NCBI GenBank assembly: GCA_945952105.1
Contig: CAMFGZ010000006.1
Coordinates: 124,001 to 188,000, forward strand
Source of the DNA: an uncultured Rhodospirillaceae bacterium
GTDB taxonomy: Bacteria; Pseudomonadota; Alphaproteobacteria; Reyranellales; Reyranellaceae
Direction: 5' to 3'
Length of the DNA stretch: 64,000 nucleotides
How positions within the stretch are numbered: the first letter of the stretch is position 1; each line of letters begins with the position of its first letter. The translations under genes and the position numbers were made by a program. Of this stretch, positions 1 to 64,000 are shown one piece after another. The notes below the pieces were generated by a model that was not told the DNA's origin, searched no databases, and saw only the letters and a program-made list of their open reading frames with translations.

Positions 1-1
1 C

Positions 2-622
2 CAGGCCTATCGCATCGGCGTCTTTCCCATGGGGGAGAGCCGCGACGATCCCAAGCTCTACTGGCTCGATCCACGCCTGCGCGCGGTGCTGCCGCTGGAC
101 GGCTTTCACCTGTCGCATCGCCTCGCCCGAACGGTGCGCAGCGGCCATTTCGAGGTGACCGCCGACACCGCTTTTGCCGAGACGGTGCGCGCCTGCGCCG
201 AGCCGCGCCCCGGCCATCCCGAGAGCTGGATCAACGAACCCATCGTCGCCCTCTATTCGGAACTTCATGAACGCGGCCACGCCCACAGCCTGGAATGCCG
301 GGTCGGCGGAAGGCTGGTGGGCGGCCTGTACGGTGTTTCGGTCGGCGCCGCCTTCTTCGGCGAAAGCATGTTCAGTCGAGAGCGCGATGCCTCGAAGGTC
401 GCCCTGGTCCATCTGGTGGCGCGGCTGATCCGGGGTGGCTTCGTTTTGCTCGACTGCCAGTTCATGACCGAGCACCTGCGCAGCTTCGGCGCCGTCGAGC
501 TTCCACGCGACGACTTCAAGGCGCTGCTCGCCGAGGCGATCGACCGGCCGGCGGTGTTTCAGCGCGAGCTGGGAGGCGCGGATCCCTGCGCCATCGTGCA
601 GGAAAGCACGCGCACGTCGTAG
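2..622 (+). CDS. aat: Leucyl/phenylalanyl-tRNA--protein transferase, 5' end outside window
   Basis: Transfers Leu or Phe from aminoacyl-tRNA to N-terminal Lys/Arg of proteins, making N-degrons read by ClpS/ClpA in the cytoplasm. The frame is open from the window edge and reads YRIGVFPMG followed by a DDP..YWLDP..RAVLPL block, the conserved start of the family; only the first few dozen residues should be missing. The middle carries SWIN and GGLYGVSVGAAFFGESMF, both typical of Aat. The 3' end overlaps the convergent DUF2155 gene by 64 bp. The clpS and clpA genes of the same N-end-rule pathway lie about 12 kb away in this window. Confidence 0.93.
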   Translation, partial: QAYRIGVFPMGESRDDPKLYWLDPRLRAVLPLDGFHLSHRLARTVRSGHFEVTADTAFAETVRACAEPRPGHPESWINEPIVALYSELHERGHAHSLECRVGGRLVGGLYGVSVGAAFFGESMFSRERDASKVALVHLVARLIRGGFVLLDCQFMTEHLRSFGAVELPRDDFKALLAEAIDRPAVFQRELGGADPCAIVQESTRTS

Positions 623-1017
623 ACGCCGTGGTCGAGCGCCGACAAAGACGGCGTCGACGCGAACATCCAGCCGGAGAAGAGCTTCTCCTCCGCCTGTCCC
701 GGCTTGTGGTCGACGATCGTAAGATAAGCCACCGATTCGGGCGGCGCTTCCGGCACGTTCACCAGACAATCGCCGACCGTGATCTCGAGCGTGCCGAAGC
801 GCGTCGACTTGCCGACGGGCGCATAGAAGCGCTGCGTGCGGGCCGTCACCTTGTCGAGCCCCTGCAGCTCGGCCGACCGCGTCCCTGGCCCGTCGGGCAC
901 CGGCCGCAGATTGGCATTGCCGGGACGCGGCGGTTGTTGCTGCTGGGGTGGTGGCGTCTGCGCCGAAGCCGCGCCGATACCGGTCGCCAGCACCGCGAGA
1001 ACGAGCAGTGCGCGCAT
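559..1017 (-). CDS. DUF2155 exported protein
   Basis: About 152 residues with a signal peptide (MRALLVLAVLATGIGAASAQ) and a proline/glutamine-rich linker, then the DUF2155 core with LEITVGDC, FSGWMFASTPSLSALDH and VYDVRVLSC. The two cysteines of the core are probably paired in the periplasm. The function is unknown; members normally sit beside aat in alphaproteobacteria, as here. I chose the ATG at 1017 because the reading frame upstream of it is arginine-rich shadow sequence without a signal peptide. It is last in a minus-strand run with NDUFA12, mlaD and the small protein upstream, and its end overlaps aat. Confidence 0.85.
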   Translation of the reverse strand: MRALLVLAVLATGIGAASAQTPPPQQQQPPRPGNANLRPVPDGPGTRSAELQGLDKVTARTQRFYAPVGKSTRFGTLEITVGDCLVNVPEAPPESVAYLTIVDHKPGQAEEKLFSGWMFASTPSLSALDHGVYDVRVLSCTMAQGSAPPSSR

Positions 1018-1019
1018 GC

Positions 1020-1247
1020 TCAACCCCTGGCGTGGGGCGTCGTCAACCCGTCGATCAACTCGTGAAGTGCCTGTTTGATCTGGGTCGCATCGCATCCCAT
1101 CAGAACTCCGTCCTCCAGCGCATCGGCGCAGAGGGTTTCGATCTCCTGGATGTTCTGGTTCAGGACTTTGATCTTTTCGAGGCACGATACCGGCTTGCCG
1201 TCCGGCTGACGCCAGACCGGCGGCTCCTTCGGGGACTGGGTGCCCAT
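1020..1247 (-). CDS. Small conserved hypothetical protein
   Basis: A 75-residue soluble protein with a mixed helical C-terminal half (KIKVLNQNIQEIETLCADALEDGVLMG...). I do not recognise a domain. The ATG at 1247 shares its A with the TGA of mlaD (TGATG), so it is probably translated by coupling to mlaD, and the DUF2155 gene follows 2 bp later. A GTG one codon upstream is also possible. The tight fit between two recognisable genes and the residue composition make a real gene likely. It could be a cytosolic partner of the envelope proteins next to it, but that is inference from position only. Confidence 0.7.
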   Translation of the reverse strand: MGTQSPKEPPVWRQPDGKPVSCLEKIKVLNQNIQEIETLCADALEDGVLMGCDATQIKQALHELIDGLTTPHARG

Positions 1248-1696
1248 CACTTGCTTCCCGTGCTGCCGAACATGAACTTGGCGATCAGCTCGGTGAGTGG
1301 GATCGAGTCCTGAGTATGCTCGATCTCGCCCCCGTTCTTCAGCATCTGCTTGTCGTTGCCCGGCTCGAGGACGACGACCATGCCGCCCAGCAGCGACTCG
1401 CTCACGATCTTCGCATGAGTGTCGGCCGGAAGATCGACGTTCGACGCAACCGCGAGCCGTACGACTGCCTGATAGGTCTTCGGGTCGAGGCTGAAACCGG
1501 TAACGCTGCCGACCTTGACGCCGCTCAGCGTCACGTCCGCGCCGCGCTTCAATCCATCGATGCGGCCGAAGCGGGCCACGAGGTCGTAGCCGTCAGGCCC
1601 TGTCCGATCCGATTTCGAGAAAGCGTAGAAGACGAACACGCCGGCCACCACCAGCACCAGCGCGCCCACGATCGTCTCGACAATATTGCGGCCCAC
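1247..1696 (-). CDS. mlaD: MlaD-family outer-membrane lipid asymmetry protein (MCE domain)
   Basis: Periplasmic substrate-binding subunit of the Mla phospholipid transporter. The 149 residues comprise an N-terminal membrane anchor (about residues 5-25, IVETIVGALVLVVAGVFVFY) and one MCE domain with YDLVARFGRIDGLKRGADV, LSGVKVGSV and SLLGGMVVVLEPG. The GTG start at 1696 is preceded by GGGGGAGG at good spacing; the frame continues upstream but is low-complexity. The matching permease and ATPase genes (mlaE, mlaF) are not adjacent but lie at about 36-37 kb. No mlaC or mlaB is seen here. Family assignment is firm; working with the distant mlaEF is inference. Confidence 0.9.
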   Translation of the reverse strand: MGRNIVETIVGALVLVVAGVFVFYAFSKSDRTGPDGYDLVARFGRIDGLKRGADVTLSGVKVGSVTGFSLDPKTYQAVVRLAVASNVDLPADTHAKIVSESLLGGMVVVLEPGNDKQMLKNGGEIEHTQDSIPLTELIAKFMFGSTGSK

Positions 1697-1722
1697 GCGC
1701 GCCTCCCCCGCTTCCCGCGGCG

Positions 1723-2073
1723 TCAGCCTGGACGCCACGCCTCGTATGCAGGCTTGGGCTTGTCGCCCACGGACAGCGAATGACCCGGAGGCCTGTAGGC
1801 ATGATCCGTGCCCGTGAGGTTGGGCTGATGATCCTTCTGCCACGCCTTGCGCGGCGAACCGCCGGCGGGCGGCGGATCGGCGAGCATGTTGTGCAGCCAG
1901 CCATGCCACTCGGGCGGAATGCGCGACGCTTCGGCCACGCCGTTGTACATCACCCAACGCTTGCGTCGCATGCCAGGGACGATGCGCTTGTCCTGGAAGT
2001 AGCGGTTGCCCTCCGCATCGGTGCCGACGAGTTCGCCGCGCAGCTTGGTGAAGAGCCAGGTGCCGATGATCAT
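1723..2073 (-). CDS. NDUFA12-family complex I accessory subunit
   Basis: Homologue of the mitochondrial complex I supernumerary subunit NDUFA12 (B17.2), found in alphaproteobacterial NADH:ubiquinone oxidoreductase. The 116 residues contain the family signature GTWLFTKLRGELVGTD, GNRYFQ, RRKRWVMYNG, AS.IPPEWHGWLH and the C-terminal proline-rich tail with KPYEAW-like end. The start at 2073 fits the family N-terminus; the open frame 26 codons further upstream is basic and not family-like. It is the first gene of the leftward run that leads into mlaD 26 bp later. No nuo structural genes occur in the window. Confidence 0.9.
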   Translation of the reverse strand: MIIGTWLFTKLRGELVGTDAEGNRYFQDKRIVPGMRRKRWVMYNGVAEASRIPPEWHGWLHNMLADPPPAGGSPRKAWQKDHQPNLTGTDHAYRPPGHSLSVGDKPKPAYEAWRPG

Positions 2074-2237
2074 GAACCAACCACGTTTGAAGTGACTGCG
2101 CCGCTTGTACGCGGGCGCTTCATCGCGTGCAACGCGGCGCGAACGACGCATGATTCATGTCGTTTGATGACATGCGAACCGCGTAATTCGAACGACTGTT
2201 GCCCGCTTGCATCATCTAGTACCATCAACAAGCAGGT

Positions 2238-2272
2238 CTACAAAATATAGTTGCGCACACAAGATTTTGTAA
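2238..2272 (+). promoter_or_regulatory. Two NrdR-like boxes upstream of nrdJ
   Basis: Two imperfect copies of the NrdR box (consensus ACACWATATATWGTGT) lie at 2238-2253 (core ACAAAATATAGT) and 2257-2272 (ACACAAGATTTTGTAA). I count 11 and 12 of 16 matching positions. They are 19 bp apart start to start, shorter than the usual three helical turns but on about the same DNA face. The second box lies between the candidate -35 and -10, a position suited to repression. Recognised by eye only. Confidence 0.55.
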
Positions 2273-2280
2273 TTTACTAT
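2251..2280 (+). promoter_or_regulatory. Candidate sigma-70 promoter of nrdJ
   Basis: TTGCGC (2251-2256), an 18-bp spacer and TACTAT (2275-2280), in the AT-rich block between the divergent NDUFA12 and nrdJ genes. Predicted start about 2287, giving a leader of roughly 85 nt. No cobalamin riboswitch (no B12 box) is visible in that leader. Confidence 0.45.
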
Positions 2281-2372
2281 CATCGCGTGCCCACATGTGC
2301 GTGTTCGACCTTGATCGAACAGCCCCCGCGACAGGGAACCAGAATGGCGGGAACGGGCACGGGGGATCGTCG

Positions 2373-5300
2373 ATGCGCTTCGAGCGTCGGTATACACGAG
2401 CAGGAAAATCGCCATTCGCGGGAATGGCGTTTCGTGCTGCCGACTCGGAAATTCGCAACCCCGACGGGTCGATCGTCTTCCAGCTGAAGAATGTCGACGT
2501 CCCGACCGACTGGTCCCAGGTTGCGTCCGACGTCCTCGCCCAGAAGTATTTCCGCCGCGCCGGGGTGCCTGCCCGTCTGATCCGTGTCCGCGAGGACGAT
2601 CTTCCCGAATTCCTGTGGCGGTCGGTGCCGGACGAAGCCGCGCTCGCGGCGATGCCCGAGGCCGAGCGCTTCGGCAGCGAGACCAGCGCACGCCAGGTCT
2701 TCCACCGCATGGCGGGCGCCTGGACATATTGGGGATGGAAGGGCGGTTACTTCGACAGCGAGGCGGATGCACGCTCTTTCTACGACGAGCACTGCTTCAT
2801 GCTCGCCGCCCAGATCTGCGCACCGAACTCACCGCAATGGTTCAACACCGGCCTGCACTGGGCCTACGGCATCGACGGTCCGGGCCAGGGCCACTGGTTC
2901 GTCGATCACGAGGACGGCCAGGCCCATCCTTCAGCATCGGCCTACGAGCGGCCGCAGCCGCATGCCTGCTTCATCCAGAGCGTCTCCGACGATCTGGTGA
3001 ATGAAGGCGGCATCATGGACCTTTGGATCCGCGAGGCGCGTCTCTTCAAGTATGGGTCCGGCACCGGCTCGAATTTCTCCCGGGTCCGCGGCAATGGAGA
3101 GAAGCTTTCCGGCGGTGGCGCTTCCTCGGGATTGATGTCGTTCCTCAAGATCGGCGATCGGGCGGCCGGCGCCATCAAGTCGGGCGGCACCACGCGTCGC
3201 GCCGCCAAGATGGTGACGGTCGACATCGACCATCCCGACATCGAGGACTTCATTTCCTGGAAGGCGCTCGAGGAGCAGAAGGTCGCCGCTCTCGTGGCGG
3301 GATCGAAGCTGGCCAACCGCCATCTCAATGCCGTCATGCAAGCCTGCCTCGATGGCGAGAGCGATGCGGCGTTCGATCCGCGCCAGAACCCGAAATTGCG
3401 GCGCGAGATCGTGGCCGCCCGTCAGGCCGAGCTGCCGGAGAACTATATCCAGCGCGTCATCCAGTTTGCGCGCCAGGGGTACCGCCACATCGAGTTCCCG
3501 ACCTTCGACACGGACTGGGAGTCGGAAGCCTACGCTTCTGTTTCCGGGCAGAATGCGAACAACTCGGTGCGCGTCACCGACGCCTTCCTGAAGGCGGTCG
3601 AGGAAGACCGCCAATGGGCGCTGACCGCGCGCACGACCGGCAAAATCACCAAGATGCTCCCCGCCCGCGCCTTGTGGGACCAGGTCGCGGAAGCCGCGTG
3701 GCATTCGGCCGATCCGGGAGTCCAGTACGACACCACGATCAACGACTGGCACACCTGTCCGGAGTCGGGGCGCATCAACGCCTCCAATCCGTGCTCGGAG
3801 TACATGTTCCTCGACGACACGGCGTGCAATCTTGCGTCCCTGAACCTGATGCGGTTCCGGCGCGAGGATGGCTCGATCGACGTCGAAGCGCTGGAGCATG
3901 CAAGCCGCCTGTGGACGGTCGTACTTGAGATCTCGGTGATGATGGCGCAGTACCCGTCGCGCCGAATCGCCGAACTCTCCTACGAATATCGCACCCTGGG
4001 CCTCGGCTACGCCAACCTCGGCGCGCTGCTGATGGCCTCGGGCCTTGGCTATGACAGTGCCGAGGGTCGCGCGATCGCGGGCGCCCTCACCTCCATCATG
4101 ACCGGCACCGCCTACGCGACATCCGCCGAGATGGCGGGCCTGATGGGCGCGTTCCCCGGTTTTGCCGCCAACCGCGAGCCCATGTTGCGGGTGATCCGCA
4201 ACCATCGTCGCGCCGCCTCCGGCTCGGGCGAGGCCTATGAAGGCCTGTCCATCGCTCCGCAGGCCCTCGACGCCGCCAATTGCCGCGATTTCACGCTCAT
4301 CGCCGCGGCTCGCAGGGTCTGGGACCGCGCGCTGGCGTTGGGCGAGCGCCACGGCTACCGCAACGCACAAGTCTCCGTCATCGCCCCCACAGGCACGATC
4401 GGCCTGGTGATGGACTGCGATACGACCGGCATCGAGCCGGACTTCGCCCTGGTGAAGTTCAAGAAACTGGCCGGCGGCGGCTACTTCAAGATCATCAACC
4501 AGACGGTGCCGCTGGCGCTTCGGACCTTGGGCTACGACGAGGCCGCGATCCGGCGCATCGTCGACCATGCCGTCGGGCACGGCTCGCTCGTCTCGGCGCC
4601 CGCCATCAACCACGAGAGCCTGTCGGCGCGCGGCTTCGATGCCGCGACGTTGGCGCGGATCGATCAGGCGATCGCGACCGCCTTCGATATCCGGTTCGCC
4701 TTCTCGCGCTATACGCTGGGCGAGGCGTTCTGCCGTGGGTCGCTCGGCCTCGATGAACAGACGCTGGCCGATCCTAAGCTCGACATCCTCTCGCACCTCG
4801 GCTTCTCACGCAGTGACATTGCCGCCGCGAACATCCATGCGTGCGGCACGATGAGCATCGAGAGCGCTCCCGATCTCAGGCGCGAACATCTTTCTGTGTT
4901 CGATTGTGCGAATCCCTGTGGACGAGATGGCAAGCGCTGCTTGTCTGCAGAGAGTCACATACGCATGATGGCTGCAGCACAACCCTTCGTATCGGGCGCC
5001 ATCTCCAAGACCATCAACATGCCAAACGCAGCGACGGTCGAGGATTGCCGCAAGGCCTACGAGATGTCCTGGAAGCTCGGCTTGAAAGCAAATGCTCTCT
5101 ATCGTGACGGCTCCAAGCTGTCGCAGCCGCTGTCTGCCATGGCGCTCGGCGACGACATCGCCGCCAATGACGACCTGACGGAGCTTTCGCCCGTTGCGCG
5201 TGCGCCGATCATTGCCGAACGGATCGTCGAGCGGATTGTGGAGCGCGAGGTCCGCGCCGGCCGAGAACGCCTGCCTCAGCGCCGCAAGGGCTACACGCAG

Positions 5301-6062
5301 AAGGCCAATGTCGGCGGCCATAAGGTCTACCTGCGGACCGGCGAGTACGAAGACGGTCGTGTCGGCGAGATCTTCGTCGACATGCACAAGGAAGGCGCGG
5401 CATTCCGCAGCCTGATGAACAATTTCGCCATCGCGATCTCGATCGGCCTGCAGTACGGCGTGCCGCTCGAGGAGTTCGTCGAGGCCTACACCTTCACCCG
5501 CTTCGAGCCGTCGGGAATGGTCGAGGGCAACGACGCCATCAAGATGTCGACGTCGGTGCTCGACTATATCTTCCGCGAGCTCGCCATCTCCTATCTCGGG
5601 CGCAACGACCTGGCGCATGTCGAACAGGCGGACCTCCGCCCGGACGGGGTGGGCCGCGGCGAGGTGCAGGGCGAACTGCCCCCTCCCGGTACGGATGCCG
5701 CGCATGCCGCGGCTGCCGCCGTAAGCCGCATCGCCAGCGTCGGTTACATGCGCAGCAATCTCTACGTGTTGAACGGCAGGACTGCCGGCAACGCCGCGAT
5801 CGCGAATGAAGTGATCGCTGGCGCCGCCCTGCCCAACGGACTGACGGACGGACCAGCCGTCGCTTCGGCGCACATCGCCAAGGCGGCCGCCGTCGGCGTT
5901 GCGGTCGGAGAAGCCTCTCCCTCCTCCCTCGGACAAGCCCTCGTGGCGAAGCTCAAGGGATTCGAAGGAGATGCCTGTCCGGAATGCGGCAACTTCACCA
6001 TGGTCCGCAACGGGACGTGCCTCAAGTGCACGACCTGCGGCGGCACCACTGGCTGCAGTTGA
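2373..6062 (+). CDS. nrdJ: Adenosylcobalamin-dependent (class II) ribonucleotide reductase
   Basis: Reduces ribonucleotides to deoxyribonucleotides with an adenosylcobalamin-derived radical, needing no oxygen. The 1229 residues show SPQWFNTGL (about 153), the active-site block [20 protein letters not shown] (about 471-490), PTGTIGL and a TSCPD-type domain with [14 protein letters not shown]. The C-terminus carries a zinc-ribbon-like CPECG...CLKCTTCGG followed by GCS, suited to cysteine shuttling from thioredoxin. The ATG at 2373 has GGGGGA eight bases upstream; an in-frame upstream ATG adds 26 residues without family similarity. Length fits the large alphaproteobacterial type. Probably controlled by NrdR through the boxes upstream. 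It is the only reductase gene in the window. Confidence 0.96.
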
Positions 6063-6140
6063 GCATGCGTGGCGTAGCGTACCCGCGTACCCCGGGGGCC
6101 TCACGGTTGGGGACCTCATAGCTAACCATAGGAGACAGTT

Positions 6141-6197
6141 ATGGCTGCTAAGAAAAAGGCTGCGAAGAAGAAGGCTGCTAAGAAGAAGAAGCAGTAA
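6141..6197 (+). CDS. Candidate 18-residue lysine-rich microprotein
   Basis: A short frame of 18 codons encoding MAA followed by three KKK blocks separated by AA and ending KKKKQ, stop TAA. AGGAGA lies five bases before the ATG, a better ribosome site than many annotated genes here have. The peptide is two-thirds lysine, in an AAKKK-type repeat that recalls the tails of bacterial histone-H1-like proteins, so nucleic-acid binding is a reasonable guess. It begins 78 bp after nrdJ and ends just before the folded non-coding segment. It may instead be a leader peptide for that RNA, or chance. Confidence 0.5.
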   Translation: MAAKKKAAKKKAAKKKKQ

Positions 6198-6201
6198 TCA
6201 G

Positions 6202-6402
6202 GAAAGGGCGTAGGTCAAAGTTTCACTTTGACCCCTCTAACCAACGCCTTTCGGCTTCCGTGTGGGCGCCCCCTGTTGGGGGCCCCACCGGAGGCCACCT
6301 AACAGAAGACGAGCACAAAGCCGATCCGACGCCTTCGTTTTCGAAGGCGGAAAGGCGAAACTACCAAAGCGTCCGGCGACCTCAGGTCTGCCGGACTTTT
6401 TT
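6202..6402 (+). ncRNA. Candidate structured RNA or long folded 3' UTR
   Basis: About 200 nt with four separate helices. GAAAGGGCGT (6202-6211) pairs with ACGCCTTTC (6244-6252) and encloses a perfect 8-bp hairpin GGTCAAAG/CTTTGACC (6213-6233). GGCTTCCG (6253-6260) pairs with CGGAGGCC and encloses a GC-rich arm around 6263-6287. CGCCTTCG-TTTT-CGAAGGCG is a perfect hairpin (6330-6349). An intrinsic terminator closes the segment. I do not match it to a known RNA family; it may be a processed sRNA or simply the nrdJ 3' UTR. Confidence 0.35.
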
Positions 6403-6405
6403 CTT
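6371..6405 (+). terminator. Intrinsic terminator after nrdJ and the microprotein
   Basis: GTCCGGC plus GACC pairs with GGTC plus GCCGGAC (6371-6396), an 11-bp stem with one bulge and a TCA loop, followed by six T, C and TTT. Confidence 0.88.
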
Positions 6406-6411
6406 TCCGGC

Positions 6412-6440
6412 TTGAAGCTACCCGGTTTCCGCATTACATG
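6412..6440 (+). promoter_or_regulatory. Possible promoter of the tetR-efflux operon
   Basis: TTGAAG, 17 bp, TACATG. Both hexamers are weak matches. If used, transcription would begin at or next to the tetR ATG (6448), giving a nearly leaderless mRNA; no Shine-Dalgarno is seen before that ATG, which fits. Confidence 0.3.
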
Positions 6441-6447
6441 GCGGACC

Positions 6448-7095
6448 ATGGATACTGACCGGTCAGTCAATATCGCGGCGACCGCCCCCAACCGTGTCCG
6501 GCGGCCGGAAGACCGCGCTTCCGAAATCGCCAGGGCCGCCCTGGAGCTGTTCGTCACGCGCGGCTTCGCGGCGACCAAGCTGGAGGACGTCGCGAAGGCC
6601 GCGTCGGTTAGCAAGGGCCTCCCCTACCTCTACTTCAAGAACAAGGAAGAGCTCTTCAAGGCGGTCATCACCGAAGCCGTCGCCGGCCCCCTGGCGGTGG
6701 CAGCCGAAATGATCGATCAGTTCGACGGCACGAGCGAGGAGCTGCTGAGGCAACTGGTCGCCGGTTTCCGCGCCTTCGAGGAAAGTCCGGCCGGTGGCGT
6801 CGTGAAGCTGATCCTGGCGGAGGCCGGCAACTTCCCCGAGGTTGCGCGCTTCTATTGCACGAGCTTCGACGTGCGCGGCCGCGATCTCTTCGCCCGTACT
6901 TTGCGCCGCGGCGTCGAAAGCGGCGAGTTCCGTCCCCTCTCCGATCTGGAAGCCACTGCCGTCATCATCGTGCAGCCGCTTGCCATGTTCTCGGTGTGGA
7001 AGCGCTCCCTGGCGCCGTTCGATCCCGGCAAGGTCGATAGCGAGCAATTCTACACCGCCTATCTCGATTTCGTTCTCAAAGGGCTGCGGCCATGA
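6448..7095 (+). CDS. TetR/AcrR family transcriptional regulator
   Basis: 215 residues. The N-terminal helix-turn-helix (about residues 24-70) has EIARAALELFVTRGF, TKLEDVAKAASVSKGLPYLYFKNKEELF, the standard TetR DNA-binding pattern. The C-terminal half is the variable ligand domain. The ATG at 6448 is the only usable start, since no ATG, GTG or TTG follows before the HTH and upstream sequence is the terminator. Its stop overlaps the adaptor ATG by 4 bp, and the operator palindrome lies in its first codons, so it probably represses its own efflux operon and is released by a pump substrate I cannot name. Confidence 0.92.
   Translation: MDTDRSVNIAATAPNRVRRPEDRASEIARAALELFVTRGFAATKLEDVAKAASVSKGLPYLYFKNKEELFKAVITEAVAGPLAVAAEMIDQFDGTSEELLRQLVAGFRAFEESPAGGVVKLILAEAGNFPEVARFYCTSFDVRGRDLFARTLRRGVESGEFRPLSDLEATAVIIVQPLAMFSVWKRSLAPFDPGKVDSEQFYTAYLDFVLKGLRP
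6454..6467 (+). promoter_or_regulatory. Perfect 14-bp operator palindrome for the TetR regulator
   Basis: ACTGACC|GGTCAGT is a perfect inverted repeat of the kind bound by TetR-family repressors of RND pumps. It falls in codons 3-7 of the regulator gene, just after the likely transcription start, so repression of the whole operon by its own first gene is expected. Confidence 0.65.
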
Positions 7096-8222
7096 AGACC
7101 AGGAACAAGATACTCGTCGCCTTCGTCGCGGTGCTGGTGCTGGCCGGAGGCGCATTCGCCTGGAAGGGCGGCAGGATCTCGCCGCCCGCCGGCAACGCAG
7201 CAACCGTCGCCAAGACGCCGGAACGCGCCTTGGAGCTGATCCCTGCCGAGGTCCACACGATCAAGCCGCGCGGCCTGCTCGACGTCGTCCGTTTCACCGG
7301 CACCACCCAGCCGATCGATCAGACGATCGTGAAGAGCCGCGTCGCCGGCCGGCTCGCCGAGGTTCTGGTCCGAGAAGGCGACCGCGTCACCGAAGGCCAG
7401 GTGCTGGCCCGTTTCGAGACGACCGAGTTGCAGGCCAAGCTGAACGAGCGGCAGTCGGCGCTCGAGGCCGCCCGCGCCGACGCGCGCTGGACCGCACGCG
7501 ACCGTTCCGACAAGGAGACGCTCGCCACCCGCAACATCGTCTCGCAATCCGCCGCCGACCAGGCGCGCGCGACGGCGGAGAACCGCGCCTCCATGGTCTC
7601 GGTGGCCGAGGCACAGCTCGATGTCGCCCGCAAGAATCTGGCCGATGCCGAGGTGAAGGCGCCGTTCGACGGCGTGGTCGGAGAGCGCTTGGCAAATCAG
7701 GGGGAGTCGCTGCCCATCGACGGCAGGATCCTGGCATTGCTCGACACCAGCCATGTCGAGATCGCGGCGCAGATGCCGGCGGCGGACGTGATCCGCATGA
7801 AGGTCGGCCAGACGGCCAACGTGACACTCGAAGGCTTCGGCGATCGCGTCTTCAACGGCAGGATCACCCGCATCAGCCCGACCACTCAGGCCGGGTCGCG
7901 GTCGATCCCGGTCTATGTCGAGATCACCGATCGCCACGAAGCGCTGCGTGGCGGCCTGTTCGGCACCGGCAGCGTCACCGTGCAGGAGAAGGGCCACGCA
8001 CTGGCGGTACCCGCATCGGCGATGCGCAAGGACGACCAGGGCGACTATGTCCTCGCAGTCGAGAACGGCATTCTCGTGCGCAAGCCGGTCGGTGCAGTGC
8101 GCACCTGGTCGCGCGGCGAACTGGTCGAGGTGAAAGGCCTCGAATCGGGCATGACGGTGGTCTCAGCTCCCCTGCCCGGCCTCCAGGCCGGCCAGCGGGT
8201 GAAGATCGTCGAGACGCGATAG
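7092..8222 (+). CDS. RND efflux periplasmic adaptor (membrane fusion protein)
   Basis: 376 residues that link an inner-membrane RND pump to an outer-membrane channel. The N-terminal hydrophobic segment (residues 7-24) is a signal anchor; it lacks a lipobox cysteine. Then come the lipoyl half-motif GRLAEVLVREGDRVTEGQVLARFE, a coiled-coil hairpin rich in Ala, Arg and Glu (about 115-190), the second lipoyl half (KAPFDGVVGERLANQGE) and a beta-barrel domain. It overlaps tetR by 4 bp and is followed 9 bp later by the pump gene, so the three are co-transcribed. Confidence 0.94.
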   Translation: MKTRNKILVAFVAVLVLAGGAFAWKGGRISPPAGNAATVAKTPERALELIPAEVHTIKPRGLLDVVRFTGTTQPIDQTIVKSRVAGRLAEVLVREGDRVTEGQVLARFETTELQAKLNERQSALEAARADARWTARDRSDKETLATRNIVSQSAADQARATAENRASMVSVAEAQLDVARKNLADAEVKAPFDGVVGERLANQGESLPIDGRILALLDTSHVEIAAQMPAADVIRMKVGQTANVTLEGFGDRVFNGRITRISPTTQAGSRSIPVYVEITDRHEALRGGLFGTGSVTVQEKGHALAVPASAMRKDDQGDYVLAVENGILVRKPVGAVRTWSRGELVEVKGLESGMTVVSAPLPGLQAGQRVKIVETR

Positions 8223-8231
8223 GCCGCCGCC

Positions 8232-11200
8232 GTGAAGCTTACCCAGATCGCGGTCGACAATCCCGTCTTCGCCACCATGATGATGGTGGCGTTGCTGGTC
8301 ATGGGCCTGTTTTCCTACCGGCAACTCGGCATCGACCAGTTCCCAAACGTCGATTTCCCCATCGTCGTGGTCACGACCGACTATCCTGGCGCCTCGCCGG
8401 AGACCGTCGAGAGCGAGATCAGCCGCAAGATCGAGGAATCGGTCAACGCCATCGCCGGCCTCAAGACGCTCACCTCGCGTTCGCTCGAGGGCAAGTCGAT
8501 CGTCATCGCCGAGTTCGAACTGTCCGTTCCTTCCGCCGTCGCCATGCAGGACGTCCGCGAGAAGGTGCAGATGGTCCGGGCGTCCTTCCGGCCGGAGATC
8601 AAGGAACCGCTGATCCAGCGCTTCAATCCGGACGACCAGCCGATCGTGTCGATCGCCGTGCGCTCCGACGTGCGTTCGGTCCGCGACCTCACGACCCTGG
8701 CCGACCAGATCATCATCAAGCGCCTGCAGACGGTGCGCGATGTCGGCCGCGCGACCATCGCCGGCGGCCTCAAGCGCCAGATCAACATCGAACTCGATCC
8801 CGGCCGCATGCACGCCCTTCGCGTCGGCGTGAACGACATCATGCGGGCGATCAAGGACGAGAACCAGAATTTCCCCGCCGGCAACGTGCAGCGCGGCAAC
8901 GACGACCGCGTCATCGAGGTCACGGGACGCGTCGCCGAGCCGGGCGACTTCGCCGACCTGATCGTGGCCCGCCGCGGCCAGGCGCCCGTCTACCTGCGTC
9001 AGGTCGCCAACGTGGTCGACGGCCAGCAGGAGCTGGAAAACGTCGCCATGCTGAACGGCGAGCGCGCACTCGCCATCGACGTGGTGAAGACCCAGGGCTC
9101 CAACACGATCGAGGTCGCCCGCGGCGTCCGCCGGGCGGTGGCCGAGCTGCAATCGTCCCTGCCTCCCGACGTGAAACTGGAAATCGTGCGCGACAGCTCG
9201 CGCGGGATCCAGAACTCGGTCGACAACGTTCAGCAGACGATGGTCGAGGGCGGCCTTCTGACCATCGCCATCGTCTTCCTGTTCCTGCATTCCTGGCGCA
9301 GCACCGTCATCACAGGCCTCGCCCTGCCGATCTCCGTGTTCGGCGCCTTCATGGTGATGGCCGCCTTTGGCTTCACCCTGAACGTGCTCACCCTGATGGC
9401 GCTCAGCCTCGCCATCGGCATCCTGATCGACGACGCCATCGTGGTACGCGAGAACATCATGCGCCACATCGGCTTCGGCAAGACGCACCGCCAGGCCGCC
9501 ATCGACGGCACCAACGAGATCGGCCTGGCCGTCCTCGCCACCACCTTCTGCATCGTGGCGGTGTTCCTTCCGGTCGCCTTCATGGGCGGCATCATCGGCC
9601 GCTTCTTCTTCCAGTTCGGCGTCATGGTGTCAGCCGCCGTGCTGATCTCGCTGTTCGTCTCCTTCACCCTCGACCCGATGCTGTCGTCGGTCTGGTACGA
9701 CCCTCAGGCCCACGCCAACGGCCGCTTCGCCCGCATCGTCAACGGCGCGCAGGAGAAGGCAAACGGCGTCTATCGCGTCGTCCTGGGCTGGGCGTTACGC
9801 TGGCCCAAGCTCACCCTGCTGATCGCGCTCGGCACCTTCGTCGGCAGTTTCGCGTTGCCCAAGTACATCGGCTTCGAGTTCGTGCCGCAGGCAGACCTCG
9901 GCGAGCAGGTCGTCAGCATCGAGACGCCGGTCGGCTCTTCGCTGGAATATACCGAGGCCAAGCTGCGCCAGGTCGATGCCGCGCTGCGCGAGTTCCCGGA
10001 GATCGAATACACTTACGGCACGGTCAACACCGGTTACGCCAACGGCAAGAACCAGGGCAGCCTCTATCTCAAGCTGAAGCCGCTGAAACAGCGCAAGCGC
10101 TCGCCCGAGCAGCTCGCCCAGCCGATCCGCGAGCGCCTGGCCAGCATTCCTGGCATCCTTGTCTCCATCAATATCCCCGGCGGTCCGGGCGGCGGCGTTC
10201 AGAAGCAGCTCCAGCTCTCACTGCAGGGCCCCGACACCAACACGCTCGATGCGCTGTCGCAGGACGTCATGAAGCGCGCCGCCGCCATCCGCGGCATGGT
10301 CGACCTCGACCGCAACCTGAAGGCCGCCAAGCCGATCCTGTCGGTGCGTCTGCGCCGCGACGCGGCGTCCGACCTTGGCCTCGGAACCGCCGCCGTCGCC
10401 CAGTCGCTGCGCCCCCTCTTCGCTGGCGACGAGACCAGCCTGTGGCGCGCCCCCGATGGCGAGAACTACCTGGTCATGGTCCGGCTGCCGACCGACGATC
10501 GCACCGGCATCGCCGACCTGCATCGCGTCTGGTTCACGGCCGGCACCGAGCCAAACGGCCTGCCTCGAATGGTCCATATCGCCCAGATCGCCGATGTCGT
10601 GACCGATGTCGGCGCCTCGCAGATCAACCGTCGCGATCTCAACCGCGAGGTCCAGATCACCGCCAACGTCCACGGCCGCTCGGCCGGCGAGGTGTCGAGT
10701 GACCTGCAGAAGGTTCTGACCGAGATCAAGCTGCCGCCGGGCTACCGCTTCGTGTTCGGCGGTTCGACCAAGGACATGGCCGAGAGCGCCGCCTATGCCG
10801 GCCAGGCGCTCCTGATGGCGGTCATCCTGATCTACCTGATCCTGGCGTCCCAGTTCGGCAGCTTTCTGCAGCCCATCGCCATCATGATGTCGCTGCCGAT
10901 GTCCCTGATCGGCGTGTTCCTCGGCCTGCTGATCGCCGGCACGACGCTCAACATCTTCTCCGCCATCGGCTTCATCATGCTGATGGGCCTCGTCACCAAG
11001 AACGCCATCCTGCTGGTCGACTTCTTCAATCAGGCGCGCGAGCGCGGCACACCGGTCAACGAGGCGCTGCTCGAAGCCGGCTCCATCCGCCTGCGGCCCA
11101 TTCTCATGACCACGCTCGCCATGGTGTTCGGCATGATGCCGCTGGCGCTGGGCCTCGGCGAGGGTGCCACGCAGCGCGCGCCGATGGCCCACGCCGTCAT

Positions 11201-11345
11201 CGGCGGCCTGATCAGCTCGACGCTGCTCACCCTGGTCGTGGTGCCGGTCGTGCTGGTCTACATCGACCGGCTGAGCCTGTGGGCCAAGGCGCGCTTCAGC
11301 CGTTCACCTGACGAGGTCGCTCGCACGCACAAGCCTGCCGAGTAG
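8232..11345 (+). CDS. RND family efflux transporter permease
   Basis: 1037 residues, full length for a proton-driven tripartite pump of the AcrB/MexB superfamily. The N-terminus (AVDNPVFATMMMVALLVMGLFSY) is the first membrane helix, followed by a large periplasmic loop with PGASPETVE. The intramembrane acidic pair is present in LAIGILIDDAIVVRENI, and the second half repeats the fold with GLVTKNAILLVDFFN. Starts with GTG. No outer-membrane TolC-type gene follows, so the channel must come from elsewhere. Substrates cannot be told from the sequence. Confidence 0.95.
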   Translation: MKLTQIAVDNPVFATMMMVALLVMGLFSYRQLGIDQFPNVDFPIVVVTTDYPGASPETVESEISRKIEESVNAIAGLKTLTSRSLEGKSIVIAEFELSVPSAVAMQDVREKVQMVRASFRPEIKEPLIQRFNPDDQPIVSIAVRSDVRSVRDLTTLADQIIIKRLQTVRDVGRATIAGGLKRQINIELDPGRMHALRVGVNDIMRAIKDENQNFPAGNVQRGNDDRVIEVTGRVAEPGDFADLIVARRGQAPVYLRQVANVVDGQQELENVAMLNGERALAIDVVKTQGSNTIEVARGVRRAVAELQSSLPPDVKLEIVRDSSRGIQNSVDNVQQTMVEGGLLTIAIVFLFLHSWRSTVITGLALPISVFGAFMVMAAFGFTLNVLTLMALSLAIGILIDDAIVVRENIMRHIGFGKTHRQAAIDGTNEIGLAVLATTFCIVAVFLPVAFMGGIIGRFFFQFGVMVSAAVLISLFVSFTLDPMLSSVWYDPQAHANGRFARIVNGAQEKANGVYRVVLGWALRWPKLTLLIALGTFVGSFALPKYIGFEFVPQADLGEQVVSIETPVGSSLEYTEAKLRQVDAALREFPEIEYTYGTVNTGYANGKNQGSLYLKLKPLKQRKRSPEQLAQPIRERLASIPGILVSINIPGGPGGGVQKQLQLSLQGPDTNTLDALSQDVMKRAAAIRGMVDLDRNLKAAKPILSVRLRRDAASDLGLGTAAVAQSLRPLFAGDETSLWRAPDGENYLVMVRLPTDDRTGIADLHRVWFTAGTEPNGLPRMVHIAQIADVVTDVGASQINRRDLNREVQITANVHGRSAGEVSSDLQKVLTEIKLPPGYRFVFGGSTKDMAESAAYAGQALLMAVILIYLILASQFGSFLQPIAIMMSLPMSLIGVFLGLLIAGTTLNIFSAIGFIMLMGLVTKNAILLVDFFNQARERGTPVNEALLEAGSIRLRPILMTTLAMVFGMMPLALGLGEGATQRAPMAHAVIGGLISSTLLTLVVVPVVLVYIDRLSLWAKARFSRSPDEVARTHKPAE

Positions 11346-11399
11346 AATCGCGGGCACGAATGGCCATCGTGCTGGCATGATTCGCGCTATGCTGGGGTC

Positions 11400-12578
11400 A
11401 TGCCGGATGATGCCCCGACAGTCGGTCTCCGTGTCGTCGATTCGCTCGCCGCGGTCGACGCCGCTCAGTGGGATGCCTGCGCCCTCGCGCCGGGATCGGC
11501 GGGCAATCCGTTCCTCAGCCACCGCTTCCTGAAGGCGCTGGAGGACTCCAAATCGGTCGGACGACGCACCGGTTGGCAGCCCCAGTACCTGCTGGCCGAG
11601 TCCGACGACGGCGTGCTCCAGGGCGCCGCGCCGCTCTACGTGAAGAGCCACTCCCAGGGCGAGTATGTGTTCGACCATGGCTGGGCCCAGGCCCTGGAAC
11701 GTGCGGGCGGCCGCTACTATCCCAAGCTCCAGGTCGCCGTCCCGTTCACGCCGGTTCCCGGCCCGCGCCTCTTCGCTCGCCCCGGTCCGCTCGCCGATTC
11801 CGTGCGCGATGCGATGATCGACATGCTGGCCAAGATCGCCGACGACAACAACATCAGCTCGGTCCACGCCACCTTCTGCACCGAGGATGAGTGGAAGCGC
11901 TTCGGCGCGCGCGGCTGGCTGTTGCGGCTCGGCCAGCAGTATCACTGGCGCAACGACGACTACCGGACTTTCGACGATTTCCTGGCCGCCCTCTCGTCAC
12001 GCAAGCGCAAGGCGATCCGAAAAGAGCGCGAGTCGGTGAAACGCGAAGGCATCGCCATCCACACGCTGAGCGGCGATCAGATCCGCCCCGAACACTGGGA
12101 CGCGTTCTTCGCCTTCTACATGGATACCGGCGGCCGCAAATGGGGCACGCCCTACCTGACACGCTCGTTCTTCGACATCCTGGGCGCGACCATGGCAGAC
12201 AAGGTCGTGCTGGTGATGGCCGAAGCCGAAGGACGTCCCGTTGGCGGCGCCCTCAACCTAAAGGGCGACGACACGCTCTACGGCCGCTACTGGGGCTGCC
12301 TTGAAAGCCATGCCTTCCTGCATTTCGAGGCCTGCTACTACCAGGCCATCGACTATGCGATCGCCCATGGCCTCGCGCGGGTCGAAGCCGGTGCGCAAGG
12401 CGATCACAAGATCCAGCGCGGCTATCTACCGGTGCAGACCTACTCGGCGCACTGGATCGTCGATGCGAGCTTCCGTCATGCCGTCGACGAGTACCTGAAG
12501 CGCGAGCGCCGGGCCGTCGAACAGGAGATCGAAGGGCTGAAGCAGTACTCGCCCTTCCGCAAGGAAAACGAGGGCTGA
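11400..12578 (+). CDS. FemAB-like/GNAT-fold acyltransferase of the DUF482 (PF04339) type
   Basis: 392 residues matching the large bacterial family with a doubled GNAT fold: NPFLSHRFLKALE near the start, YVFDHGWAQA, SSVHATFCTEDEW, the basic stretch SSRKRKAIRKERE and the C-terminal HKIQRGYLPVQTYSAHW. Such proteins are predicted cytoplasmic acyl- or aminoacyl-transferases, but the substrate is unknown. It stands alone 54 bp after the efflux pump; the gap has a GCACGA/TCGTGC hairpin (11354-11372) without a T run. Its end faces the clpA-coupled small gene at 4 bp. Confidence 0.85.
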   Translation: MPDDAPTVGLRVVDSLAAVDAAQWDACALAPGSAGNPFLSHRFLKALEDSKSVGRRTGWQPQYLLAESDDGVLQGAAPLYVKSHSQGEYVFDHGWAQALERAGGRYYPKLQVAVPFTPVPGPRLFARPGPLADSVRDAMIDMLAKIADDNNISSVHATFCTEDEWKRFGARGWLLRLGQQYHWRNDDYRTFDDFLAALSSRKRKAIRKERESVKREGIAIHTLSGDQIRPEHWDAFFAFYMDTGGRKWGTPYLTRSFFDILGATMADKVVLVMAEAEGRPVGGALNLKGDDTLYGRYWGCLESHAFLHFEACYYQAIDYAIAHGLARVEAGAQGDHKIQRGYLPVQTYSAHWIVDASFRHAVDEYLKRERRAVEQEIEGLKQYSPFRKENEG

Positions 12579-12582
12579 CGGC

Positions 12583-12756
12583 CTACTTGGCCATCAGCAC
12601 CCCGAAGAAGAAAACCACGAAGAACACCAATTGCTCGGTCAGGCCGAGCGGCGCCTGCCAGCCGATCTTGTCGACGATGAACAGGGCCACCCAGTACACC
12701 GCGGTGGCAAGCACCGCGGCGCGCAGGGCAACCCAGAGCGGCTTGAAGGCGCTCAC
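12583..12756 (-). CDS. 57-residue two-helix membrane protein coupled to clpA
   Basis: GTG start whose G is the last base of the clpA stop (TAGTG), giving MSAFKPLWVALRAA..., stop TAG at 12583. Two hydrophobic segments (about residues 7-28 and 41-56) flank a short loop KIGWQAP, so it should be a small inner-membrane hairpin. I do not recognise the family. The reading frame fills exactly the space between clpA and the convergent acyltransferase gene, and the hydrophobic pattern is not expected by chance in this base composition. A role with ClpA is only suggested by coupling. Confidence 0.68.
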   Translation of the reverse strand: MSAFKPLWVALRAAVLATAVYWVALFIVDKIGWQAPLGLTEQLVFFVVFFFGVLMAK

Positions 12757-15080
12757 TAGCCGGCGAGCACAGGCTCTTGGCTGGCCGGCGGCAACGCACC
12801 GCGCTCAGGCGGCAGGAAGGTGAAGACGAGCTTGGCTGTCTCGCCCGGCCCGTCGACATCGACACGAACCGTGCCACCGTCGGAGAGCTTGCCGAACAGC
12901 ACCTCCTCCGCCAGCGGCTTCTTCACGTACTCCTGGATCACGCGGGCGAGCGGCCGGGCGCCGAACAGCTTGTCGTAGCCCTTCTCCGCCAGCCAGCGGC
13001 GCGCGCCATCGGTCAGCTCGATGAAGACCTTGCGGTCAGCGAGCTGGACCTCGAGCTCGGCCACGAACTTGTCCACCACCTTGCCCATCGATTCCGGGCC
13101 CAGGTTGGCGAACTTGATGATCGCGTCGAGACGGTTGCGGAACTCCGGCGCGAACATGCGGTTGATCGCGTCGTTGTCCTCGTCGTGACGCTGCTCGCGG
13201 CCGAAACCCAGCGCCGGCTTGGCGATGTCGGCGGCGCCGGCATTCGTCGTCATGCAGAGGATGACGTTGCGGAAGTCCACCGTCCGGCCGTTGTGGTCGG
13301 TGAGCTTGCCATAGTCCATCACCTGCAGCAGGACGTTGAACACGTCCGGATGCGCCTTCTCGATCTCGTCGAACAGTACGACGCAATGCGGATGCTGGTT
13401 CACCTTGTCGGTGAGCAGGCCGCCCTGATCGAAACCGACATAGCCCGGAGGGGCTCCGATCAGGCGCGAGACGCTGTGCCGCTCCATGTACTCCGACATG
13501 TCGAAGCGGATGACCTCGAGGCCGAGCAGGCGCGCGAGCTGGCGCGTCACCTCGGTCTTGCCGACGCCGGTCGGGCCGGCCAGCAGGTAGCTGCCGATCG
13601 GCTTCTCGGGCGAACGCAAGCCCGCGCGAGCGAGCTTGATCGACGCGGCGAGCTGGTCGATCGCATGGTCCTGGCCGAACACGACCGTCTTGAGGTCGCG
13701 GTCGATGGTGCGCAGCAGTTCTGTATCGTCCTTGGACACCGACTTCGGCGGGATGCGGGCGATCTTGGCGACGATGTCTTCGATGTCCGCGACCTCGATC
13801 GTGGTCTTGCGCTTGTCGGGCGCCCGAAGCATCTGAGCCGCACCGACTTCATCGATCACGTCGATCGCCTTGTCCGGCAGCTTGCGGTCGTGGATGTAGC
13901 GCGCCGACAGCTCGACGGCCGCCTTGATGGCGTCGTCGGTGAAGCTCACCTGATGGTGCTTCTCGTAGACCGGCTTCAGCCCCTTCATGATCTCGACGGC
14001 GTCGCCGATCGTGGGTTCGGGCACGTCGATCTTCTGGAAGCGGCGGACCAGCGCGCGATCCTTCTCGAAGTAGTTGCGATATTCCTTGTAGGTCGTCGAG
14101 CCGATGCAGCGCAGTTCGCCCGACTGCAGCGAAGGCTTCAACAGGTTCGACGCATCCATCGAGCCGCCCGACGTGGCACCGGCGCCGATGATCGTGTGGA
14201 TCTCGTCGATGAAAAGCACCGAGTTCGGCTTCTTCTTGAGCTCGCTCAGGACGGCCTTCAACCGCTCCTCGAAGTCGCCGCGATAGCGCGTGCCGGCCAG
14301 AAGCGCACCCATGTCGAGCGAGTAGATGATCGCTTCCTTGAGGACTTCCGGCACTTCGCCGTCGACGATCTTGCGCGCCAGCCCCTCGGCGATCGCCGTC
14401 TTGCCGACGCCGGGCTCGCCGACATAGAGCGGGTTGTTCTTGGTGCGTCGGCACAGGACCTGAATCGTGCGCTCGACCTCGTGGTCGCGGCCGATCAGCG
14501 GATCGACCCGACCTTCGCGGGCCTTCTGGTTCAGGTCGACGCAATAGGCGGCCAGCGCCTCGTTACCCTGCTTGGCCGCGCCCTCGCCACCCGCGGCTTC
14601 CTCCTCGGAGCCGGTGACGCGACGGGTGCGCGAGCGGCCTGGCACCTTGGCCTTGCCGTGGCTGATGTAGTCGACGGCATCGAGGCGCGTCATGCCCTGG
14701 TTCTCGAGGAACGAAACGGCGTGGCTGTCACGCTCGGAGAACAGCGCAACCAGCACATTGGCGCCGGTCACTTCGTTGCGGCCCGACGACTGGACATGCA
14801 CCGCCGCCCGCTGGACGACGCGCTGGAAGCCCGCGGTCGGCAGCGGCTCGCTCGGGTTCTGCGTGATGATGCCCTTGAGGCGATTATCGACGAAGGTTTC
14901 GAGATCGTGGCGCAGCCGGTCGATATCGACGCCGCAAGCCTTGAGGACAGGGACGGCATCCTCGTCCTCCGTCATCGCCAGCAACAGGTGCTCCAGCGTC
15001 GCATATTCATGGCGACGTTCGCCTGCCAGCCCGAAGGCGCGATGCAGGGACTTCTCGAGGTTCTTGGACAACATGGACAT
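12756..15080 (-). CDS. clpA: ATP-dependent Clp protease ATP-binding subunit ClpA
   Basis: Hexameric AAA+ unfoldase that feeds substrates, including N-degron proteins delivered by ClpS, to ClpP. The 774 residues show the N-terminal double Clp repeat ([26 protein letters not shown]), first ATPase domain with GEPGVGKTA and [14 protein letters not shown], second with GPTGVGKTE and [13 protein letters not shown], and the C-terminal D2-small domain [24 protein letters not shown] precedes the ATG at 15080 by four bases. clpS lies 42 bp upstream in the same direction; the small membrane protein gene is coupled to its stop. Confidence 0.97.
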
Positions 15081-15122
15081 CGGACCACCTCGACAGGAAA
15101 AACAAACTACGCTTGGTCGTCG

Positions 15123-15527
15123 TTACTCTTTCTCCAAGGTGCACTGGAGAGGGTGCTGGTTCTTGCGGGCATAATCGACCGTCTGGGTCACTTTCGTCTC
15201 GGCGATCTCGTAGGTGTAGACGCCGCAGACTCCCACGCCCTTCTGGTGGACGTGCAGCATGACCTCGGTGGCCTCCTCGCGATTCTTCTGGAAGATGTTC
15301 TGCAGAACGTCGACGACGAACTCCATCGGCGTGTAGTCGTCGTTCAGCATCAGCACCTTGTACATCGAGGGCTTCTTGGTGCGTGTGCGCGTGAGCGTGA
15401 GCGCGCCGGTGCGACCGTCGTCGCCTCCCTCGCCGTCTTCACGACGCGGCGGCTGCTGGGGCGGTCCATTCGGCGGCTCGTTCGGCCCGCCTAGCCGCCA
15501 ATCGCCCACGCTGCGCAGAAAGTCCAT
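15123..15527 (-). CDS. clpS: ClpS, N-end-rule adaptor of ClpAP
   Basis: Binds N-terminal Leu/Phe/Trp/Tyr residues and hands the proteins to ClpA. The conserved core is [19 protein letters not shown] (NDD and TPMEF), [13 protein letters not shown] and [10 protein letters not shown]-like sequence. The 134 residues from the ATG at 15527 include a long proline- and arginine-rich N-terminal extension before the core, longer than in E. coli (106) but common in alphaproteobacteria. AGGAC lies just before that ATG. Upstream of clpA in one operon; aat, which creates such N-degrons, is in the same window. Confidence 0.95.
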
Positions 15528-15590
15528 CGTCCTAGCCACACTCCAAAGCCAAGCCACACGGGAATTATATAGGTAGCCCAAACGATTCCG

Positions 15591-16310
15591 CTACCTCGGT
15601 CGAAGTCCGTCCTTCCCCACCACCAGCATCCAGCGGTCGGCACGGGCGCGGTGGATCGGTGCATTCATGTCGCGTCGAAGTTCCGCCGGCTCCAGCTTCC
15701 GCGGCGGATTGACGGGGATCGGCACTGCATCCCACGAGAACAGTTTCGCCGAGAATTTCACGTTGGCAAAACCGTCAGTCGGATAGTGGTAGGCTTGGAA
15801 GCCCCAGACGCCGTTGCGGCAGGAGGCGACCGTCCACCAGAAATCGTTGTCCGGCAGGCGCATTCCGTCCCGCGGTGGTCCGAAGGCCCGGCTCTCCTCC
15901 AACAACCCCAGGAGTTCTCGGGTTTCCCCGGCGTTGAGAAGCCGCTGCCCGCCCTTCATGCTCCACGGCGCGAAGATATCCGACGGGTTGGAGAGCAGCA
16001 TGTTTGTGATACCGGTCGTGACGTTGCCCTGCCCCTCGAGCACGCCGATATTCATGCCCGCCGTACCGTCCGGCTGCAGGAAGATATCGTAGGCGCGGAC
16101 CTGCTCCTCCCAGAGGGCATTGTAGATCAGCCGCAAATGGTTGCGGCCACCCGGGGTGCAGGCGGCGCGGATGTCGTTGGCCGCGACGAAATCGAACCAG
16201 TGGAAACTGCGCACGATCGGCTTTTCGACATTCCGGTCGGGCCGCTGGGCCGCAGCCGGGCCGGCCCCAACCAAAGTCGCGACAGCCATCATCGCAAAAA
16301 AAGCCTTCAT
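15591..16310 (-). CDS. Exported protein of unknown function
   Basis: 239 residues with a signal peptide (MKAFFAMMAVATLVGAGPAAAQ) and then a globular part rich in Trp and Asn: HWFDFVAANDIRAACTPGG, LRLIYNALWEEQVRAYDIF, DNDFWWTVASCRNGVWGFQAYHYP. Two cysteines in the mature part may form a disulfide. I do not recognise a family. AGGAGA lies seven bases before the ATG at 16310, which decides it over the TTG one codon upstream. It sits alone between clpS (64 bp) and the divergent carboxypeptidase gene. Confidence 0.75.
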   Translation of the reverse strand: MKAFFAMMAVATLVGAGPAAAQRPDRNVEKPIVRSFHWFDFVAANDIRAACTPGGRNHLRLIYNALWEEQVRAYDIFLQPDGTAGMNIGVLEGQGNVTTGITNMLLSNPSDIFAPWSMKGGQRLLNAGETRELLGLLEESRAFGPPRDGMRLPDNDFWWTVASCRNGVWGFQAYHYPTDGFANVKFSAKLFSWDAVPIPVNPPRKLEPAELRRDMNAPIHRARADRWMLVVGKDGLRPR

Positions 16311-16472
16311 CAAGGTCTCCTATCGACCTCCGCATGATCCGGGCCAACTGGGGCGGCAGAACGGCATGTCCAAAGTTGCAGAGCAAAGCGAACTTTAGTA
16401 GAGTGACAGGAATTGCCCATAACCTATTGGCTGGGCACAAGAATCAGAATTTTTGCGTGTGGCGTATTCGCA

Positions 16473-17924
16473 ATGATTTTCCGTTTCAGGCGAATTGCGG
16501 TCAACCTTTCCTGGTTTGCGGTCGGTGCCGTGTTCATCGGCGCCTCCCTGACGCCCGCGCCCGTCGACGCCCAGACGACGGCCGTCAAGCGCGCGGCGCC
16601 GCCGGCCAAGGCCCGCGCCAAGGCTTCCTCGCGTAACACCTCTTCCTCGTGGGTCCCCAATCCCGGCGTCAACGCCCGCGAGTCCTACCTGATCGTCGAT
16701 GCCACGAGCGGACGCGAACTCGCGTCGGACCGTCCCGACGAACTGCGTCATCCCGCATCGCTGACCAAGCTGATGACGATCTACCTCACCTTCTCGGCGC
16801 TCGATTCGGGACGCCTGTCGCTGGGCGACGGCTTGCAGGTTTCGTCCAACGCGCTGAACGCGCCTCCCACCAAGATGGGCATGACTCCTGGCGGAACCGT
16901 CAACGTGCGCGACGCCACGATGGCGCTCGTTACCCGCTCCGCCAACGATGCCGCCGTGCTGCTGGCCGAGGGGCTTGCGGGCAGCGAAGAGGCATTCGCC
17001 CGCCTGATGACCCAGAAGGCGCGCCAGCTCGGAATGACGTCGACGGTGTTCCGAAATGCCTCGGGGTTGCCCAACAGCGAGCAGGTTACGACGGCCCGAG
17101 ATCTGGCCAAGCTCGCCAACGCGCTGATGCGTGATTACCCCCACTACTACGCGATCTTCTCGGTGCAGAGCTATGCCTATCGCGGGCGCGTCCTTGAGAA
17201 CCACAACCGCATGCTCGGCAACTATGAAGGCGCCGACGGCCTGAAGACCGGCTACACAAACGCGTCGGGCTTTAACCTCGTGATGTCAGCCATGCGAGAC
17301 AATCGCCGGCTCATCGGCGTCGTCATGGGCGGCACCAGCGCCGCCCAGCGCGATCGCACCATGGCGGCGCTGATGGATCGCGGCTTCGCTCTGGCCGCCG
17401 CCATGCAGCTCTCTCCCTGGACGTCGCTGCGCAAGCCGCCGTCCGCACGCTACACCGCCGCCCAGTTCGACCCTGGCAGCAGCTTCGCGGAGGCCTATCG
17501 TCCGCCCCAGGCCGCGCCACAGCAGGTCAGCCCCAAGTATGCCGGCTTCGTGCCGCCGGCTCCTGCCGCCCCCGCTGCGCAGACCGCATTCGCGGCGGCT
17601 CCTCCTCCCGCCGCGCCGGCGGCTCCCGCGCCGGCCATGTCCGACACGCCCGCCCTCGGCAGCTGGGTGATCCAGGTAGGTTCGTTCAGTGAACCGACAG
17701 CGGCCCAGGCCGCGCTCGAGCGCGCGACGGCCGCGCTCCCCAACGCACGGCAGGCCTCGGCGATCGTCGACGAAGTCCAGATGGCCAACCGGGTCTTCCA
17801 TCGCGCGCGGCTCATCAACCTGTCCCAGGAACAGGCCACCGAAGGCTGCAAGCGCCTGGAGAAGCGTAAAATCTACTGCTCGGCTCTGCAGGTCACGGCG
17901 TGGAATACGCCGGGTGCACGCTGA
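16473..17924 (+). CDS. D-alanyl-D-alanine carboxypeptidase with C-terminal SPOR domain
   Basis: Periplasmic penicillin-binding protein of the S11 family that trims the terminal D-Ala of peptidoglycan stem peptides. Mature part begins after a hydrophobic signal segment (about residues 10-34). The three catalytic motifs are SLTK (S96, K99), SAN in TRSAND (about 156) and KTG in GLKTGYT (about 259). A long Ala/Pro linker (about 350-395) leads to a SPOR domain (SWVIQVGSFSEPTAAQAALERA) that should bind denuded glycan at the septum. 483 residues from the ATG at 16473. Its end overlaps the convergent cyclotransferase gene by 32 bp. Confidence 0.94.
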   Translation: MIFRFRRIAVNLSWFAVGAVFIGASLTPAPVDAQTTAVKRAAPPAKARAKASSRNTSSSWVPNPGVNARESYLIVDATSGRELASDRPDELRHPASLTKLMTIYLTFSALDSGRLSLGDGLQVSSNALNAPPTKMGMTPGGTVNVRDATMALVTRSANDAAVLLAEGLAGSEEAFARLMTQKARQLGMTSTVFRNASGLPNSEQVTTARDLAKLANALMRDYPHYYAIFSVQSYAYRGRVLENHNRMLGNYEGADGLKTGYTNASGFNLVMSAMRDNRRLIGVVMGGTSAAQRDRTMAALMDRGFALAAAMQLSPWTSLRKPPSARYTAAQFDPGSSFAEAYRPPQAAPQQVSPKYAGFVPPAPAAPAAQTAFAAAPPPAAPAAPAPAMSDTPALGSWVIQVGSFSEPTAAQAALERATAALPNARQASAIVDEVQMANRVFHRARLINLSQEQATEGCKRLEKRKIYCSALQVTAWNTPGAR

Positions 17925-18327
17925 GCGCCCTTTTCAGCCGTCCGATGAACGACCGTTTGTGACGACGCTGCCAGAGCGTCAGGTCCCACAGTTCGCGGCT
18001 TGGCTTTAGCCGCGACTGGATGGGCTCGAAGACCGACACCTCGGTCATCTTCCCCTGCACTTTCACCCTGAGCGCCACCACGCGATAGCCGGGCCCCTCG
18101 TAGGCCGCGAGGTGTGCGACGTCGCGCGCGCTGAGGCCTCCCACGATCGCGCCCGGCACTTCACCGCACGGGTCGGCGATGACGATGGGATAGGTCGCGC
18201 CCTCCACCCGGCGCCGCGCATGTCCGGGCAGACGGGCTTGCGTATAGGCATGTGGCGGCAGACGCCGCCTCAGCACCAGGGCGGTCACGTCGCGATCCAG
18301 CAACGTGCCATAGAAGAAGAAACGCAT
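17893..18327 (-). CDS. Gamma-glutamylcyclotransferase-like (AIG2/GGCT fold) protein
   Basis: 144 residues beginning MRFFFYGTLLD, the YGTL phosphate-loop-like motif of the GGCT/AIG2 fold, with AAYEGPGYR carrying the likely catalytic Glu. Members act on gamma-glutamyl-amino acids or glutathione, but bacterial paralogues are rarely tested, so the substrate is open. The ATG at 18327 shares its first base with the TGA of the phosphohexomutase gene (TGATG), so it is the last gene of the galU operon. The C-terminal 25 residues are basic and beyond the usual fold. Confidence 0.83.
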   Translation of the reverse strand: MRFFFYGTLLDRDVTALVLRRRLPPHAYTQARLPGHARRRVEGATYPIVIADPCGEVPGAIVGGLSARDVAHLAAYEGPGYRVVALRVKVQGKMTEVSVFEPIQSRLKPSRELWDLTLWQRRHKRSFIGRLKRALSVHPAYSTP

Positions 18328-19721
18328 CAGTGATGGCCGGAGCCGGCATCGTCCGGCAGTTCGACGCCGCAGGCCGCCAGCGCCGCCTTGAGGTCGACCA
18401 TCAGCCGCTCCAGGCCGGCATTGTCGGCAGCCTCGCAGCGCGCCACCAGCACCGGCTGGGTATTGGAGGCACGCAGGAGCCACCATCCGTCCTTGGTGCT
18501 GACACGCACGCCGTCGATGTCGGAGAACGTGGCTCCCTCCTTCTGTAGCTTCGCCTTGACCTTCTCGACGACGCCGAACTTCTGGTCATCGGGACAGTCG
18601 AAGCGCAGTTCGGGCGTGTTGACCGGCTGGGGCAGCCCGTCGCGCATTTCCGCCAGGCTCTCCTTCGAGTTGGCGACGATGTTCAGCAGGCGCAGGCCGC
18701 AATAGAGCGCATCGTCGAAACCGTAGAAAGTATCGGCGAAGAAGACGTGACCGCTCATCTCGCCCGCGAGCGGCGCGCCGACCTCGGCCATCTTGCTCTT
18801 GATCAGCGAGTGACCGGTCTTGAACATCATGGGCTTGCCGCCGGCCTTGGCGATCTCGTCGAACAGCACCTGACTCGCCTTCACGTCGGCGATGATCGTG
18901 GCGCCCGGCTTGTTCTTCAGCACGTCACGCGACCACAGGACAAGAAGCTGGTCGCCCCACAGGATGCGGCCCTTGCCGTCCACCGCGCCGATGCGGTCAC
19001 CGTCACCGTCGAACGCGATGCCGAGATCACAGCCCTGCTTCTTCACCTCGGCGATCAGCTGCTCGAGATTCTTCGGCACCGTCGGATCGGGATGGTGTGC
19101 CGGGAAGGTGCCGTCGACCTTCTCGTTCAGCACGAAATGCTCACCTTCGAGTTTGTCCACAACGGCGCGGATCGACACGCCGACGGCTCCGTTGCCGGTG
19201 TCCCACGCAACCTTGAGCTTTTTGCCGGGCTTCACGTCGCGCAGCAGGCGCGCCGCATAGTCCGCGAGGATCGGCCGCTTCTCCACCTTGCCCTGCCCCG
19301 TCTCCCAGTCGCCCTTGCCGGCCATCGCGCCCAGGGTCTGGATATCGGCTCCGAAGAAGGACTTCTTGCCCATCATCATCTTGAAGCCGTTGTAGTCCGG
19401 CGGATTGTGCGACCCGGTGATCTGGATGCCGCCGTCGGCTTCGAGGTGGTAGACCGCGAAATACAGCATCGGAGTCGCTGCCAGGCCGATGTCCAGCACG
19501 TCTATGCCGGCCGCCGTCAGCCCCTCGATGCACGCCGCTGCAAGTTCGGGCGAGCTCAGTCGCCCGTCATAGCCCAGCGCCACGCGCTTTCCGCCCTTGC
19601 GCCTCACGAGCGTCCCCAGAGTGCGACCGATCGCGCGTGCGTCGGCGGCATGCACGGTGCCGCCTACGATGCCGCGGATGTCGTACTCACGCAGGATGCT
19701 GGAATCGAACTTGTGGCTCAT
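18327..19721 (-). CDS. Phosphomannomutase/phosphoglucomutase
   Basis: Interconverts hexose 6- and 1-phosphates, supplying Glc-1-P or Man-1-P for nucleotide sugars. The 464 residues hold all four active-site loops of the alpha-D-phosphohexomutase superfamily: phosphoserine loop TGSHNPPDYNG, metal loop DGDGDRIG, sugar-binding GEMSGHVFF and phosphate-binding RASNTQP. N-terminal EYDIRGIVG is typical of AlgC/ManB types. It is third in the minus-strand operon galU-ugd-this-cyclotransferase, 32 bp after ugd, so its product Glc-1-P can feed GalU directly. Confidence 0.95.
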   Translation of the reverse strand: MSHKFDSSILREYDIRGIVGGTVHAADARAIGRTLGTLVRRKGGKRVALGYDGRLSSPELAAACIEGLTAAGIDVLDIGLAATPMLYFAVYHLEADGGIQITGSHNPPDYNGFKMMMGKKSFFGADIQTLGAMAGKGDWETGQGKVEKRPILADYAARLLRDVKPGKKLKVAWDTGNGAVGVSIRAVVDKLEGEHFVLNEKVDGTFPAHHPDPTVPKNLEQLIAEVKKQGCDLGIAFDGDGDRIGAVDGKGRILWGDQLLVLWSRDVLKNKPGATIIADVKASQVLFDEIAKAGGKPMMFKTGHSLIKSKMAEVGAPLAGEMSGHVFFADTFYGFDDALYCGLRLLNIVANSKESLAEMRDGLPQPVNTPELRFDCPDDQKFGVVEKVKAKLQKEGATFSDIDGVRVSTKDGWWLLRASNTQPVLVARCEAADNAGLERLMVDLKAALAACGVELPDDAGSGHH

Positions 19722-19753
19722 GGAATGGACTCCGGAAAAAGCCGTCGGGAAAT

Positions 19754-21070
19754 TCAGGAACGCGGGGCGGGCCGGCCCACACCCTCGTAGGTGAAGCCAA
19801 GCGTGCGCATTTCAGCCGGATCGAAGATGTTGCGCAGGTCGACGATGCGCGGCTGCCGCATCAGGTCCTTGATGCGCCGCGGGTCGAGCCCGCGAAACTC
19901 GTGCCATTCGGTTATGACGAGCAGGACGTCGGCGCCCGTCGCCGCCTCGTAGGCGGTCCTGGTGAAGGTCACGTCCTTCATCAGGCGCCCGGCCTCTTCC
20001 ATGCCCTCGGGATCGAACGCAACGATACGGGCGCCGGCCGCCTGCAGCGCGGGCACGATGTCGAGCGACGGCGCGTCGCGCATGTCGTCGGTGTTCGGCT
20101 TGAACGTCAGGCCCAGCACGCCGATCGTCAGTCCCGCGACCGAGCCGCCGCAGAAGTCGATGACCTTCTTCGCCATCTTCTTCTTCCGGCCATTGTTCAC
20201 CTCGATCACCTGCTCGACGATCGTCTGCGGGGCGTTGGCCTCTCGCGCGGTGTAGGCAAGCGCCAGCGTGTCCTTCGGAAAGCAGGAGCCGCCGAATCCC
20301 GGCCCGGGATGCAGGAACTTGCGCCCGATCCGGCCGTCCAGTCCGATGCCTCGCGCCACATCGTGCACGTCGGCACCGACCTTCTCGCACAGGTCGGCGA
20401 TCTCGTTGATGAACGTGATCTTGGTCGCGAGAAAGGCGTTGCCAGCGTATTTCGTCACTTCGGCCGTCTCGATGTTGGTGAACACCATCGGCGTCTGAAT
20501 CAGATTGAGCGGCCGATAGATCGCCGCCATCACGTCACGCGCGCGTTGGCTTTCGACCCCGATCACGACGCGATCCGGCTTCATGAAATCCTCGATCGCC
20601 GCGCCTTCGCGCAGGAACTCCGGATTTGAGGCCACGTCGAACTCGGCAGCGGGCCGCGATTCGCGGATGATGCGGGCGACCTCGCGCCCGGTGCCGACCG
20701 GCACGGTCGACTTTGTCACGACCACCGTATAGCCCGTGATCGCGCGGGCGATCTCGGCAGCAGCGGCATAGACGTAGGACAGGTCGGCATGGCCGTCGCC
20801 GCGCCGCGTGGGCGTGCCGACGGCGATGAACACCGCGTCGGCATTGCCCACCGCATCCGCGAGATGCGTGCCGAACGTCAGCCGGCCGGAGCGCACATTG
20901 TCGGCCACCAGCCGGTCGAGACCCGGCTCGTAGATCGGGATCTCGCCCTTTCTGAGCCGCTCGATCTTTGCGGCCTCCTTGTCGACGCACACCACGTCGT
21001 GTCCGAACTGCGCGAAGCAGGCTCCCGACACCAGTCCGACATAGCCCGAACCGATCATGGCGATGCGCAT
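19754..21070 (-). CDS. ugd: UDP-glucose 6-dehydrogenase
   Basis: Oxidises UDP-glucose to UDP-glucuronate with two NAD+, a precursor for capsule, exopolysaccharide or lipid A sugars. 438 residues: NAD-binding GSGYVGLVSGACFAQFGH at the N-terminus, GTPTRRGDGHADLSYV, catalytic Cys in FGGSCFPKDTLAL and the C-terminal domain with LTFKPNTDDMRDAPSLDIV. The ATG at 21070 gives the family start; the open frame continues upstream into galU as shadow. It begins 5 bp after galU stops, so the two successive enzymes are co-transcribed. Confidence 0.96.
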   Translation of the reverse strand: MRIAMIGSGYVGLVSGACFAQFGHDVVCVDKEAAKIERLRKGEIPIYEPGLDRLVADNVRSGRLTFGTHLADAVGNADAVFIAVGTPTRRGDGHADLSYVYAAAAEIARAITGYTVVVTKSTVPVGTGREVARIIRESRPAAEFDVASNPEFLREGAAIEDFMKPDRVVIGVESQRARDVMAAIYRPLNLIQTPMVFTNIETAEVTKYAGNAFLATKITFINEIADLCEKVGADVHDVARGIGLDGRIGRKFLHPGPGFGGSCFPKDTLALAYTAREANAPQTIVEQVIEVNNGRKKKMAKKVIDFCGGSVAGLTIGVLGLTFKPNTDDMRDAPSLDIVPALQAAGARIVAFDPEGMEEAGRLMKDVTFTRTAYEAATGADVLLVITEWHEFRGLDPRRIKDLMRQPRIVDLRNIFDPAEMRTLGFTYEGVGRPAPRS

Positions 21071-21075
21071 TTCGA

Positions 21076-21957
21076 TCAGGCCTTCAGCAAGCGACCAAGA
21101 AGAGCCCGCGTCTCCGCGGCCGTGTCGGCGCGATGCAGGGCCACGGCGACATTGGCTTCGAGGAAGCCGATGCGGCTGCCGCAATCGTAGCGCTGGCCGG
21201 CATACTTCAACGCATGAAAGGGCGAACGACCGATCATCTTCGCCATTGCGTCCGTGAGCTGGATCTCGCCGCCGGCGCCGGTCTCGTGCCGATCGAGATG
21301 GTCGAACACCTCGGGCATCAGTACATAGCGGCCGATCAGGGCCAGCGTCGAAGGCGCTTCCTCGGGCTTGGGCTTCTCGACCATTCCGGTGATCTCGGAC
21401 AGGTTGCCGTTCTCGTTCTTCACGGCCGCAATGCCGTAGCTCTTGGTCTGCTCGCGCGGCACATCCATCACGGCAACGACGCTGCCGCCGGTCTTCTCGT
21501 GAGCCTGCACCAGCTGGCCGATGCAACTCGGCTCGTCGAGCGTCAACTCATCCGGCAACAGGACCGCGAAGGGCTCCTGCCCGATCCAATGGCGCGCGCA
21601 CCAAACGGCATGGCCGAGACCCAATGGCTTCTGCTGGCGCGTGAAGATCGCATTGCCAGGCTTGATCGTGGCGTCCTGCGTCTGCTTCAGCTCCGGCGCC
21701 TTCTTGCGCTGTTCGAGCGTCACTTCCAGCTCGAAGGCATGATCGAAATGATCTTCCAGCGCGCCCTTGTTGCGGCCGGACACGAAAACGAACTCCTCGA
21801 TGCCAGCGGCCAGGCACTCCTGCACGGCATACTGGATGAGCGGCCGATCGACGACCGTCAGCATCTCCTTGGGCATGGCTTTGGTCGCGGGGAGGAATCT
21901 GGTTCCCAAACCGGCAACCGGAAGTACGGCTTTTCGGACTCGCTGCGCCATGCTCAT
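21076..21957 (-). CDS. galU: UTP--glucose-1-phosphate uridylyltransferase
   Basis: Makes UDP-glucose from UTP and Glc-1-P. 293 residues with nucleotide-binding GLGTRFLPATKAMPKEML, PLGLGHAVWCAR, PDELTLDEP and GEIQLTDAMA, all characteristic of GalU. It heads the operon galU-ugd-phosphohexomutase-cyclotransferase, and a good promoter lies immediately upstream. The product is the direct substrate of the next gene. Confidence 0.96.
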   Translation of the reverse strand: MSMAQRVRKAVLPVAGLGTRFLPATKAMPKEMLTVVDRPLIQYAVQECLAAGIEEFVFVSGRNKGALEDHFDHAFELEVTLEQRKKAPELKQTQDATIKPGNAIFTRQQKPLGLGHAVWCARHWIGQEPFAVLLPDELTLDEPSCIGQLVQAHEKTGGSVVAVMDVPREQTKSYGIAAVKNENGNLSEITGMVEKPKPEEAPSTLALIGRYVLMPEVFDHLDRHETGAGGEIQLTDAMAKMIGRSPFHALKYAGQRYDCGSRIGFLEANVAVALHRADTAAETRALLGRLLKA

Positions 21958-21977
21958 CGACCTCGTTCAGCAACTGG

Positions 21978-22006
21978 ATTGTATATGAAAATCAATGATT
22001 TGACAG
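21978..22006 (-). promoter_or_regulatory. Promoter of the galU operon
   Basis: On the minus strand CTGTCA (22006-22001), a 17-bp spacer and TACAAT (21983-21978), in an AT-rich island. Predicted start about 21972, only some 15 nt before the galU ATG. Confidence 0.6.
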
Positions 22007-22067
22007 GATCAAGGCAGGATGCCCCGCGGGTCCGCTAGATGGCATGGCGGCGCTCGCCGTGGCAAGG

Positions 22068-22778
22068 TCATCCACCGAGCAACACGTCCTTCGCCCGGTT
22101 GATGCGCGCAGCAAGTTCAGCCGATCCTCCCACGTCGGGATGCATACGGAGGATCAGCCGCCGATGTGCCGCCTTGATCTGCTCGTCCGTGGCACCTTCG
22201 GACAGACCCAGCACCGCCAGGGCGTCTTCGCGAGTCATGTCGGTGCGGGCGGAGTGCGGCGGCGGCGCTCCCCGCATGCTGCGCCAGTCGTCGCCCAAGC
22301 GACGGTCGAGATAGGCTTCGAGCACCCTGAGCGAATCCGCGTCGGCCGTGCATTCGGTCCGCAAGTCGAGCAGGTCCGCGTCCGTGAGCACATCCAGCGT
22401 CCGTCCCGCAAAACGACCGGCCAGCACCGCGCCGCCGACATCGCCGGTCGTATGGTCGATCCACGCTTGCAGGAAGGTCGTGCGCACCTCGGTGCGCTGG
22501 CCGGTGCCCGGCGCGCTGAAGCCTCCCGACGGGCGATTGCGGACGGCGCGCACGATCAGCGCCGCGATGGCGATACCCGCCAGCCCCATGAGTTCAGGCA
22601 GGAGGCCGGGCAGGAAACGGAGCCCGAAAATCAACATGGCGCCAATGCCGACGCCACCAAGCACCACCATGACCAGGCGCAGCACGCGCGCCAGCGAGGA
22701 AGGGCTGGCGCGCAGGAGCCAGGCAATGACCAAAGCGATTGCAGCGAAGAGCAGCAGCGCCAGGAGAAGCGCCGGCAT
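22068..22778 (-). CDS. Membrane-anchored DnaJ-domain protein
   Basis: 236 residues. Three hydrophobic segments (about 3-24, 34-55, 62-80) anchor it in the membrane, and a J domain lies at the extreme C-terminus, with the HPD tripeptide in LILRMHPDVGG. That layout (C-terminal J domain after membrane helices) resembles TIM14-like alphaproteobacterial proteins rather than DnaJ itself. It should stimulate DnaK ATPase near the inner membrane. The ATG follows the mltG stop by 3 bp, with a GTG codon between, so it is the last gene of the fab-mltG operon. Note that it ends 110 bp before galU. Confidence 0.88.
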   Translation of the reverse strand: MPALLLALLLFAAIALVIAWLLRASPSSLARVLRLVMVVLGGVGIGAMLIFGLRFLPGLLPELMGLAGIAIAALIVRAVRNRPSGGFSAPGTGQRTEVRTTFLQAWIDHTTGDVGGAVLAGRFAGRTLDVLTDADLLDLRTECTADADSLRVLEAYLDRRLGDDWRSMRGAPPPHSARTDMTREDALAVLGLSEGATDEQIKAAHRRLILRMHPDVGGSAELAARINRAKDVLLGG

Positions 22779-22781
22779 CAC

Positions 22782-23822
22782 CTATTGCCGGGTCGGCGGC
22801 GTCTGGGGCGCCGTCGTCTGCGGCTGAGTCTGTGATTGCGATTCGGCTTTTTCGCGCTGGATCTGGCGCCAGCGCTCGACATTGCGATTGTGCTCGAGGA
22901 GCGTGGTGGCGAAGGCGTGCCCGCCCTGCCCATCGGCGACGAAATAGAGCGAACGGTCACGCGCCGGATTGGTCGCCGCGACGATCGACGCCCGGCCGGG
23001 ATTGCAAATGGGCCCGCGCGGCAGGGCCGCGATCACGTAGGTGTTGAACGGCGTGTTCGACTGCAGGTCGGCGCGCGTCAGGTCTCGTCCGAGCGGCGCT
23101 TTTCCTTCGGTCAGGCCGTAGATGGTGGTCGGGTCGCTCTCGAGCTTCATGCGACGGCGCAGGCGGTTCATGAAGACCGCTGCGACCTTGGTGCGCTCGG
23201 CTGGCACCGCCGTTTCTTTCTCGATCATCGACGCCAGGATCAGCGCCTCGCGCTTGTTGGCGAGCGGCAGGCCGGCCGCGCGCTTGCGCCATGCCTCGTC
23301 GAGCGTCTTCTCCATCGCCTCCTTCATGCGCAACAGCAACCCGTCGCGGGTGTCGTCGCGCGAATAGAAGTAGGTCTCGGGCAGGAGGTCTCCCTCCTTC
23401 ACGTCGAGCGTGATGTCGCCGGTAAGCGCCTCGGTCTTGCGCACCAGTTCCAGCACCTCGGGCGTCGTCGTGCCTTCGGGAATGGTGAGCCGGCGCTGGA
23501 CGACCTTGCCCGACTGCAGCAATTCGACCAGCGCCTGCATCGACGTATGCGCCGGCACTTCGTATTCGCCCGCCTTGATCGGCTTGGGCGACGGGTCGAT
23601 CAGCAGGGCCACGCGGAAGAGACGCGGGTGGGCGATGACGCCCTCCTCCTCCAGCAGCTTGGCCATGGTCGTGGGACCCGCACCGCGCGGGATCACGACG
23701 TTCTTGGTCTTCTCGAGCGGTCCCTGCGCCGTCAGGATCACGTGGCCGACGTAGATCGACCCGCCCATGATTGTGGCGAACAACGCAATGAAGAACAGAA
23801 CCCAGCGGAAGTAGCTGAGCAT
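22782..23822 (-). CDS. mltG: Endolytic murein transglycosylase MltG
   Basis: Inner-membrane lytic transglycosylase that cleaves nascent glycan strands. 346 residues: one N-terminal transmembrane helix (about 5-27), a LysM-like region and the YceG catalytic domain with the conserved Glu in LASMIEKET, the DPTTIYGLTEG block, and LPRGPICNPGRASI. A glutamine/threonine-rich tail ends the protein. The gene lies 17 bp after fabF in the same operon, a common alphaproteobacterial and gammaproteobacterial order. Confidence 0.95.
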   Translation of the reverse strand: MLSYFRWVLFFIALFATIMGGSIYVGHVILTAQGPLEKTKNVVIPRGAGPTTMAKLLEEEGVIAHPRLFRVALLIDPSPKPIKAGEYEVPAHTSMQALVELLQSGKVVQRRLTIPEGTTTPEVLELVRKTEALTGDITLDVKEGDLLPETYFYSRDDTRDGLLLRMKEAMEKTLDEAWRKRAAGLPLANKREALILASMIEKETAVPAERTKVAAVFMNRLRRRMKLESDPTTIYGLTEGKAPLGRDLTRADLQSNTPFNTYVIAALPRGPICNPGRASIVAATNPARDRSLYFVADGQGGHAFATTLLEHNRNVERWRQIQREKAESQSQTQPQTTAPQTPPTRQ

Positions 23823-23839
23823 GACTCAGCTCCCTGAGT

Positions 23840-25096
23840 TCAGGCAGGCCCGACGATCAGGGCCGCGTTGGTTCCGCCAAATCCGAACGAATTGCTGAGC
23901 GCGTAGCGAACCTTGCGCTGCTTGGCCTGCTTCGGCACCAGGTCGATGTCGCAACCCTCGTCCGGTTCGTCGAGATTGAGCGTCGGCGGAACCGCCTGCT
24001 CGATCAGCGACTTGATCGCATAGATCGCCTCGATCGCGCCCGCAGCGCCCAGCAGATGGCCGGTTGCCGACTTGGTCGACGACATGGACAGCTTGTAGGC
24101 ATCGGCGCCGAAGGTCTTCTTGACCGCACCGAGCTCGATGACGTCCGCCATGGTCGAGGTGCCATGGGCGTTGACGTAGTCGATCTGGTCCGTGCCCAGG
24201 TTGGCGCGCTTCAGCGCCGCCTTCATCGCGCGCATCGCACCATCGCCGTCCTCCGACGGAGCGGTGATGTGATAGGCGTCGCCCGAAAGCCCGTAGCCCA
24301 GAATCTCGGCGTAGATCTTGGCGCCGCGCTTCCTGGCGTGTTCGTACTCTTCGAGCACGAGGCAGCCGGCACCCTCGCCCATCACGAAGCCGTCGCGCTT
24401 CTTGTCCCACGGCCGCGACGCCTGCGTCGGGGTATCGTTGAAATCGGTCGACAGCGCCTTGCAGGCATTGAAGCCCGCGATGCCGATGCGGCAGATCGCG
24501 GCTTCGGCACCGCCCGCCACCATCACATCCGCATCCTCGAACTGGATCAGCCGCGCGGCATCGCCGATCGCATGCGCACCGGTGGCGCAGGCCGTGACGA
24601 CCGCGTGGTTCGGCCCCTTGAAGCCGTACTTGATCGAGACCTGGCCAGAGACGAGGTTGATCAGCGCCGAGGGAATGAAGAACGGGCTGACGCGGCGCGG
24701 TCCCCGCTCCTTCAAGGTCAGCGATGTCTCGTAGATCGTCTGGAGTCCACCGATACCGGAGCCGATCATGACGCCGGTCCGGGTGAGACCTTCCTCGTCC
24801 TGCGGCATCCAGCCCGAATCCTCGACCGCCTGCTGGGCGGCCGCGATTCCGAACACGATGAACTTGTCCAGCTTCCGCTGCTCCTTGGGCGCAAGGTAAT
24901 CGTCCACGTTGAAGTGGCCGTTTGCCTTGTCGCCCTGGGGCACCTCGCCCGCGATCCGGGTTGCGAGATCGGATGTGTCGAAAGCCTGGATCGGGCGGAT
25001 GCCCGATTCCGCCGCCATGAGGCGGCGCCAGTTGGTGTCGACACCGTCACCCAACGGCGTCACCATACCCATGCCGGTTACGACGACTCGCCTCAT
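23840..25096 (-). CDS. fabF: Beta-ketoacyl-ACP synthase II
   Basis: Condenses malonyl-ACP with acyl-ACP during fatty acid elongation. The 418 residues have the thiolase-fold triad: Cys170 in VVTACATGAHAIG, His in NAHGTSTMADVIELGA (about 310) and His in KSATGHLLGAAGA (about 347) with the conserved Lys. N-terminus MRRVVVTGMGMVTPLG is typical. It follows acpP by 34 bp, giving the classic acpP-fabF pair. Confidence 0.97.
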   Translation of the reverse strand: MRRVVVTGMGMVTPLGDGVDTNWRRLMAAESGIRPIQAFDTSDLATRIAGEVPQGDKANGHFNVDDYLAPKEQRKLDKFIVFGIAAAQQAVEDSGWMPQDEEGLTRTGVMIGSGIGGLQTIYETSLTLKERGPRRVSPFFIPSALINLVSGQVSIKYGFKGPNHAVVTACATGAHAIGDAARLIQFEDADVMVAGGAEAAICRIGIAGFNACKALSTDFNDTPTQASRPWDKKRDGFVMGEGAGCLVLEEYEHARKRGAKIYAEILGYGLSGDAYHITAPSEDGDGAMRAMKAALKRANLGTDQIDYVNAHGTSTMADVIELGAVKKTFGADAYKLSMSSTKSATGHLLGAAGAIEAIYAIKSLIEQAVPPTLNLDEPDEGCDIDLVPKQAKQRKVRYALSNSFGFGGTNAALIVGPA

Positions 25097-25130
25097 CTTC
25101 CGACGTCCCTCTTGCAGGAAACGATGGAGA

Positions 25131-25370
25131 TCAGGACTTCGCGTTGCCCTTGATGAAGCCGATCGCGTCGCCGACGGTCTGGATCTTCTCGGCGGCGTCG
25201 TCGGGAATCTCGATTCCGAATTCTTCCTCGAACGCCATCACCAGCTCGACCGTGTCGAGGCTGTCTGCCCCGAGGTCGTCGATGAACTTGGCCTCTTCCT
25301 TGACCTGAGCGGCCTCGACGCCGAGATGCTCAACGACGATCTTCTTAACGCGCTCGGCAATATCGCTCAT
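25131..25370 (-). CDS. acpP: Acyl carrier protein
   Basis: 79 acidic residues that carry growing acyl chains on a 4'-phosphopantetheine arm attached to Ser37 in [10 protein letters not shown]. Length and helix pattern match AcpP. AAGGACAAGACA precedes the ATG. A hairpin followed by TTTTT lies in the 136-bp gap after fabG, so acpP is probably expressed partly from its own promoter, as expected for its high level. Confidence 0.97.
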
Positions 25371-25394
25371 TGTCTTGTCCTTCCCGTGTATCCA

Positions 25395-25432
25395 AAAATC
25401 CCGGTCGCCGAAGGGGGTTCGGCGAATGCCGG
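25395..25432 (-). terminator. Terminator or attenuator between fabG and acpP
   Basis: On the minus strand a perfect 8-bp stem TCGCCGAA/TTCGGCGA (25405-25425) with a five-base loop, extended by outer CCGG/CCGG, followed by GATTTTTGG. It lies only about 25 bp before the acpP start, so it acts either as the fabD-fabG terminator or as an attenuator in the acpP leader. Confidence 0.6.
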
Positions 25433-25506
25433 GCTATTAACATAGCTTCCCGGCCATTGGCTAGGTCCGAAAAGCCCACAAAATCAGGCACTTGCAGCCT
25501 TTACCC

Positions 25507-26247
25507 TCAGATCATCGCCATCCCGCCGTTGATGTGCAGGGTCTGACCCGTGACATAGGCCGCCTCGTCGCTGGCGAGATAGACCACGCCGGCCGCGATC
25601 TCCTCCGGCGTGCCGAGGCGATCGGCGGGAACGCGACCCAAGATCGCCTTCTTCTGGTCGTCGGTCAGCACGTCGGTCATCGGCGTGGCGATGAAGCCCG
25701 GCGCCAGGCAATTCACCGTGATGCCGCGGGACGCCAGTTCCTGCGCCAGCGACTTCGACATGCCGATCAGGCCGGCCTTGGCCGCCGCATAGTTGGCCTG
25801 GCCGGGATTGCCGGTGACGCCCACGATCGAGGTGATGTTGATGACCCGGCCGAACCGCCGCTTCATCATTCCGCGCATGGCCGCGCGGGTGAGGCGGAAG
25901 GTGCCGGTGAGGTTCACCTGCAGGACCTTCTCCCACTCCTCGTCCTTCATGCGCATCGAGATGTTGTCGCGCGTGATGCCGGCGTTGTTCACCAGGATGT
26001 CGAGCTTGCCGCCCATCGCGGCCTCGGCTTCCTTGGCGAGCCGGTCGATGTCTGCCGGATCGTCCATCTTGGCGGCCACGACATGCGCGCGCTCGCCCAG
26101 TTCGCCTTTGAGCTTCTCCAGCGCCTCGGCCCGGGTGCCCGAAAGCGTCACCGTCGCGCCCTGCTTGTGGAGTGCGCGCGCAATCGCACCGCCGATACCA
26201 CCCGATGCACCCGTGACGAGAGCCGCCTTGCCGGTCAGGTCAAACAT
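25507..26247 (-). CDS. fabG: 3-oxoacyl-ACP reductase
   Basis: NADPH-dependent reduction of 3-ketoacyl-ACP. 246 residues, classical short-chain dehydrogenase: TGASGGIGGAIA (12-23), NNAG (87-90), catalytic Ser140, Tyr153 and Lys157 (ITSIVGVTG, NYAAAKAG). N-terminus MFDLTGKAALVTG is the FabG type. It starts 10 bp after fabD. Confidence 0.97.
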   Translation of the reverse strand: MFDLTGKAALVTGASGGIGGAIARALHKQGATVTLSGTRAEALEKLKGELGERAHVVAAKMDDPADIDRLAKEAEAAMGGKLDILVNNAGITRDNISMRMKDEEWEKVLQVNLTGTFRLTRAAMRGMMKRRFGRVINITSIVGVTGNPGQANYAAAKAGLIGMSKSLAQELASRGITVNCLAPGFIATPMTDVLTDDQKKAILGRVPADRLGTPEEIAAGVVYLASDEAAYVTGQTLHINGGMAMI

Positions 26248-26257
26248 GGCTTTCTCC

Positions 26258-27199
26258 TCACGCCGTCTTCAGAAAGGCTTCGATGTCGGCCGGCGTGTTG
26301 AGCGCCATGCCGGTCATCTCCTTGTCGATGCGCTTCACGAGGCCCGACAGGACCTTCCCTGTACCGCACTCGACGAGCACCTCCACTTCCCGGCTCTTCA
26401 TGTACTGCACGCTCTCGCGCCAACGTACGAGGCCGGTGACCTGTTCCACCAGACGCTGCTTGATGGAGGCTGGATCGCTCAGTTCGGCCGCCAGCACGTT
26501 CGACACGAGCGGCACGCGCGGCGGCATCAGCGTCACGCCTTCGAGTGCGACCTTCATCGCGTCGGCGGCCGGCTGCATCAGCGGGCAATGGAAAGGCGCG
26601 CTCACCGGCAGCAGCATACCGCGCTTGCAGCCCTTGGCCTTGGCGACCTCGATCGTGCGCTCGACCGCTTCCTTGTGACCGCTGACCACGACCTGACCGC
26701 CGCCGTTGTCATTGGCGACCGCGACAACTTCCCCCTGCGCGGCCTCCTTGCAGGCTTCCTGGGCGGGCTCCAACTCGATGCCCAGCAGGGCCGCCATGGC
26801 GCCGACGCCGACCGGCACCGCCTTCTGCATCGACTGCCCGCGCAGCTTCAGGAGGCGTGCCGCGTCCGAAAGCGAAAGGGCACCGGCCGCGGCCAGCGCC
26901 GAGTATTCGCCGAGGGAATGGCCCGCGACGTAGGCCGCGAGCGACGGCAGCGGCTTGCCGCCATCCTTTTCCAGGATCCGGGCGACGGCAACGCTGACGG
27001 CCATCAGGGCCGGCTGGGCGTTCTCGGTCAGGACGAGGTCGCTTTCGGGTCCTTCCCGCATCAATTTCGAGAGATTCTGCTTCAGCGCCTCGTCGACTTC
27101 CCCGAATACTTCCCGGGCCGTGGCGAAGGCGCCGGCGAGGTCGGCCCCCATGCCGACGGCCTGCGATCCCTGTCCCGGAAAGACAAAAGCCCGACTCAT
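26258..27199 (-). CDS. fabD: Malonyl-CoA:ACP transacylase
   Basis: Loads malonate onto ACP. 313 residues with FVFPGQGSQAVGMG at the start, the nucleophile Ser95 in GHSLGEYSAL, and the catalytic His in VSAPFHCPLM (about 202). It heads the fabD-fabG-acpP-fabF-mltG-dnaJ run and is divergent from the rpsF operon across a 238-bp gap. No fabH or plsX is next to it. Confidence 0.97.
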   Translation of the reverse strand: MSRAFVFPGQGSQAVGMGADLAGAFATAREVFGEVDEALKQNLSKLMREGPESDLVLTENAQPALMAVSVAVARILEKDGGKPLPSLAAYVAGHSLGEYSALAAAGALSLSDAARLLKLRGQSMQKAVPVGVGAMAALLGIELEPAQEACKEAAQGEVVAVANDNGGGQVVVSGHKEAVERTIEVAKAKGCKRGMLLPVSAPFHCPLMQPAADAMKVALEGVTLMPPRVPLVSNVLAAELSDPASIKQRLVEQVTGLVRWRESVQYMKSREVEVLVECGTGKVLSGLVKRIDKEMTGMALNTPADIEAFLKTA

Positions 27200-27280
27200 G
27201 CGCGTTTTCCCCTGATTTCGGCTTGAATTGAGGCAGTCATACCGGGGTGCCGGACGCAGTCAAGCCGCACCGGTAATGCC

Positions 27281-27308
27281 TTGATTTCGAGCCGCCGGCC
27301 TGTATAAC
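27281..27308 (+). promoter_or_regulatory. Promoter of rpsF-rpsR-rplI
   Basis: TTGATT, 16-bp spacer, TATAAC with TG directly before the -10. Predicted start about 27315 and a leader of about 120 nt. The leader has a short CCGG-TTCC/GGAA-CT-CCGG fold at 27387-27406 that might be the S6:S18 autoregulatory site, but I cannot confirm this. Confidence 0.6.
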
Positions 27309-27437
27309 CGCCCCTCTTCGGGGCCTGAATCGGCTCCGATCTCCTTGCCGCCCCGGTGCATTCCGCGATGGGACGGCTAGATCCGGCCGGTTCCTCGGAA
27401 CTCCGGGTCGCTAACAGCCATAAGGAGCCGAATCTAC

Positions 27438-27890
27438 ATGGCACTCTACGAGAATGTCTTCATTGCGCGTCAGGACGTTGCGACGACGCAGGTGGAGGCT
27501 CTGACCACCCAGTTCTCCGAACTGGTCACCAGCCTGGGCGGCACCGTCTCCAAGAAGGAGTACTGGGGCCTGCGTTCGCTGACCTACCGCATCAAGAAGA
27601 ACCGCAAGGGTCACTACACCCTGCTCAACATCGACGCCCCCGCGGCGGCGGTGAAGGAGCTGGAGCGCACGATGTCGATCAACGAAGACATCATCCGCTA
27701 CATGACCGTGCGCGTCGACGAACTCGAGGAAGGCCCGTCGGCCATCATGGTCCGCAGCGCCGAGAAGTCCGACCGTCCGGGCGGCGATCGTGGCGACCGC
27801 TGGGGCGATCGCCCGCCGCGCCGCGAGCGTCCGCGCTTCGGTGATGAGGGCGGTTCCGCCCCGGCTGCTGACACGGGAGAAGAAGCATGA
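27438..27890 (+). CDS. rpsF: 30S ribosomal protein S6
   Basis: 150 residues. The core ([56 protein letters not shown]) is S6; the C-terminal 40 residues form an Arg/Gly/Asp-rich tail longer than in E. coli but usual in alphaproteobacteria. AAGGAG stands nine bases before the ATG. Overlaps rpsR by 4 bp. Confidence 0.98.
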
Positions 27891-28120
27891 GCGCCCAGCG
27901 TCGTCCGTTTACCCGCCGCCGCAAGAGCTGCCCGTTCTCCGGCGCCAACGCGCCGAAGATCGACTACAAGGACGTGCGCCTTCTGCAGCGCTTCGTCTCC
28001 GAACGCGGCAAGATCGTCCCGAGCCGCATCTCGGCGGTCTCGTCCAAGAAGCAGCGCGAACTCGCCCAGGCGATCAAGCGCGCCCGCTTCCTGGCGCTCC
28101 TGCCTTACCTCATCGCCTAG
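27887..28120 (+). CDS. rpsR: 30S ribosomal protein S18
   Basis: 77 residues, basic, with RRKSCPFSG and [44 protein letters not shown]-type sequence (the full family core). It forms a heterodimer with S6 in the 30S platform. ATG overlaps the rpsF stop (ATGA), the usual arrangement for stoichiometric synthesis. Confidence 0.98.
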
Positions 28121-28135
28121 TCGGGAGATGCAATC

Positions 28136-28777
28136 ATGCCGATGAACGTCATCCTGCTCGAGCGCGTGCCGAAGCTCGGCCAGATGGGCGACGTTGTGAA
28201 GGTGAAGCCCGGCTTCGCCCGCAACTTCCTCCTGCCGCAGAAGAAGGCGCTGCGCGCGACCAAGGACAACATCACCTACTTCGAATCGCAGCGTAAGGTC
28301 CTCGAGGCGCAGAACCTCGAGCGCCGTCAGGAAGCCGAAGCCGTCGGCACGAAGATGAGCGACCTCAAGGTCGTCATCATCCGCCAGGCGTCCGAGGCCC
28401 TGCAGCTCTATGGTTCGGTGACGTCGCGCGACATCGCCGAGGGCGCCGCCGCCCAGGGCGTCAAGATCGAGCGCAGCCAGGTCGAACTGGACAAGCCGAT
28501 CAAGGCGCTGGGTGAGCACAAGATCAAGATCCACCTCCATCCGGAAGTCGTGGTCGAGATCTCGGTGCTGGTCGCCCGTTCGGCCGACGAAGCCGAGTTC
28601 CTCGCCAAGGGCGGCAAGCTGGTCGCCGAGACCGAGCGCGCGGCCATGGAGGCGGCGGAAGCCGCGCAGCGCGCGGCCGACCAGGCTGCCGCACTGTTCG
28701 AAGCCAAGGCCGCCGAGGGCGCCGAGGGTGAGGCTGCCGAGGCTGCCGCCGAGGAAGCGCCGGCCGACCAGAAGTAA
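28136..28777 (+). CDS. rplI: 50S ribosomal protein L9 with long acidic/alanine tail
   Basis: 213 residues. N-domain ([31 protein letters not shown]), connecting helix and C-domain are complete by about residue 150; the remaining 60 residues are an Ala/Glu-rich helical extension absent from E. coli L9 but common in alphaproteobacteria. GGGAG precedes the ATG. Last gene of the ribosomal operon, followed by a strong terminator. Confidence 0.97.
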
Positions 28778-28810
28778 CGCGCGTGCCGACAGGCACCGCG
28801 CATCTCTTCG

Positions 28811-28850
28811 AACGCATGCCATCGCACCGCGATGGCATGCGTTTTCTTTT
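28811..28850 (+). terminator. Intrinsic terminator of the rpsF operon
   Basis: Perfect 15-bp stem AACGCATGCCATCGC / GCGATGGCATGCGTT (28811-28843) with an ACC loop and the run TTTTCTTTT. It ends 9 bp before the ATG of the iron permease gene. Confidence 0.95.
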
Positions 28851-28859
28851 GGTGCGTCC

Positions 28860-30509
28860 ATGATCTGGCGGCTGGGGGCATTCGCCGTGGCCACCGTAGT
28901 GGCGCTGCCGCTGCTCGGCATCGGCTCCAGCCTGTTCACCGACCAGTTCGACCTCTGGCGTCACCTCGCCGAGACGCAGCTCCCGGACATCCTCGGAAAC
29001 ACGATCATCCTCCTGCTCGGCGTCGGTGTCGGAACGGTCGTGCTCGGCACGGGGACGGCGTGGCTGGTGACGATGTGCCGTTTCCCGGGCGTCGGCGTGC
29101 TGCAATGGGCGTTGCTATTGCCGCTCGTCCTGCCGACCTACATCATCGGCTACGCCTACGCCGACCTGATGGCCTTCGCCGGGCCCCTCCAGAGCGGCCT
29201 GCGGAGCGCGACCGGCTGGTCGCGGGCCGACTACTGGTTCCCCGACCTCGGCTCGGCGGCCGGCGTCGCCTTCCTGTTCACGCTGGTCCTCTACCCTTAC
29301 GTCTATCTCGCCGCCCGTGCGTCGTTCCTGACGCAGTCGCAGGCGCTGCTCGAAGCCAGCCGCATCCTGGGCAACGGACCCTGGCGGACCTTCCTGCGCA
29401 TCGGCCTGCCACTCGCCCGCCCGGCCATAGCGGCCGGCACGGCGCTCGCCCTGCTGGAGACGCTCGCCGATTTCGGCACCGTCCAATACTACGGCGTCCA
29501 CACCTTCACGACGGCGATCTACCGGACCTGGTACGGCATGGGCAATCGCGAGGGCGCGGCGCAGATCTCGTTCGTGCTGATCGCCATCGCGATCGGCCTG
29601 ATCCTCCTCGAACGGCATTCCCGCGGACGCGCGAGCTTCGCCATCGCCTCCAATCTTCGCCATCGCTCCGAGCCGGCTGCCCTACCGCTCGGCCGCGCGC
29701 TGGCGGCCCTACTCGCCTGCGCCCTGCCCGTGCTGCTGGGGTTCGTGCTGCCGACGCTTCACCTCGCCCAGCTCGCGTTTCGCTCGGGGACAGCTGTGGC
29801 CGACCAGCGTTTTCTCGGTGACGCCGTCAACAGCCTGATCCTCGCGTCCCTTGCAGCCCTCATCATCGTGGGGTTGGCACTGTTTCTGAGCTATGCCGGC
29901 CGCCTCGTGCGTCGGCGCGCGCTCAATCGCACGATCGAATTTGCCTCGCTGGGCTATGCTATCCCGGGCGCCGTCATCGCGGTCGGCGTCCTGCTGCCGC
30001 TGGCCGTCGCGGACCATGGCATCGATCTCCTGTCGCGCGGACTGTTCGGCATGCCGACGGGCCTGCTTCTGAGCGGCACGGCCTTCGCGCTGCTGCTCGC
30101 CTATACGGTGCGCTTTCTCGCCGTCGGCATGGCCAACGTCGCGCCGGGCCTGGCGGCAATCGATCCGGCGATGGATGCGAGCGCGCGCGTGCTCGGCGCG
30201 CGGCCCAACCAGGTGCTGCGCTACATCCACCTGCCGATGCTGCGGGCGCCGGCCCTGACGGCCGGCATCGTCGCTTTCGTCGAAGTGCTCAAGGAATTAC
30301 CGGCAACACTGCTGATCCGCCCGTTCAACTTCGACACGCTGGCGATCGGCGTCTTCCGCTTCGCGTCCGACGAGCGCCTTGCACAGGCGGCCGTCGGCGC
30401 AATCGTTATCGTTCTCGTCTCGCTGGTGCCGGTGATCCTGCTCAGTCGTGCCGTTGCGGCGGGATCACCGGCCGGCCGGCAGCCTACTTCCAGCCCGCCC
30501 GGTCCATGA
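28860..30509 (+). CDS. Fe(3+) ABC transporter permease (FbpB/ThiP type)
   Basis: Inner-membrane permease moving ferric iron from a periplasmic binding protein. 549 residues with about 12 hydrophobic helices in two homologous halves, each bearing the EAA loop that contacts the ATPase (EASRILGNGPWRTFLRIGLPLARP and DASARVLGARPNQVLRYIHLPML). The ATG at 28860 follows the rpsF-operon terminator by 9 bp and has no clear Shine-Dalgarno, so it may be leaderless. The probable binding protein is encoded convergently, with a 26-bp overlap. No ATPase gene is in the neighbourhood. Confidence 0.92.
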   Translation: MIWRLGAFAVATVVALPLLGIGSSLFTDQFDLWRHLAETQLPDILGNTIILLLGVGVGTVVLGTGTAWLVTMCRFPGVGVLQWALLLPLVLPTYIIGYAYADLMAFAGPLQSGLRSATGWSRADYWFPDLGSAAGVAFLFTLVLYPYVYLAARASFLTQSQALLEASRILGNGPWRTFLRIGLPLARPAIAAGTALALLETLADFGTVQYYGVHTFTTAIYRTWYGMGNREGAAQISFVLIAIAIGLILLERHSRGRASFAIASNLRHRSEPAALPLGRALAALLACALPVLLGFVLPTLHLAQLAFRSGTAVADQRFLGDAVNSLILASLAALIIVGLALFLSYAGRLVRRRALNRTIEFASLGYAIPGAVIAVGVLLPLAVADHGIDLLSRGLFGMPTGLLLSGTAFALLLAYTVRFLAVGMANVAPGLAAIDPAMDASARVLGARPNQVLRYIHLPMLRAPALTAGIVAFVEVLKELPATLLIRPFNFDTLAIGVFRFASDERLAQAAVGAIVIVLVSLVPVILLSRAVAAGSPAGRQPTSSPPGP

Positions 30510-31518
30510 TCTTCAGGGCCTCGGCATTGTTCTGCGCGAACACCCGGGCATTAAGCTGGTCTTCCTTGAACGTGCCGAGCGACTTCAGCTCCGGAGACAA
30601 CTCCACACCAGCCACAACCGGGAACTCCGAGTTGCCTTCGGCGAAGTAGCGCTGCGCCGGCGGCGAGACGAGATACTCGAGGAACTTCACGGCGGCTTCC
30701 TTGTTGGGCGCATGTTTGGCGACGGCGCCGCCGCTGATGTTCACGTGCGTACCGCGCCCCGCCTGGTCGGGAAAAACGACGCCCAGCTTGGCCGCGACCT
30801 CACGGTCCTCCGGCTTTTTCGAGCGCAGCAGATTCACGTAGTAGTAGGTGTTCGACACCGCGAGCATGGCCTCGCCGGCCGCCGCCCCCTTGAGCTGGTC
30901 GGTGTCGCCGCCGCGCGGCGGGCGCGCAAGGTTGGCGGCCACGCCCTTGGCCCAGGCTTCGGTCTTTTCCGGTCCGAGCGCGGCCAGCAACGAGCCCACC
31001 AGCGACTGATTGTAGATATGACCCGAGGGGCGGATCAGTATCTGGCCCTTCCATTTCGGATCGGCCAGCGCCTCGTAGGTCTTCGGCGCATCGGCCGCCG
31101 TCACCTTCTCCTTGTTGTAGAAGATCACGCGGGCACGCTTGGAGAAGCCGAACCAGTTATTGTCCGGATCGCGCAGGTGCGCGGGCACCGCCTTCGCCAG
31201 GACAGCCGAGTTGACCGGCTGCAGAAGGCCCATCTCTCGCGCCCGCTCGATGCGGCCCGCGTCGGTGGTGATGAGAACATCGCAGGGGCTCTTGTCACCT
31301 TCGGTGCGCAGGCGCTGGACCAGCGGATCCGGTTCGGCGTCGACGCGGTTGATCTTGATGCCGGTGAGGTCGGCGAAGTTGCCGTACAGCGCCTCGTCCG
31401 TGTTGTAGTGGCGGGCCGAATACAGGTTTAGAGTACCGCCCTGCGCCCAGGCACGCCGGGCGACGAATACGCCAGACCCGAACGCCAGTCCGGCCTTCAC
31501 GAGCGCGCGTCTCTTCAC
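30484..31518 (-). CDS. Fe(3+) ABC transporter substrate-binding protein
   Basis: Periplasmic ferric-ion receptor of the FbpA/FutA type, 344 residues. The N-terminus (KRRALVKAG...ARRAWAQ) is an export signal with paired basic residues, possibly Tat-type. The iron-binding tyrosines are seen in VSNTYYYVNLL, and LNLYSARHYNTDEALY is the family start. GGAGG stands five bases before the GTG at 31518, which fixes this start over a GTG four codons upstream. It faces the permease gene and their ends overlap, so the two are under separate promoters. The 175-bp divergent gap holds an AT-rich TGCAAATGCAA stretch (about 31580-31590) that could bind an iron regulator, but this is weak. Confidence 0.92.
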   Translation of the reverse strand: MKRRALVKAGLAFGSGVFVARRAWAQGGTLNLYSARHYNTDEALYGNFADLTGIKINRVDAEPDPLVQRLRTEGDKSPCDVLITTDAGRIERAREMGLLQPVNSAVLAKAVPAHLRDPDNNWFGFSKRARVIFYNKEKVTAADAPKTYEALADPKWKGQILIRPSGHIYNQSLVGSLLAALGPEKTEAWAKGVAANLARPPRGGDTDQLKGAAAGEAMLAVSNTYYYVNLLRSKKPEDREVAAKLGVVFPDQAGRGTHVNISGGAVAKHAPNKEAAVKFLEYLVSPPAQRYFAEGNSEFPVVAGVELSPELKSLGTFKEDQLNARVFAQNNAEALKIMDRAGWK

Positions 31519-31693
31519 ATCTTCCTCCACTGCGAGTGAATTTCAATCGCCCGATATCACTCGATATGAAGGCGCGCAATGCAAATGCAAGTTATTTACA
31601 GGCAGACCGAATTAATTTCGCGTGATCTGCCCTTTGCCGCGAATTTGAGGTTGGGATTAACATCGCACCCGCGACGAGCGGGAGAAAGATTTC

Positions 31694-32932
31694 GTGTTGC
31701 TGGCGCGGGTCCTTGCCCGTGTGGTGGGCGAAGGCGAACTGACCATCATCGATGAGTCTGGTCGGTCGCATCGGCTCGTCGGAGCGAAGTCCGGCCCGAC
31801 CGTCGCCCTCCGAGTCCACGACTGGTGGACTGGAATACGTCTCGCGCTGAGGCCGCGGCTTGCCCTGGGCGAGGCATACATGGACGGCCGGCTGACTGTC
31901 GAGGAAGGCAGCCTGTACGACCTGCTGGACCTTCTCGGGCGCAACATCGCCGCCGTCGACTCCACGGCGCTGATGCGCTGGTCCTACGCACTCCAGCGCC
32001 AACTGAGGGTGCTGGAGCAATACAATCCCGTCGGCAAGGCGCAGAAGAACGTCGCCCATCACTACGACCTGCGCGGCGAGCTCTACGACTTCTTCCTCGA
32101 CCGCGACCGCCAGTATTCCTGTGCTTATTTCAGGAATGGCAGCGAGCCCCTCGAAGCGGCACAAACCGACAAGAAGTTGCACATTGCCGCAAAGCTGCTG
32201 CTGAAGCCCGGCCACAAGGTCCTCGACATCGGCTCGGGCTGGGGCGGCATGGGTCTCTTCCTCGCGCGCACCTTCGGTGTCGACGTCACCGGGGTCACCC
32301 TCTCGCGGGAGCAGCACGCCGTCTCGAACCGGCGGGCGATCGAGGAAGACGTCACCGGGCAAGTGCAGTTCAAGCTTCTGGACTATCGCAAGGAGACGGG
32401 CCGCTACGACCGCATCGTGTCGGTCGGCATGTTCGAGCATGTCGGGTCCGCGCACTATCTCGAATACTTCCGGAAGGTGAAGGAGCTGCTGGCCGAAGAT
32501 GGCGTCATGCTGCTGCACTCGATCGGACGCATGGAGCCGCCGGGCGGCACAAATACGTGGCTGCGCAAATACATCTTCCCAGGCGGCTACGCTCCCGCCT
32601 TGTCCGAAGTCCTGGCCGCGATCGAGAAATCCGGCCTTTGGGTCACCGACATCGAGGTGCTCCGCCTGCACTACGCGGAAACCCTGCGCCACTGGCGCGA
32701 GCGCTTTCTCGCCAACAAGGACCAGATCAAGCAGCTCGCCGGCTACGACGATCGATTCTGCAGGATGTGGGAATTCTATCTGGCCGGCTGCGAAGTGGCC
32801 TTCCGTTACATGAACCAGATGGTTTTCCAGGTTCAGATCGCCCGGCGCCAGGACGCCGTACCACTGACGCGCGATTACATGGTCGCTGGAGAACGGCTGC
32901 AGAACGTGTCAGGCTCCCTGGCTGCCGAATAG
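31694..32932 (+). CDS. Cyclopropane-fatty-acyl-phospholipid synthase
   Basis: Uses S-adenosylmethionine to add a methylene across unsaturated acyl chains in membrane phospholipids. 412 residues: an N-terminal domain ending in RPRLALGEAYMDG, the conserved YSCAYF and YDLRGELYDFFLD, SAM-binding VLDIGSGWGGMGLFLA, VTLSREQ and SVGMFEHVG, then the C-terminal FPGGYAPALSEV and HYAETLRHWRERF. The start is a GTG with GGGAGAAAG upstream. Stand-alone, divergent from the iron receptor gene. Confidence 0.95.
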   Translation: MLLARVLARVVGEGELTIIDESGRSHRLVGAKSGPTVALRVHDWWTGIRLALRPRLALGEAYMDGRLTVEEGSLYDLLDLLGRNIAAVDSTALMRWSYALQRQLRVLEQYNPVGKAQKNVAHHYDLRGELYDFFLDRDRQYSCAYFRNGSEPLEAAQTDKKLHIAAKLLLKPGHKVLDIGSGWGGMGLFLARTFGVDVTGVTLSREQHAVSNRRAIEEDVTGQVQFKLLDYRKETGRYDRIVSVGMFEHVGSAHYLEYFRKVKELLAEDGVMLLHSIGRMEPPGGTNTWLRKYIFPGGYAPALSEVLAAIEKSGLWVTDIEVLRLHYAETLRHWRERFLANKDQIKQLAGYDDRFCRMWEFYLAGCEVAFRYMNQMVFQVQIARRQDAVPLTRDYMVAGERLQNVSGSLAAE

Positions 32933-33021
32933 AGAGCTATCCTCGATACGCTCTGGATATCTTCGCGCTCTGAATTCTTTGCGCTGGTGATCCCCCTCCC
33001 ATCTTGGGCAAAGACAATGTC

Positions 33022-34548
33022 ATGGAGCCTCTGAAAGAATCCTCGAACGTCACCCGCCTGCCCGGCGCGGAGGATACGCGCCTGCGCGAGCCGCCGCACA
33101 ATTTCGAGGCCGAGCAGGCCCTGCTGGGCGCCATCCTGGTGAACAACGCCGCCTACCAGCGCGTCGCCGAATTCCTGAGGCCTGAACATTTCGCCGACCC
33201 CCTGCACGGCAAGCTCTTCGACTCGCTGACCCGCCTGATCGAGCGCGGCCAGGTCGTGAGCGCCGTCACGCTCAAGACCTACGTCGAGCAGGACGCGGCA
33301 ATGAAGGAAGCCGGCGGAGCGGCCTATCTCGCGCGCCTGGCGGCCGCCTCGGTGCACGTGATCGACGCCGCCGCCTTCGGCCGCGCGGTTCACGACCTCT
33401 ACCTGCGCCGGCAGCTCATCGATCTTGGCGAGAACGTCGTCAACGGCGCCTTCTCCGGCGACGTGGACGAGACCGCGCTGCAGCAGATCGAGGTCGCCGA
33501 AAAGAAACTCTACGACCTCGCTACGACCGGCCAGACCGAGGGCGGCTTCAAGCCGTTCCGCACCGCCCTCACCGAGGCCATGACGGCGGCGGAGGCTGCC
33601 TTTCATCGCGAGGGCAAGCTCACAGGCGTGGCAACGGGCCTGTTTCAGCTCGACCAGTTGCTCGGCGGCCTGCACAGATCGGACCTTCTGATCCTTGCCG
33701 GTCGTCCGTCGATGGGAAAGACGGCGCTGGCGACCAACATCGCCTTCAACGCCGCCAAGGCATACCGTGAAGAAATCGTCGAAGGTCATCCCAAGGCGGT
33801 GGACGGCGCCGTCGTCGGCTTCTTCTCGCTCGAAATGTCGGCCGAACAGCTCGCCACCCGCATGCTCTCGGAGCAGGCCGAGCTTTCCTCGGAAAAGATC
33901 CGCAAGGGCGAGATGAACAGCACCGAATTCGACCGGGTGATGAACGTCAGCCACGAACTGGAGCATCTCAACTTTTTCATCGACGATACGCCCGCTTTGT
34001 CGATTGCCGCGCTGCGCACGCGCGCCCGTCGCCTGAAGCGGACGCATGGGCTGGGCCTGATCATCGTCGACTACCTTCAACTCCTCAATCCGTCGGGAAA
34101 GAGCCGACAGGAGAACCGCGTGCAGGAGGTCTCGGAGATCACGCGCGGCCTCAAGACGCTCGCCAAGGAACTGGACGTGCCGGTAATCGCGCTGTCGCAG
34201 CTGTCGCGCGCCGTAGAACAGCGCGAGGACAAGCGCCCGCAGCTTGCCGACCTTCGCGAGTCTGGCTCAATCGAGCAGGACGCCGACGTCGTCATGTTCG
34301 TGTACCGCGAGGAATATTATCTGACGCGGACCGAACCGGGACGGCGCGCCGAGGAGAGCGACCAGAAGTTCAACGAGCGCCACGACGCCTGGAAGCAGCG
34401 TTGCGAGGAGACCTACGGCAAGGCCGAGGTCATCGTGGCAAAGCAGCGTCACGGCCCCACGGGCATCGTACGGCTGTCGTTCGAAGGCCAGTTCACCAAG
34501 TTCGGCAACCTCGATGGCGTTGCTGACGAGCCCGTGTCAGCGTTCTAA
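33022..34548 (+). CDS. dnaB: Replicative DNA helicase DnaB
   Basis: Hexameric 5'-3' helicase at the replication fork. 508 residues: N-terminal primase-interaction domain (PPHNFEAEQALLGAILVNN), linker, RecA-like domain with Walker A GRPSMGKTALA, GFFSLEMSAEQLATRML, Walker B LIIVDYLQLL and the sensor/arginine region LSQLSRAVEQREDKRPQLADLRESGSIEQDADVV-type sequence. No intein. I prefer the ATG at 33022; a TTG six codons upstream is possible. Followed 9 bp later by alr, an order seen in many alphaproteobacteria. Confidence 0.97.
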   Translation: MEPLKESSNVTRLPGAEDTRLREPPHNFEAEQALLGAILVNNAAYQRVAEFLRPEHFADPLHGKLFDSLTRLIERGQVVSAVTLKTYVEQDAAMKEAGGAAYLARLAAASVHVIDAAAFGRAVHDLYLRRQLIDLGENVVNGAFSGDVDETALQQIEVAEKKLYDLATTGQTEGGFKPFRTALTEAMTAAEAAFHREGKLTGVATGLFQLDQLLGGLHRSDLLILAGRPSMGKTALATNIAFNAAKAYREEIVEGHPKAVDGAVVGFFSLEMSAEQLATRMLSEQAELSSEKIRKGEMNSTEFDRVMNVSHELEHLNFFIDDTPALSIAALRTRARRLKRTHGLGLIIVDYLQLLNPSGKSRQENRVQEVSEITRGLKTLAKELDVPVIALSQLSRAVEQREDKRPQLADLRESGSIEQDADVVMFVYREEYYLTRTEPGRRAEESDQKFNERHDAWKQRCEETYGKAEVIVAKQRHGPTGIVRLSFEGQFTKFGNLDGVADEPVSAF

Positions 34549-34557
34549 GGTCGCCGC

Positions 34558-35727
34558 GTGTCAATTCCTGCCGACGACGAAGCCGCGCGACGTGCCGGGG
34601 CGATTCTTTCCATCGACCTGGGGGCGATCGCCGCCAATTGGCGCGGTCTGCGCGATGCCGGGCGCGCGACCGGCCGGCCGATCGACTGCGCCGCGGTTCT
34701 GAAGGCCGATGCCTATGGTACCGGGGCGGCCGTGGTGGGTCCGCGGCTGGCGGCCGAAGGGTGCCGCCAGTTCTTCGTCGCCCACATCGACGAGGGCATC
34801 GCGCTGCGCCGGGTCTTGCCGGAACCGCCGATCTACGTGCTGAACGGCCTGCTTCCCGGCACCGAGGGCGATTTCGTGGCGCACCGCCTCGTCCCGGTGC
34901 TCAATCACCTGGGCCAGCTGAACGCCTGGCGGGCGGCCGCCCAACGCTTCAACCAGCCACTCGACGCGGTGGTCCATCTCGACACCGGCCTCCATCGGCT
35001 GGGTTTCAGCGCGGAGGACGCGCAGGTGCTGATCAACGAGCGCGGCCGGTTGCGCGGCCTGCGGCTGGCCCTGATCATGAGCCACCTCGTCGCATCCGAG
35101 GAGACGTCGAACCCGATCAACGGCGAGCAGCTTTCCCGTTTCCGCAGCTTCGTACGGGCGATGCCGGGTGCGCCGACCTCGCTCGCCAATTCCTCCGGTA
35201 TCTTCCTCGGGCCCGATTTTCATTTCGACCTGCTTCGCCCGGGAGCGGCGCTCTATGGGATCAACCCCCTGCCCGGCCAACCGAACCCCATGCTGAGCGT
35301 CGTGACGCTGCGGGCCCACATCCTGCAGACGCGCCGGATCGACGCGTTCCAGACGGTGGGCTATGGCGGCGCCTGGCGGTCGGCCCGGCCCAGCCGGATC
35401 GCCACGATTGCACTGGGGTATGCGGACGGCTATTTCCGTAACCTCATCAACCGCACCCAGGTCCATCTTGCCGGACACAACGTGCCCGTGATCGGCCGCA
35501 TCTCCATGGACCTCGTGACGATCGATGTGACCGACGTGCCGGAAGCGGAGTGCCAGCCCGGCGCGATGGTCGAGGTGCTGGGCCCCCATCTCACGCCGGA
35601 CGACCTGGCGGATCACGCCCGGACCAACGCCTATGAAGTCATGACGGCGCTCGGCCGCCGGTACTTCCGCGCCTATGTCGACGGCTACGCCGACGTGCCG
35701 ACCGAAGAATCGGGAGAAACCGCGTGA
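34558..35727 (+). CDS. alr: Alanine racemase
   Basis: PLP enzyme making D-alanine for peptidoglycan. 389 residues: PLP lysine Lys49 in AAVLKADAYGTG, HLDTGLHRLGF, catalytic Tyr near 268 in TVGYGGAWRS and ISMDLVTIDVTD. It starts with GTG. The end overlaps mlaE by 4 bp (GTGA), linking it to the Mla permease genes. Confidence 0.96.
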   Translation: MSIPADDEAARRAGAILSIDLGAIAANWRGLRDAGRATGRPIDCAAVLKADAYGTGAAVVGPRLAAEGCRQFFVAHIDEGIALRRVLPEPPIYVLNGLLPGTEGDFVAHRLVPVLNHLGQLNAWRAAAQRFNQPLDAVVHLDTGLHRLGFSAEDAQVLINERGRLRGLRLALIMSHLVASEETSNPINGEQLSRFRSFVRAMPGAPTSLANSSGIFLGPDFHFDLLRPGAALYGINPLPGQPNPMLSVVTLRAHILQTRRIDAFQTVGYGGAWRSARPSRIATIALGYADGYFRNLINRTQVHLAGHNVPVIGRISMDLVTIDVTDVPEAECQPGAMVEVLGPHLTPDDLADHARTNAYEVMTALGRRYFRAYVDGYADVPTEESGETA

Positions 35728-36503
35728 GCATCCCCCTGCTCACGGTTCTCGGCCGAATGACCCTCGCCTTCCTGACGGCAGTCGGGGGCGTGACGGCTTT
35801 CGCCTTCCAGGCGATCCGGCAAGGACTGCAGCCGCCCTGGTACCGGCAGCAGATCCTGCGGCAGGTCATGGAGATCGGCTACTACTCGCTGCCGGTCGTG
35901 GGCCTCACCGCGATCTTCACCGGCATGGTTCTGGCCCTGCAGAGCTACACCGGCTTCGCGCGCTTCTCCGCCGAAAGCGCGATCCCCAACGTCGTCGTGG
36001 TCTCGTTGACCCGCGAACTGGGGCCGGTGCTGGCGGGCCTCATGGTCGCCGGCCGTGTCGGCGCCGCGATGGCCGCCGAGATCGGCACGATGCGCGTGAC
36101 CGAGCAGATCGATGCGCTTACTACGCTCTCGACCGATCCCTTCAAGTACCTGGTCGTGCCGCGCCTCATCGCCGGCATCGTCACCCTGCCGTTCCTCGTG
36201 CTGATCGCCGATATCATCGGCGTGCTGGGCGGCTTCCTGGTGGGCGTCTACAAGCTCGACTTCAACGACGCGGCCTATCTGCGCAACACGATGGATTTCC
36301 TGCAGTTCCAGGATGTCTTTTCCGGCCTGGTGAAAGCCGCCGTGTTCGGGTTCCTGATCACACTGATGGGCTGCTATCACGGTTACAAGTCGCGCGGTGG
36401 CGCCCAGGGCGTCGGCATGGCGACCACCAGCGCGGTGGTTTCCGCCTCGATCCTCATCCTGACGTTCAACTACTTCATCACCGAAGCCTTCTTCGCGCGC
36501 TGA
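35724..36503 (+). CDS. mlaE: MlaE-family lipid transport permease
   Basis: Inner-membrane permease of the Mla phospholipid transport system. 259 residues, five to six hydrophobic helices, with the MlaE signatures IGYYSLPVVGLTAIFTGMVLALQSY, SLTRELGPVLAGLMVAGRVGAAMAAEIGTM and YHGYKSRGGAQGVG. GTG start overlaps the alr stop. mlaF follows after 13 bp. The MCE-domain partner mlaD is 34 kb away near the left end of the window. Confidence 0.93.
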   Translation: MSIPLLTVLGRMTLAFLTAVGGVTAFAFQAIRQGLQPPWYRQQILRQVMEIGYYSLPVVGLTAIFTGMVLALQSYTGFARFSAESAIPNVVVVSLTRELGPVLAGLMVAGRVGAAMAAEIGTMRVTEQIDALTTLSTDPFKYLVVPRLIAGIVTLPFLVLIADIIGVLGGFLVGVYKLDFNDAAYLRNTMDFLQFQDVFSGLVKAAVFGFLITLMGCYHGYKSRGGAQGVGMATTSAVVSASILILTFNYFITEAFFAR

Positions 36504-36516
36504 TCGGCCCTTCCCC

Positions 36517-37290
36517 ATGGCGTCTCCCAAGATCTCGTTGCGCGGCGTCCACAAGGCCTTCGGGCCGAAGAAGGTGCTGCAGGGAATCGAGCTCGACGTC
36601 GCGCCCGGCGAGTCGATGGTCGTCATCGGCGGCTCGGGCACCGGAAAGTCGGTGCTCTTGAAATGCATCCTGGGCCTGATGCGCCCCGACAACGGCTCCA
36701 TCAAGGTCGATGGCGAGGAGACGGCCGACCTTTCCAGTCGCGATCGGGCACGCGTCATGCGCAAGTTCGGCATGCTGTTCCAGGGCGGCGCGCTGTTCGA
36801 CTCGCTGCGCGTCTGGGAGAACGTCGCGTTCGGTCCGATCCAGAGCGACGGCATGGCGCCCGCGCGGGCCCGCGAGGTGGCCATCGCCAAGCTGGGCGCC
36901 GTCGGGCTCAGCCCGGAAATCGGCGATCTCTTCCCCTCCGAACTTTCCGGCGGCATGCAGAAGAGGGTGGCGCTCGCCCGCGCGATCGCCCGCGAACCCG
37001 AGATCATCTTCTTCGACGAGCCGACTACCGGCCTCGATCCGATCATGGCCGACGTCATCAACGACCTGATCGTGAAGTGCGTCAGCGATCTTGGCGCCAC
37101 CGCCGTCTCGATCACCCATGACATGGCCAGCGCCCGCAAGATCGGCCATCGCATCGGCATGCTCTACGAGGGCAAGCTGATCTGGCAGGGGCCCGTTGCC
37201 GACATCGATCGCTCGGGCAATGCCCATGTCGAGCAGTTCATCCACGGCCGGGCCGAGGGCCCGATCCGGATGCAGGTCCGGAAGCTCTAG
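36517..37290 (+). CDS. mlaF: MlaF-family ABC transporter ATPase
   Basis: Energises the MlaE permease. 257 residues with Walker A GGSGTGKSVL, a Q-loop region MLFQGGALFDSLRVWENV, signature LSGGMQKRVALARA, Walker B EIIFFDEPTTGLDP and the switch His in SITHDMASA. The GGALFDSLTVxEN type sequence is characteristic of MlaF rather than general ABC ATPases. It sits between mlaE and radA with only 2 bp before the radA GTG. Confidence 0.95.
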   Translation: MASPKISLRGVHKAFGPKKVLQGIELDVAPGESMVVIGGSGTGKSVLLKCILGLMRPDNGSIKVDGEETADLSSRDRARVMRKFGMLFQGGALFDSLRVWENVAFGPIQSDGMAPARAREVAIAKLGAVGLSPEIGDLFPSELSGGMQKRVALARAIAREPEIIFFDEPTTGLDPIMADVINDLIVKCVSDLGATAVSITHDMASARKIGHRIGMLYEGKLIWQGPVADIDRSGNAHVEQFIHGRAEGPIRMQVRKL

Positions 37291-37292
37291 GC

Positions 37293-38756
37293 GTGGCGCG
37301 CCCGACCAAGCGCTTCGTCTGCCAGTCCTGCGGGGCCGTCACCACCAAATGGAGCGGTCGCTGCGAATCATGCGGTGAGTGGAACACCATCGTCGAGGAG
37401 GCAGCGCCTGCGCCGGGTCCCGCCGGCGGCGGACTGGCGCGCGGCGGCAAGGGCCGGCTCCTCGAATTCACCGGCCTGACCGGTTCGACGCCGCAGCCGC
37501 CCCGCCTGAGGAGCGGCATCAACGAATTCGATCGCGTGTGCGGCAGCGGGCTGGTCGTGGGCCAGGCGCTGCTGATTGGCGGCGATCCCGGCATCGGCAA
37601 GTCGACCCTGCTCCTTCAGATGGCGGCGGCGCTTGCCAAGCAAAACACCGCCTGTGCTTACATCTCGGGCGAAGAAGCGGTCGACCAGGTTCGCCTCCGC
37701 GCCGAGCGACTGGGTCTGGCCGATGCGCCGGTGCAGCTCGTCGCCGCGACCTCGATCAGGGATATCGTGGCCTCGCTGGAACGACCGGACGCCCCCAGGG
37801 TGGCCGTGATCGATTCGATCCAGACGATGTGGCTCGATACGGTCGATTCTACTCCCGGCACCGTCACCCAGGTTCGCGCCTCGGCGCAGGCGCTGGTCGA
37901 ACTCGCCAAGCGACGCGGCATCGCCGTCCTGCTGGTCGGCCACGTCACCAAGGACGGCGCCATTGCCGGTCCCCGCGTGCTCGAGCACATGGTCGACACG
38001 GTCCTCTACTTCGAGGGCGAACGCGGTCATCAATTCCGTATCCTGCGCACGGTGAAGAATCGCTTCGGGCCGACCGACGAGATCGGCGTCTTCGAGATGT
38101 CCGACCGCGGCCTTTCCGACGTCGCCAACCCCTCGGCTCTGTTCCTCGCCGAGCGGCGCGGCCACGTCTCAGGTGCCTGCGTCTTCGCCGGCATCGAGGG
38201 CACCCGCCCGGTCCTGGTCGAAATCCAGGCGCTCGTGAGCCCCTCCTCCCTCGCCACGCCGCGGCGTGCGGTGGTCGGCTGGGATTCGAACCGCCTCGCC
38301 ATGGTCCTCGCCGTCCTCGAGGCCCGGTGCGGCGTGACGGTTGGCGCAAACGACGTCTACCTGAATGTCGCAGGTGGCCTGCGGATCGGCGAACCGGCAG
38401 CCGATCTCGCGGTGGCGGCGGCCGTCATCTCCTCGCTCGCCGACGAGCAGGTCCCAGGCGACATGGTCGTATTCGGCGAAATCGGTCTCGGCGGCGAGGT
38501 CAGGCCGGTCGGGCAGCGCGAGGCCCGCCTGCGTGAGGCGGCCAAGCTTGGCTTCCGAAGCGCGCTCGTTCCTCAGGCCCGCAGCGGGTCGGGACCTTCC
38601 TCTCGTGCACCGGAGGGCATCGCCATTGACGAAATCGAGCATCTATCGGACCTTGTGGCGCGTTTCCAACCGGCCGACCGGCCTTTAAAACGTGGCCGGC
38701 GCGACGGGTCCCGTGAAGGATCTGGGGACCGCCGCCGCGACTACGATCAGGACTAG
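37293..38756 (+). CDS. radA: DNA repair protein RadA
   Basis: Hexameric helicase that promotes branch migration in recombination. 487 residues: N-terminal C4 zinc finger (FVCQSCGAVTTKWSGRCESCGEW), RecA-like core with Walker A GGDPGIGKSTLLLQ, VAVIDSIQTMW, the RadA-specific KNRFGPTDEIGVFEM, and a C-terminal Lon-protease-like domain lacking protease function (LNVAGGLRIGEPAADLAVA). A basic tail RRDGSREGSGDRRRD ends it. Starts with GTG right after mlaF. Confidence 0.96.
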   Translation: MARPTKRFVCQSCGAVTTKWSGRCESCGEWNTIVEEAAPAPGPAGGGLARGGKGRLLEFTGLTGSTPQPPRLRSGINEFDRVCGSGLVVGQALLIGGDPGIGKSTLLLQMAAALAKQNTACAYISGEEAVDQVRLRAERLGLADAPVQLVAATSIRDIVASLERPDAPRVAVIDSIQTMWLDTVDSTPGTVTQVRASAQALVELAKRRGIAVLLVGHVTKDGAIAGPRVLEHMVDTVLYFEGERGHQFRILRTVKNRFGPTDEIGVFEMSDRGLSDVANPSALFLAERRGHVSGACVFAGIEGTRPVLVEIQALVSPSSLATPRRAVVGWDSNRLAMVLAVLEARCGVTVGANDVYLNVAGGLRIGEPAADLAVAAAVISSLADEQVPGDMVVFGEIGLGGEVRPVGQREARLREAAKLGFRSALVPQARSGSGPSSRAPEGIAIDEIEHLSDLVARFQPADRPLKRGRRDGSREGSGDRRRDYDQD

Positions 38757-38769
38757 GGCAACGGGGCCG

Positions 38770-39411
38770 ATGGAACAGCTGGGAATTACCGTTTTCGACG
38801 TGGCCGTCATCGCCATTGCCGTGTTTGGCGCCGTTATCGGCATGTCCACGGGGTTTGCGCATGCGGTCCTCTTCATCGCGTCCTGGATCGGCGCCGGCTG
38901 GGTCGCCTGGCGTTTCTCCGCGGTCGTCCAACCAGAGGTCGAGAAGCTCGTCGGCAGCACGGAACTCGCCTATTTCATCTCCATGCTGGCAGTCTTCGTG
39001 GCCGCCCTGATCGTGCTGATCATGCTCACCAGCGTCCTGACCCGCTCGATCCGCAGCAGCCCGCTGGGCAAGCCCGACAAGATCCTGGGCGCCGGCTTCG
39101 GCGTGCTCTGCGCCTGGGTGGCCATGGGCACGGCGTTCCTGTTCTACGGCTATCTGGGCCCCCGCCAGCTGCCGCCCGCGGTCGAGGGCGCGGCAAGTTT
39201 TCCCATGATCCGGGAGATGGCGACCTTCGTCGAACCGCAGCTTCCCACCGGATTCCGGACACGACTCCAGCGGCCGGGCATGGAAAGCGGCGTCATCCAG
39301 CCTTCGAATCGGGCCGCGACCGCTCCCCCGGCCCCGTCAGCCCCCGCCGCGCCGTCCAACGCGGCGCCGACCTCCTCGCCACCCGCCGGCGAAACCAAAC
39401 CGCCGCAGTGA
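38770..39411 (+). CDS. CvpA family membrane protein
   Basis: 213 residues, four predicted transmembrane helices in the first 140, followed by a Pro/Ala-rich C-terminal tail. N-terminal ITVFDVAVIAIAVFGAVIGMSTGF is typical of CvpA, named for colicin V production but with a general envelope role. The ATG at 38770 removes 26 non-family residues. It is directly upstream of purF, the same order as in E. coli. Confidence 0.9.
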   Translation: MEQLGITVFDVAVIAIAVFGAVIGMSTGFAHAVLFIASWIGAGWVAWRFSAVVQPEVEKLVGSTELAYFISMLAVFVAALIVLIMLTSVLTRSIRSSPLGKPDKILGAGFGVLCAWVAMGTAFLFYGYLGPRQLPPAVEGAASFPMIREMATFVEPQLPTGFRTRLQRPGMESGVIQPSNRAATAPPAPSAPAAPSNAAPTSSPPAGETKPPQ

Positions 39412-39457
39412 GTTATCCTTGATAGCGTCGGGGCGACACCCCAGCTATAACCCCGCC

Positions 39458-40921
39458 GTGCAAAGCACCCCGAAACGCTCCGACGACGCCGACCTCGACA
39501 AGTTTCACGAGGAATGTGCGTTGTTCGGCATCTACGGGACGGCGGACGCCGCCGCTCACAGCGCGCTGGGTCTGCATGCCCTGCAGCATCGTGGCCAGGA
39601 AGCTTCCGGCATCGTCACCTTCGACGGCCGCCATTTCCACAACCACCGCGCCGCCGGCCTGGTCGGAGATATCTTCGGCACCCAGGCCGTCATGGAAAAG
39701 CTGGTCGGTTATTCCGCGATTGGCCACAACCGCTACGCCACCACGGGCGGATCCTCGGATCGCAACATCCAGCCCATCTTCGCCGATTTCGACTTTGGCG
39801 GCCTGGCGCTGGCGCACAACGGCAACCTGACCAACGCCTACCTGCTGCGCAAGGAGCTGGTCCGGATCGGCTGCCTGTTCCAGTCGACCACCGACACCGA
39901 GGTCATCAACCACCTGATCGCGCGCTCCAACTATTCGACCGTGGTCGACCGGCTGATCGACGCGCTCGGCCGGGTGAAGGGCGCCTACTCGCTCCTGCTG
40001 CTGACCAATGAGGCGCTGATCGGCGTCCGCGACCCGATGGGCGTGCGCCCGCTGGTAATCGGCCGGCTGGACGATGCCTGGATCCTGACCTCCGAGAGCT
40101 GCGCGCTCGACATCATCGGCGCCCGTTTCGTCCGCGACGTGGAGCCGGGCGAGATCGTCATCGCCGACGGTAACGGACTTCGTTCGATCAAGCCGTTTGC
40201 CAAGCAGAAGCGCCGCTTCTGCGTGTTCGAGCACATCTACTTCGCCCGACCCGATTCGAAGGTCGAGGGCATCGGCGTCTACGATGCGCGCAAGCACATC
40301 GGCAGGGAACTCGCCAAGGAAAGCCCGGTCCCGGCCGATGTCGTCGTCCCGGTGCCGGATTCCGGCGTGCCGGCCGCGATCGGCTATGCCGCCCAGTCGG
40401 GCCTGCCGTTCGAACTCGGCATCATCCGCAACCACTATGTCGGCCGCACCTTCATCGAGCCGGCGGACCACATTCGCCATCTCGGCGTGCGCCTGAAGCA
40501 CAATGCCAACCGCGCTCACATCGAAGGCAAGCGCGTGATCCTGGTCGACGATTCGATCGTCCGTGGCACGACCTCGATGAAGATCGTCGAGATGGTGCGC
40601 AACGCCGGCGCCAAGGAAGTGCACATGCGCATCGCGGCACCGCCGACCACCGATCCCTGCTTCTACGGTATCGACACCCCGGACAAGGACAAGCTGCTGG
40701 CCTCGCGCTACGACGTGGCCGGCATGGCGAAGTTCATCGGCGTCGATTCGCTGGCCTTCGTCTCGATCGACGGCCTCTATCGCGCCATGGGATTGCCCGG
40801 TCGCGACGCCGCCTCCCCCGCTTTCTGTGACGCCTGCTTCACCGGCGACTACCCGATCGAACTCGACGACGTACTGGGCGTCGAGGATCGTCAACTCTCC
40901 CTTCTCGTCGAATCGGCCTGA
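39458..40921 (+). CDS. purF: Amidophosphoribosyltransferase
   Basis: First committed enzyme of purine synthesis, using glutamine and PRPP. About 487 residues: a short pro-segment, then nucleophile Cys in HEECALFGIYG, glutaminase domain with HNRYATTG and LAHNGNLTN, and PRPP-binding VILVDDSIVRGTTS in the second domain. IRNHYVGRTFI is also conserved. I chose the GTG at 39458; a TTG at 39419 would add 13 residues, and neither has a good Shine-Dalgarno. Two Cys near the C-terminus (FCDACFTGDYP) are usual. Confidence 0.95.
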   Translation: MQSTPKRSDDADLDKFHEECALFGIYGTADAAAHSALGLHALQHRGQEASGIVTFDGRHFHNHRAAGLVGDIFGTQAVMEKLVGYSAIGHNRYATTGGSSDRNIQPIFADFDFGGLALAHNGNLTNAYLLRKELVRIGCLFQSTTDTEVINHLIARSNYSTVVDRLIDALGRVKGAYSLLLLTNEALIGVRDPMGVRPLVIGRLDDAWILTSESCALDIIGARFVRDVEPGEIVIADGNGLRSIKPFAKQKRRFCVFEHIYFARPDSKVEGIGVYDARKHIGRELAKESPVPADVVVPVPDSGVPAAIGYAAQSGLPFELGIIRNHYVGRTFIEPADHIRHLGVRLKHNANRAHIEGKRVILVDDSIVRGTTSMKIVEMVRNAGAKEVHMRIAAPPTTDPCFYGIDTPDKDKLLASRYDVAGMAKFIGVDSLAFVSIDGLYRAMGLPGRDAASPAFCDACFTGDYPIELDDVLGVEDRQLSLLVESA

Positions 40922-40931
40922 GGCTTCCGCC

Positions 40932-41681
40932 ATGCCCGCAGACACCGCCGGCCGTCTTGCCGGACGCGTCGCGCTGATCACCGGCGCGTCGCGCGGTCTC
41001 GGCGCCGCCACCGCGCTGGCCTACGCCGCCGAAGGTGCACATTGCATACTGGTCGCGCGCACCGTGGGCGGGCTCGAAGAAGTCGACGACCGGATCAAGG
41101 CCGTGGGCGGGTCCGCCACCCTGGTGCCGCTCGACGTCACCGACGGCCCCGGGATCGACCGGCTGGGTCTCGCGCTCTACGAGCGCTTCGGCCGCCTCGA
41201 CATCCTGCTGGGCAACGCGGGCGTCCTCGGCACGCTCTCGCCCATGGGTCATTTCGAACCGAAGACCTTCGAGCAGGTCATGGCGGTGAACGTCACGGCC
41301 AACTGGCGCTTCATCCGGTCGATGGATCCGCTGCTGCGCCGCTCCGACGCTGGCCGGGCCATCTTCGTCACCTCGGGCGTGTCCCGGCGCATCCTGCCAT
41401 ATTGGGGTGCCTACGCCGCCAGCAAGGCGGCGCTCGACATGATGGTCGGCGTCTATGCCGCCGAAGTCGCGCACACGCCGTTGAAGGTCAATCTCTTCAA
41501 TCCCGGCCCGACCCGCACCTTCATGCGCCGCGAGGCCTTTCCGGGCGAGGACGAAGCGCTGCAGATCCCGCCCGAGGCGCATGCTGAATCGCTGATCCAG
41601 CTCGCGCTGCCGACCTGCACGATGAACGGCGAATGGATCGCCGGCGACGAAGCGGTGCGGCAGCGCTCCAGCGTCAACTGA
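40932..41681 (+). CDS. Short-chain dehydrogenase/reductase
   Basis: 249 residues with TGASRGLG (17-24), NAGV, catalytic Ser148, Tyr161 and Lys165 (VTSGVS, YAASKAAL). NAD(P)(H)-dependent alcohol/ketone oxidoreductase; the substrate is not clear. It lies 10 bp after purF and is probably co-transcribed with it, a pairing common in alphaproteobacteria. Converges on the molybdenum hydroxylase operon. Confidence 0.93.
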   Translation: MPADTAGRLAGRVALITGASRGLGAATALAYAAEGAHCILVARTVGGLEEVDDRIKAVGGSATLVPLDVTDGPGIDRLGLALYERFGRLDILLGNAGVLGTLSPMGHFEPKTFEQVMAVNVTANWRFIRSMDPLLRRSDAGRAIFVTSGVSRRILPYWGAYAASKAALDMMVGVYAAEVAHTPLKVNLFNPGPTRTFMRREAFPGEDEALQIPPEAHAESLIQLALPTCTMNGEWIAGDEAVRQRSSVN

Positions 41682-41703
41682 AACGCCACCGCATCTCCCG
41701 TCC

Positions 41704-43989
41704 CTAGTCGGCAGCCATGTCCATCGTCGCCAGGATCTTCGGCGGCGACATGGGCAGGCTGTAGAACCGGCGGCCGAGCGCGGCGTGGACCGCGTTCGAC
41801 ACGGCGGCCAGAGGCGGCACCAGCGGCACCTCGCCTACGCCGCGCACGCCCTGCGGATGCTTCGGGTTCGGGATTTCCAGGATCACCGAATCGAGCATCG
41901 GCAGGTCGGAGCTGACCGGCATGCGGTAGTCGAGGAAGCTCGGATTATCGAGCTTGCCGTCCTTGTTGAAGATGTACTCCTCGCTCAGCGCCCAGCCGAT
42001 GCCCTGGGCGGCCCCGCCCTGGATCTGGCCCTCGACGTAGCTGGGATGGATGGCGCGGCCGACATCCTGGAAGGCCGTGTAGCGCAGCACGCGGACGATG
42101 CCGAGATCGGGATCGACCTCGACGTCGCAGATATGCGTGGCGAAGCCGCCCTCGGCGCCCGTCGTGTTGAGCTGCTGGCCGGCCCCGATGGGCCCGCCCG
42201 TGGCGCTGGCCTGGGCCGCGATCTGGCCGAGGCTAAGCGGCTCGAACTTGCCGGCATTGTCGCCGGCCGGACGTGCCTCGCCATTCTCCCAGACGACCGC
42301 GTCGGGATCGATCTTCCAGATCTTGGCGGCGCGCTCGCGGAGCTGGGTGATGACCCGCTCCGTCGAATGCGTGACGACCATCGCCGAGGCATAGGTCACG
42401 CGGCTGCCGCCGGTCAGGTTGCTGAAGCCGATGACGCTGGTGTCGCCGATCAGCACCGAGACCTTCTTGTAGTCGATGCCCAGAATCTCGGCGGTGATGT
42501 TGGCCGTGGAGGCGCGCGAGCCGCCGATGTCGGGATGGCCGGTGATCACGACGACCGTTCCGTCCTCGTTGATGTTCACCTGCGCGCTCGACTCGCCGCC
42601 GGCATTGAACCAGAAGCCGGAGGCCACGCCGCGACCATACAACATGCCTTTCTTCGACTTGGGCAGCGGCGTCGTGTAGTGCGCGTGCTTCTTGGCCTCC
42701 TCGATCGTCTCGACGAAGCCGATACGCGGATAGACCGGGCCGTGCGCGGCCTTGGTGCCCTGCTTGGCCGCGTTCTTCAGACGGAAATCCAGCGGATCCA
42801 TCTTCAGCACCTCGGCCATCTCGTCCATGACGCACTCGACGCCGTAGGCGCCGATCGGCGCGCCTGGCGCGCGATAGGCCGCGACCTTCGAGCGGTTGGA
42901 CACCACGTCGAAGCCCAGCGAGTGGACATTCGGTATGTCGTAGGGCGCGAAGGCACAGCCCGCCGCGCCGCGGATGGGCGAACCGGGCAGCGCGCCGGCC
43001 TGCAGGCAGAAAGTGCCCTGCGCGGCCACCAGCTTGCCGTCCCTGGTCGCACCCAGCTTGACCTTGCTGTAGGAGCCCGACGTTGGCCCGGAGGCGTGGA
43101 ACACCTCGCCGCGTGTCATCGTCATCTTCACCGGGCGGCCGGACTTCTTGGCCAGGATCAGCGCCAGCGGCTCGAGGTAGATGATGGTCTTGCCGCCAAA
43201 GCCGCCACCGATCTCGGCGGGGATGGCACGGATGTCGTTCTGCGGCAGGCCCGTCAGGTAGGCGCACATGGCGCGGACCATGAACTGGCCCTGGCTCGAA
43301 CTCCAGATCGTGGCCTTGCCGTCCGAGACGCTGACCAGGCAGGCATGCGGCTCGATATACCCCTGGTGCACCGGCTGGGTGCGGAAGCTGCGCTCGATGA
43401 CGACATCGGCCTTGGCGAAGCCCTCGCCGATATCACCGAGCTTGTGCTCCAGCGTGCCGGCGATGTTCGAGGGCTTGTCCTTGAACTCGATGAAGTCGTG
43501 CAGGATCGGCGCGTCGGGCTTCATCGCCTCCTCGACGTCGATCACGAACGGCAGCACCTCGTACTCGACCTCGATCAGCTTGCAGGCTTCAGCCGCGATC
43601 TTCTCGGTGGTCGCCGCGACCGCTGCCACCGGATGACCGGCGAACAGCGCCTTCTCGCGCGCCATGACGTTGCGGCACATCCAGCGCATGTCCTGGATGC
43701 CGAGCATGACGGACTTATCGAGCGGAAAGTTCACGATGTCCTTGGCCGTCATCACGGCCTTCACGCCGGGATGGGCCTCGGCCTTGCTGGTATCGATCGA
43801 CTTGATACGCGCATGCGGATGCGGGCTGCGCAGCACCTTGCCCCAGATCATGCCGGGCATGGTCGTGTCGGCGGCGTAGGCGGCACGGCCCGTCACCTTG
43901 TCGGCGCCGTCGGGGCGGATCGTGCGCTTGCCGATCCACTTGTTGTCGTTGGCGGTATCGGGGGTCTTGCTGCTCCCAGTCGTGCTCAT
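41704..43989 (-). CDS. Molybdenum hydroxylase large (molybdopterin-binding) subunit
   Basis: Catalytic subunit of a xanthine dehydrogenase/CO dehydrogenase-family enzyme, 761 residues. Cofactor-binding blocks include EPHACLVS, GGGFGGKTIIYLEP, AAYRAPGAPIGAYGVECVMDE and the catalytic Glu in GVRGVGEVPLVPP. The CO dehydrogenase-specific AYxCSFR loop is absent, AYRAPGAP replacing it, so this is not a form I CO dehydrogenase. It starts by overlapping the iron-sulfur subunit gene by 4 bp (ATGA). Hydroxylation of an aromatic or N-heterocyclic compound is likely, but the substrate is unknown. Confidence 0.93.
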   Translation of the reverse strand: MSTTGSSKTPDTANDNKWIGKRTIRPDGADKVTGRAAYAADTTMPGMIWGKVLRSPHPHARIKSIDTSKAEAHPGVKAVMTAKDIVNFPLDKSVMLGIQDMRWMCRNVMAREKALFAGHPVAAVAATTEKIAAEACKLIEVEYEVLPFVIDVEEAMKPDAPILHDFIEFKDKPSNIAGTLEHKLGDIGEGFAKADVVIERSFRTQPVHQGYIEPHACLVSVSDGKATIWSSSQGQFMVRAMCAYLTGLPQNDIRAIPAEIGGGFGGKTIIYLEPLALILAKKSGRPVKMTMTRGEVFHASGPTSGSYSKVKLGATRDGKLVAAQGTFCLQAGALPGSPIRGAAGCAFAPYDIPNVHSLGFDVVSNRSKVAAYRAPGAPIGAYGVECVMDEMAEVLKMDPLDFRLKNAAKQGTKAAHGPVYPRIGFVETIEEAKKHAHYTTPLPKSKKGMLYGRGVASGFWFNAGGESSAQVNINEDGTVVVITGHPDIGGSRASTANITAEILGIDYKKVSVLIGDTSVIGFSNLTGGSRVTYASAMVVTHSTERVITQLRERAAKIWKIDPDAVVWENGEARPAGDNAGKFEPLSLGQIAAQASATGGPIGAGQQLNTTGAEGGFATHICDVEVDPDLGIVRVLRYTAFQDVGRAIHPSYVEGQIQGGAAQGIGWALSEEYIFNKDGKLDNPSFLDYRMPVSSDLPMLDSVILEIPNPKHPQGVRGVGEVPLVPPLAAVSNAVHAALGRRFYSLPMSPPKILATMDMAAD

Positions 43990-44462
43990 CGGGCGGCCCT
44001 CATGTCGGCGGCGGTGTCCATCACGGCGCGGATGATCTTGTCGTAGCCCGTGCAGCGGCACAGGTTGCCGGCCAGCCAGAAGCGGACTTCGTGCTCGGTC
44101 GGATCGGGATTGCGCTCGAGCAATGCCTTTGCGGCCATCAGGACGCCCGGCGTGCAGATGCCGCACTGGAGGGCCGCCGATTCCAGGAACTTCTGCTGCA
44201 GCGGATGCAGTTCCTCGCCGGCCATGCCCTCGATGGTACCGATCTTCTGGCCCTCGGCCTCGGCCGCGAGCATCAGGCAGGAGCAGACGATGCGGCCGTT
44301 CAGGGTGATGGTGCAGGCGCCGCAGTCGCCGGTACCGCAGCCTTCCTTGGCGCCGGTCAGGCCGAGCGGTCCGCGCAGGACATCGAGCATGCTCTGCTCG
44401 GCGTCGCAGAGGAATTCCTGCGGCTCGCCGTTGATCGTGGTGGAGACGTGGAGCTTCGCCAT
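43986..44462 (-). CDS. Molybdenum hydroxylase small (2Fe-2S) subunit
   Basis: 158 residues with two 2Fe-2S clusters: plant-ferredoxin type CGTGDCGACT plus SCLMLA, and the helical domain QCGICTPGVLM with NLCRCTGY. Electron relay between the molybdopterin and FAD subunits. ATG at 44462, 4 bp after the FAD subunit stop. The frame continues upstream a few codons into the previous gene but without family similarity. Confidence 0.96.
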   Translation of the reverse strand: MAKLHVSTTINGEPQEFLCDAEQSMLDVLRGPLGLTGAKEGCGTGDCGACTITLNGRIVCSCLMLAAEAEGQKIGTIEGMAGEELHPLQQKFLESAALQCGICTPGVLMAAKALLERNPDPTEHEVRFWLAGNLCRCTGYDKIIRAVMDTAADMRAAR

Positions 44463-44466
44463 GGTC

Positions 44467-45333
44467 CTACTTTCCTCCCGCGCGTTCGGCGGCAATGAGT
44501 GCGGTGCGCTTCAGCAGGACGCCGGCCACCTTGGTGCGATAAGCGATGGTGCCGCGCTTGTCGTCGATGGGACGGCAGGCGGCGCTGCAGGCCGCGGCGG
44601 CCTTGGCCAGCGCGGTGTCGTCGAGTTTGGATCCGACGAGGGCCCTGGCGGCCTCCTCGACCAGCAGAACCGTCGGGGCGACGGCGCCGAGACCGACGCG
44701 CGCGGCGGTGCAGGTCCCCTTGTCCATCGTCAGGCTGACGGCGCACCCGACGACGGCGATGTCCATCTCGGTGCGCGGGATCATGCGCAGGTAGGCGTCG
44801 CTCGATCCCTTGGCCCGCGGCGGCAGGTTGAAGCAAACGACGATCTCGCCGGCCTCGAGATTGAGGCGGCCCGGACCCTTCGGCACCTTCTCGACGGCAA
44901 GCTCGCGGCGGCCATTCGGCCCCTGGATGGTGACGGTCGCGCCCGCCGCGACCATGGCCGGCACGCTGTCGCCGGCCGGCGAGCCGTTGCACAGGTTACC
45001 ACCCGGCGTGGCGCGGCCCTGCACCTGGGTGGAGCCGATCAGGTTGGCGGCCTCGACGACGCCCGGCCAGACCTTGCTGAGTTTCGGATGCTCGCGCAGC
45101 ACCATGCCGGAGACCGCGGCGCCGACCCGGAAGCCCCCGTCCTTGGTTTCGTCGATCGAGGTCATCTCGCCGATCTTCTTGATGTCGATGATCGTGCCCG
45201 GCGAGACGATGCCGGTGCGCATCTGGACCAGGAGGTCGGTGCCGCCGGCCAGGATCCGGCCCGAGCCCGCCGCCGCTGAGAACGCGCGAATCGCTTCGTC
45301 CAGCGTCTTCGGCGCTACGTATTGGACATCCAT
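44467..45333 (-). CDS. Molybdenum hydroxylase medium (FAD-binding) subunit
   Basis: 288 residues. FAD motifs ILAGGTDLLVQMRTG and TPGGNLCNGSPAGDSVPA are clear, followed by the C-terminal CO dehydrogenase flavoprotein-like domain. First gene of the medium-small-large operon. The 150-bp gap upstream to der shows no promoter I trust. Together with the next two genes it makes a complete heterotrimer. Confidence 0.95.
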   Translation of the reverse strand: MDVQYVAPKTLDEAIRAFSAAAGSGRILAGGTDLLVQMRTGIVSPGTIIDIKKIGEMTSIDETKDGGFRVGAAVSGMVLREHPKLSKVWPGVVEAANLIGSTQVQGRATPGGNLCNGSPAGDSVPAMVAAGATVTIQGPNGRRELAVEKVPKGPGRLNLEAGEIVVCFNLPPRAKGSSDAYLRMIPRTEMDIAVVGCAVSLTMDKGTCTAARVGLGAVAPTVLLVEEAARALVGSKLDDTALAKAAAACSAACRPIDDKRGTIAYRTKVAGVLLKRTALIAAERAGGK

Positions 45334-45483
45334 TGCTTACCCTTTCATCCCGACGGCGGCTGCGATGCAGCTCGTTATTTCAGCTTTGTTGGAAACAAGC
45401 CTAGGGCAGCAGGTCGGTCGCGGGCAAGGCGCGTCTCCGCCGTCGGCCGCCATGCGGGCCGATCGGCAGCCTGACGGGCCAGC

Positions 45484-46920
45484 CTAACGCTGGGGCTTGC
45501 GACGCCCCTCGTAGGGGTTCTTCGGCTTGCGCATGCTGAGGCGGATCGGCACCCCGGGCAGATCGAAATCGTCGCGCAGGCGGTTCGTCAGGAAGCGCAG
45601 ATAGTCAGCGCCCAGCTCGTCCGGCTGGCTGACCGACAGGATGAAGGTCGGCGGCCGGCGCTTGATCTGGGTCATGAAGCGCAGCCGGATGCGGCGGCCA
45701 TTACTCGCGAGCGGCGGCGGATGAAGCGTTTCCATTTCGCGCAGCCAGCGGTTGAGCTTGGGGGTCGTGACCCGCTTGTTCCAGAGGTCGTATGTCTCGA
45801 ACACCTTGGGCATGAGGCGTTCGATTCCACGGCCGGTCAGCGCCGAGAAGCCGACGATGGGCACGTCCTTCACCTGGGAGAAGGACATTTCGAGCCGGTC
45901 GCGCAGTTTACGCCACTGCCGTGCCGATCCCGACTGATCATCGGCCAGCAGGTCGGTCTTGTTGACCGCGATCACCAGCGCACGGCCTTCCTCGATCACC
46001 CAGCCGGCGATGTTGAGGTCCTGCTTCTCGGCCATGTCCGCGGCATCGAGGACGACGACCGCCACGTCCGCAAGGCGAATCGTGTCGAGGGAATCAGCAA
46101 CCGAAGCCGCTTCGAGCTTGGCCTCGATGCGGCTGCGCCGGCGCATCCCGGCCGTGTCCACCAGGCGGACCGGACGGCCCTTCCATTCCCACTCGACGCG
46201 GATCGAATCGCGCGTGATGCCGGCCTCGGGCCCGGTCAGGACACGCTCCTCGCCGACCAGGCGGTTGAGAAGCGTCGACTTGCCGACGTTCGGCCGGCCC
46301 ACGATCGCCAGCAGCAACGAGCGGCCTTCCGGCACGTCGGCGAGATCGGGATCGACCGCCTCGGCGTCCCCCGCCTCGTCCTCGTCCGGCATCGGCTCGA
46401 TGTAGCGCCCAAGCGCCTCGTGCAGGTCACTGAGGCCCTCGCCATGCTCGGCCGAGACAGGAATGGGTTCGCCCAGCCCGAGACCGTGTGCTTCGGCCAG
46501 CCCCTGCTGGCCGGCCCGGCCTTCGCACTTGTTGGCAACGAGGATCACCTTCGCCGAGCGCTTGCGCAGCCAGCTTGCGAAGCTTTCGTCGAGCGGCACG
46601 ATCCCGGAGCGGGCATCGATCAGGAACAGGACGACGTCCGCGCTCTCGATGGCGCGCTCGGTGAAGCGGCGCATCCGCGCCTCCAGCGCCTCGCCTCCGG
46701 CCGTTTCCCAGCCCGCGGTATCGAGTAGCATGAAGGCGAGATCGCCGAGCTGCGCCGGTTGCTCGCGAATGTCGCGCGTGACGCCCGGCGTGTCGTCGAC
46801 GATGGCCCGGCGCCGGCCGACCAGCCGGTTGAACAGCGTCGACTTTCCCACATTGGGCCGCCCGACGATGGCGACCCGGCGCAGTCCCTGGCCGGGCAGG
46901 CGGTGCTCAGCGGAGGGCAA
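45484..46920 (-). CDS. der: Ribosome-biogenesis GTPase Der
   Basis: 478 residues, two tandem GTPase domains each with GRPNVGKSTL (about 20 and 206), G3 DTAGW and DTAGMRRR, G4 NKCEG and NKTD, and a C-terminal KH-like domain (MRKPKNPYEGR end). Helps 50S assembly. The start is the TTG at 46920, because no ATG or GTG lies between it and the first G1 motif. It overlaps the end of bamB by 14 bp. Confidence 0.96.
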   Translation of the reverse strand: MPSAEHRLPGQGLRRVAIVGRPNVGKSTLFNRLVGRRRAIVDDTPGVTRDIREQPAQLGDLAFMLLDTAGWETAGGEALEARMRRFTERAIESADVVLFLIDARSGIVPLDESFASWLRKRSAKVILVANKCEGRAGQQGLAEAHGLGLGEPIPVSAEHGEGLSDLHEALGRYIEPMPDEDEAGDAEAVDPDLADVPEGRSLLLAIVGRPNVGKSTLLNRLVGEERVLTGPEAGITRDSIRVEWEWKGRPVRLVDTAGMRRRSRIEAKLEAASVADSLDTIRLADVAVVVLDAADMAEKQDLNIAGWVIEEGRALVIAVNKTDLLADDQSGSARQWRKLRDRLEMSFSQVKDVPIVGFSALTGRGIERLMPKVFETYDLWNKRVTTPKLNRWLREMETLHPPPLASNGRRIRLRFMTQIKRRPPTFILSVSQPDELGADYLRFLTNRLRDDFDLPGVPIRLSMRKPKNPYEGRRKPQR

Positions 46921-48244
46921 CGAGTCGCCCGGAATCGGTCAGGACATAGATGGTCCGGTTCGCGATGACGGGACCGAGGCGCACGCGGTCGCGCACGTCG
47001 ATCTTGCCCAGCACCTCACCCGTATAGGGCGAGACGGCCAGCAGGTCGCCCAGCGAACTGGTCAGCAGCAGGCGGTCGCCCGCCAGCACCGGCCCCCCCC
47101 ACAGAACCGGCGTGCGCGCCTTCACGTCCTCATAGCGCGTGAGCGGCGTGACCCAGCGGACCTTGCCGGTGTCGCGGACCATGGCAACGACATCGGCATT
47201 GCCGGTCATCAGGAACAGGAAACGCCCCGCCGTCCACGGCGTCTGGTTGCCGCCGATGTTGCGATCCCACTGGCGCTGGCCTGAACGGAGATCGATGCCG
47301 GCGATCTGTCCGGCCGAGCCCATCGCGATCACCAACCCTCGGTCGATCACCGGACGGCCGCGAATGTCGGCCAGGTTGCCGAAGGCGCGAATATCGGCGC
47401 GCGCACCGATCAGCGATTCGTTCCAGACGGGCCGCCCGTTGTCGATGCGCAGCGCCACCAGCTCGCCCGAAGTGAAGGGCGCGATGACATAGTCGCCGGA
47501 GCCAGCCGGGCTGTTGCCGCCGACATAGCCCGCGGTTTCCTGAAGGCCGGCGAACTGCCAGAGATCGGCGCCATCCGAGGCGGCAAGAGCGTGCAGCTTG
47601 TTGTCGATGGCGATGACGAAGACACGGTCGCCGAACACCAGCGGCGAGCCGCGGACAGGCGCGCTTACGGTCGAGTTCCAGTCTTCCTTGCCGGTGGCCG
47701 GATCGAGCGAATAGACCATGGCGAAGCCGGTCGTGACGAAGAGCCGGCCTCCGTAATAGGCCAGGCCGCCGCCGAACTCGTCGGAATCGCGGGCCTTTTC
47801 CGGCGCGAGCGAGACACGCCACAGCAGCGCGCCCGTGTCGGCATTGAAGGCCGAGACAGTGCCCTGGGAGTCCTTCGCGAACACCTTGCCTTCGGCCACG
47901 ACGGGAGGCGTGGTGAGAATGCGCGTCGAGCTGCTGCCCGAGCCGACATCCGCCGTCCATATGACCCGGGGCGAATCGCCGATCGCCAGGTTATGCATGG
48001 CATTGTTCGGGAAGCCCCCCGACTGCGGCCAGGATTCGTTGACTGTCGGCGGCGGCAAGACGATCTGCAGGCCCGCCACATCGCTGTCGGGCTGGAGATC
48101 CTTCCGGTCGCCCAGCACGGAAATCCGCTCGCCCGGAATGGGGGTCTTCTTCTTGTCGAAGATGTCACAGCCCGACAGGGCGCTGACCATCAGGAGGGCG
48201 GCAAGAAGAAGGCGGGGATCGGCCACACGCAACACGCTCGACAT
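46907..48244 (-). CDS. bamB: Outer membrane assembly lipoprotein BamB
   Basis: 445 residues. Signal peptide with lipobox VSALSGC, lipid on Cys26, then an eight-bladed PQQ-like beta-propeller (repeats such as DTGALLWRVSL, ATGKEDWNSTV, RSGQRQWDRNI, YTGEVLGKIDV). Scaffold of the BAM complex that inserts outer-membrane proteins. The ATG at 48244 starts the signal peptide. The order YfgM-like, bamB, der matches E. coli. Confidence 0.93.
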   Translation of the reverse strand: MSSVLRVADPRLLLAALLMVSALSGCDIFDKKKTPIPGERISVLGDRKDLQPDSDVAGLQIVLPPPTVNESWPQSGGFPNNAMHNLAIGDSPRVIWTADVGSGSSSTRILTTPPVVAEGKVFAKDSQGTVSAFNADTGALLWRVSLAPEKARDSDEFGGGLAYYGGRLFVTTGFAMVYSLDPATGKEDWNSTVSAPVRGSPLVFGDRVFVIAIDNKLHALAASDGADLWQFAGLQETAGYVGGNSPAGSGDYVIAPFTSGELVALRIDNGRPVWNESLIGARADIRAFGNLADIRGRPVIDRGLVIAMGSAGQIAGIDLRSGQRQWDRNIGGNQTPWTAGRFLFLMTGNADVVAMVRDTGKVRWVTPLTRYEDVKARTPVLWGGPVLAGDRLLLTSSLGDLLAVSPYTGEVLGKIDVRDRVRLGPVIANRTIYVLTDSGRLVALR

Positions 48245-48249
48245 CGAAC

Positions 48250-48897
48250 CTACTTCGCCTCCGTGCCGCCGTAGAGATTGAGCATCGCCGACACCCTCTG
48301 GGACGTACCCTGCGGAACGGCCGGATCCTTGGAGATTTCGCTCCACAATTCCTTTGCGCGCTTGGTGTCGCCCTTGCGGACCGCCAGCATCGCCTGAAGC
48401 TCACGCACGCTCAGGCGGAACGGACGGTCCGCGCCAGCGAGCGGTTCGAGCTTGGCGATCATCTCCTCGGCCTTCGGCGTATCGATGCTCTTGTAGGCGG
48501 CGATCACCATCGCGAGGTCGCTGAGCTCGGACGCCGAAAGCTTCGGCGCCACGGCTGACAGCGCCGTCACCTGTTCCTCGAGCGTCGGCAGGAGCTGGGC
48601 CGCCGCAAGCGCCGCGAGCGAGCGGTAGGGCTGAAGGGCATTCGCGCCCTGCTTCTCCAGTTCGGCGCGCGCTGCCGCCGGATCCGTCGCGATCTGTGCC
48701 AGGGCCGCCGAATAGGCGGCGCTCGCCGCGGCGCGCTGGGCCTGATCGTACTGCCGCCAGCCCACGAACCCCGTCGCGGCCACAACGATGACGACGGCGC
48801 CCGCCACCACCCAGGTGCCGTAACGCGCCCACCACGCCTTCATTTCGTCCTTGCGGACGGCCTCGTCGATCTCATGGAACGCGGCGGAGTCGGACAC
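48250..48897 (-). CDS. YfgM-like TPR membrane protein
   Basis: 215 residues: a cytoplasmic N-terminus of about 28 residues, one transmembrane helix (VVAGAVVIVVAATGFVGW), then a periplasmic tetratricopeptide region with repeated Ala/Leu-rich helical pairs. Matches the YfgM/ancillary SecYEG family that lies before bamB. GTG start preceded by GGGAG. First gene of the YfgM-bamB-der run. Confidence 0.9.
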   Translation of the reverse strand: MSDSAAFHEIDEAVRKDEMKAWWARYGTWVVAGAVVIVVAATGFVGWRQYDQAQRAAASAAYSAALAQIATDPAAARAELEKQGANALQPYRSLAALAAAQLLPTLEEQVTALSAVAPKLSASELSDLAMVIAAYKSIDTPKAEEMIAKLEPLAGADRPFRLSVRELQAMLAVRKGDTKRAKELWSEISKDPAVPQGTSQRVSAMLNLYGGTEAK

Positions 48898-49060
48898 AAA
48901 GTGCTCCCGGAATATCGCGGAATATCAACAGCTTCAGCGCCGGTTCATAGCCCTCCCCCCAGCCTTTGGCAAACAACGGAATGGGGTCGGAAGGACGCTT
49001 TACCCCCACCGGCGGTTCTGCAAGAATTCACGCAACTGACATGTTCAGAAACGCGGCGGC

Positions 49061-49396
49061 ATGAACAACCTGTACCGTCTGGCCGATCAGCGGGCGCGGC
49101 GCCGAATTGTCTCCTTCGACAAGCGGGAACTCTCGCGGCTCCTCGGTCTCTACAGCATGCGTGTGGCATCAGGGGAATGGCGAGACTACGCCATCGACTT
49201 CCGGCCGGGCATGGCGATCTTCTCGATCTTCCGCCACACGGCCGAGCAGCCGCTGTTCGCCATCGCCAAGGTGCCGGGGGGCGGCAGCGGCGGTGCATAC
49301 ATGGTCTACAACGGCCCGCGCAAACTCGCGCACGGAGAGTCGCTCGAAGACGTCCTTCGCGTCTTCGACCGCAAGCTCAAGCTTCTGCTGGGATAG
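49061..49396 (+). CDS. DUF2794 protein
   Basis: 111 residues of the alphaproteobacterial DUF2794 family: SFDKRELSRLLGLYSMRVASGEWRDYAIDF, then AIFSIFRHTAEQPLFAIAK and a C-terminal LEDVLRVFDRKLKLL helix. Function unknown. Lies alone, divergent from the YfgM-like gene and 2 bp from the end of the small lipoprotein gene. Confidence 0.9.
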   Translation: MNNLYRLADQRARRRIVSFDKRELSRLLGLYSMRVASGEWRDYAIDFRPGMAIFSIFRHTAEQPLFAIAKVPGGGSGGAYMVYNGPRKLAHGESLEDVLRVFDRKLKLLLG

Positions 49397-49398
49397 TG

Positions 49399-49617
49399 CT
49401 ACTTCTTCGGCGTGGTGGCCGCGCCAATGCCGGCGCCGACCGCCGTACCGACCAGTACGGGCGCAACCAGCGGCCAGCCGGCAATCGCACCGACCGCGAG
49501 ACCAGTGCCGGCGCCGATGGCGCCACCCGTCACGGCGCGTTCACCCCAAGTGTCGCCGCATGCGGAAACCGACAAAGCCAGGGGCAGCACGACGAGAGCA
49601 ACAGCAGCGGTTTTCAT
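49399..49617 (-). CDS. Small glycine-zipper lipoprotein
   Basis: 72 residues. Signal peptide with a lipobox ending in Cys20 (LSVSAC), then a Gly/Ala-rich helix with GAIGAGTGLAVGAIAG and VGTAVGAGIGAATT, a glycine-zipper pattern that could insert in or line the membrane. No named family. The ATG at 49617 is fixed by the signal peptide; the longer frame upstream is basic. Confidence 0.8.
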   Translation of the reverse strand: MKTAAVALVVLPLALSVSACGDTWGERAVTGGAIGAGTGLAVGAIAGWPLVAPVLVGTAVGAGIGAATTPKK

Positions 49618-49727
49618 TTTGAACCTCGAATAAAGAGGGGCACGTCGTATTCGACATTGGCAATCAATTTTCTTGTCCATTAAAGGACTTATGCCTCGAT
49701 CTTTAGTGATTTATCTCGAAGTGTCAA

Positions 49728-49756
49728 TTATATCGTTTATCTTATTGAAATATAAT
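49728..49756 (+). promoter_or_regulatory. Promoter of the homocysteine methyltransferase gene
   Basis: A perfect TATAAT (49751-49756) with a weak TTATAT 17 bp before it. It sits in an AT-rich stretch (about 49640-49770) unlike the rest of the window. Confidence 0.5.
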
Positions 49757-49795
49757 GTCTTTCATTGATCGCTTCTGGGAATCGAGGGTTGCGAG

Positions 49796-50761
49796 ATGGA
49801 TTCAAACCCAAAGTATCGCCATCGCCTGCCCCAAGCTGGCGGCACTCTGTTCATCACCGATGGCGGCATTGAAACCTGCCTGATCTTCCTGGACGGGCTC
49901 GACCTGCCCTTCTTCGCCGTATTCCCCTTGTTGCAAGATCCGGCGAAGCGCGCCCTCTTGGTGAGGTATTACAAGCGCTATATCGACATTGCCCGCGCCA
50001 CCGGCACGGGCTTCATCCTCGAGAGCCCGACCTGGCGGGCGAGCGCCGACTGGGGCGCGAAGCTCGGATACTCGTCGGCGGACGTTGCGGCCCTCAATGC
50101 GGAGGCGATCGACCTCATGCAAGAGTTGCGGCAAGCCCATGAAACCGCAGCCATGCCAATGGTTGTGAGCGGCTGCATCGGCCCACGTGGCGATGGTTAT
50201 GTCGCGGGCGAGGTCATGTCCGAGGACGCCGCCGAAGCCTACCACGCGCTTCAGGTAACTGCATTCGCCGAGGCCGGCGCCGACATGGTGACCGCCATCA
50301 CCATGACCAACGCCCCGGAGGCGATCGGCATCGTGCGCGCTGCTACCAGATCCGCGATGCCGGTAGTGCTCTCCTTCACGCTCGAGACCGACGGCCGCCT
50401 GCCAACCGGTCAGACTCTCGGCGAGGCGATCGGGCTGATTGACGAGGTGACCTCGAACGGTCCGGCCTACTACATGATCAACTGCGCCCACCCGACCCAC
50501 TTCGAGGGCGTCCTGGGATCAGGGCAGCCCTGGACGAAGCGCGTTCGGGGGCTGCGCGCCAACGCTTCGCGGCGCAGTCATCAGGAACTGAACGACGCCC
50601 CCGATCTCGACGCCGGAGACCCGGTCGAACTCGGAGGCCAGTATCGCGACCTCGTCCGGAGCCATCCGCAGATGAACGTCCTCGGCGGGTGTTGCGGCAC
50701 CGACCACCGCCACGTCGAGAGCATCGCCCTCGCCTGCAAGCCGGCCGCCAGGATGGCTTAG
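49796..50761 (+). CDS. Homocysteine S-methyltransferase family protein
   Basis: 321 residues, a TIM barrel that transfers a methyl group to a thiol. The zinc cysteines are seen in INCAHP (about 230) and in the pair GGCCGTD near the C-terminus. TDGGIETCLIFLDG at the N-terminus is typical of this branch. The methyl donor (S-methylmethionine, betaine or another) cannot be decided. It stands alone behind an AT-rich promoter and may have been acquired separately. Its end overlaps the convergent ArsC-like gene by 4 bp. Confidence 0.88.
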   Translation: MDSNPKYRHRLPQAGGTLFITDGGIETCLIFLDGLDLPFFAVFPLLQDPAKRALLVRYYKRYIDIARATGTGFILESPTWRASADWGAKLGYSSADVAALNAEAIDLMQELRQAHETAAMPMVVSGCIGPRGDGYVAGEVMSEDAAEAYHALQVTAFAEAGADMVTAITMTNAPEAIGIVRAATRSAMPVVLSFTLETDGRLPTGQTLGEAIGLIDEVTSNGPAYYMINCAHPTHFEGVLGSGQPWTKRVRGLRANASRRSHQELNDAPDLDAGDPVELGGQYRDLVRSHPQMNVLGGCCGTDHRHVESIALACKPAARMA

Positions 50762-51099
50762 GCGAGCGTTTCGTACTGGTCGGGCTTGAAGCCGACGAGC
50801 AGCTTGCCGCCCGCCTCCAGAACCGGCCGCTTGATCATCGAGGGCTGGGCGATCATCAGAGCGATCGCCCTGGTTTCCGTCAGCTCTTCCTTGTCGCCGT
50901 CGGGCAGCTTGCGAAAGGTCGTGCCGGACCGGTTCAGCAGCGTCTCCCAGCCGACCTTGCGTGCCCAGCCTTCGAGACGGCTGCGATCGATGCCGGCCGT
51001 CTTGTAGTCGTGGAAGTCATAGGCGACCCCCTTCTTGTCCAGAAAGGCGCGCGCCTTCTTCATCGTGTCGCAGTTCTTGATACCGTAGATCGTGGTCAT
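50758..51099 (-). CDS. ArsC/YffB-family thioredoxin-fold protein
   Basis: 113 residues with a thioredoxin-like fold and the single active-site Cys10 in YGIKNCDTMKKA, then YDFHDYKTAGI, FRKLPD and RPVLEAGGKLLVGF. Belongs to the ArsC/Spx superfamily, YffB subgroup, where a glutathione-dependent reductase role is proposed and arsenate is unlikely. No arsenic genes are near. Confidence 0.9.
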   Translation of the reverse strand: MTTIYGIKNCDTMKKARAFLDKKGVAYDFHDYKTAGIDRSRLEGWARKVGWETLLNRSGTTFRKLPDGDKEELTETRAIALMIAQPSMIKRPVLEAGGKLLVGFKPDQYETLA

Positions 51100-51122
51100 G
51101 CCCCACGATCCCGGAGTCGAGG

Positions 51123-51208
51123 CTGGACGTCCAGTCCCTTGTAGAGGGCGGCACTACAGGTGCCGAGAGCGCACGTTCTTGATGCTCTTCCTGGCGACAA
51201 GGAAGAGC
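51123..51208. repeat. Cluster of inverted repeats in a 237-bp intergenic gap
   Basis: Between the ArsC-like and the next gene are three inverted repeats: CTGGACGTCCAG (51123-51134), GGCAC-TACAG-GTGCC (51150-51164) and a perfect 9-bp stem GCTCTTCCT / AGGAAGAGC with a 7-base loop (51184-51208). None has a T run, so they are not terminators. No other gene is visible in 51100-51336. Confidence 0.5.
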
Positions 51209-51336
51209 CACGAATGCGCCCCCCTGATAATGTCGCTTCCTCGCATCGGGGTACCGGCTATCGGGAGAGCCTATCCGGGTTGAGCGGCCCGCCAAGCGCC
51301 TCGACGTCCGCCGCGCGGTTCGCTTAAAGTCCCGGC

Positions 51337-51726
51337 ATGCCCATCGAGTACACGATCGACCACGCGAAGCGCTTCATCCACGCCCGGGTCCTGGGTGTCA
51401 TCACGCTGAAGGACATCGAGGCTTTCACCGATGCCATCGTGGCTCAGGACGCCCTCACCTACCGCAAGCTGTTCGACGGCAGCCAGGGCGATGGCACCTA
51501 CAACGACGAAGACGTCATGGCGCTCGCCGCCCGCGCTGCCGCCTATGCGAGCCTCGCCAAAAGGGGGCCGCTGGCTCTGATACCGCGCCCCGGCATGGGA
51601 GCGGGCCTCGCCAAACGCTACGTCAATCTCGGCAAGTTCACGGGAGAGGCCAGGATATTCGACGCGGCCGAAGAAGCCCTTGCCTGGCTCGAATCCCAGA
51701 CGGACTCGCCTACCCCCGAGACCTGA
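51337..51726 (+). CDS. STAS/SpoIIAA-like protein of unknown role
   Basis: 129 residues with alternating strand/helix pattern (MPIEYTIDHAKRFIHARVLGVITLKDIEAFTDAIV) resembling the SpoIIAA-like domain of alphaproteobacterial small proteins. No membrane segment or signal peptide. Assignment is from pattern only. Its stop is directly next to that of the DUF934 gene on the other strand. Confidence 0.65.
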   Translation: MPIEYTIDHAKRFIHARVLGVITLKDIEAFTDAIVAQDALTYRKLFDGSQGDGTYNDEDVMALAARAAAYASLAKRGPLALIPRPGMGAGLAKRYVNLGKFTGEARIFDAAEEALAWLESQTDSPTPET

Positions 51727-52167
51727 TCAGAGGATCGCGCTTTCGCGTTCGAGCCTGCGGAGCGCCGCCGGCACCTGGCCGTCCTCGGCCGGCTGATAGA
51801 CGACGGAGAAAAGCGTGCGGGCCTTGGCAAGCGCCTCTCCGAACCCCTTCTGCTCGCTTTCGAAGGAATCGAAGCCGCAGCGCAGCATGAACGCGATCTG
51901 GTCCTGCAGCACCCCGCCCGTCGCGCGCAGTTCGCCGCGATAGCCCATGCGCCCGCGCAGCAGGCGCGCCTGACTGTAGGCCCGCCCGTCGCTGAACTTG
52001 GGGAAGTCCAGCACGATCAGGCGCAGCCGATCGATATGCGGCGCCAGGTCCTCGAGCGGATCGGTGTTGGCCAGCGAGACCGCTGGCCATTCGGGACGCG
52101 ACTGCCACTCGCTGAACGGCAGGGCGACATAGGACGCGGGCAGGCCAGCTTCACTATACAGCGGCAT
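51727..52167 (-). CDS. DUF934 protein of the sulfite reduction operon
   Basis: 146 residues of the DUF934 family, with FPKFSDGRAYSQARLLRGRMGYRGELRATGGVL and a C-terminal FGEALAKARTLFSVVYQ. Members occur next to cysI in alphaproteobacteria and may assist sulfite reduction, but the reaction is unproven. It overlaps the end of cysI by 14 bp and is the last gene of the operon. Confidence 0.92.
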   Translation of the reverse strand: MPLYSEAGLPASYVALPFSEWQSRPEWPAVSLANTDPLEDLAPHIDRLRLIVLDFPKFSDGRAYSQARLLRGRMGYRGELRATGGVLQDQIAFMLRCGFDSFESEQKGFGEALAKARTLFSVVYQPAEDGQVPAALRRLERESAIL

Positions 52168-53827
52168 AGACTCTCTCCTTGAAAGGCTGGGCGCCTATGC
52201 GCCGGTAGGTATCGACGAAACGCTCGCCCGGTAGGCGGACGTCGAGGTAGGTCCCGACGAGGGCATCGACCGCCTCGACCACCTTGTCGGCCGTGACCGC
52301 CGGGCCGAGGATCGTGCCGATCGCGGTGTTGCCGAAGTCGACGTCGCCGCCGAGGCTGATCTGGTAGAGTTCGACGCCGTTCTTATCGACGCCAAGGATG
52401 CCGATGTGGCCGACATGGTGATGACCACAGGCATTGATGCAGCCCGAGATCTTGATCTTTAGGTCGCCGATGTCGTGCTGTTGCGCCAGACTCGCGAAAT
52501 GGGTCGAGATACGCTGTGCCACCGGGATCGAGCGCGCGTTGGCCAGCGCGCAATAGTCGAGCCCCGGGCAGGCGATGATGTCGGTGATCTTGCCGACATT
52601 GGCTTCGGCGAAGCCCAGCGCAGCCAGCGAACGATAGACCTGCGGCAAATCCTCGACCGCGACATGCGGGAAGATCAGGTTCTGCTCGTGGCTCACGCGC
52701 AGCTCGGACTGGCTGTAGGCCTCGGCGATGTCGGCAACGCCCTCCATCTGCGTGGCGCTGGCATCGCCCGGCGGCGCGCCGGCCGGCTTCAACGACGCCG
52801 TCACGATGGCGTAGCCTTGCACGCGATGCGGCGCGACGTTGGACTTGAGCCACAGCGCAAAGTCAGGATCGGCGAGACGCCGTGCCTCGACCGGACCCGA
52901 CACCGCCGGTCGCACCGGCAACTCCGGCGGTGCGAACTGTCGCGTGATCGCCTCGATGGTTTCCGCCGGCAGGGTCAGCGCATCGTCGCGCATCGCCGCA
53001 TACTCGGCCTCCACTTCATCGCGCATCTTCGCGGCGCCGACCTCGTGCACCAGTATCTTGATGCGCGCCTTGTAGAGATTGTCGCGGCGGCCGTAGCGGT
53101 TGTAGACGCGCAAGGTCGCCTGGAGATAGGCGAGCAGTTCGCTCTTCGGCAGGAACTCGCGCAGGGTCTTGCCGATCATCGGCGTGCGGCCGAGGCCGCC
53201 CCCCACGATGACCTCGAAACCGACCTCGCCCTGCTCGTTTCGCCACAGGCGCAGCCCGATGTCGTGCACCCGCACGGCGGCGCGGTCGTTGGGCGAACCG
53301 GTGATCGCGATCTTGAACTTGCGCGGCAGGAAGGTGAATTCGGGATGAAGCGTCGACCACTGGCGCACGATCTCGGCCCAGATGCGCGGATCCTCGATCT
53401 CGTCGATCGCGGCGCCGGCATAGTGATCGGCCGTCACGTTGCGGATGCAGTTGCCCGACGTCTGCATCGCATGCATGTCGACTTCGGCGAGCGCCGCGAG
53501 AGCGTCGGGCGCGTCCTCGAGCTTGATCCAGTTGAGCTGCAGGTTCTGGCGAGTCGTGAAGTGGCCGTAGCCGCGATCGTACTTGCGCGAGATGTCGGCG
53601 AGCTTGCGGAGCTGCCTCGACGATAGCGTGCCGTAGGGAATGGCGATCCGCAGCATGTAGGCGTGGAGCTGCAGATACAGGCCGTTGTGCAGTCGCAACG
53701 GTTTGAACTGTTCCTCTGTCAGCTCGCCGGCAAGACGGCGACGCACCTGATCGCGAAACTGGTCGACCCGCTCGGAAACCAGCGTGCGGTCGTAGTCGTC
53801 GTACCGGTAGAAATGGGTATCAGGCAT
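52154..53827 (-). CDS. cysI: Sulfite (or nitrite) reductase hemoprotein
   Basis: Six-electron reduction of sulfite to sulfide (or nitrite to ammonia) at a siroheme-4Fe-4S centre. 557 residues: RKYDRGYGHFTTRQNLQLNW and GLYLQLHAYMLRI-type N-terminal half, and the cluster cysteines in CPGLDYCALA (about 430) and SGCINACGHHH (about 470). I favour sulfite because cysG and the DUF2849/DUF934 genes surround it. The ATG at 53827 overlaps DUF2849 by 8 bp. No separate flavoprotein (CysJ) is seen, so a ferredoxin or other donor is likely. Confidence 0.93.
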   Translation of the reverse strand: MPDTHFYRYDDYDRTLVSERVDQFRDQVRRRLAGELTEEQFKPLRLHNGLYLQLHAYMLRIAIPYGTLSSRQLRKLADISRKYDRGYGHFTTRQNLQLNWIKLEDAPDALAALAEVDMHAMQTSGNCIRNVTADHYAGAAIDEIEDPRIWAEIVRQWSTLHPEFTFLPRKFKIAITGSPNDRAAVRVHDIGLRLWRNEQGEVGFEVIVGGGLGRTPMIGKTLREFLPKSELLAYLQATLRVYNRYGRRDNLYKARIKILVHEVGAAKMRDEVEAEYAAMRDDALTLPAETIEAITRQFAPPELPVRPAVSGPVEARRLADPDFALWLKSNVAPHRVQGYAIVTASLKPAGAPPGDASATQMEGVADIAEAYSQSELRVSHEQNLIFPHVAVEDLPQVYRSLAALGFAEANVGKITDIIACPGLDYCALANARSIPVAQRISTHFASLAQQHDIGDLKIKISGCINACGHHHVGHIGILGVDKNGVELYQISLGGDVDFGNTAIGTILGPAVTADKVVEAVDALVGTYLDVRLPGERFVDTYRRIGAQPFKERVYAAV

Positions 53828-54134
53828 AACGCACCGCATCGGCCGCAATGGCATCGAAGGTCAGGCCCGAGGCGCGGATCTTCTCGCGCAGCGAGAGCGG
53901 CTCGATCATACCGTCATCATCCTCGATCACCGCGACAAGGAACGGATCGACCACGGAGAAAGCTTCCACCCGGGCACGGTCGAGAAGGATCTCGGCGTTG
54001 CGCTTGTCGCGCGCGACAGCGGCGTGTTCCAGCCGGTCGGTCCACTGGCCGGCTTCGTCGAGCCAGACCACCATGCCGTCGATCAGGCGGTTGGCGGACG
54101 CGACCTGTAGGTCACCGCTGAGATTCTTGGCCAT
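53820..54134 (-). CDS. DUF2849 protein
   Basis: 104 residues of DUF2849, found only between cysG and cysI in alphaproteobacteria (ANRLIDGMVVWLDEAGQW, ARVEAFSVVDPFLVAVIEDD). Function unknown. Its ATG shares one base with the cysG stop, and its end overlaps the cysI start by 8 bp, so the three are translationally coupled. Confidence 0.92.
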   Translation of the reverse strand: MAKNLSGDLQVASANRLIDGMVVWLDEAGQWTDRLEHAAVARDKRNAEILLDRARVEAFSVVDPFLVAVIEDDDGMIEPLSLREKIRASGLTFDAIAADAVRYA

Positions 54135-55477
54135 CAGGACACCTTTGCGAGGGGCGCGGGTTCGACCGCGACCGCATAGGCCGCGACGTCCCCGACGATG
54201 ATGAGGCTGGGTCCGCCGCCCCGGACATGGGCGGCCGCGAGCCGCGCCAGGTCGGCGAGCCGGCCGGTGGAAACGATCTGATCGGCGCGCGTGCCGTTCT
54301 CGATGACGGCAACGGGAGTGGCCGGGTCGGCGCCGGCCTCAAGCAGACGATCCCGCACCGATGGCGCTTCCGTCGCGCCCATGTAGATCGCCAGCGTGTG
54401 GCCGTGTGCAGCGAGTGCCGGCCACGCGACGGGCCGGCTGCCGACGGCGCTGTGCCCGCTGACGAAGGTCACCGCGGAGGCATGATGACGATGGGTTAGC
54501 GGAATGCCGGTAGATGCTGCGCATCCCAGCGCCGCGGTGATGCCGGGCACGATCGTGTAGGCGAGGCCCGCGGCCCGCAGGGCGTCTACTTCCTCGCCGC
54601 CTCGGCCGAACACGAACGGGTCGCCTGCCTTCAGGCGCACCACCGTCTGGCCGGCACGCACCCGGCGCACGAGTTCGACATCGATATCGGGCTGAGACCA
54701 GCTTGGGCGCCCCTTGCGCTTGCCGACGGAAACGATCTCGGCATCGCGGCGCGCCCGGCCGAGCACGGCCGGCGGCACGAGATCATCGTGCAGGATGGCG
54801 TCGGCCTCTTGGAGGAGCTGCGCGGCCTTGAGTGTCAGAAGATCGGGGTCTCCGGGACCGGCGCCCACGATGTGGGCGATACCGGCGGAGGCGGTCTGAC
54901 GGCGCGCTGCATCCAGTTCGCCGAGGATGATGCGACGCGCGCCGGCCTCGTCGCCCGCGAGTGCCAATCGCGATGCCGGTCCCTCGACCAGACGGCGGAA
55001 GAAGGCCCGGCGGCGGGCGGGATCGCCAATCAGCGCATTCACCTGCGCCCGGAAAGTCGTGGCGAGACGCGCGAGCGAGCCGATCCGCTCCGGCAGCACC
55101 GCCTCGATGCGGCTACGCAACACACTGGCCAGCGTCGGCGATGCGCCACCGGTGGATATTGCGACCACCACGCCATCACGGTCGACGATGGCCGGCATGA
55201 TGAAGTCGCACAGCGCCGGCCGGTCGACCACGTTTACCGGCACCCCGGCCGCCTTGGCCAGATGCCGGGCGGCAGCGTCCGTTGTCTCGTCGGTCGTGGC
55301 GACGAAGGCGGCGACCGCTCCTTCCAAATCTTCAGGCGTGACCGAGCCGGCCGCGAACTGCCGCACATTGGCACCTGCCGACAGCGCCAGCCGGACGCGC
55401 AGGTCCGCCTTCGGCCCCTCGCCGATCACGACGACCTTGCGGCCGGCCAGATCGAAGAAGAGCGGCAGGTGTTTCAC
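54134..55477 (-). CDS. cysG: Siroheme synthase
   Basis: Makes siroheme from uroporphyrinogen III. 447 residues in the CysG fusion: N-terminal precorrin-2 dehydrogenase/ferrochelatase (FFDLAGRKVVVIGEG, VNVVDRPALCDF) and C-terminal uroporphyrinogen III methyltransferase (GAGPGDPDLLTLKAAQLL, VRLKAGDPFVFGRGGEE, AYTIVPGITAALG, GHSAVG). Start is a GTG that overlaps the upstream small gene (GTGA). Supplies the cofactor for cysI two genes downstream. Confidence 0.96.
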   Translation of the reverse strand: MKHLPLFFDLAGRKVVVIGEGPKADLRVRLALSAGANVRQFAAGSVTPEDLEGAVAAFVATTDETTDAAARHLAKAAGVPVNVVDRPALCDFIMPAIVDRDGVVVAISTGGASPTLASVLRSRIEAVLPERIGSLARLATTFRAQVNALIGDPARRRAFFRRLVEGPASRLALAGDEAGARRIILGELDAARRQTASAGIAHIVGAGPGDPDLLTLKAAQLLQEADAILHDDLVPPAVLGRARRDAEIVSVGKRKGRPSWSQPDIDVELVRRVRAGQTVVRLKAGDPFVFGRGGEEVDALRAAGLAYTIVPGITAALGCAASTGIPLTHRHHASAVTFVSGHSAVGSRPVAWPALAAHGHTLAIYMGATEAPSVRDRLLEAGADPATPVAVIENGTRADQIVSTGRLADLARLAAAHVRGGGPSLIIVGDVAAYAVAVEPAPLAKVS

Positions 55478-55581
55478 GACACGGCCACGCGCAGAGCGAC
55501 GTTGAGGGCAAGCATGCCCACCGCCTGGGAGATCGACAGGACCCAGAGGGATGTTTCGGATTTGGGAAGGAACTTTGACAT
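55474..55581 (-). CDS. Candidate 35-residue membrane peptide coupled to cysG
   Basis: MSKFLPKSETSLWVLSISQ followed by a hydrophobic stretch (AVGMLALNVALRVAVS). One probable membrane helix. Its TGA overlaps the cysG GTG by 4 bp, suggesting coupling. There is no convincing Shine-Dalgarno; AAAGG is about 12 bases away. A longer start at 55662 is possible. Could be a regulatory leader or a small subunit. Confidence 0.42.
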   Translation of the reverse strand: MSKFLPKSETSLWVLSISQAVGMLALNVALRVAVS

Positions 55582-55703
55582 GCTGTGAACCGCCTTTGAT
55601 CTGGCGATTCCTCGCATATCCGCCACGAAGTGAATTCCCGAAGGTTGTTGGGAGGGGAGCAATTCCTGCCGTTCAAGGGTGCCGAAAGGAAATTTTTATC
55701 GCC

Positions 55704-55731
55704 CTTGAAGCCGCCCCTTGCCTCCCCAAAT
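55704..55731 (+). promoter_or_regulatory. Sigma-32 (RpoH)-type promoter of hsp20
   Basis: CTTGAA at 55704-55709, 14 bp, then CCCCAAAT (55724-55731), close to the heat-shock consensus CTTGAA-N13-15-CCCCATnT. Predicted start about 55738, leader about 60 nt with a CCCCG/CGGGG hairpin (about 55743-55763). Confidence 0.7.
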
Positions 55732-55797
55732 CACCAGCGTTCCCCGCGCCCATCCGGGGCGGGGACGTCCAACATCGCTCAAGAGAGGATGATCAAG

Positions 55798-56250
55798 ATG
55801 CGTACTGTCGACTATTCCCCGTTCTATCGCGCCACCGTCGGTTTCGACCGAGTCTTCGACCTGCTCGACTCGGTGGCCAGCCAGTCCGGCGCCAACGGCT
55901 ACCCCCCGTACAACATCGAGAAGGCCGGCGATAACGCCTACCGGATCGTGATGGCGGTTGCGGGCTTCGCCGAAGCCGAGCTGAACGTGACCCAGAAGGA
56001 AAACGAGCTCCTGGTCACCGGCCAAGCCGCGCCGAACGAAGGCCAGGACGAGAAGCAGTATCTCTATCGTGGCATTGCCGGCCGCAACTTCGAGCGCCGC
56101 TTCCAGCTCGCCGACCATGTGAAGGTCACGGGTGCGAAGCTCGCCAACGGCCTGCTTACGATCGAGTTGCAGCGTGAGATTCCGGAGGAGAAGAAGCCCC
56201 GCGCGATCCCCGTCCAGGCCGGCAACGGCCAGGCCGCTCTCACCCACTAA
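55798..56250 (+). CDS. Hsp20 family small heat-shock protein
   Basis: ATP-independent holdase chaperone of the IbpA type. 150 residues: N-terminal SPFYRATVGFDRVFDLLDS, alpha-crystallin domain with YNIEKAGDNAYRIVMAVAGFAEAEL, RGIAGRNFERRFQLADHVKV and ANGLLTIELQREIPE. The ATG at 55798 gives the class A start. AGAGAGG lies about nine bases upstream. It has its own heat-shock promoter and an intrinsic terminator. Confidence 0.95.
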   Translation: MRTVDYSPFYRATVGFDRVFDLLDSVASQSGANGYPPYNIEKAGDNAYRIVMAVAGFAEAELNVTQKENELLVTGQAAPNEGQDEKQYLYRGIAGRNFERRFQLADHVKVTGAKLANGLLTIELQREIPEEKKPRAIPVQAGNGQAALTH

Positions 56251-56273
56251 GCAGGTAGCAGCCTGCTGTCTCG

Positions 56274-56309
56274 AAGGGGCGTCGCGGGAAACCGTGGCGC
56301 CCTTTCTTC
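56274..56309 (+). terminator. Terminator of hsp20
   Basis: AAGGGGCG pairs with CGCCCTTT with an inner CGG-GAAA-CCG arm, followed by CTTC. The T run is short, so efficiency is uncertain. Confidence 0.6.
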
Positions 56310-56506
56310 GTCTTCGGTTTGCTCGACGCAATTACCCCAGAAAGGCCGGCGCCTTCGGCGTATCGAAGATTGCGAAAAATCCCTGGCGGCATTCGGAATG
56401 GCCGTCTAGTCGGGCCTGTGAACCCATCAAGCAAGAGGTGTATCCCGGCCGCAGTGAGGGACCTTTGCCTCATATTCGATAGCCTCGCCGGTCGACGAGT
56501 GTCCCA
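56310..56506. other. Intergenic stretch without a gene
   Basis: With the terminators on each side this is the longest gene-free stretch in the window (56251-56571). I see no reading frame with family similarity. At about 56436-56475 the text reads like the short dispersed repeats (CCCGGCCGCAGTGAGGGA core) found between genes in several alphaproteobacteria, but there is no second copy here. Confidence 0.5.
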
Positions 56507-56541
56507 AGGAAAAGGGAGCCTTGCCGGCCGGCAAGACTCCC
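56507..56541 (-). terminator. Terminator of the fumarylacetoacetate-hydrolase-like operon
   Basis: On the minus strand GGGAG, then the perfect palindrome CTTGCCGG/CCGGCAAG, then CTCCC with TTTTCCTT after it. Placed 30 bp past the stop at 56572. Confidence 0.8.
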
Positions 56542-56571
56542 TCCTTTGTCGCTTCGGAAGCGGACGAGTGC

Positions 56572-57501
56572 TTACTTCGCGTACTTGCCGGTGAGCTGCG
56601 GCGTGTGCGGGCCCTCGCCGCCCTTCTCCTTGTGCTGCAGGCGCGTGGTGCGGGCCCAGGTGCGCTTCAGCTCGTCCTTCACGCTGAACTTCAGCGTGCC
56701 GATCTTCTCGACCGTCAGCTCGATCTTGTCCCCGTCCATGAACGAATGAAGGCCGCGATGATTGGTGCCGGTGGCGACGATGTCGCCGGGCTCCAGCGTA
56801 TGGATCGAGCTCACCCATTCGATGATGCGCGGGATGTGGTGCGCCATGTCGGATGTGTTGAACTTCTGCATGACCTCGCCGTTGTTGGTCAGCGTGATGT
56901 TCAGTTTCTGCGGATCGGCGATCTCGTCGGCTGTGACGATGCACGGACCGATCGGCGCGAAAGTGTCGCGCGACTTCATTTGGAAGAAGACATTGCCCGG
57001 CGGCGGCAGGCCGCGTGCCGAACCGTCGATGAAGCAGGTGTAACCGAAGATATGCTTGAAGGCATCGGCCTGCGTGGCACGCGTCGCGCGCTTGCCGATG
57101 ACCAGCGCCATCTCCGCCTCGCCCTCGAAGATCGTGGCCGGCGCGTCGGGCAGCACCATCGTGTCACCGTCGCCGATCACAGCGGTCGCGGCCTTGTGGA
57201 AGGCATTGATGGCGGGCTTCTCCGGAAGGGTGCCGTCTTCCATGTAATTCACCGCCATGCAGACGATGTTGCCGGGCTTCGGCACCGGCGGGCGTAGCTT
57301 CACGCCCGACACCGGCACGCCCTTGCCGGACACGGCGGCCTTTTCGACCTTGCCTTTGTATTCGTCCCATCGGGCGATCAGCCCGATGATGAGGTCCCGG
57401 GCTTCCAGATGCGGGATGTCCTTGACGGCGTCCGTCACGTCGACGACCTGGTCACCCTTGATGACGCCCAGCCGATAATCGTTGAAATAACAAAGCTTCA
57501 C
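56572..57501 (-). CDS. Fumarylacetoacetate hydrolase family protein (first copy)
   Basis: 309 residues: a short N-terminal domain (VKLCYFNDYRLGVIKGDQVVDVT) and the FAH catalytic fold with IVCMAVNYMEDG, the metal ligands in FEGEAEMALVIGK and IGPCIVTADEI, and LEPGDIVATGTNHRG. Such enzymes isomerise, decarboxylate or hydrolyse ring-cleavage products. The GTG at 57501 overlaps the stop of the carboxymuconolactone-decarboxylase-like gene (GTGA) and follows GGGAGAG. The substrate is not evident. A terminator follows. Confidence 0.9.
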   Translation of the reverse strand: MKLCYFNDYRLGVIKGDQVVDVTDAVKDIPHLEARDLIIGLIARWDEYKGKVEKAAVSGKGVPVSGVKLRPPVPKPGNIVCMAVNYMEDGTLPEKPAINAFHKAATAVIGDGDTMVLPDAPATIFEGEAEMALVIGKRATRATQADAFKHIFGYTCFIDGSARGLPPPGNVFFQMKSRDTFAPIGPCIVTADEIADPQKLNITLTNNGEVMQKFNTSDMAHHIPRIIEWVSSIHTLEPGDIVATGTNHRGLHSFMDGDKIELTVEKIGTLKFSVKDELKRTWARTTRLQHKEKGGEGPHTPQLTGKYAK

Positions 57502-57830
57502 TTCTTCTCTCCCTCTTCGAGCACTTTCCTGGCGACGTTGGCGGCTGACATGGCGGTCGGCCAGCCGGAGTAGAATGCGAGATGCGTGATGAGCTCGATC
57601 AGCTCGTCCTTGGTAACTCCATTGTTGATGGCACGGGTGAAGTGTCCTGTCTGCTGTTCGGTGCGGTTCATCGCGACCAGCGCTGCACACGTTATGAGAC
57701 TGCGGTCCCGCTTGGAGAGGCCAGGCCTTTGCCAGACGTCGCCGAAAAGCACATCGTCGGTGAGTTCGATCAGCTTGGGGGCGAAGGATCGTAGCCCGTC
57801 GCGCGGATTGGCGGCCGGCGGCTTGGACAT
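57498..57830 (-). CDS. Carboxymuconolactone decarboxylase family protein
   Basis: 110 residues, all helical, with SKRDRSLITCAALVAM, QTGHFTRAINNGVTKDELIELITHLAFYSGWPTA, the CMD/AhpD-like signature. Only one cysteine of the CxxC pair is in the core (TCAAL), so peroxidase activity of AhpD type is unlikely and a decarboxylase or unknown role more likely. AGGAGAG precedes the ATG. Coupled to the fumarylacetoacetate-hydrolase-like gene. Confidence 0.9.
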   Translation of the reverse strand: MSKPPAANPRDGLRSFAPKLIELTDDVLFGDVWQRPGLSKRDRSLITCAALVAMNRTEQQTGHFTRAINNGVTKDELIELITHLAFYSGWPTAMSAANVARKVLEEGEKK

Positions 57831-57869
57831 GGTTTCTCTCCTTTTCAGGGTCTGAGGGTCGCGGTAGCG

Positions 57870-57890
57870 TTCCTCCAAAGAGCGGAGGAA
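57870..57890 (+). promoter_or_regulatory. Hairpin that masks the ribosome binding site of the next gene
   Basis: TTCCTCC (57870-57876) is the perfect complement of the Shine-Dalgarno GGAGGAA (57884-57890), with a 7-base loop, three bases before the ATG at 57894. It could make translation temperature- or factor-dependent. Confidence 0.55.
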
Positions 57891-57893
57891 ACA

Positions 57894-58841
57894 ATGGCCG
57901 TAATCAAGGCTGCGGAATTTGCCTGGCCCCGCATGGAGGCGCCCGACCTCGACCAGATGGAAGAGTTCCTCACCCATTTCGGCCTGGTGCGTTCCGAGCG
58001 CACGGCCGACGCGCTCTACATGCGCGGCACCGACGATCACCATCACCTGCACGTCACGCACAAGGGCGGCACGAAGTTCATCGGCTTCGCCTATCACGCC
58101 GCCGACGAAGACGACCTGAAGCGGCTGGCGAAGCTGCCGGGTGCCTCGGGAATCGAGACGATCGACGAGCCGGGCGGCGGCAAGCGCGTGCGCCTCAGCG
58201 AGCCGAACGGCTACCAGATCGAAGTCGTCGCCGGGCAGAACCGGATCGAGCCGATCAAGGTCGCGCGCGACGAACAGAACACCGCCCGCGAACCGGGTCG
58301 CCGCGTCGGACGGGTTATGCGTCTCGGCAAGTCGCCCACATCGATCCAGCGCATCGGCCACGGCGTGCTGTCGTCGCCCAAGGTGACGGAGACCGTGGCC
58401 TGGTTTCGCGAAACGCTGGGCATGATCCGGTCCGACGACGTCTATGTCGGGAGCGCGGACAACATCATCGGCTCGTTCAACCGGCTCGATCGCGGCGATG
58501 CCTATGTCGATCACCACGTCTTCTTCTGCAATCACAATACAAGGGCCGGCCTGAACCACGTTTCCTACGAGGTTCAGGATATCGACTGCGTCTTCCAGGA
58601 CCACGAGTACATCAAGCGGCTGGGCAAGTACGACCATATGTGGGGCATCGGCCGCCACCTGCTCGGCAGCCAGGTCTACGACTACTGGTGCGACCCCTGG
58701 GGCCGGGTCCACGAACGCTGGGCAGATACCGACCGGCTGAACGCAGCCAATGGCGGCAACCTGCTCAGCGCCGAGGAAGGCTTCCAGTCGCAATGGGGCG
58801 ACCGGCCGCCGGACCGTTTCCTGGGTCACGCCAGCCCCTGA
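57894..58841 (+). CDS. Glyoxalase-fold (VOC) extradiol ring-cleavage dioxygenase
   Basis: 315 residues with two VOC repeats, as in type I extradiol dioxygenases. The catalytic iron ligands appear as His in RIGHGVLSS (about 154), His in GLNHVSYEVQD (about 224) and Glu in WGRVHERW (about 280). It should open a catechol ring next to a hydroxyl, using O2 and Fe(II). It is the only plus-strand gene in the region, placed between two minus-strand units, and its stop is 5 bp from the second fumarylacetoacetate-hydrolase-like gene. Substrate unknown. Confidence 0.87.
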   Translation: MAVIKAAEFAWPRMEAPDLDQMEEFLTHFGLVRSERTADALYMRGTDDHHHLHVTHKGGTKFIGFAYHAADEDDLKRLAKLPGASGIETIDEPGGGKRVRLSEPNGYQIEVVAGQNRIEPIKVARDEQNTAREPGRRVGRVMRLGKSPTSIQRIGHGVLSSPKVTETVAWFRETLGMIRSDDVYVGSADNIIGSFNRLDRGDAYVDHHVFFCNHNTRAGLNHVSYEVQDIDCVFQDHEYIKRLGKYDHMWGIGRHLLGSQVYDYWCDPWGRVHERWADTDRLNAANGGNLLSAEEGFQSQWGDRPPDRFLGHASP

Positions 58842-58846
58842 GGCCG

Positions 58847-59716
58847 TTACTTCGTTTTGAACTTGTCCGGCAGGCGCTCTTCGTTACCCAGCGCCACCTT
58901 GCGGACGCCCTCGCTGTCGGGGCTGGGCGGGAAGCCTTCCGAAGCGCGCGGCGCCGGCGTCTCCACGACCGTGTTCGACAGGCGACCGATGCCCGTCACC
59001 TCGATGTCGATCGTGTCACCGGCTTCGAGCGGACGTGAGTTGGCCGGCGTACCCGTCAGCAGGATGTCGCCCGGCAGGAAGGTGATGTGCCGCGCAAGGT
59101 CGGCGATCAGGTACCCGCAGTCGAAGATCTGCTCGCTGACCGCGCCCTCCTGAACCATCTTGCCGTTCTTGTAGCTGCGGAGCGTCGACTGGCGCACATC
59201 GACGCCCGAGACGAGCCCGGGGCCGATCGGGCAGAAGCCGTCCATGCCCTTCACCCGCAGCATCGACCCCGCATCGGTATCGCGGAAATCGTGGCAGCCG
59301 AAATCGTTGGCCGGCGCGAAGCCCGCGATGCAGTCCCAAGCCTCCTCGCGGCTCACGTTCTTCGTGACCTTCGAGAAGACGACGGCCATCTCGCCCTCGT
59401 AGTTCACGTACTTGTAGCCCTTGGGCTTAACCAGCTCGCCCTTGTGGGCGTTGAGCGCGGTCAACGGCTTCTGGAAATAGGTCGGCGTCTTTGGCGGTGT
59501 GTGCGTGTTGTTGAATTCGTAGTAGCGCGAAATGTAGTTCACGTGGACGCACAGGATCTTGGTCGGGTTGCACGGCGGCAGGTGGACCACGTCCTTCTCT
59601 TCCGCGGTGCGCCCGTCGGCAAAGACGATCTTGCCGTCCTTGAATTCCACCCAATAGGCGCTGCCGTCCTTCATGACGTGACGGATTTCCTTGCGCGGTC
59701 CCTCGAGTACGCTCAT
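58847..59716 (-). CDS. Fumarylacetoacetate hydrolase family protein (second copy)
   Basis: 289 residues. Metal-binding FAH core with ILCVHVNYISRYYEF, YEGEMAVVFSK, NDFGCHDFRD, MDGFCPIGPGLVSG and LPGDILLTGTPANSRPL. Similar to HpaG/HpcE types that isomerise or decarboxylate meta-cleavage products. It differs clearly from the first copy, so the two are not recent duplicates. Placed 14 bp after the LigB-type dioxygenase in the same operon, as expected if it acts on that product. Confidence 0.88.
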   Translation of the reverse strand: MSVLEGPRKEIRHVMKDGSAYWVEFKDGKIVFADGRTAEEKDVVHLPPCNPTKILCVHVNYISRYYEFNNTHTPPKTPTYFQKPLTALNAHKGELVKPKGYKYVNYEGEMAVVFSKVTKNVSREEAWDCIAGFAPANDFGCHDFRDTDAGSMLRVKGMDGFCPIGPGLVSGVDVRQSTLRSYKNGKMVQEGAVSEQIFDCGYLIADLARHITFLPGDILLTGTPANSRPLEAGDTIDIEVTGIGRLSNTVVETPAPRASEGFPPSPDSEGVRKVALGNEERLPDKFKTK

Positions 59717-59730
59717 CTCAACAACTCCCC

Positions 59731-60588
59731 CTACTGAAGATCGAACCAGACATGAACATTGCCGGTGCCGGCCGCGTTCTCGTATTCCGAGAGCTGCGTG
59801 CCGCGGGCGCGGCAATTTCTGCCGCCCAGCGCCCCCATCATCTGCGCGTAGTGCGCGCCGTGGCCCTCGTACCTGGCCGCTTCCAGCTCCGGAAACCGGT
59901 CGATCACCGTGTCGTGCCGTCCCTCCTTCCAGAGTTCCAGCACCTCCATGTCGAGCGCGCGGTTCCTGGGCTCCGAAACATTGTCCGGATGCCAGACCCG
60001 CGGATTGGGCGGCACATGATCAAGGTCGTAGAATTTGTGGCTCATCGCGCCCGAGGCCAGCAGCACCACCCTGGCATCCGAGCGCCGGATCGCCTCGCCC
60101 ACCACCTCGCCCATCTGGAGGAAGTGCTTCAGCTTCGCGGTCTGGCAGGTGCCGACGCTCAGCACCTTCTCTCCGCGGCCGAGATAGTGGATGACGTTGA
60201 TCGTCGGATAGTGCAGCGGCAGCGTCTCCTCGACGACGTTGCGCGCCGCGACCTTCTTCTCCTGCGCCACCTTCTCGACCTCGGCCGCCAGTGCCGGCGC
60301 GCCGGCATGGTCGTAGGGAAAGCGCGTCATCGAGAACGGCAGCTCGTCGGACGTGTAGCTCCCTTTGTAGTGGGCCGCGCCCGCCACGAGATGCAGCGAC
60401 GTGGTGAGCCAGTGCGTGTCGAACAGCACGAACGTGTCGGGCTTCACCGCGTCTATCTTTGCCCGCACGCGATCGAAGCCCTCGATCAGATCCGAGTCGC
60501 GACCATTACCCCGCTGGACCCGGATTTCCTTCGGCTGCACCAGGCCGGGATGGTGCGAAACGACGGCCGCGCCAACGATCTGGCCCAT
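59731..60588 (-). CDS. LigB-type (class III) extradiol dioxygenase catalytic subunit
   Basis: 285 residues. Active-site histidines in AAVVSHHPGLV and FDTHWLTTS, plus SGAMSHKFYDLDHVPPNPRVWH, characteristic of LigB/HpcB-type enzymes that use Fe(II) to open protocatechuate-like or homoprotocatechuate-like rings. No small (LigA) subunit is adjacent. The ATG at 60588 follows the hydroxylase large subunit by 4 bp. Confidence 0.9.
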   Translation of the reverse strand: MGQIVGAAVVSHHPGLVQPKEIRVQRGNGRDSDLIEGFDRVRAKIDAVKPDTFVLFDTHWLTTSLHLVAGAAHYKGSYTSDELPFSMTRFPYDHAGAPALAAEVEKVAQEKKVAARNVVEETLPLHYPTINVIHYLGRGEKVLSVGTCQTAKLKHFLQMGEVVGEAIRRSDARVVLLASGAMSHKFYDLDHVPPNPRVWHPDNVSEPRNRALDMEVLELWKEGRHDTVIDRFPELEAARYEGHGAHYAQMMGALGGRNCRARGTQLSEYENAAGTGNVHVWFDLQ

Positions 60589-60592
60589 GGAT

Positions 60593-62929
60593 CTATGCTC
60601 CCTTAGCCGCCTGGATGGCGCGCCAGACATTCTCCGCCGTCGCCGGCATGACCATGTCACGAACACCCAGCGGCGCCAGCGCATCGATCACCGCGTTCAT
60701 CACCACCGGCATGGCACCCACCGTGCCGGCCTCGCCCGCCCCCTTTGCGCCGAGCGGATTGTACTTGGTCGGCACGGGGTTGGACTTCACCTCCACGCTG
60801 CACATCGTGTCCGCGCGCGGCATCGTGTAGTCGAGGAAGCTCGCGGTCAGGAGCTGACCGCTCTCGCGGTCCCAAACCACGCGCTCGCCCAGGATCTGTC
60901 CGACTCCCTGCGCCACGCCGCCATGGATCTGCCCCTTGAGGCCGATCGGGTTCATCACCGTGCCGACATCGTCGACCACCGCATAACGGTCGAGCCGGAC
61001 CTCGCCCGTGTCGGGATCGACCTCGACCTCGCAGATGTGGCAGCCGTTGGGATAGGTATCCTTTTCGCCGAGATAGGTTGCGTTCTCGTAGAGACCGCCC
61101 TCGAAGCCGCTCTTCGGCCACTTGGTCGGATTGAACGCCGCCATCGCGACCGCCTTCAGCGACACCGTCTTGTCGGTGCCCTTCACCTTGAAGATGCCGT
61201 CGGCGAACTCGATGTCCTGCTCGCCCGCCTCCAGGAGATGGCCGGCCAGCCGCTTGCCCTTCTCGATCACCTTTCCGGCCGCAAGGAACAGCGCCGAACC
61301 GCCCAGCACCGTCGAGCGCGAACCGTTGGTGCCCATGCCGAAGGCCACACGGTCGGTATCGCCGTCGATGAACTGCACCTCGTTGGGATCGATGCCCAGA
61401 CGCTCGTTCAGGATCTGCTTGAACATGGTCTCGTGACCTTGTCCCTGGGCCTTGGTGCCCATCAGCAGCGCCGCCGTGCCGGCCGGATTGAAACGGATCT
61501 CGGCATATTCGGGCTGCGCCGTGCCGGCCGCCTGTTCGATGGCGTTGATGATGCCGAGGCCGCGCAGCTTGCCGCGCTTCTTCGACTCGTCGGCCCGCGC
61601 CGCGTAGCCCGCCACGTCCGCGAGCTTCAGCGCCATGTCCATGTTCTTCTCGAACTCGCCGCAGTCGTAGAACGGACCGACGGGGCTCTGATACGGCAGG
61701 GCCGCCTCGGACAGCATGTTCTTGCGCCGCAGCTCGACCCGGTCGACGCCCAGCTCGCGCGCCGCGTCGTCGATCAGCCGCTCGATCAGGTAGATGGCTT
61801 CCGGCCGTCCTGCCCCGCGATAGGGCGCCGTGGGGTTGGTGTTGGAGAGAACGCCCACGACGTTGATGTAGGCCTTGGGGATCAAGTAGACGCCCAGCAC
61901 CGTGCCGATCATGCCGAAGGGCGACAGCAGATTGCGATCCGAGCCGACATAGGCGCCGATGTTCGCCAGCATGTTGAGACGCAACGCGACGAACTTGTTG
62001 TCCGCATCGAGCGCCAGTTCCAGCTCGCCGACATTGTCGCGGCCATGCTCGTCGGCCATGACCGCCTCGGAGCGCTCGCAGCACCATTTCACCGGCCGCA
62101 GCAGCTTGCGGGCCGCCCACAGGGTCAGGCGGTGCTCGACATACTGCCAGCCCTTGGTCCCGAAACCGCCACCGACGTCGCCCGAGATGACCCGCATCTT
62201 GCTCTCGGGCACCTTGAACACGTTCTGCGCCAGCATGTTGCGCACGCGATGGGGATACTGCACGTCCGCATAGAGCGTCATGCGGTCTTCGCCCTGGTCG
62301 TAGACACCGAGCGTTCCGCGCGGCTCCATGTACTGGGCATGCACCCGCGTGATGACGTAGCGGCGCTTGATGACCTTGGCGGCGCCCCTTATCGTCTCCT
62401 CCGTCGCCGCCTTGTTCCCGCGCTCGATGAAGTTCGAGATATTGTCCGGACAGTCGTCCCAGACTGCTGGCGCGCCGGGCTTCACCGTGTCCTCGGTGAG
62501 CGTCACCGACGGAATGGGCTCGTAGTCGATCTCGACCAGTTCGGCGGCGTCCTTGGCCTCCGCCAGCGTCTCGGCGATCACCATCGCCACAGGGTCGCCG
62601 ACATAGCGGACCCGATCGACGATCAGCGGTGGCCGCTGCGGCGCGAACATCGGCTTACCGTCGGGCCGCTTCCTCGGCATGTTGGCCTTGGGCATGCCGA
62701 GCCCGTCTGCCGCCACGTCGTGGCCGGTATAGACGGCCAGGACGCCGGGTGCCGCCGACGCCGCCTTCGTGTCGATCGAGCGGATGTTGGCATGCGCATG
62801 CGGTGAGCGGACGAACACCGCATAGGTCTGCCCGTGCAGATTGACGTCGTTGACGAAGCGGCCCTGCCCGCGCAGCAGCCGTGGATCCTCGAAACGCAAC
62901 ACCGGCTGGCCGATTCCGTACTTGCTCAT
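60593..62929 (-). CDS. Xanthine dehydrogenase-family large subunit without partner genes
   Basis: 778 residues, molybdopterin-binding subunit of the CoxL/XdhB family. Motifs EDPRLLRGQGRFVNDV, GGGFGTKGWQYVEHR, PYRGAGRPEA (in place of the CO dehydrogenase loop) and the catalytic Glu in GAKGAGEAGTVGAMP. The 2Fe-2S and FAD subunit genes normally beside it are missing; the nearest are in the heterotrimer operon at 44-45 kb. It is placed in an operon with a LigB-type dioxygenase, which suggests hydroxylation of an aromatic compound before ring cleavage. Confidence 0.93.
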   Translation of the reverse strand: MSKYGIGQPVLRFEDPRLLRGQGRFVNDVNLHGQTYAVFVRSPHAHANIRSIDTKAASAAPGVLAVYTGHDVAADGLGMPKANMPRKRPDGKPMFAPQRPPLIVDRVRYVGDPVAMVIAETLAEAKDAAELVEIDYEPIPSVTLTEDTVKPGAPAVWDDCPDNISNFIERGNKAATEETIRGAAKVIKRRYVITRVHAQYMEPRGTLGVYDQGEDRMTLYADVQYPHRVRNMLAQNVFKVPESKMRVISGDVGGGFGTKGWQYVEHRLTLWAARKLLRPVKWCCERSEAVMADEHGRDNVGELELALDADNKFVALRLNMLANIGAYVGSDRNLLSPFGMIGTVLGVYLIPKAYINVVGVLSNTNPTAPYRGAGRPEAIYLIERLIDDAARELGVDRVELRRKNMLSEAALPYQSPVGPFYDCGEFEKNMDMALKLADVAGYAARADESKKRGKLRGLGIINAIEQAAGTAQPEYAEIRFNPAGTAALLMGTKAQGQGHETMFKQILNERLGIDPNEVQFIDGDTDRVAFGMGTNGSRSTVLGGSALFLAAGKVIEKGKRLAGHLLEAGEQDIEFADGIFKVKGTDKTVSLKAVAMAAFNPTKWPKSGFEGGLYENATYLGEKDTYPNGCHICEVEVDPDTGEVRLDRYAVVDDVGTVMNPIGLKGQIHGGVAQGVGQILGERVVWDRESGQLLTASFLDYTMPRADTMCSVEVKSNPVPTKYNPLGAKGAGEAGTVGAMPVVMNAVIDALAPLGVRDMVMPATAENVWRAIQAAKGA

Positions 62930-62963
62930 GACGCCCTCTCTCCTGCGAACGCTCGATCTGACT

Positions 62964-63929
62964 CTAGGACTGGCTGACGACGTGCGCGAGCGGGCGCCAG
63001 CGGGCCATGTCGGCCTCCACCCGTGTCCGGAACTCGGCGGGGCTCGAGACGCGCGTGTCGTTGCCCAGCTCTTCCAGCCTGGCCTTCACGTCTGGCCGCG
63101 CCATGGCCTGCCTAAGCGCCTCGTACAGCCGATCCCGGATGGCAGGCGGCAGGCCGGCCGGCGCAGTGAAACCCAGCCACGACACGACGTCGTAGTCCGG
63201 CACGACCGTTTCCGCGACCGTGGGCACGTCGGGAAAGCCCGGATGCCGCTCCTTCGAGGTCACGGCGAGCGCGCGCAGCTTGTCGGTCTTCATCAGTGGC
63301 TGGGCGTTGGAGAACGTCACGACATGCATGTCGAGCCGGCCGCCCACTAGGTCGTTGAAAGGCTGGCCGATGCCGCCCTTGTAGGGAATATGGGTCATCT
63401 TAGCGCCTGTCTTCTCGAGGATCAGCTCCATCGCCATATGAAGCGTAGATCCAACGCCCGACGTGCCGTAGGTCAGTTTGCCGGGTTCGCGCTTGCCCTC
63501 CTCCAGGTAGGCCTGAACAGTCTTGAAGCGGGACTCTGGCGCGACGGTGAGCACGAAGGGAAAGCGCGTGACGATCGAGATGAAGTCGAAATCCTTCAGG
63601 AGATCGTAACTGAGGCTGCGATCGGTCGCCGAGACGACCGCCTGCCCACCCGTCATGAGATAGAGCGTATAGCCGTCGGGCTTCATGCGCGCGATCTGGC
63701 TGGCTGCCAGCCGCTCGGCGGCACCAGGTCGCGGCTCGATGACGATCTGCTGGCCCAATATCTCGGTCAGCGGGACGCTGAGGTGACGGGCGATCGTGTC
63801 AGGATTCGAGCCGGCGTCGTAGCCGTGCATCAGACGAATGGTCTGCGACGGGTAGGCCTGCGCACGCGCAATCGCGGGTGCGCCGACCGCCGCCGCTGCG
63901 GCAGACATCAGCAAAGTCCGGCGTCTCAT
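62964..63929 (-). CDS. TctC-type (Bug family) periplasmic solute-binding protein
   Basis: 321 residues with an Arg-rich Tat-like signal (MRRRTLLMSAAAAAVGAPAIARAQ), then PSQTIRLMHGYDAGSNPDTIAR, VIEPRPGAAERLAA, GKLTYGTSGVGSTLHMAMEL and PYKGGIGQPFNDLVGG, all typical of tripartite tricarboxylate transporter receptors. The TctA and TctB membrane genes are not in the window. Ligands in this family include dicarboxylates and aromatic acids; here an aromatic acid is inferred from the neighbours. GGAGGAGG precedes the ATG. Confidence 0.93.
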   Translation of the reverse strand: MRRRTLLMSAAAAAVGAPAIARAQAYPSQTIRLMHGYDAGSNPDTIARHLSVPLTEILGQQIVIEPRPGAAERLAASQIARMKPDGYTLYLMTGGQAVVSATDRSLSYDLLKDFDFISIVTRFPFVLTVAPESRFKTVQAYLEEGKREPGKLTYGTSGVGSTLHMAMELILEKTGAKMTHIPYKGGIGQPFNDLVGGRLDMHVVTFSNAQPLMKTDKLRALAVTSKERHPGFPDVPTVAETVVPDYDVVSWLGFTAPAGLPPAIRDRLYEALRQAMARPDVKARLEELGNDTRVSSPAEFRTRVEADMARWRPLAHVVSQS

Positions 63930-64000
63930 GTTTCCTCCTCCTGTTCTTCATTGTTCGGGCCGTCGTTATCCCAACGGTCCCATGAACGTCTGATCGGCAT
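63926..64000 (-). CDS. Possible C-terminal end of an upstream gene, cut by the window edge
   Basis: On the minus strand the frame is open from the edge and ends with an acidic tail (NNEEQEEET) at a TGA overlapping the ATG of the solute-binding gene (ATGA). It may be the 3' end of another gene of the operon. Too short to identify. Confidence 0.35.
   Translation of the reverse strand: MPIRRSWDRWDNDGPNNEEQEEET

Follow-up and report, generated by a model that had tools for sequence, protein, structure and literature searches.

A conserved aromatic catabolic island combining extradiol dioxygenases of types I and III with a partnerless molybdenum hydroxylase subunit in a Reyranella-family bacterium

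The locus described here belongs to a soil and freshwater bacterium of the Reyranella family and lies at the right end of the window, that is the whole stretch of 64,000 nucleotides that was analysed (C6 124001-188000 in genome G000 numbering). Its features, including those located past the right end of the window (given in extended window numbering), are the following:

56572..57501, minus strand: FAH1, an FAH-fold enzyme of 309 aa (PF01557, 5.5e-50) with a GTG start
57498..57830, minus strand: CMD, a carboxymuconolactone-decarboxylase-like protein of 110 aa (PF02627, 5.5e-22)
57831..57893: divergent intergenic region of 63 bp between CMD-FAH1 and VOC315, in which the TTTCGAAA palindrome seen upstream of LivK was not found
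57894..58841, plus strand: VOC315, a two-domain type I extradiol dioxygenase of 315 aa with conserved active-site residues
58847..59716, minus strand: FAH2, an HpaG-like FAH-fold enzyme of 289 aa (nearest solved structure 1gtt)
59731..60588, minus strand: LigB, an HpaD_Fe-like type III extradiol dioxygenase of 285 aa (PF02900, 2.9e-25)
60593..62929, minus strand: MoCoL, a molybdenum hydroxylase large subunit of 778 aa (PF01315, PF02738, PF20256)
62964..63929, minus strand: TctC, a TctC/Bug-family solute receptor of 321 aa (PF03401, 2e-62)
63966..64000, minus strand: 3' end of VOC409, the only portion of this gene inside the window
63966-65195 (C6 187966-189195), minus strand: VOC409, a two-domain VOC protein of 409 aa
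65206-65988 (C6 189206-189988), minus strand: GntR, a GntR/FCD regulator
65995-70516 (C6 189995-194516), minus strand: LivF-G-M-H-K block
70598-70618 (C6 194598-194618): candidate operator palindrome upstream of LivK

The seven genes from FAH1 to TctC, whose co-occurrence had been pointed out in an earlier note on this DNA, are all present at these positions with Pfam matches above the gathering scores, while the family assignments of GntR and the Liv proteins come from reading the sequences and not from the profile scan. Extension of the contig to the right, which the same note had suggested, shows that the same-strand run goes on with VOC409, the GntR/FCD regulator and LivKHMGF. The minus-strand run in fact starts at LivK (70516), past the right end of the window, and has the order LivK-LivH-LivM-LivG-LivF-GntR-VOC409-TctC-MoCoL-LigB-FAH2, with gaps of -11 to +36 bases, a spacing consistent with a single transcript. 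VOC315 is convergent with FAH2, from which 5 bases separate it, and divergent from CMD-FAH1 (63 bases between), CMD and FAH1 overlapping by 4 bases.

Upstream of LivK there is a 21-bp palindrome, ATTTTCGAAA-G/C-TTTCGAAAAT, whose 17-bp core occurs a single time in the 5.46 Mb genome when up to one mismatch is allowed. This core is found unaltered at the corresponding position in E. aerosaccus L042, L050 and G280, and in degenerate form in G066. Judged from the sequence, the TTTTCGAAAnTTTCGAAAA site is likely the operator of the run's GntR protein. The palindrome was also sought in the CMD/VOC315 intergenic region, as an operator shared by both blocks, and was not found there. Regulation of the two strands by unrelated signals, named earlier as an outcome that would speak against a joint function, is thus a mixed matter: in the genome analysed, the putative operator is seen upstream of LivK alone.

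The search of the genome collection gave 28 loci, 20 of which have a LigB 84-95% identical to that of the island; by these nearest relatives the genome falls in the Reyranella/Enhydrobacter group. Most of the gene set is common to about 20 Reyranellaceae loci. All the genes tested (11/11) show a median pN/pS of 0.07-0.17 and no internal stops, values which indicate that the gene set is kept by purifying selection in Reyranellaceae. Because of this recurrence, of these pN/pS values and of the lack of internal stops, the grouping is not due to chance. The composition of the set varies to some extent: CMD is absent from G280 and several others (e.g., L035 and L051), TctC from L042, L050 and L064, and FAH2 from L041, while L041 and L047 have a different Liv set upstream of MoCoL. 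In the complete genome G066 (L064) LigB is gone from the cluster, with MoCoL, FAH2 and VOC315 retained, and a 50% relative is located elsewhere, beside other Liv and GntR genes. As to scattering of the genes in relatives, which had been named as a possible refutation, most of the set is shared, but there are relatives in which LigB, TctC, CMD, VOC409 or the transporter is lacking or has been exchanged. The earlier suggestion that the opposite-strand units divide the function between them is not supported: in L043, L044, L045 (R. massiliensis) and L055, VOC315 is on the LigB strand and VOC315-CMD-FAH1 lies directly downstream of, and collinear with, FAH2, so that the opposite-strand arrangement has no general meaning. 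In the R. massiliensis lineage a RidA/YjgF-family gene is found right after FAH1 (L044:15013-15354 and L045:14926-15357), a neighbour that may point to a nitrogen-containing intermediate.

The claim of a type I and a type III dioxygenase side by side is borne out by residue conservation, both active sites being complete. In LigB, an alignment of 14 sequences, including Erwinia HpaD, shows H12, H59, H184 and E241 to be invariant, which corresponds to the two histidine and one glutamate metal ligands plus the catalytic histidine (H184) of type III enzymes. The nearest solved relative of LigB is HPCD; its identity to Erwinia HpaD is 29%, and its score against the HpaD_Fe equivalog TIGR02298 is 158.6 bits, under the cut-off of 315.95. 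As regards VOC315, the metal residues H156, H222 and E274 are invariant in 11 relatives with identity down to 43%, as are the catalytic H207/H208, H255 and Y264, as expected of a type I enzyme, and their spacing is that of BphC. Its profile scores for HpaD (67.6 bits) and C23O (62.5 bits) are both under the cut-offs. Judged by these residues, LigB and VOC315 are two proven-looking extradiol dioxygenases.

VOC409 is a different case. Its predicted fold is that of a two-domain extradiol dioxygenase, BphC/AphC-like (Foldseek), on a low-confidence model (mean pLDDT 57) whose input was limited to near-identical sequences. In the N-domain H28, H85 and E161 are conserved, with Q111 where the second histidine usually sits; the C-domain metal triad of type I enzymes is absent, and M243 and L362/Y364 occupy the expected positions (assigned by eye). 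VOC409 is thus a possible third extradiol dioxygenase and, because it is a candidate without a C-domain metal site, only two dioxygenases are claimed. The 2-isopropylphenol ipp and carbofuran systems were considered as leads for VOC409 and discarded, the resemblance being merely loose. A VOC409 relative (45%) is encoded on a plasmid of Leisingera sp. M527 (L080), beside a complete molybdenum hydroxylase, CoxG, FAH, an FCD regulator and a TRAP transporter, hence VOC409 and molybdenum hydroxylases co-occur outside Reyranellaceae too.

Both FAH-fold enzymes have the ExE...D metal triad, invariant in each (E128, E130 and D159 in FAH1; E107, E109 and D138 in FAH2). The best solved relative of FAH1 is maleylpyruvate hydrolase (6jvv/6jvw, 1.6e-44) and that of FAH2 is E. 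coli HpaG/HpcE (1gtt, 1.9e-52). CMD scores 73.5 bits against TIGR02425 (PcaC), under the cut-off of 155.7, and was rejected as a 4-carboxymuconolactone decarboxylase; its relatives are too widespread to be informative.

MoCoL carries the catalytic-glutamate motif KGAGEAG and the loop PYRGAGR, of the form II type. Its identity as CoxL of aerobic CO dehydrogenase was rejected, since it scores 553.4 bits against TIGR02416, under the cut-off of 991.15, and has no form I loop AYxCSFR; among NCBIfam models it comes closest to those for glyceraldehyde dehydrogenase alpha and CO dehydrogenase, without reaching the cut-off of either. By profile search, the island has no Fer2_2 or FAD_binding_5 gene for the small and medium subunits, which map elsewhere in the genome, so the three subunits of a molybdenum hydroxylase do not stand together here as they do in G552. 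A complete set (large, small and medium) is located in the window at 41704-45333, about 15 kb from MoCoL, and its large subunit is 30% identical to MoCoL. In the whole genome the profile search found 15 MoCoBD_1, 7 Fer2_2 and 6 FAD_binding_5 genes; seven of the 15 large subunits adjoin a small subunit and the remaining eight, MoCoL included, are orphans. The seven other orphans (C3:80902, C1:286157, C10:142919, C17:40229, C17:56956, C11:81591 and C15:73585) are 40-45% identical to MoCoL and have varied gene contexts. C52 is the sole complete set of the MoCoL clade found in the genome, with a large subunit 45.5% identical to MoCoL, against 25-30% for the other complete sets compared. The tree places the island MoCoL together with G552, G186 and L053 (support 100/100) and does not resolve the orphan large subunits as one clade (open fork). 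By hypothesis, MoCoL would share the small and medium subunits of C52 as its electron-transfer partner. A broader proposal, rather unlikely as it stands, is that all eight orphans dock onto shared Fe-S/FAD subunits, for which C52 CoxS/CoxM would be the best candidate, and that the MoCoL swap replaces the aldehyde dehydrogenase of meta-cleavage. The surplus of orphan large subunits raises a wider question on the assembly of such enzymes.

The comparison of neighbourhoods shows that LigB-FAH2 is a recurring adjacent pair. The order HpaE-LigB-FAH2 is found in Variovorax (L054), where HpaH is also present, and in Sphingobium TomTYG64 (L061), together with HpcG and an aldolase; the truncated Variovorax locus L052 has HpaE-LigB, the alphaproteobacterium G037 (L090) an HpaE-type ALDH-LigB-FAH2, and Streptomyces (L063) ALDH-LigB-FAH. 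The order with HpaE matches the reaction order of cleavage, semialdehyde oxidation, and decarboxylation/isomerisation. In Reyranella the slot before LigB, held by HpaE in Variovorax and Sphingobium, is filled by MoCoL, and the LigB-MoCoL adjacency is found again in the unrelated L053 (LigB 52% and MoCoL 65% identical). Moreover, neither equivalog is in the genome, the best score being 501.6 bits for HpaE (cut-off 638.35) and 80.9 bits for HpaH (cut-off 351.5), and the HpaE-like genes at C16, C10 and C11 have no aromatic context around them. The position of MoCoL, the lack of HpaE and HpaH equivalogs and the recurrence in L053 are the basis for proposing that MoCoL replaces HpaE.

Among known systems, the homoprotocatechuate hpa/hpc cluster of Erwinia persicina pEP2 also has an HpaG-type FAH enzyme close to its LigB-type dioxygenase, and an oxidoreductase gene immediately before the dioxygenase. 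Unlike hpa/hpc, the island has no HpaE, HpaF, HpaH, HpaI or HpaBC, places a molybdenum subunit in the HpaE slot, adds a type I dioxygenase, CMD and a second FAH, and has a GntR regulator and a Liv importer in place of HpaR/HpaA. The nearest LigB (53-56%) and FAH2 (56-57%) outside the family are those of Variovorax L054 and Sphingobium TomTYG64, adjacent as here, but these clusters carry an HpaE-type dehydrogenase and an HpaH/HpcG hydratase and lack MoCoL, VOC315, VOC409 and CMD. The 7.3 Mb alphaproteobacterial genome G552 shares GntR, LivKHMGF, MoCoL (70%), FAH2 (58%) and FAH1 (55%), although its Liv proteins are just 26-44% identical to those of the island; its cluster differs in having complete CoxS, CoxM and CoxG, together with SDR and nitroreductase-family genes, and no LigB, VOC or other ring-cleavage dioxygenase within the ~20 kb examined. 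The gene order there (L088, G552:C1:2722000-2741900) is GntR-Liv-MoCoL-FAH2-SDR-CoxS-CoxM-NTF2-like-nitroreductase-family-FAH1-CoxG-LysR, with MoCoL and FAH2 translationally coupled. The flavonoid fde and isoflavone ifc A-ring clusters also open the ring of a plant aromatic with a VOC-type dioxygenase; they begin with an FAD monooxygenase, and the descriptions consulted name no LigB or molybdenum subunit (PMC11069340; PMC8552027). Identity with naringenin fde or isoflavone ifc was rejected on this enzyme, no FAD monooxygenase being present among the genes from 54 kb in the window to 9 kb past its end. The riboflavin/lumichrome and 4-hydroxypyridine kpi clusters were set aside for a differing gene set, as far as the descriptions consulted go; mimosine PydA is annotated there as LigB family. 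No matching cluster or described set emerged from the literature searched, subscription papers being outside its coverage. The locus is therefore a real, conserved aromatic catabolic island, probably regulated, whose parts are known and whose combination, including the partnerless molybdenum subunit, matches no described pathway found.

The reading that we prefer, tentatively and with rather less than even confidence, is that of a single dedicated island for an imported aromatic acid, probably plant-derived, in which LigB performs the cleavage, MoCoL does the job of HpaE, FAH2 follows, and VOC315, CMD and FAH1 form a second branch. Gene order, complete active sites, nearest solved relatives, selection, the operator and the LigB-clade tree support it. 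The main counter-evidence is the G552 cluster with its MoCoL and no dioxygenase nearby; the G066 cluster, which lost LigB yet kept MoCoL, FAH2 and VOC315, and the lack of an aromatic monooxygenase in the island also speak against it. The Liv-type importer would take up the acid under the control of GntR acting through the candidate operator. LigB would cleave a homoprotocatechuate-type catechol to a hydroxymuconic semialdehyde, which MoCoL, together with iron-sulfur and FAD subunits whose genes lie elsewhere, would oxidise to the acid, the step of HpaE in other organisms, and the HpaG-like FAH2 would then decarboxylate or isomerise the product. VOC315, CMD and FAH1, the last as an acylpyruvate-type C-C hydrolase, would serve a related or successive ring. 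The island holds no aromatic monooxygenase; this enzyme and the lower pathway would be encoded elsewhere or be present in unrecognised form. A standalone HpaE-like ALDH (C16 or C10, below the equivalog cut-off) could supply the HpaE step instead. Should the preferred reading hold, an environmental genus whose aromatic metabolism has been little described would gain a new meta-cleavage route, in which a molybdenum enzyme substitutes for the dehydrogenase of the ring-cleavage semialdehyde; the single candidate operator in the genome would also make this a tractable system for finding the substrate.

Breakdown of N-heterocycles usually starts with a molybdenum hydroxylase. MoCoL might come first in the pathway and hydroxylate the ring of an N-heterocycle or aromatic acid, leaving cleavage of the dihydroxylated ring to LigB or VOC315 and the final steps to the FAH enzymes. 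Such an entry to N-heterocycle breakdown is described in PMC4548258; the G552 cluster has a complete CoxSLM with FAH1, FAH2, GntR and Liv and no dioxygenase, a full SLM enzyme accompanies the Leisingera VOC409 relative, as do FAH and an FCD regulator, and in L044 and L045 the set has RidA-like neighbours. On the other hand, within its family MoCoL falls on the CoxL-like/glyceraldehyde-dehydrogenase side, its gene occupies the HpaE position, and the neighbours of the LigB clade in other genomes are homoprotocatechuate-type enzymes. Since the G552 MoCoL, with CoxS, CoxM and CoxG, lacks a dioxygenase nearby, MoCoL may act on a substrate other than a ring-cleavage semialdehyde, and because of this cluster the ring-hydroxylase role keeps some probability, although it is the less likely reading.

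It is unlikely that two independent pathways simply adjoin, with LivK to FAH2 devoted to one substrate and VOC315/CMD-FAH1 to another: both blocks remain adjacent family-wide, four loci have VOC315-CMD-FAH1 collinear with FAH2, in G186 MoCoL lies immediately next to VOC315, and in G552 a single cluster holds both FAH1 and FAH2. A division of this kind would agree with the palindrome missing from the CMD/VOC315 intergenic region, with the inserted stretches of 0.6-2.4 kb that separate FAH2 from VOC315 in L042, L044, L046 and L050, and with pairs of VOC315-like and FAH1-like genes that stand alone in other Alphaproteobacteria, in several cases beside an FAD monooxygenase. The alternative of a plain homoprotocatechuate (4-hydroxyphenylacetate) pathway whose genes have diverged has in its favour that, among solved proteins, LigB is nearest HPCD and FAH2 nearest HpaG. 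It is very improbable given the LigB score (158.6 bits against a cut-off of 316) and its 29% identity to Erwinia HpaD, the lack of HpaE or HpaH above the cut-off in the genome, and the lack of HpaBC, HpaF and HpaI in the island. The canonical hpa pathway was rejected on the HpaE and HpaH scores, below the cut-offs genome-wide, in agreement with the mismatch to the homoprotocatechuate pathway first remarked from the sequence.

A more distant LigB homologue is found with a cytochrome P450, a glutamine-synthetase-like enzyme and an aldehyde dehydrogenase in L062 (Novosphingobium), L063 and L090, and in L062 and L063 its cluster also carries an acetoacetate-decarboxylase-family gene. This cluster is possibly an undescribed aromatic-amine pathway common to Actinomycetota and Alphaproteobacteria.
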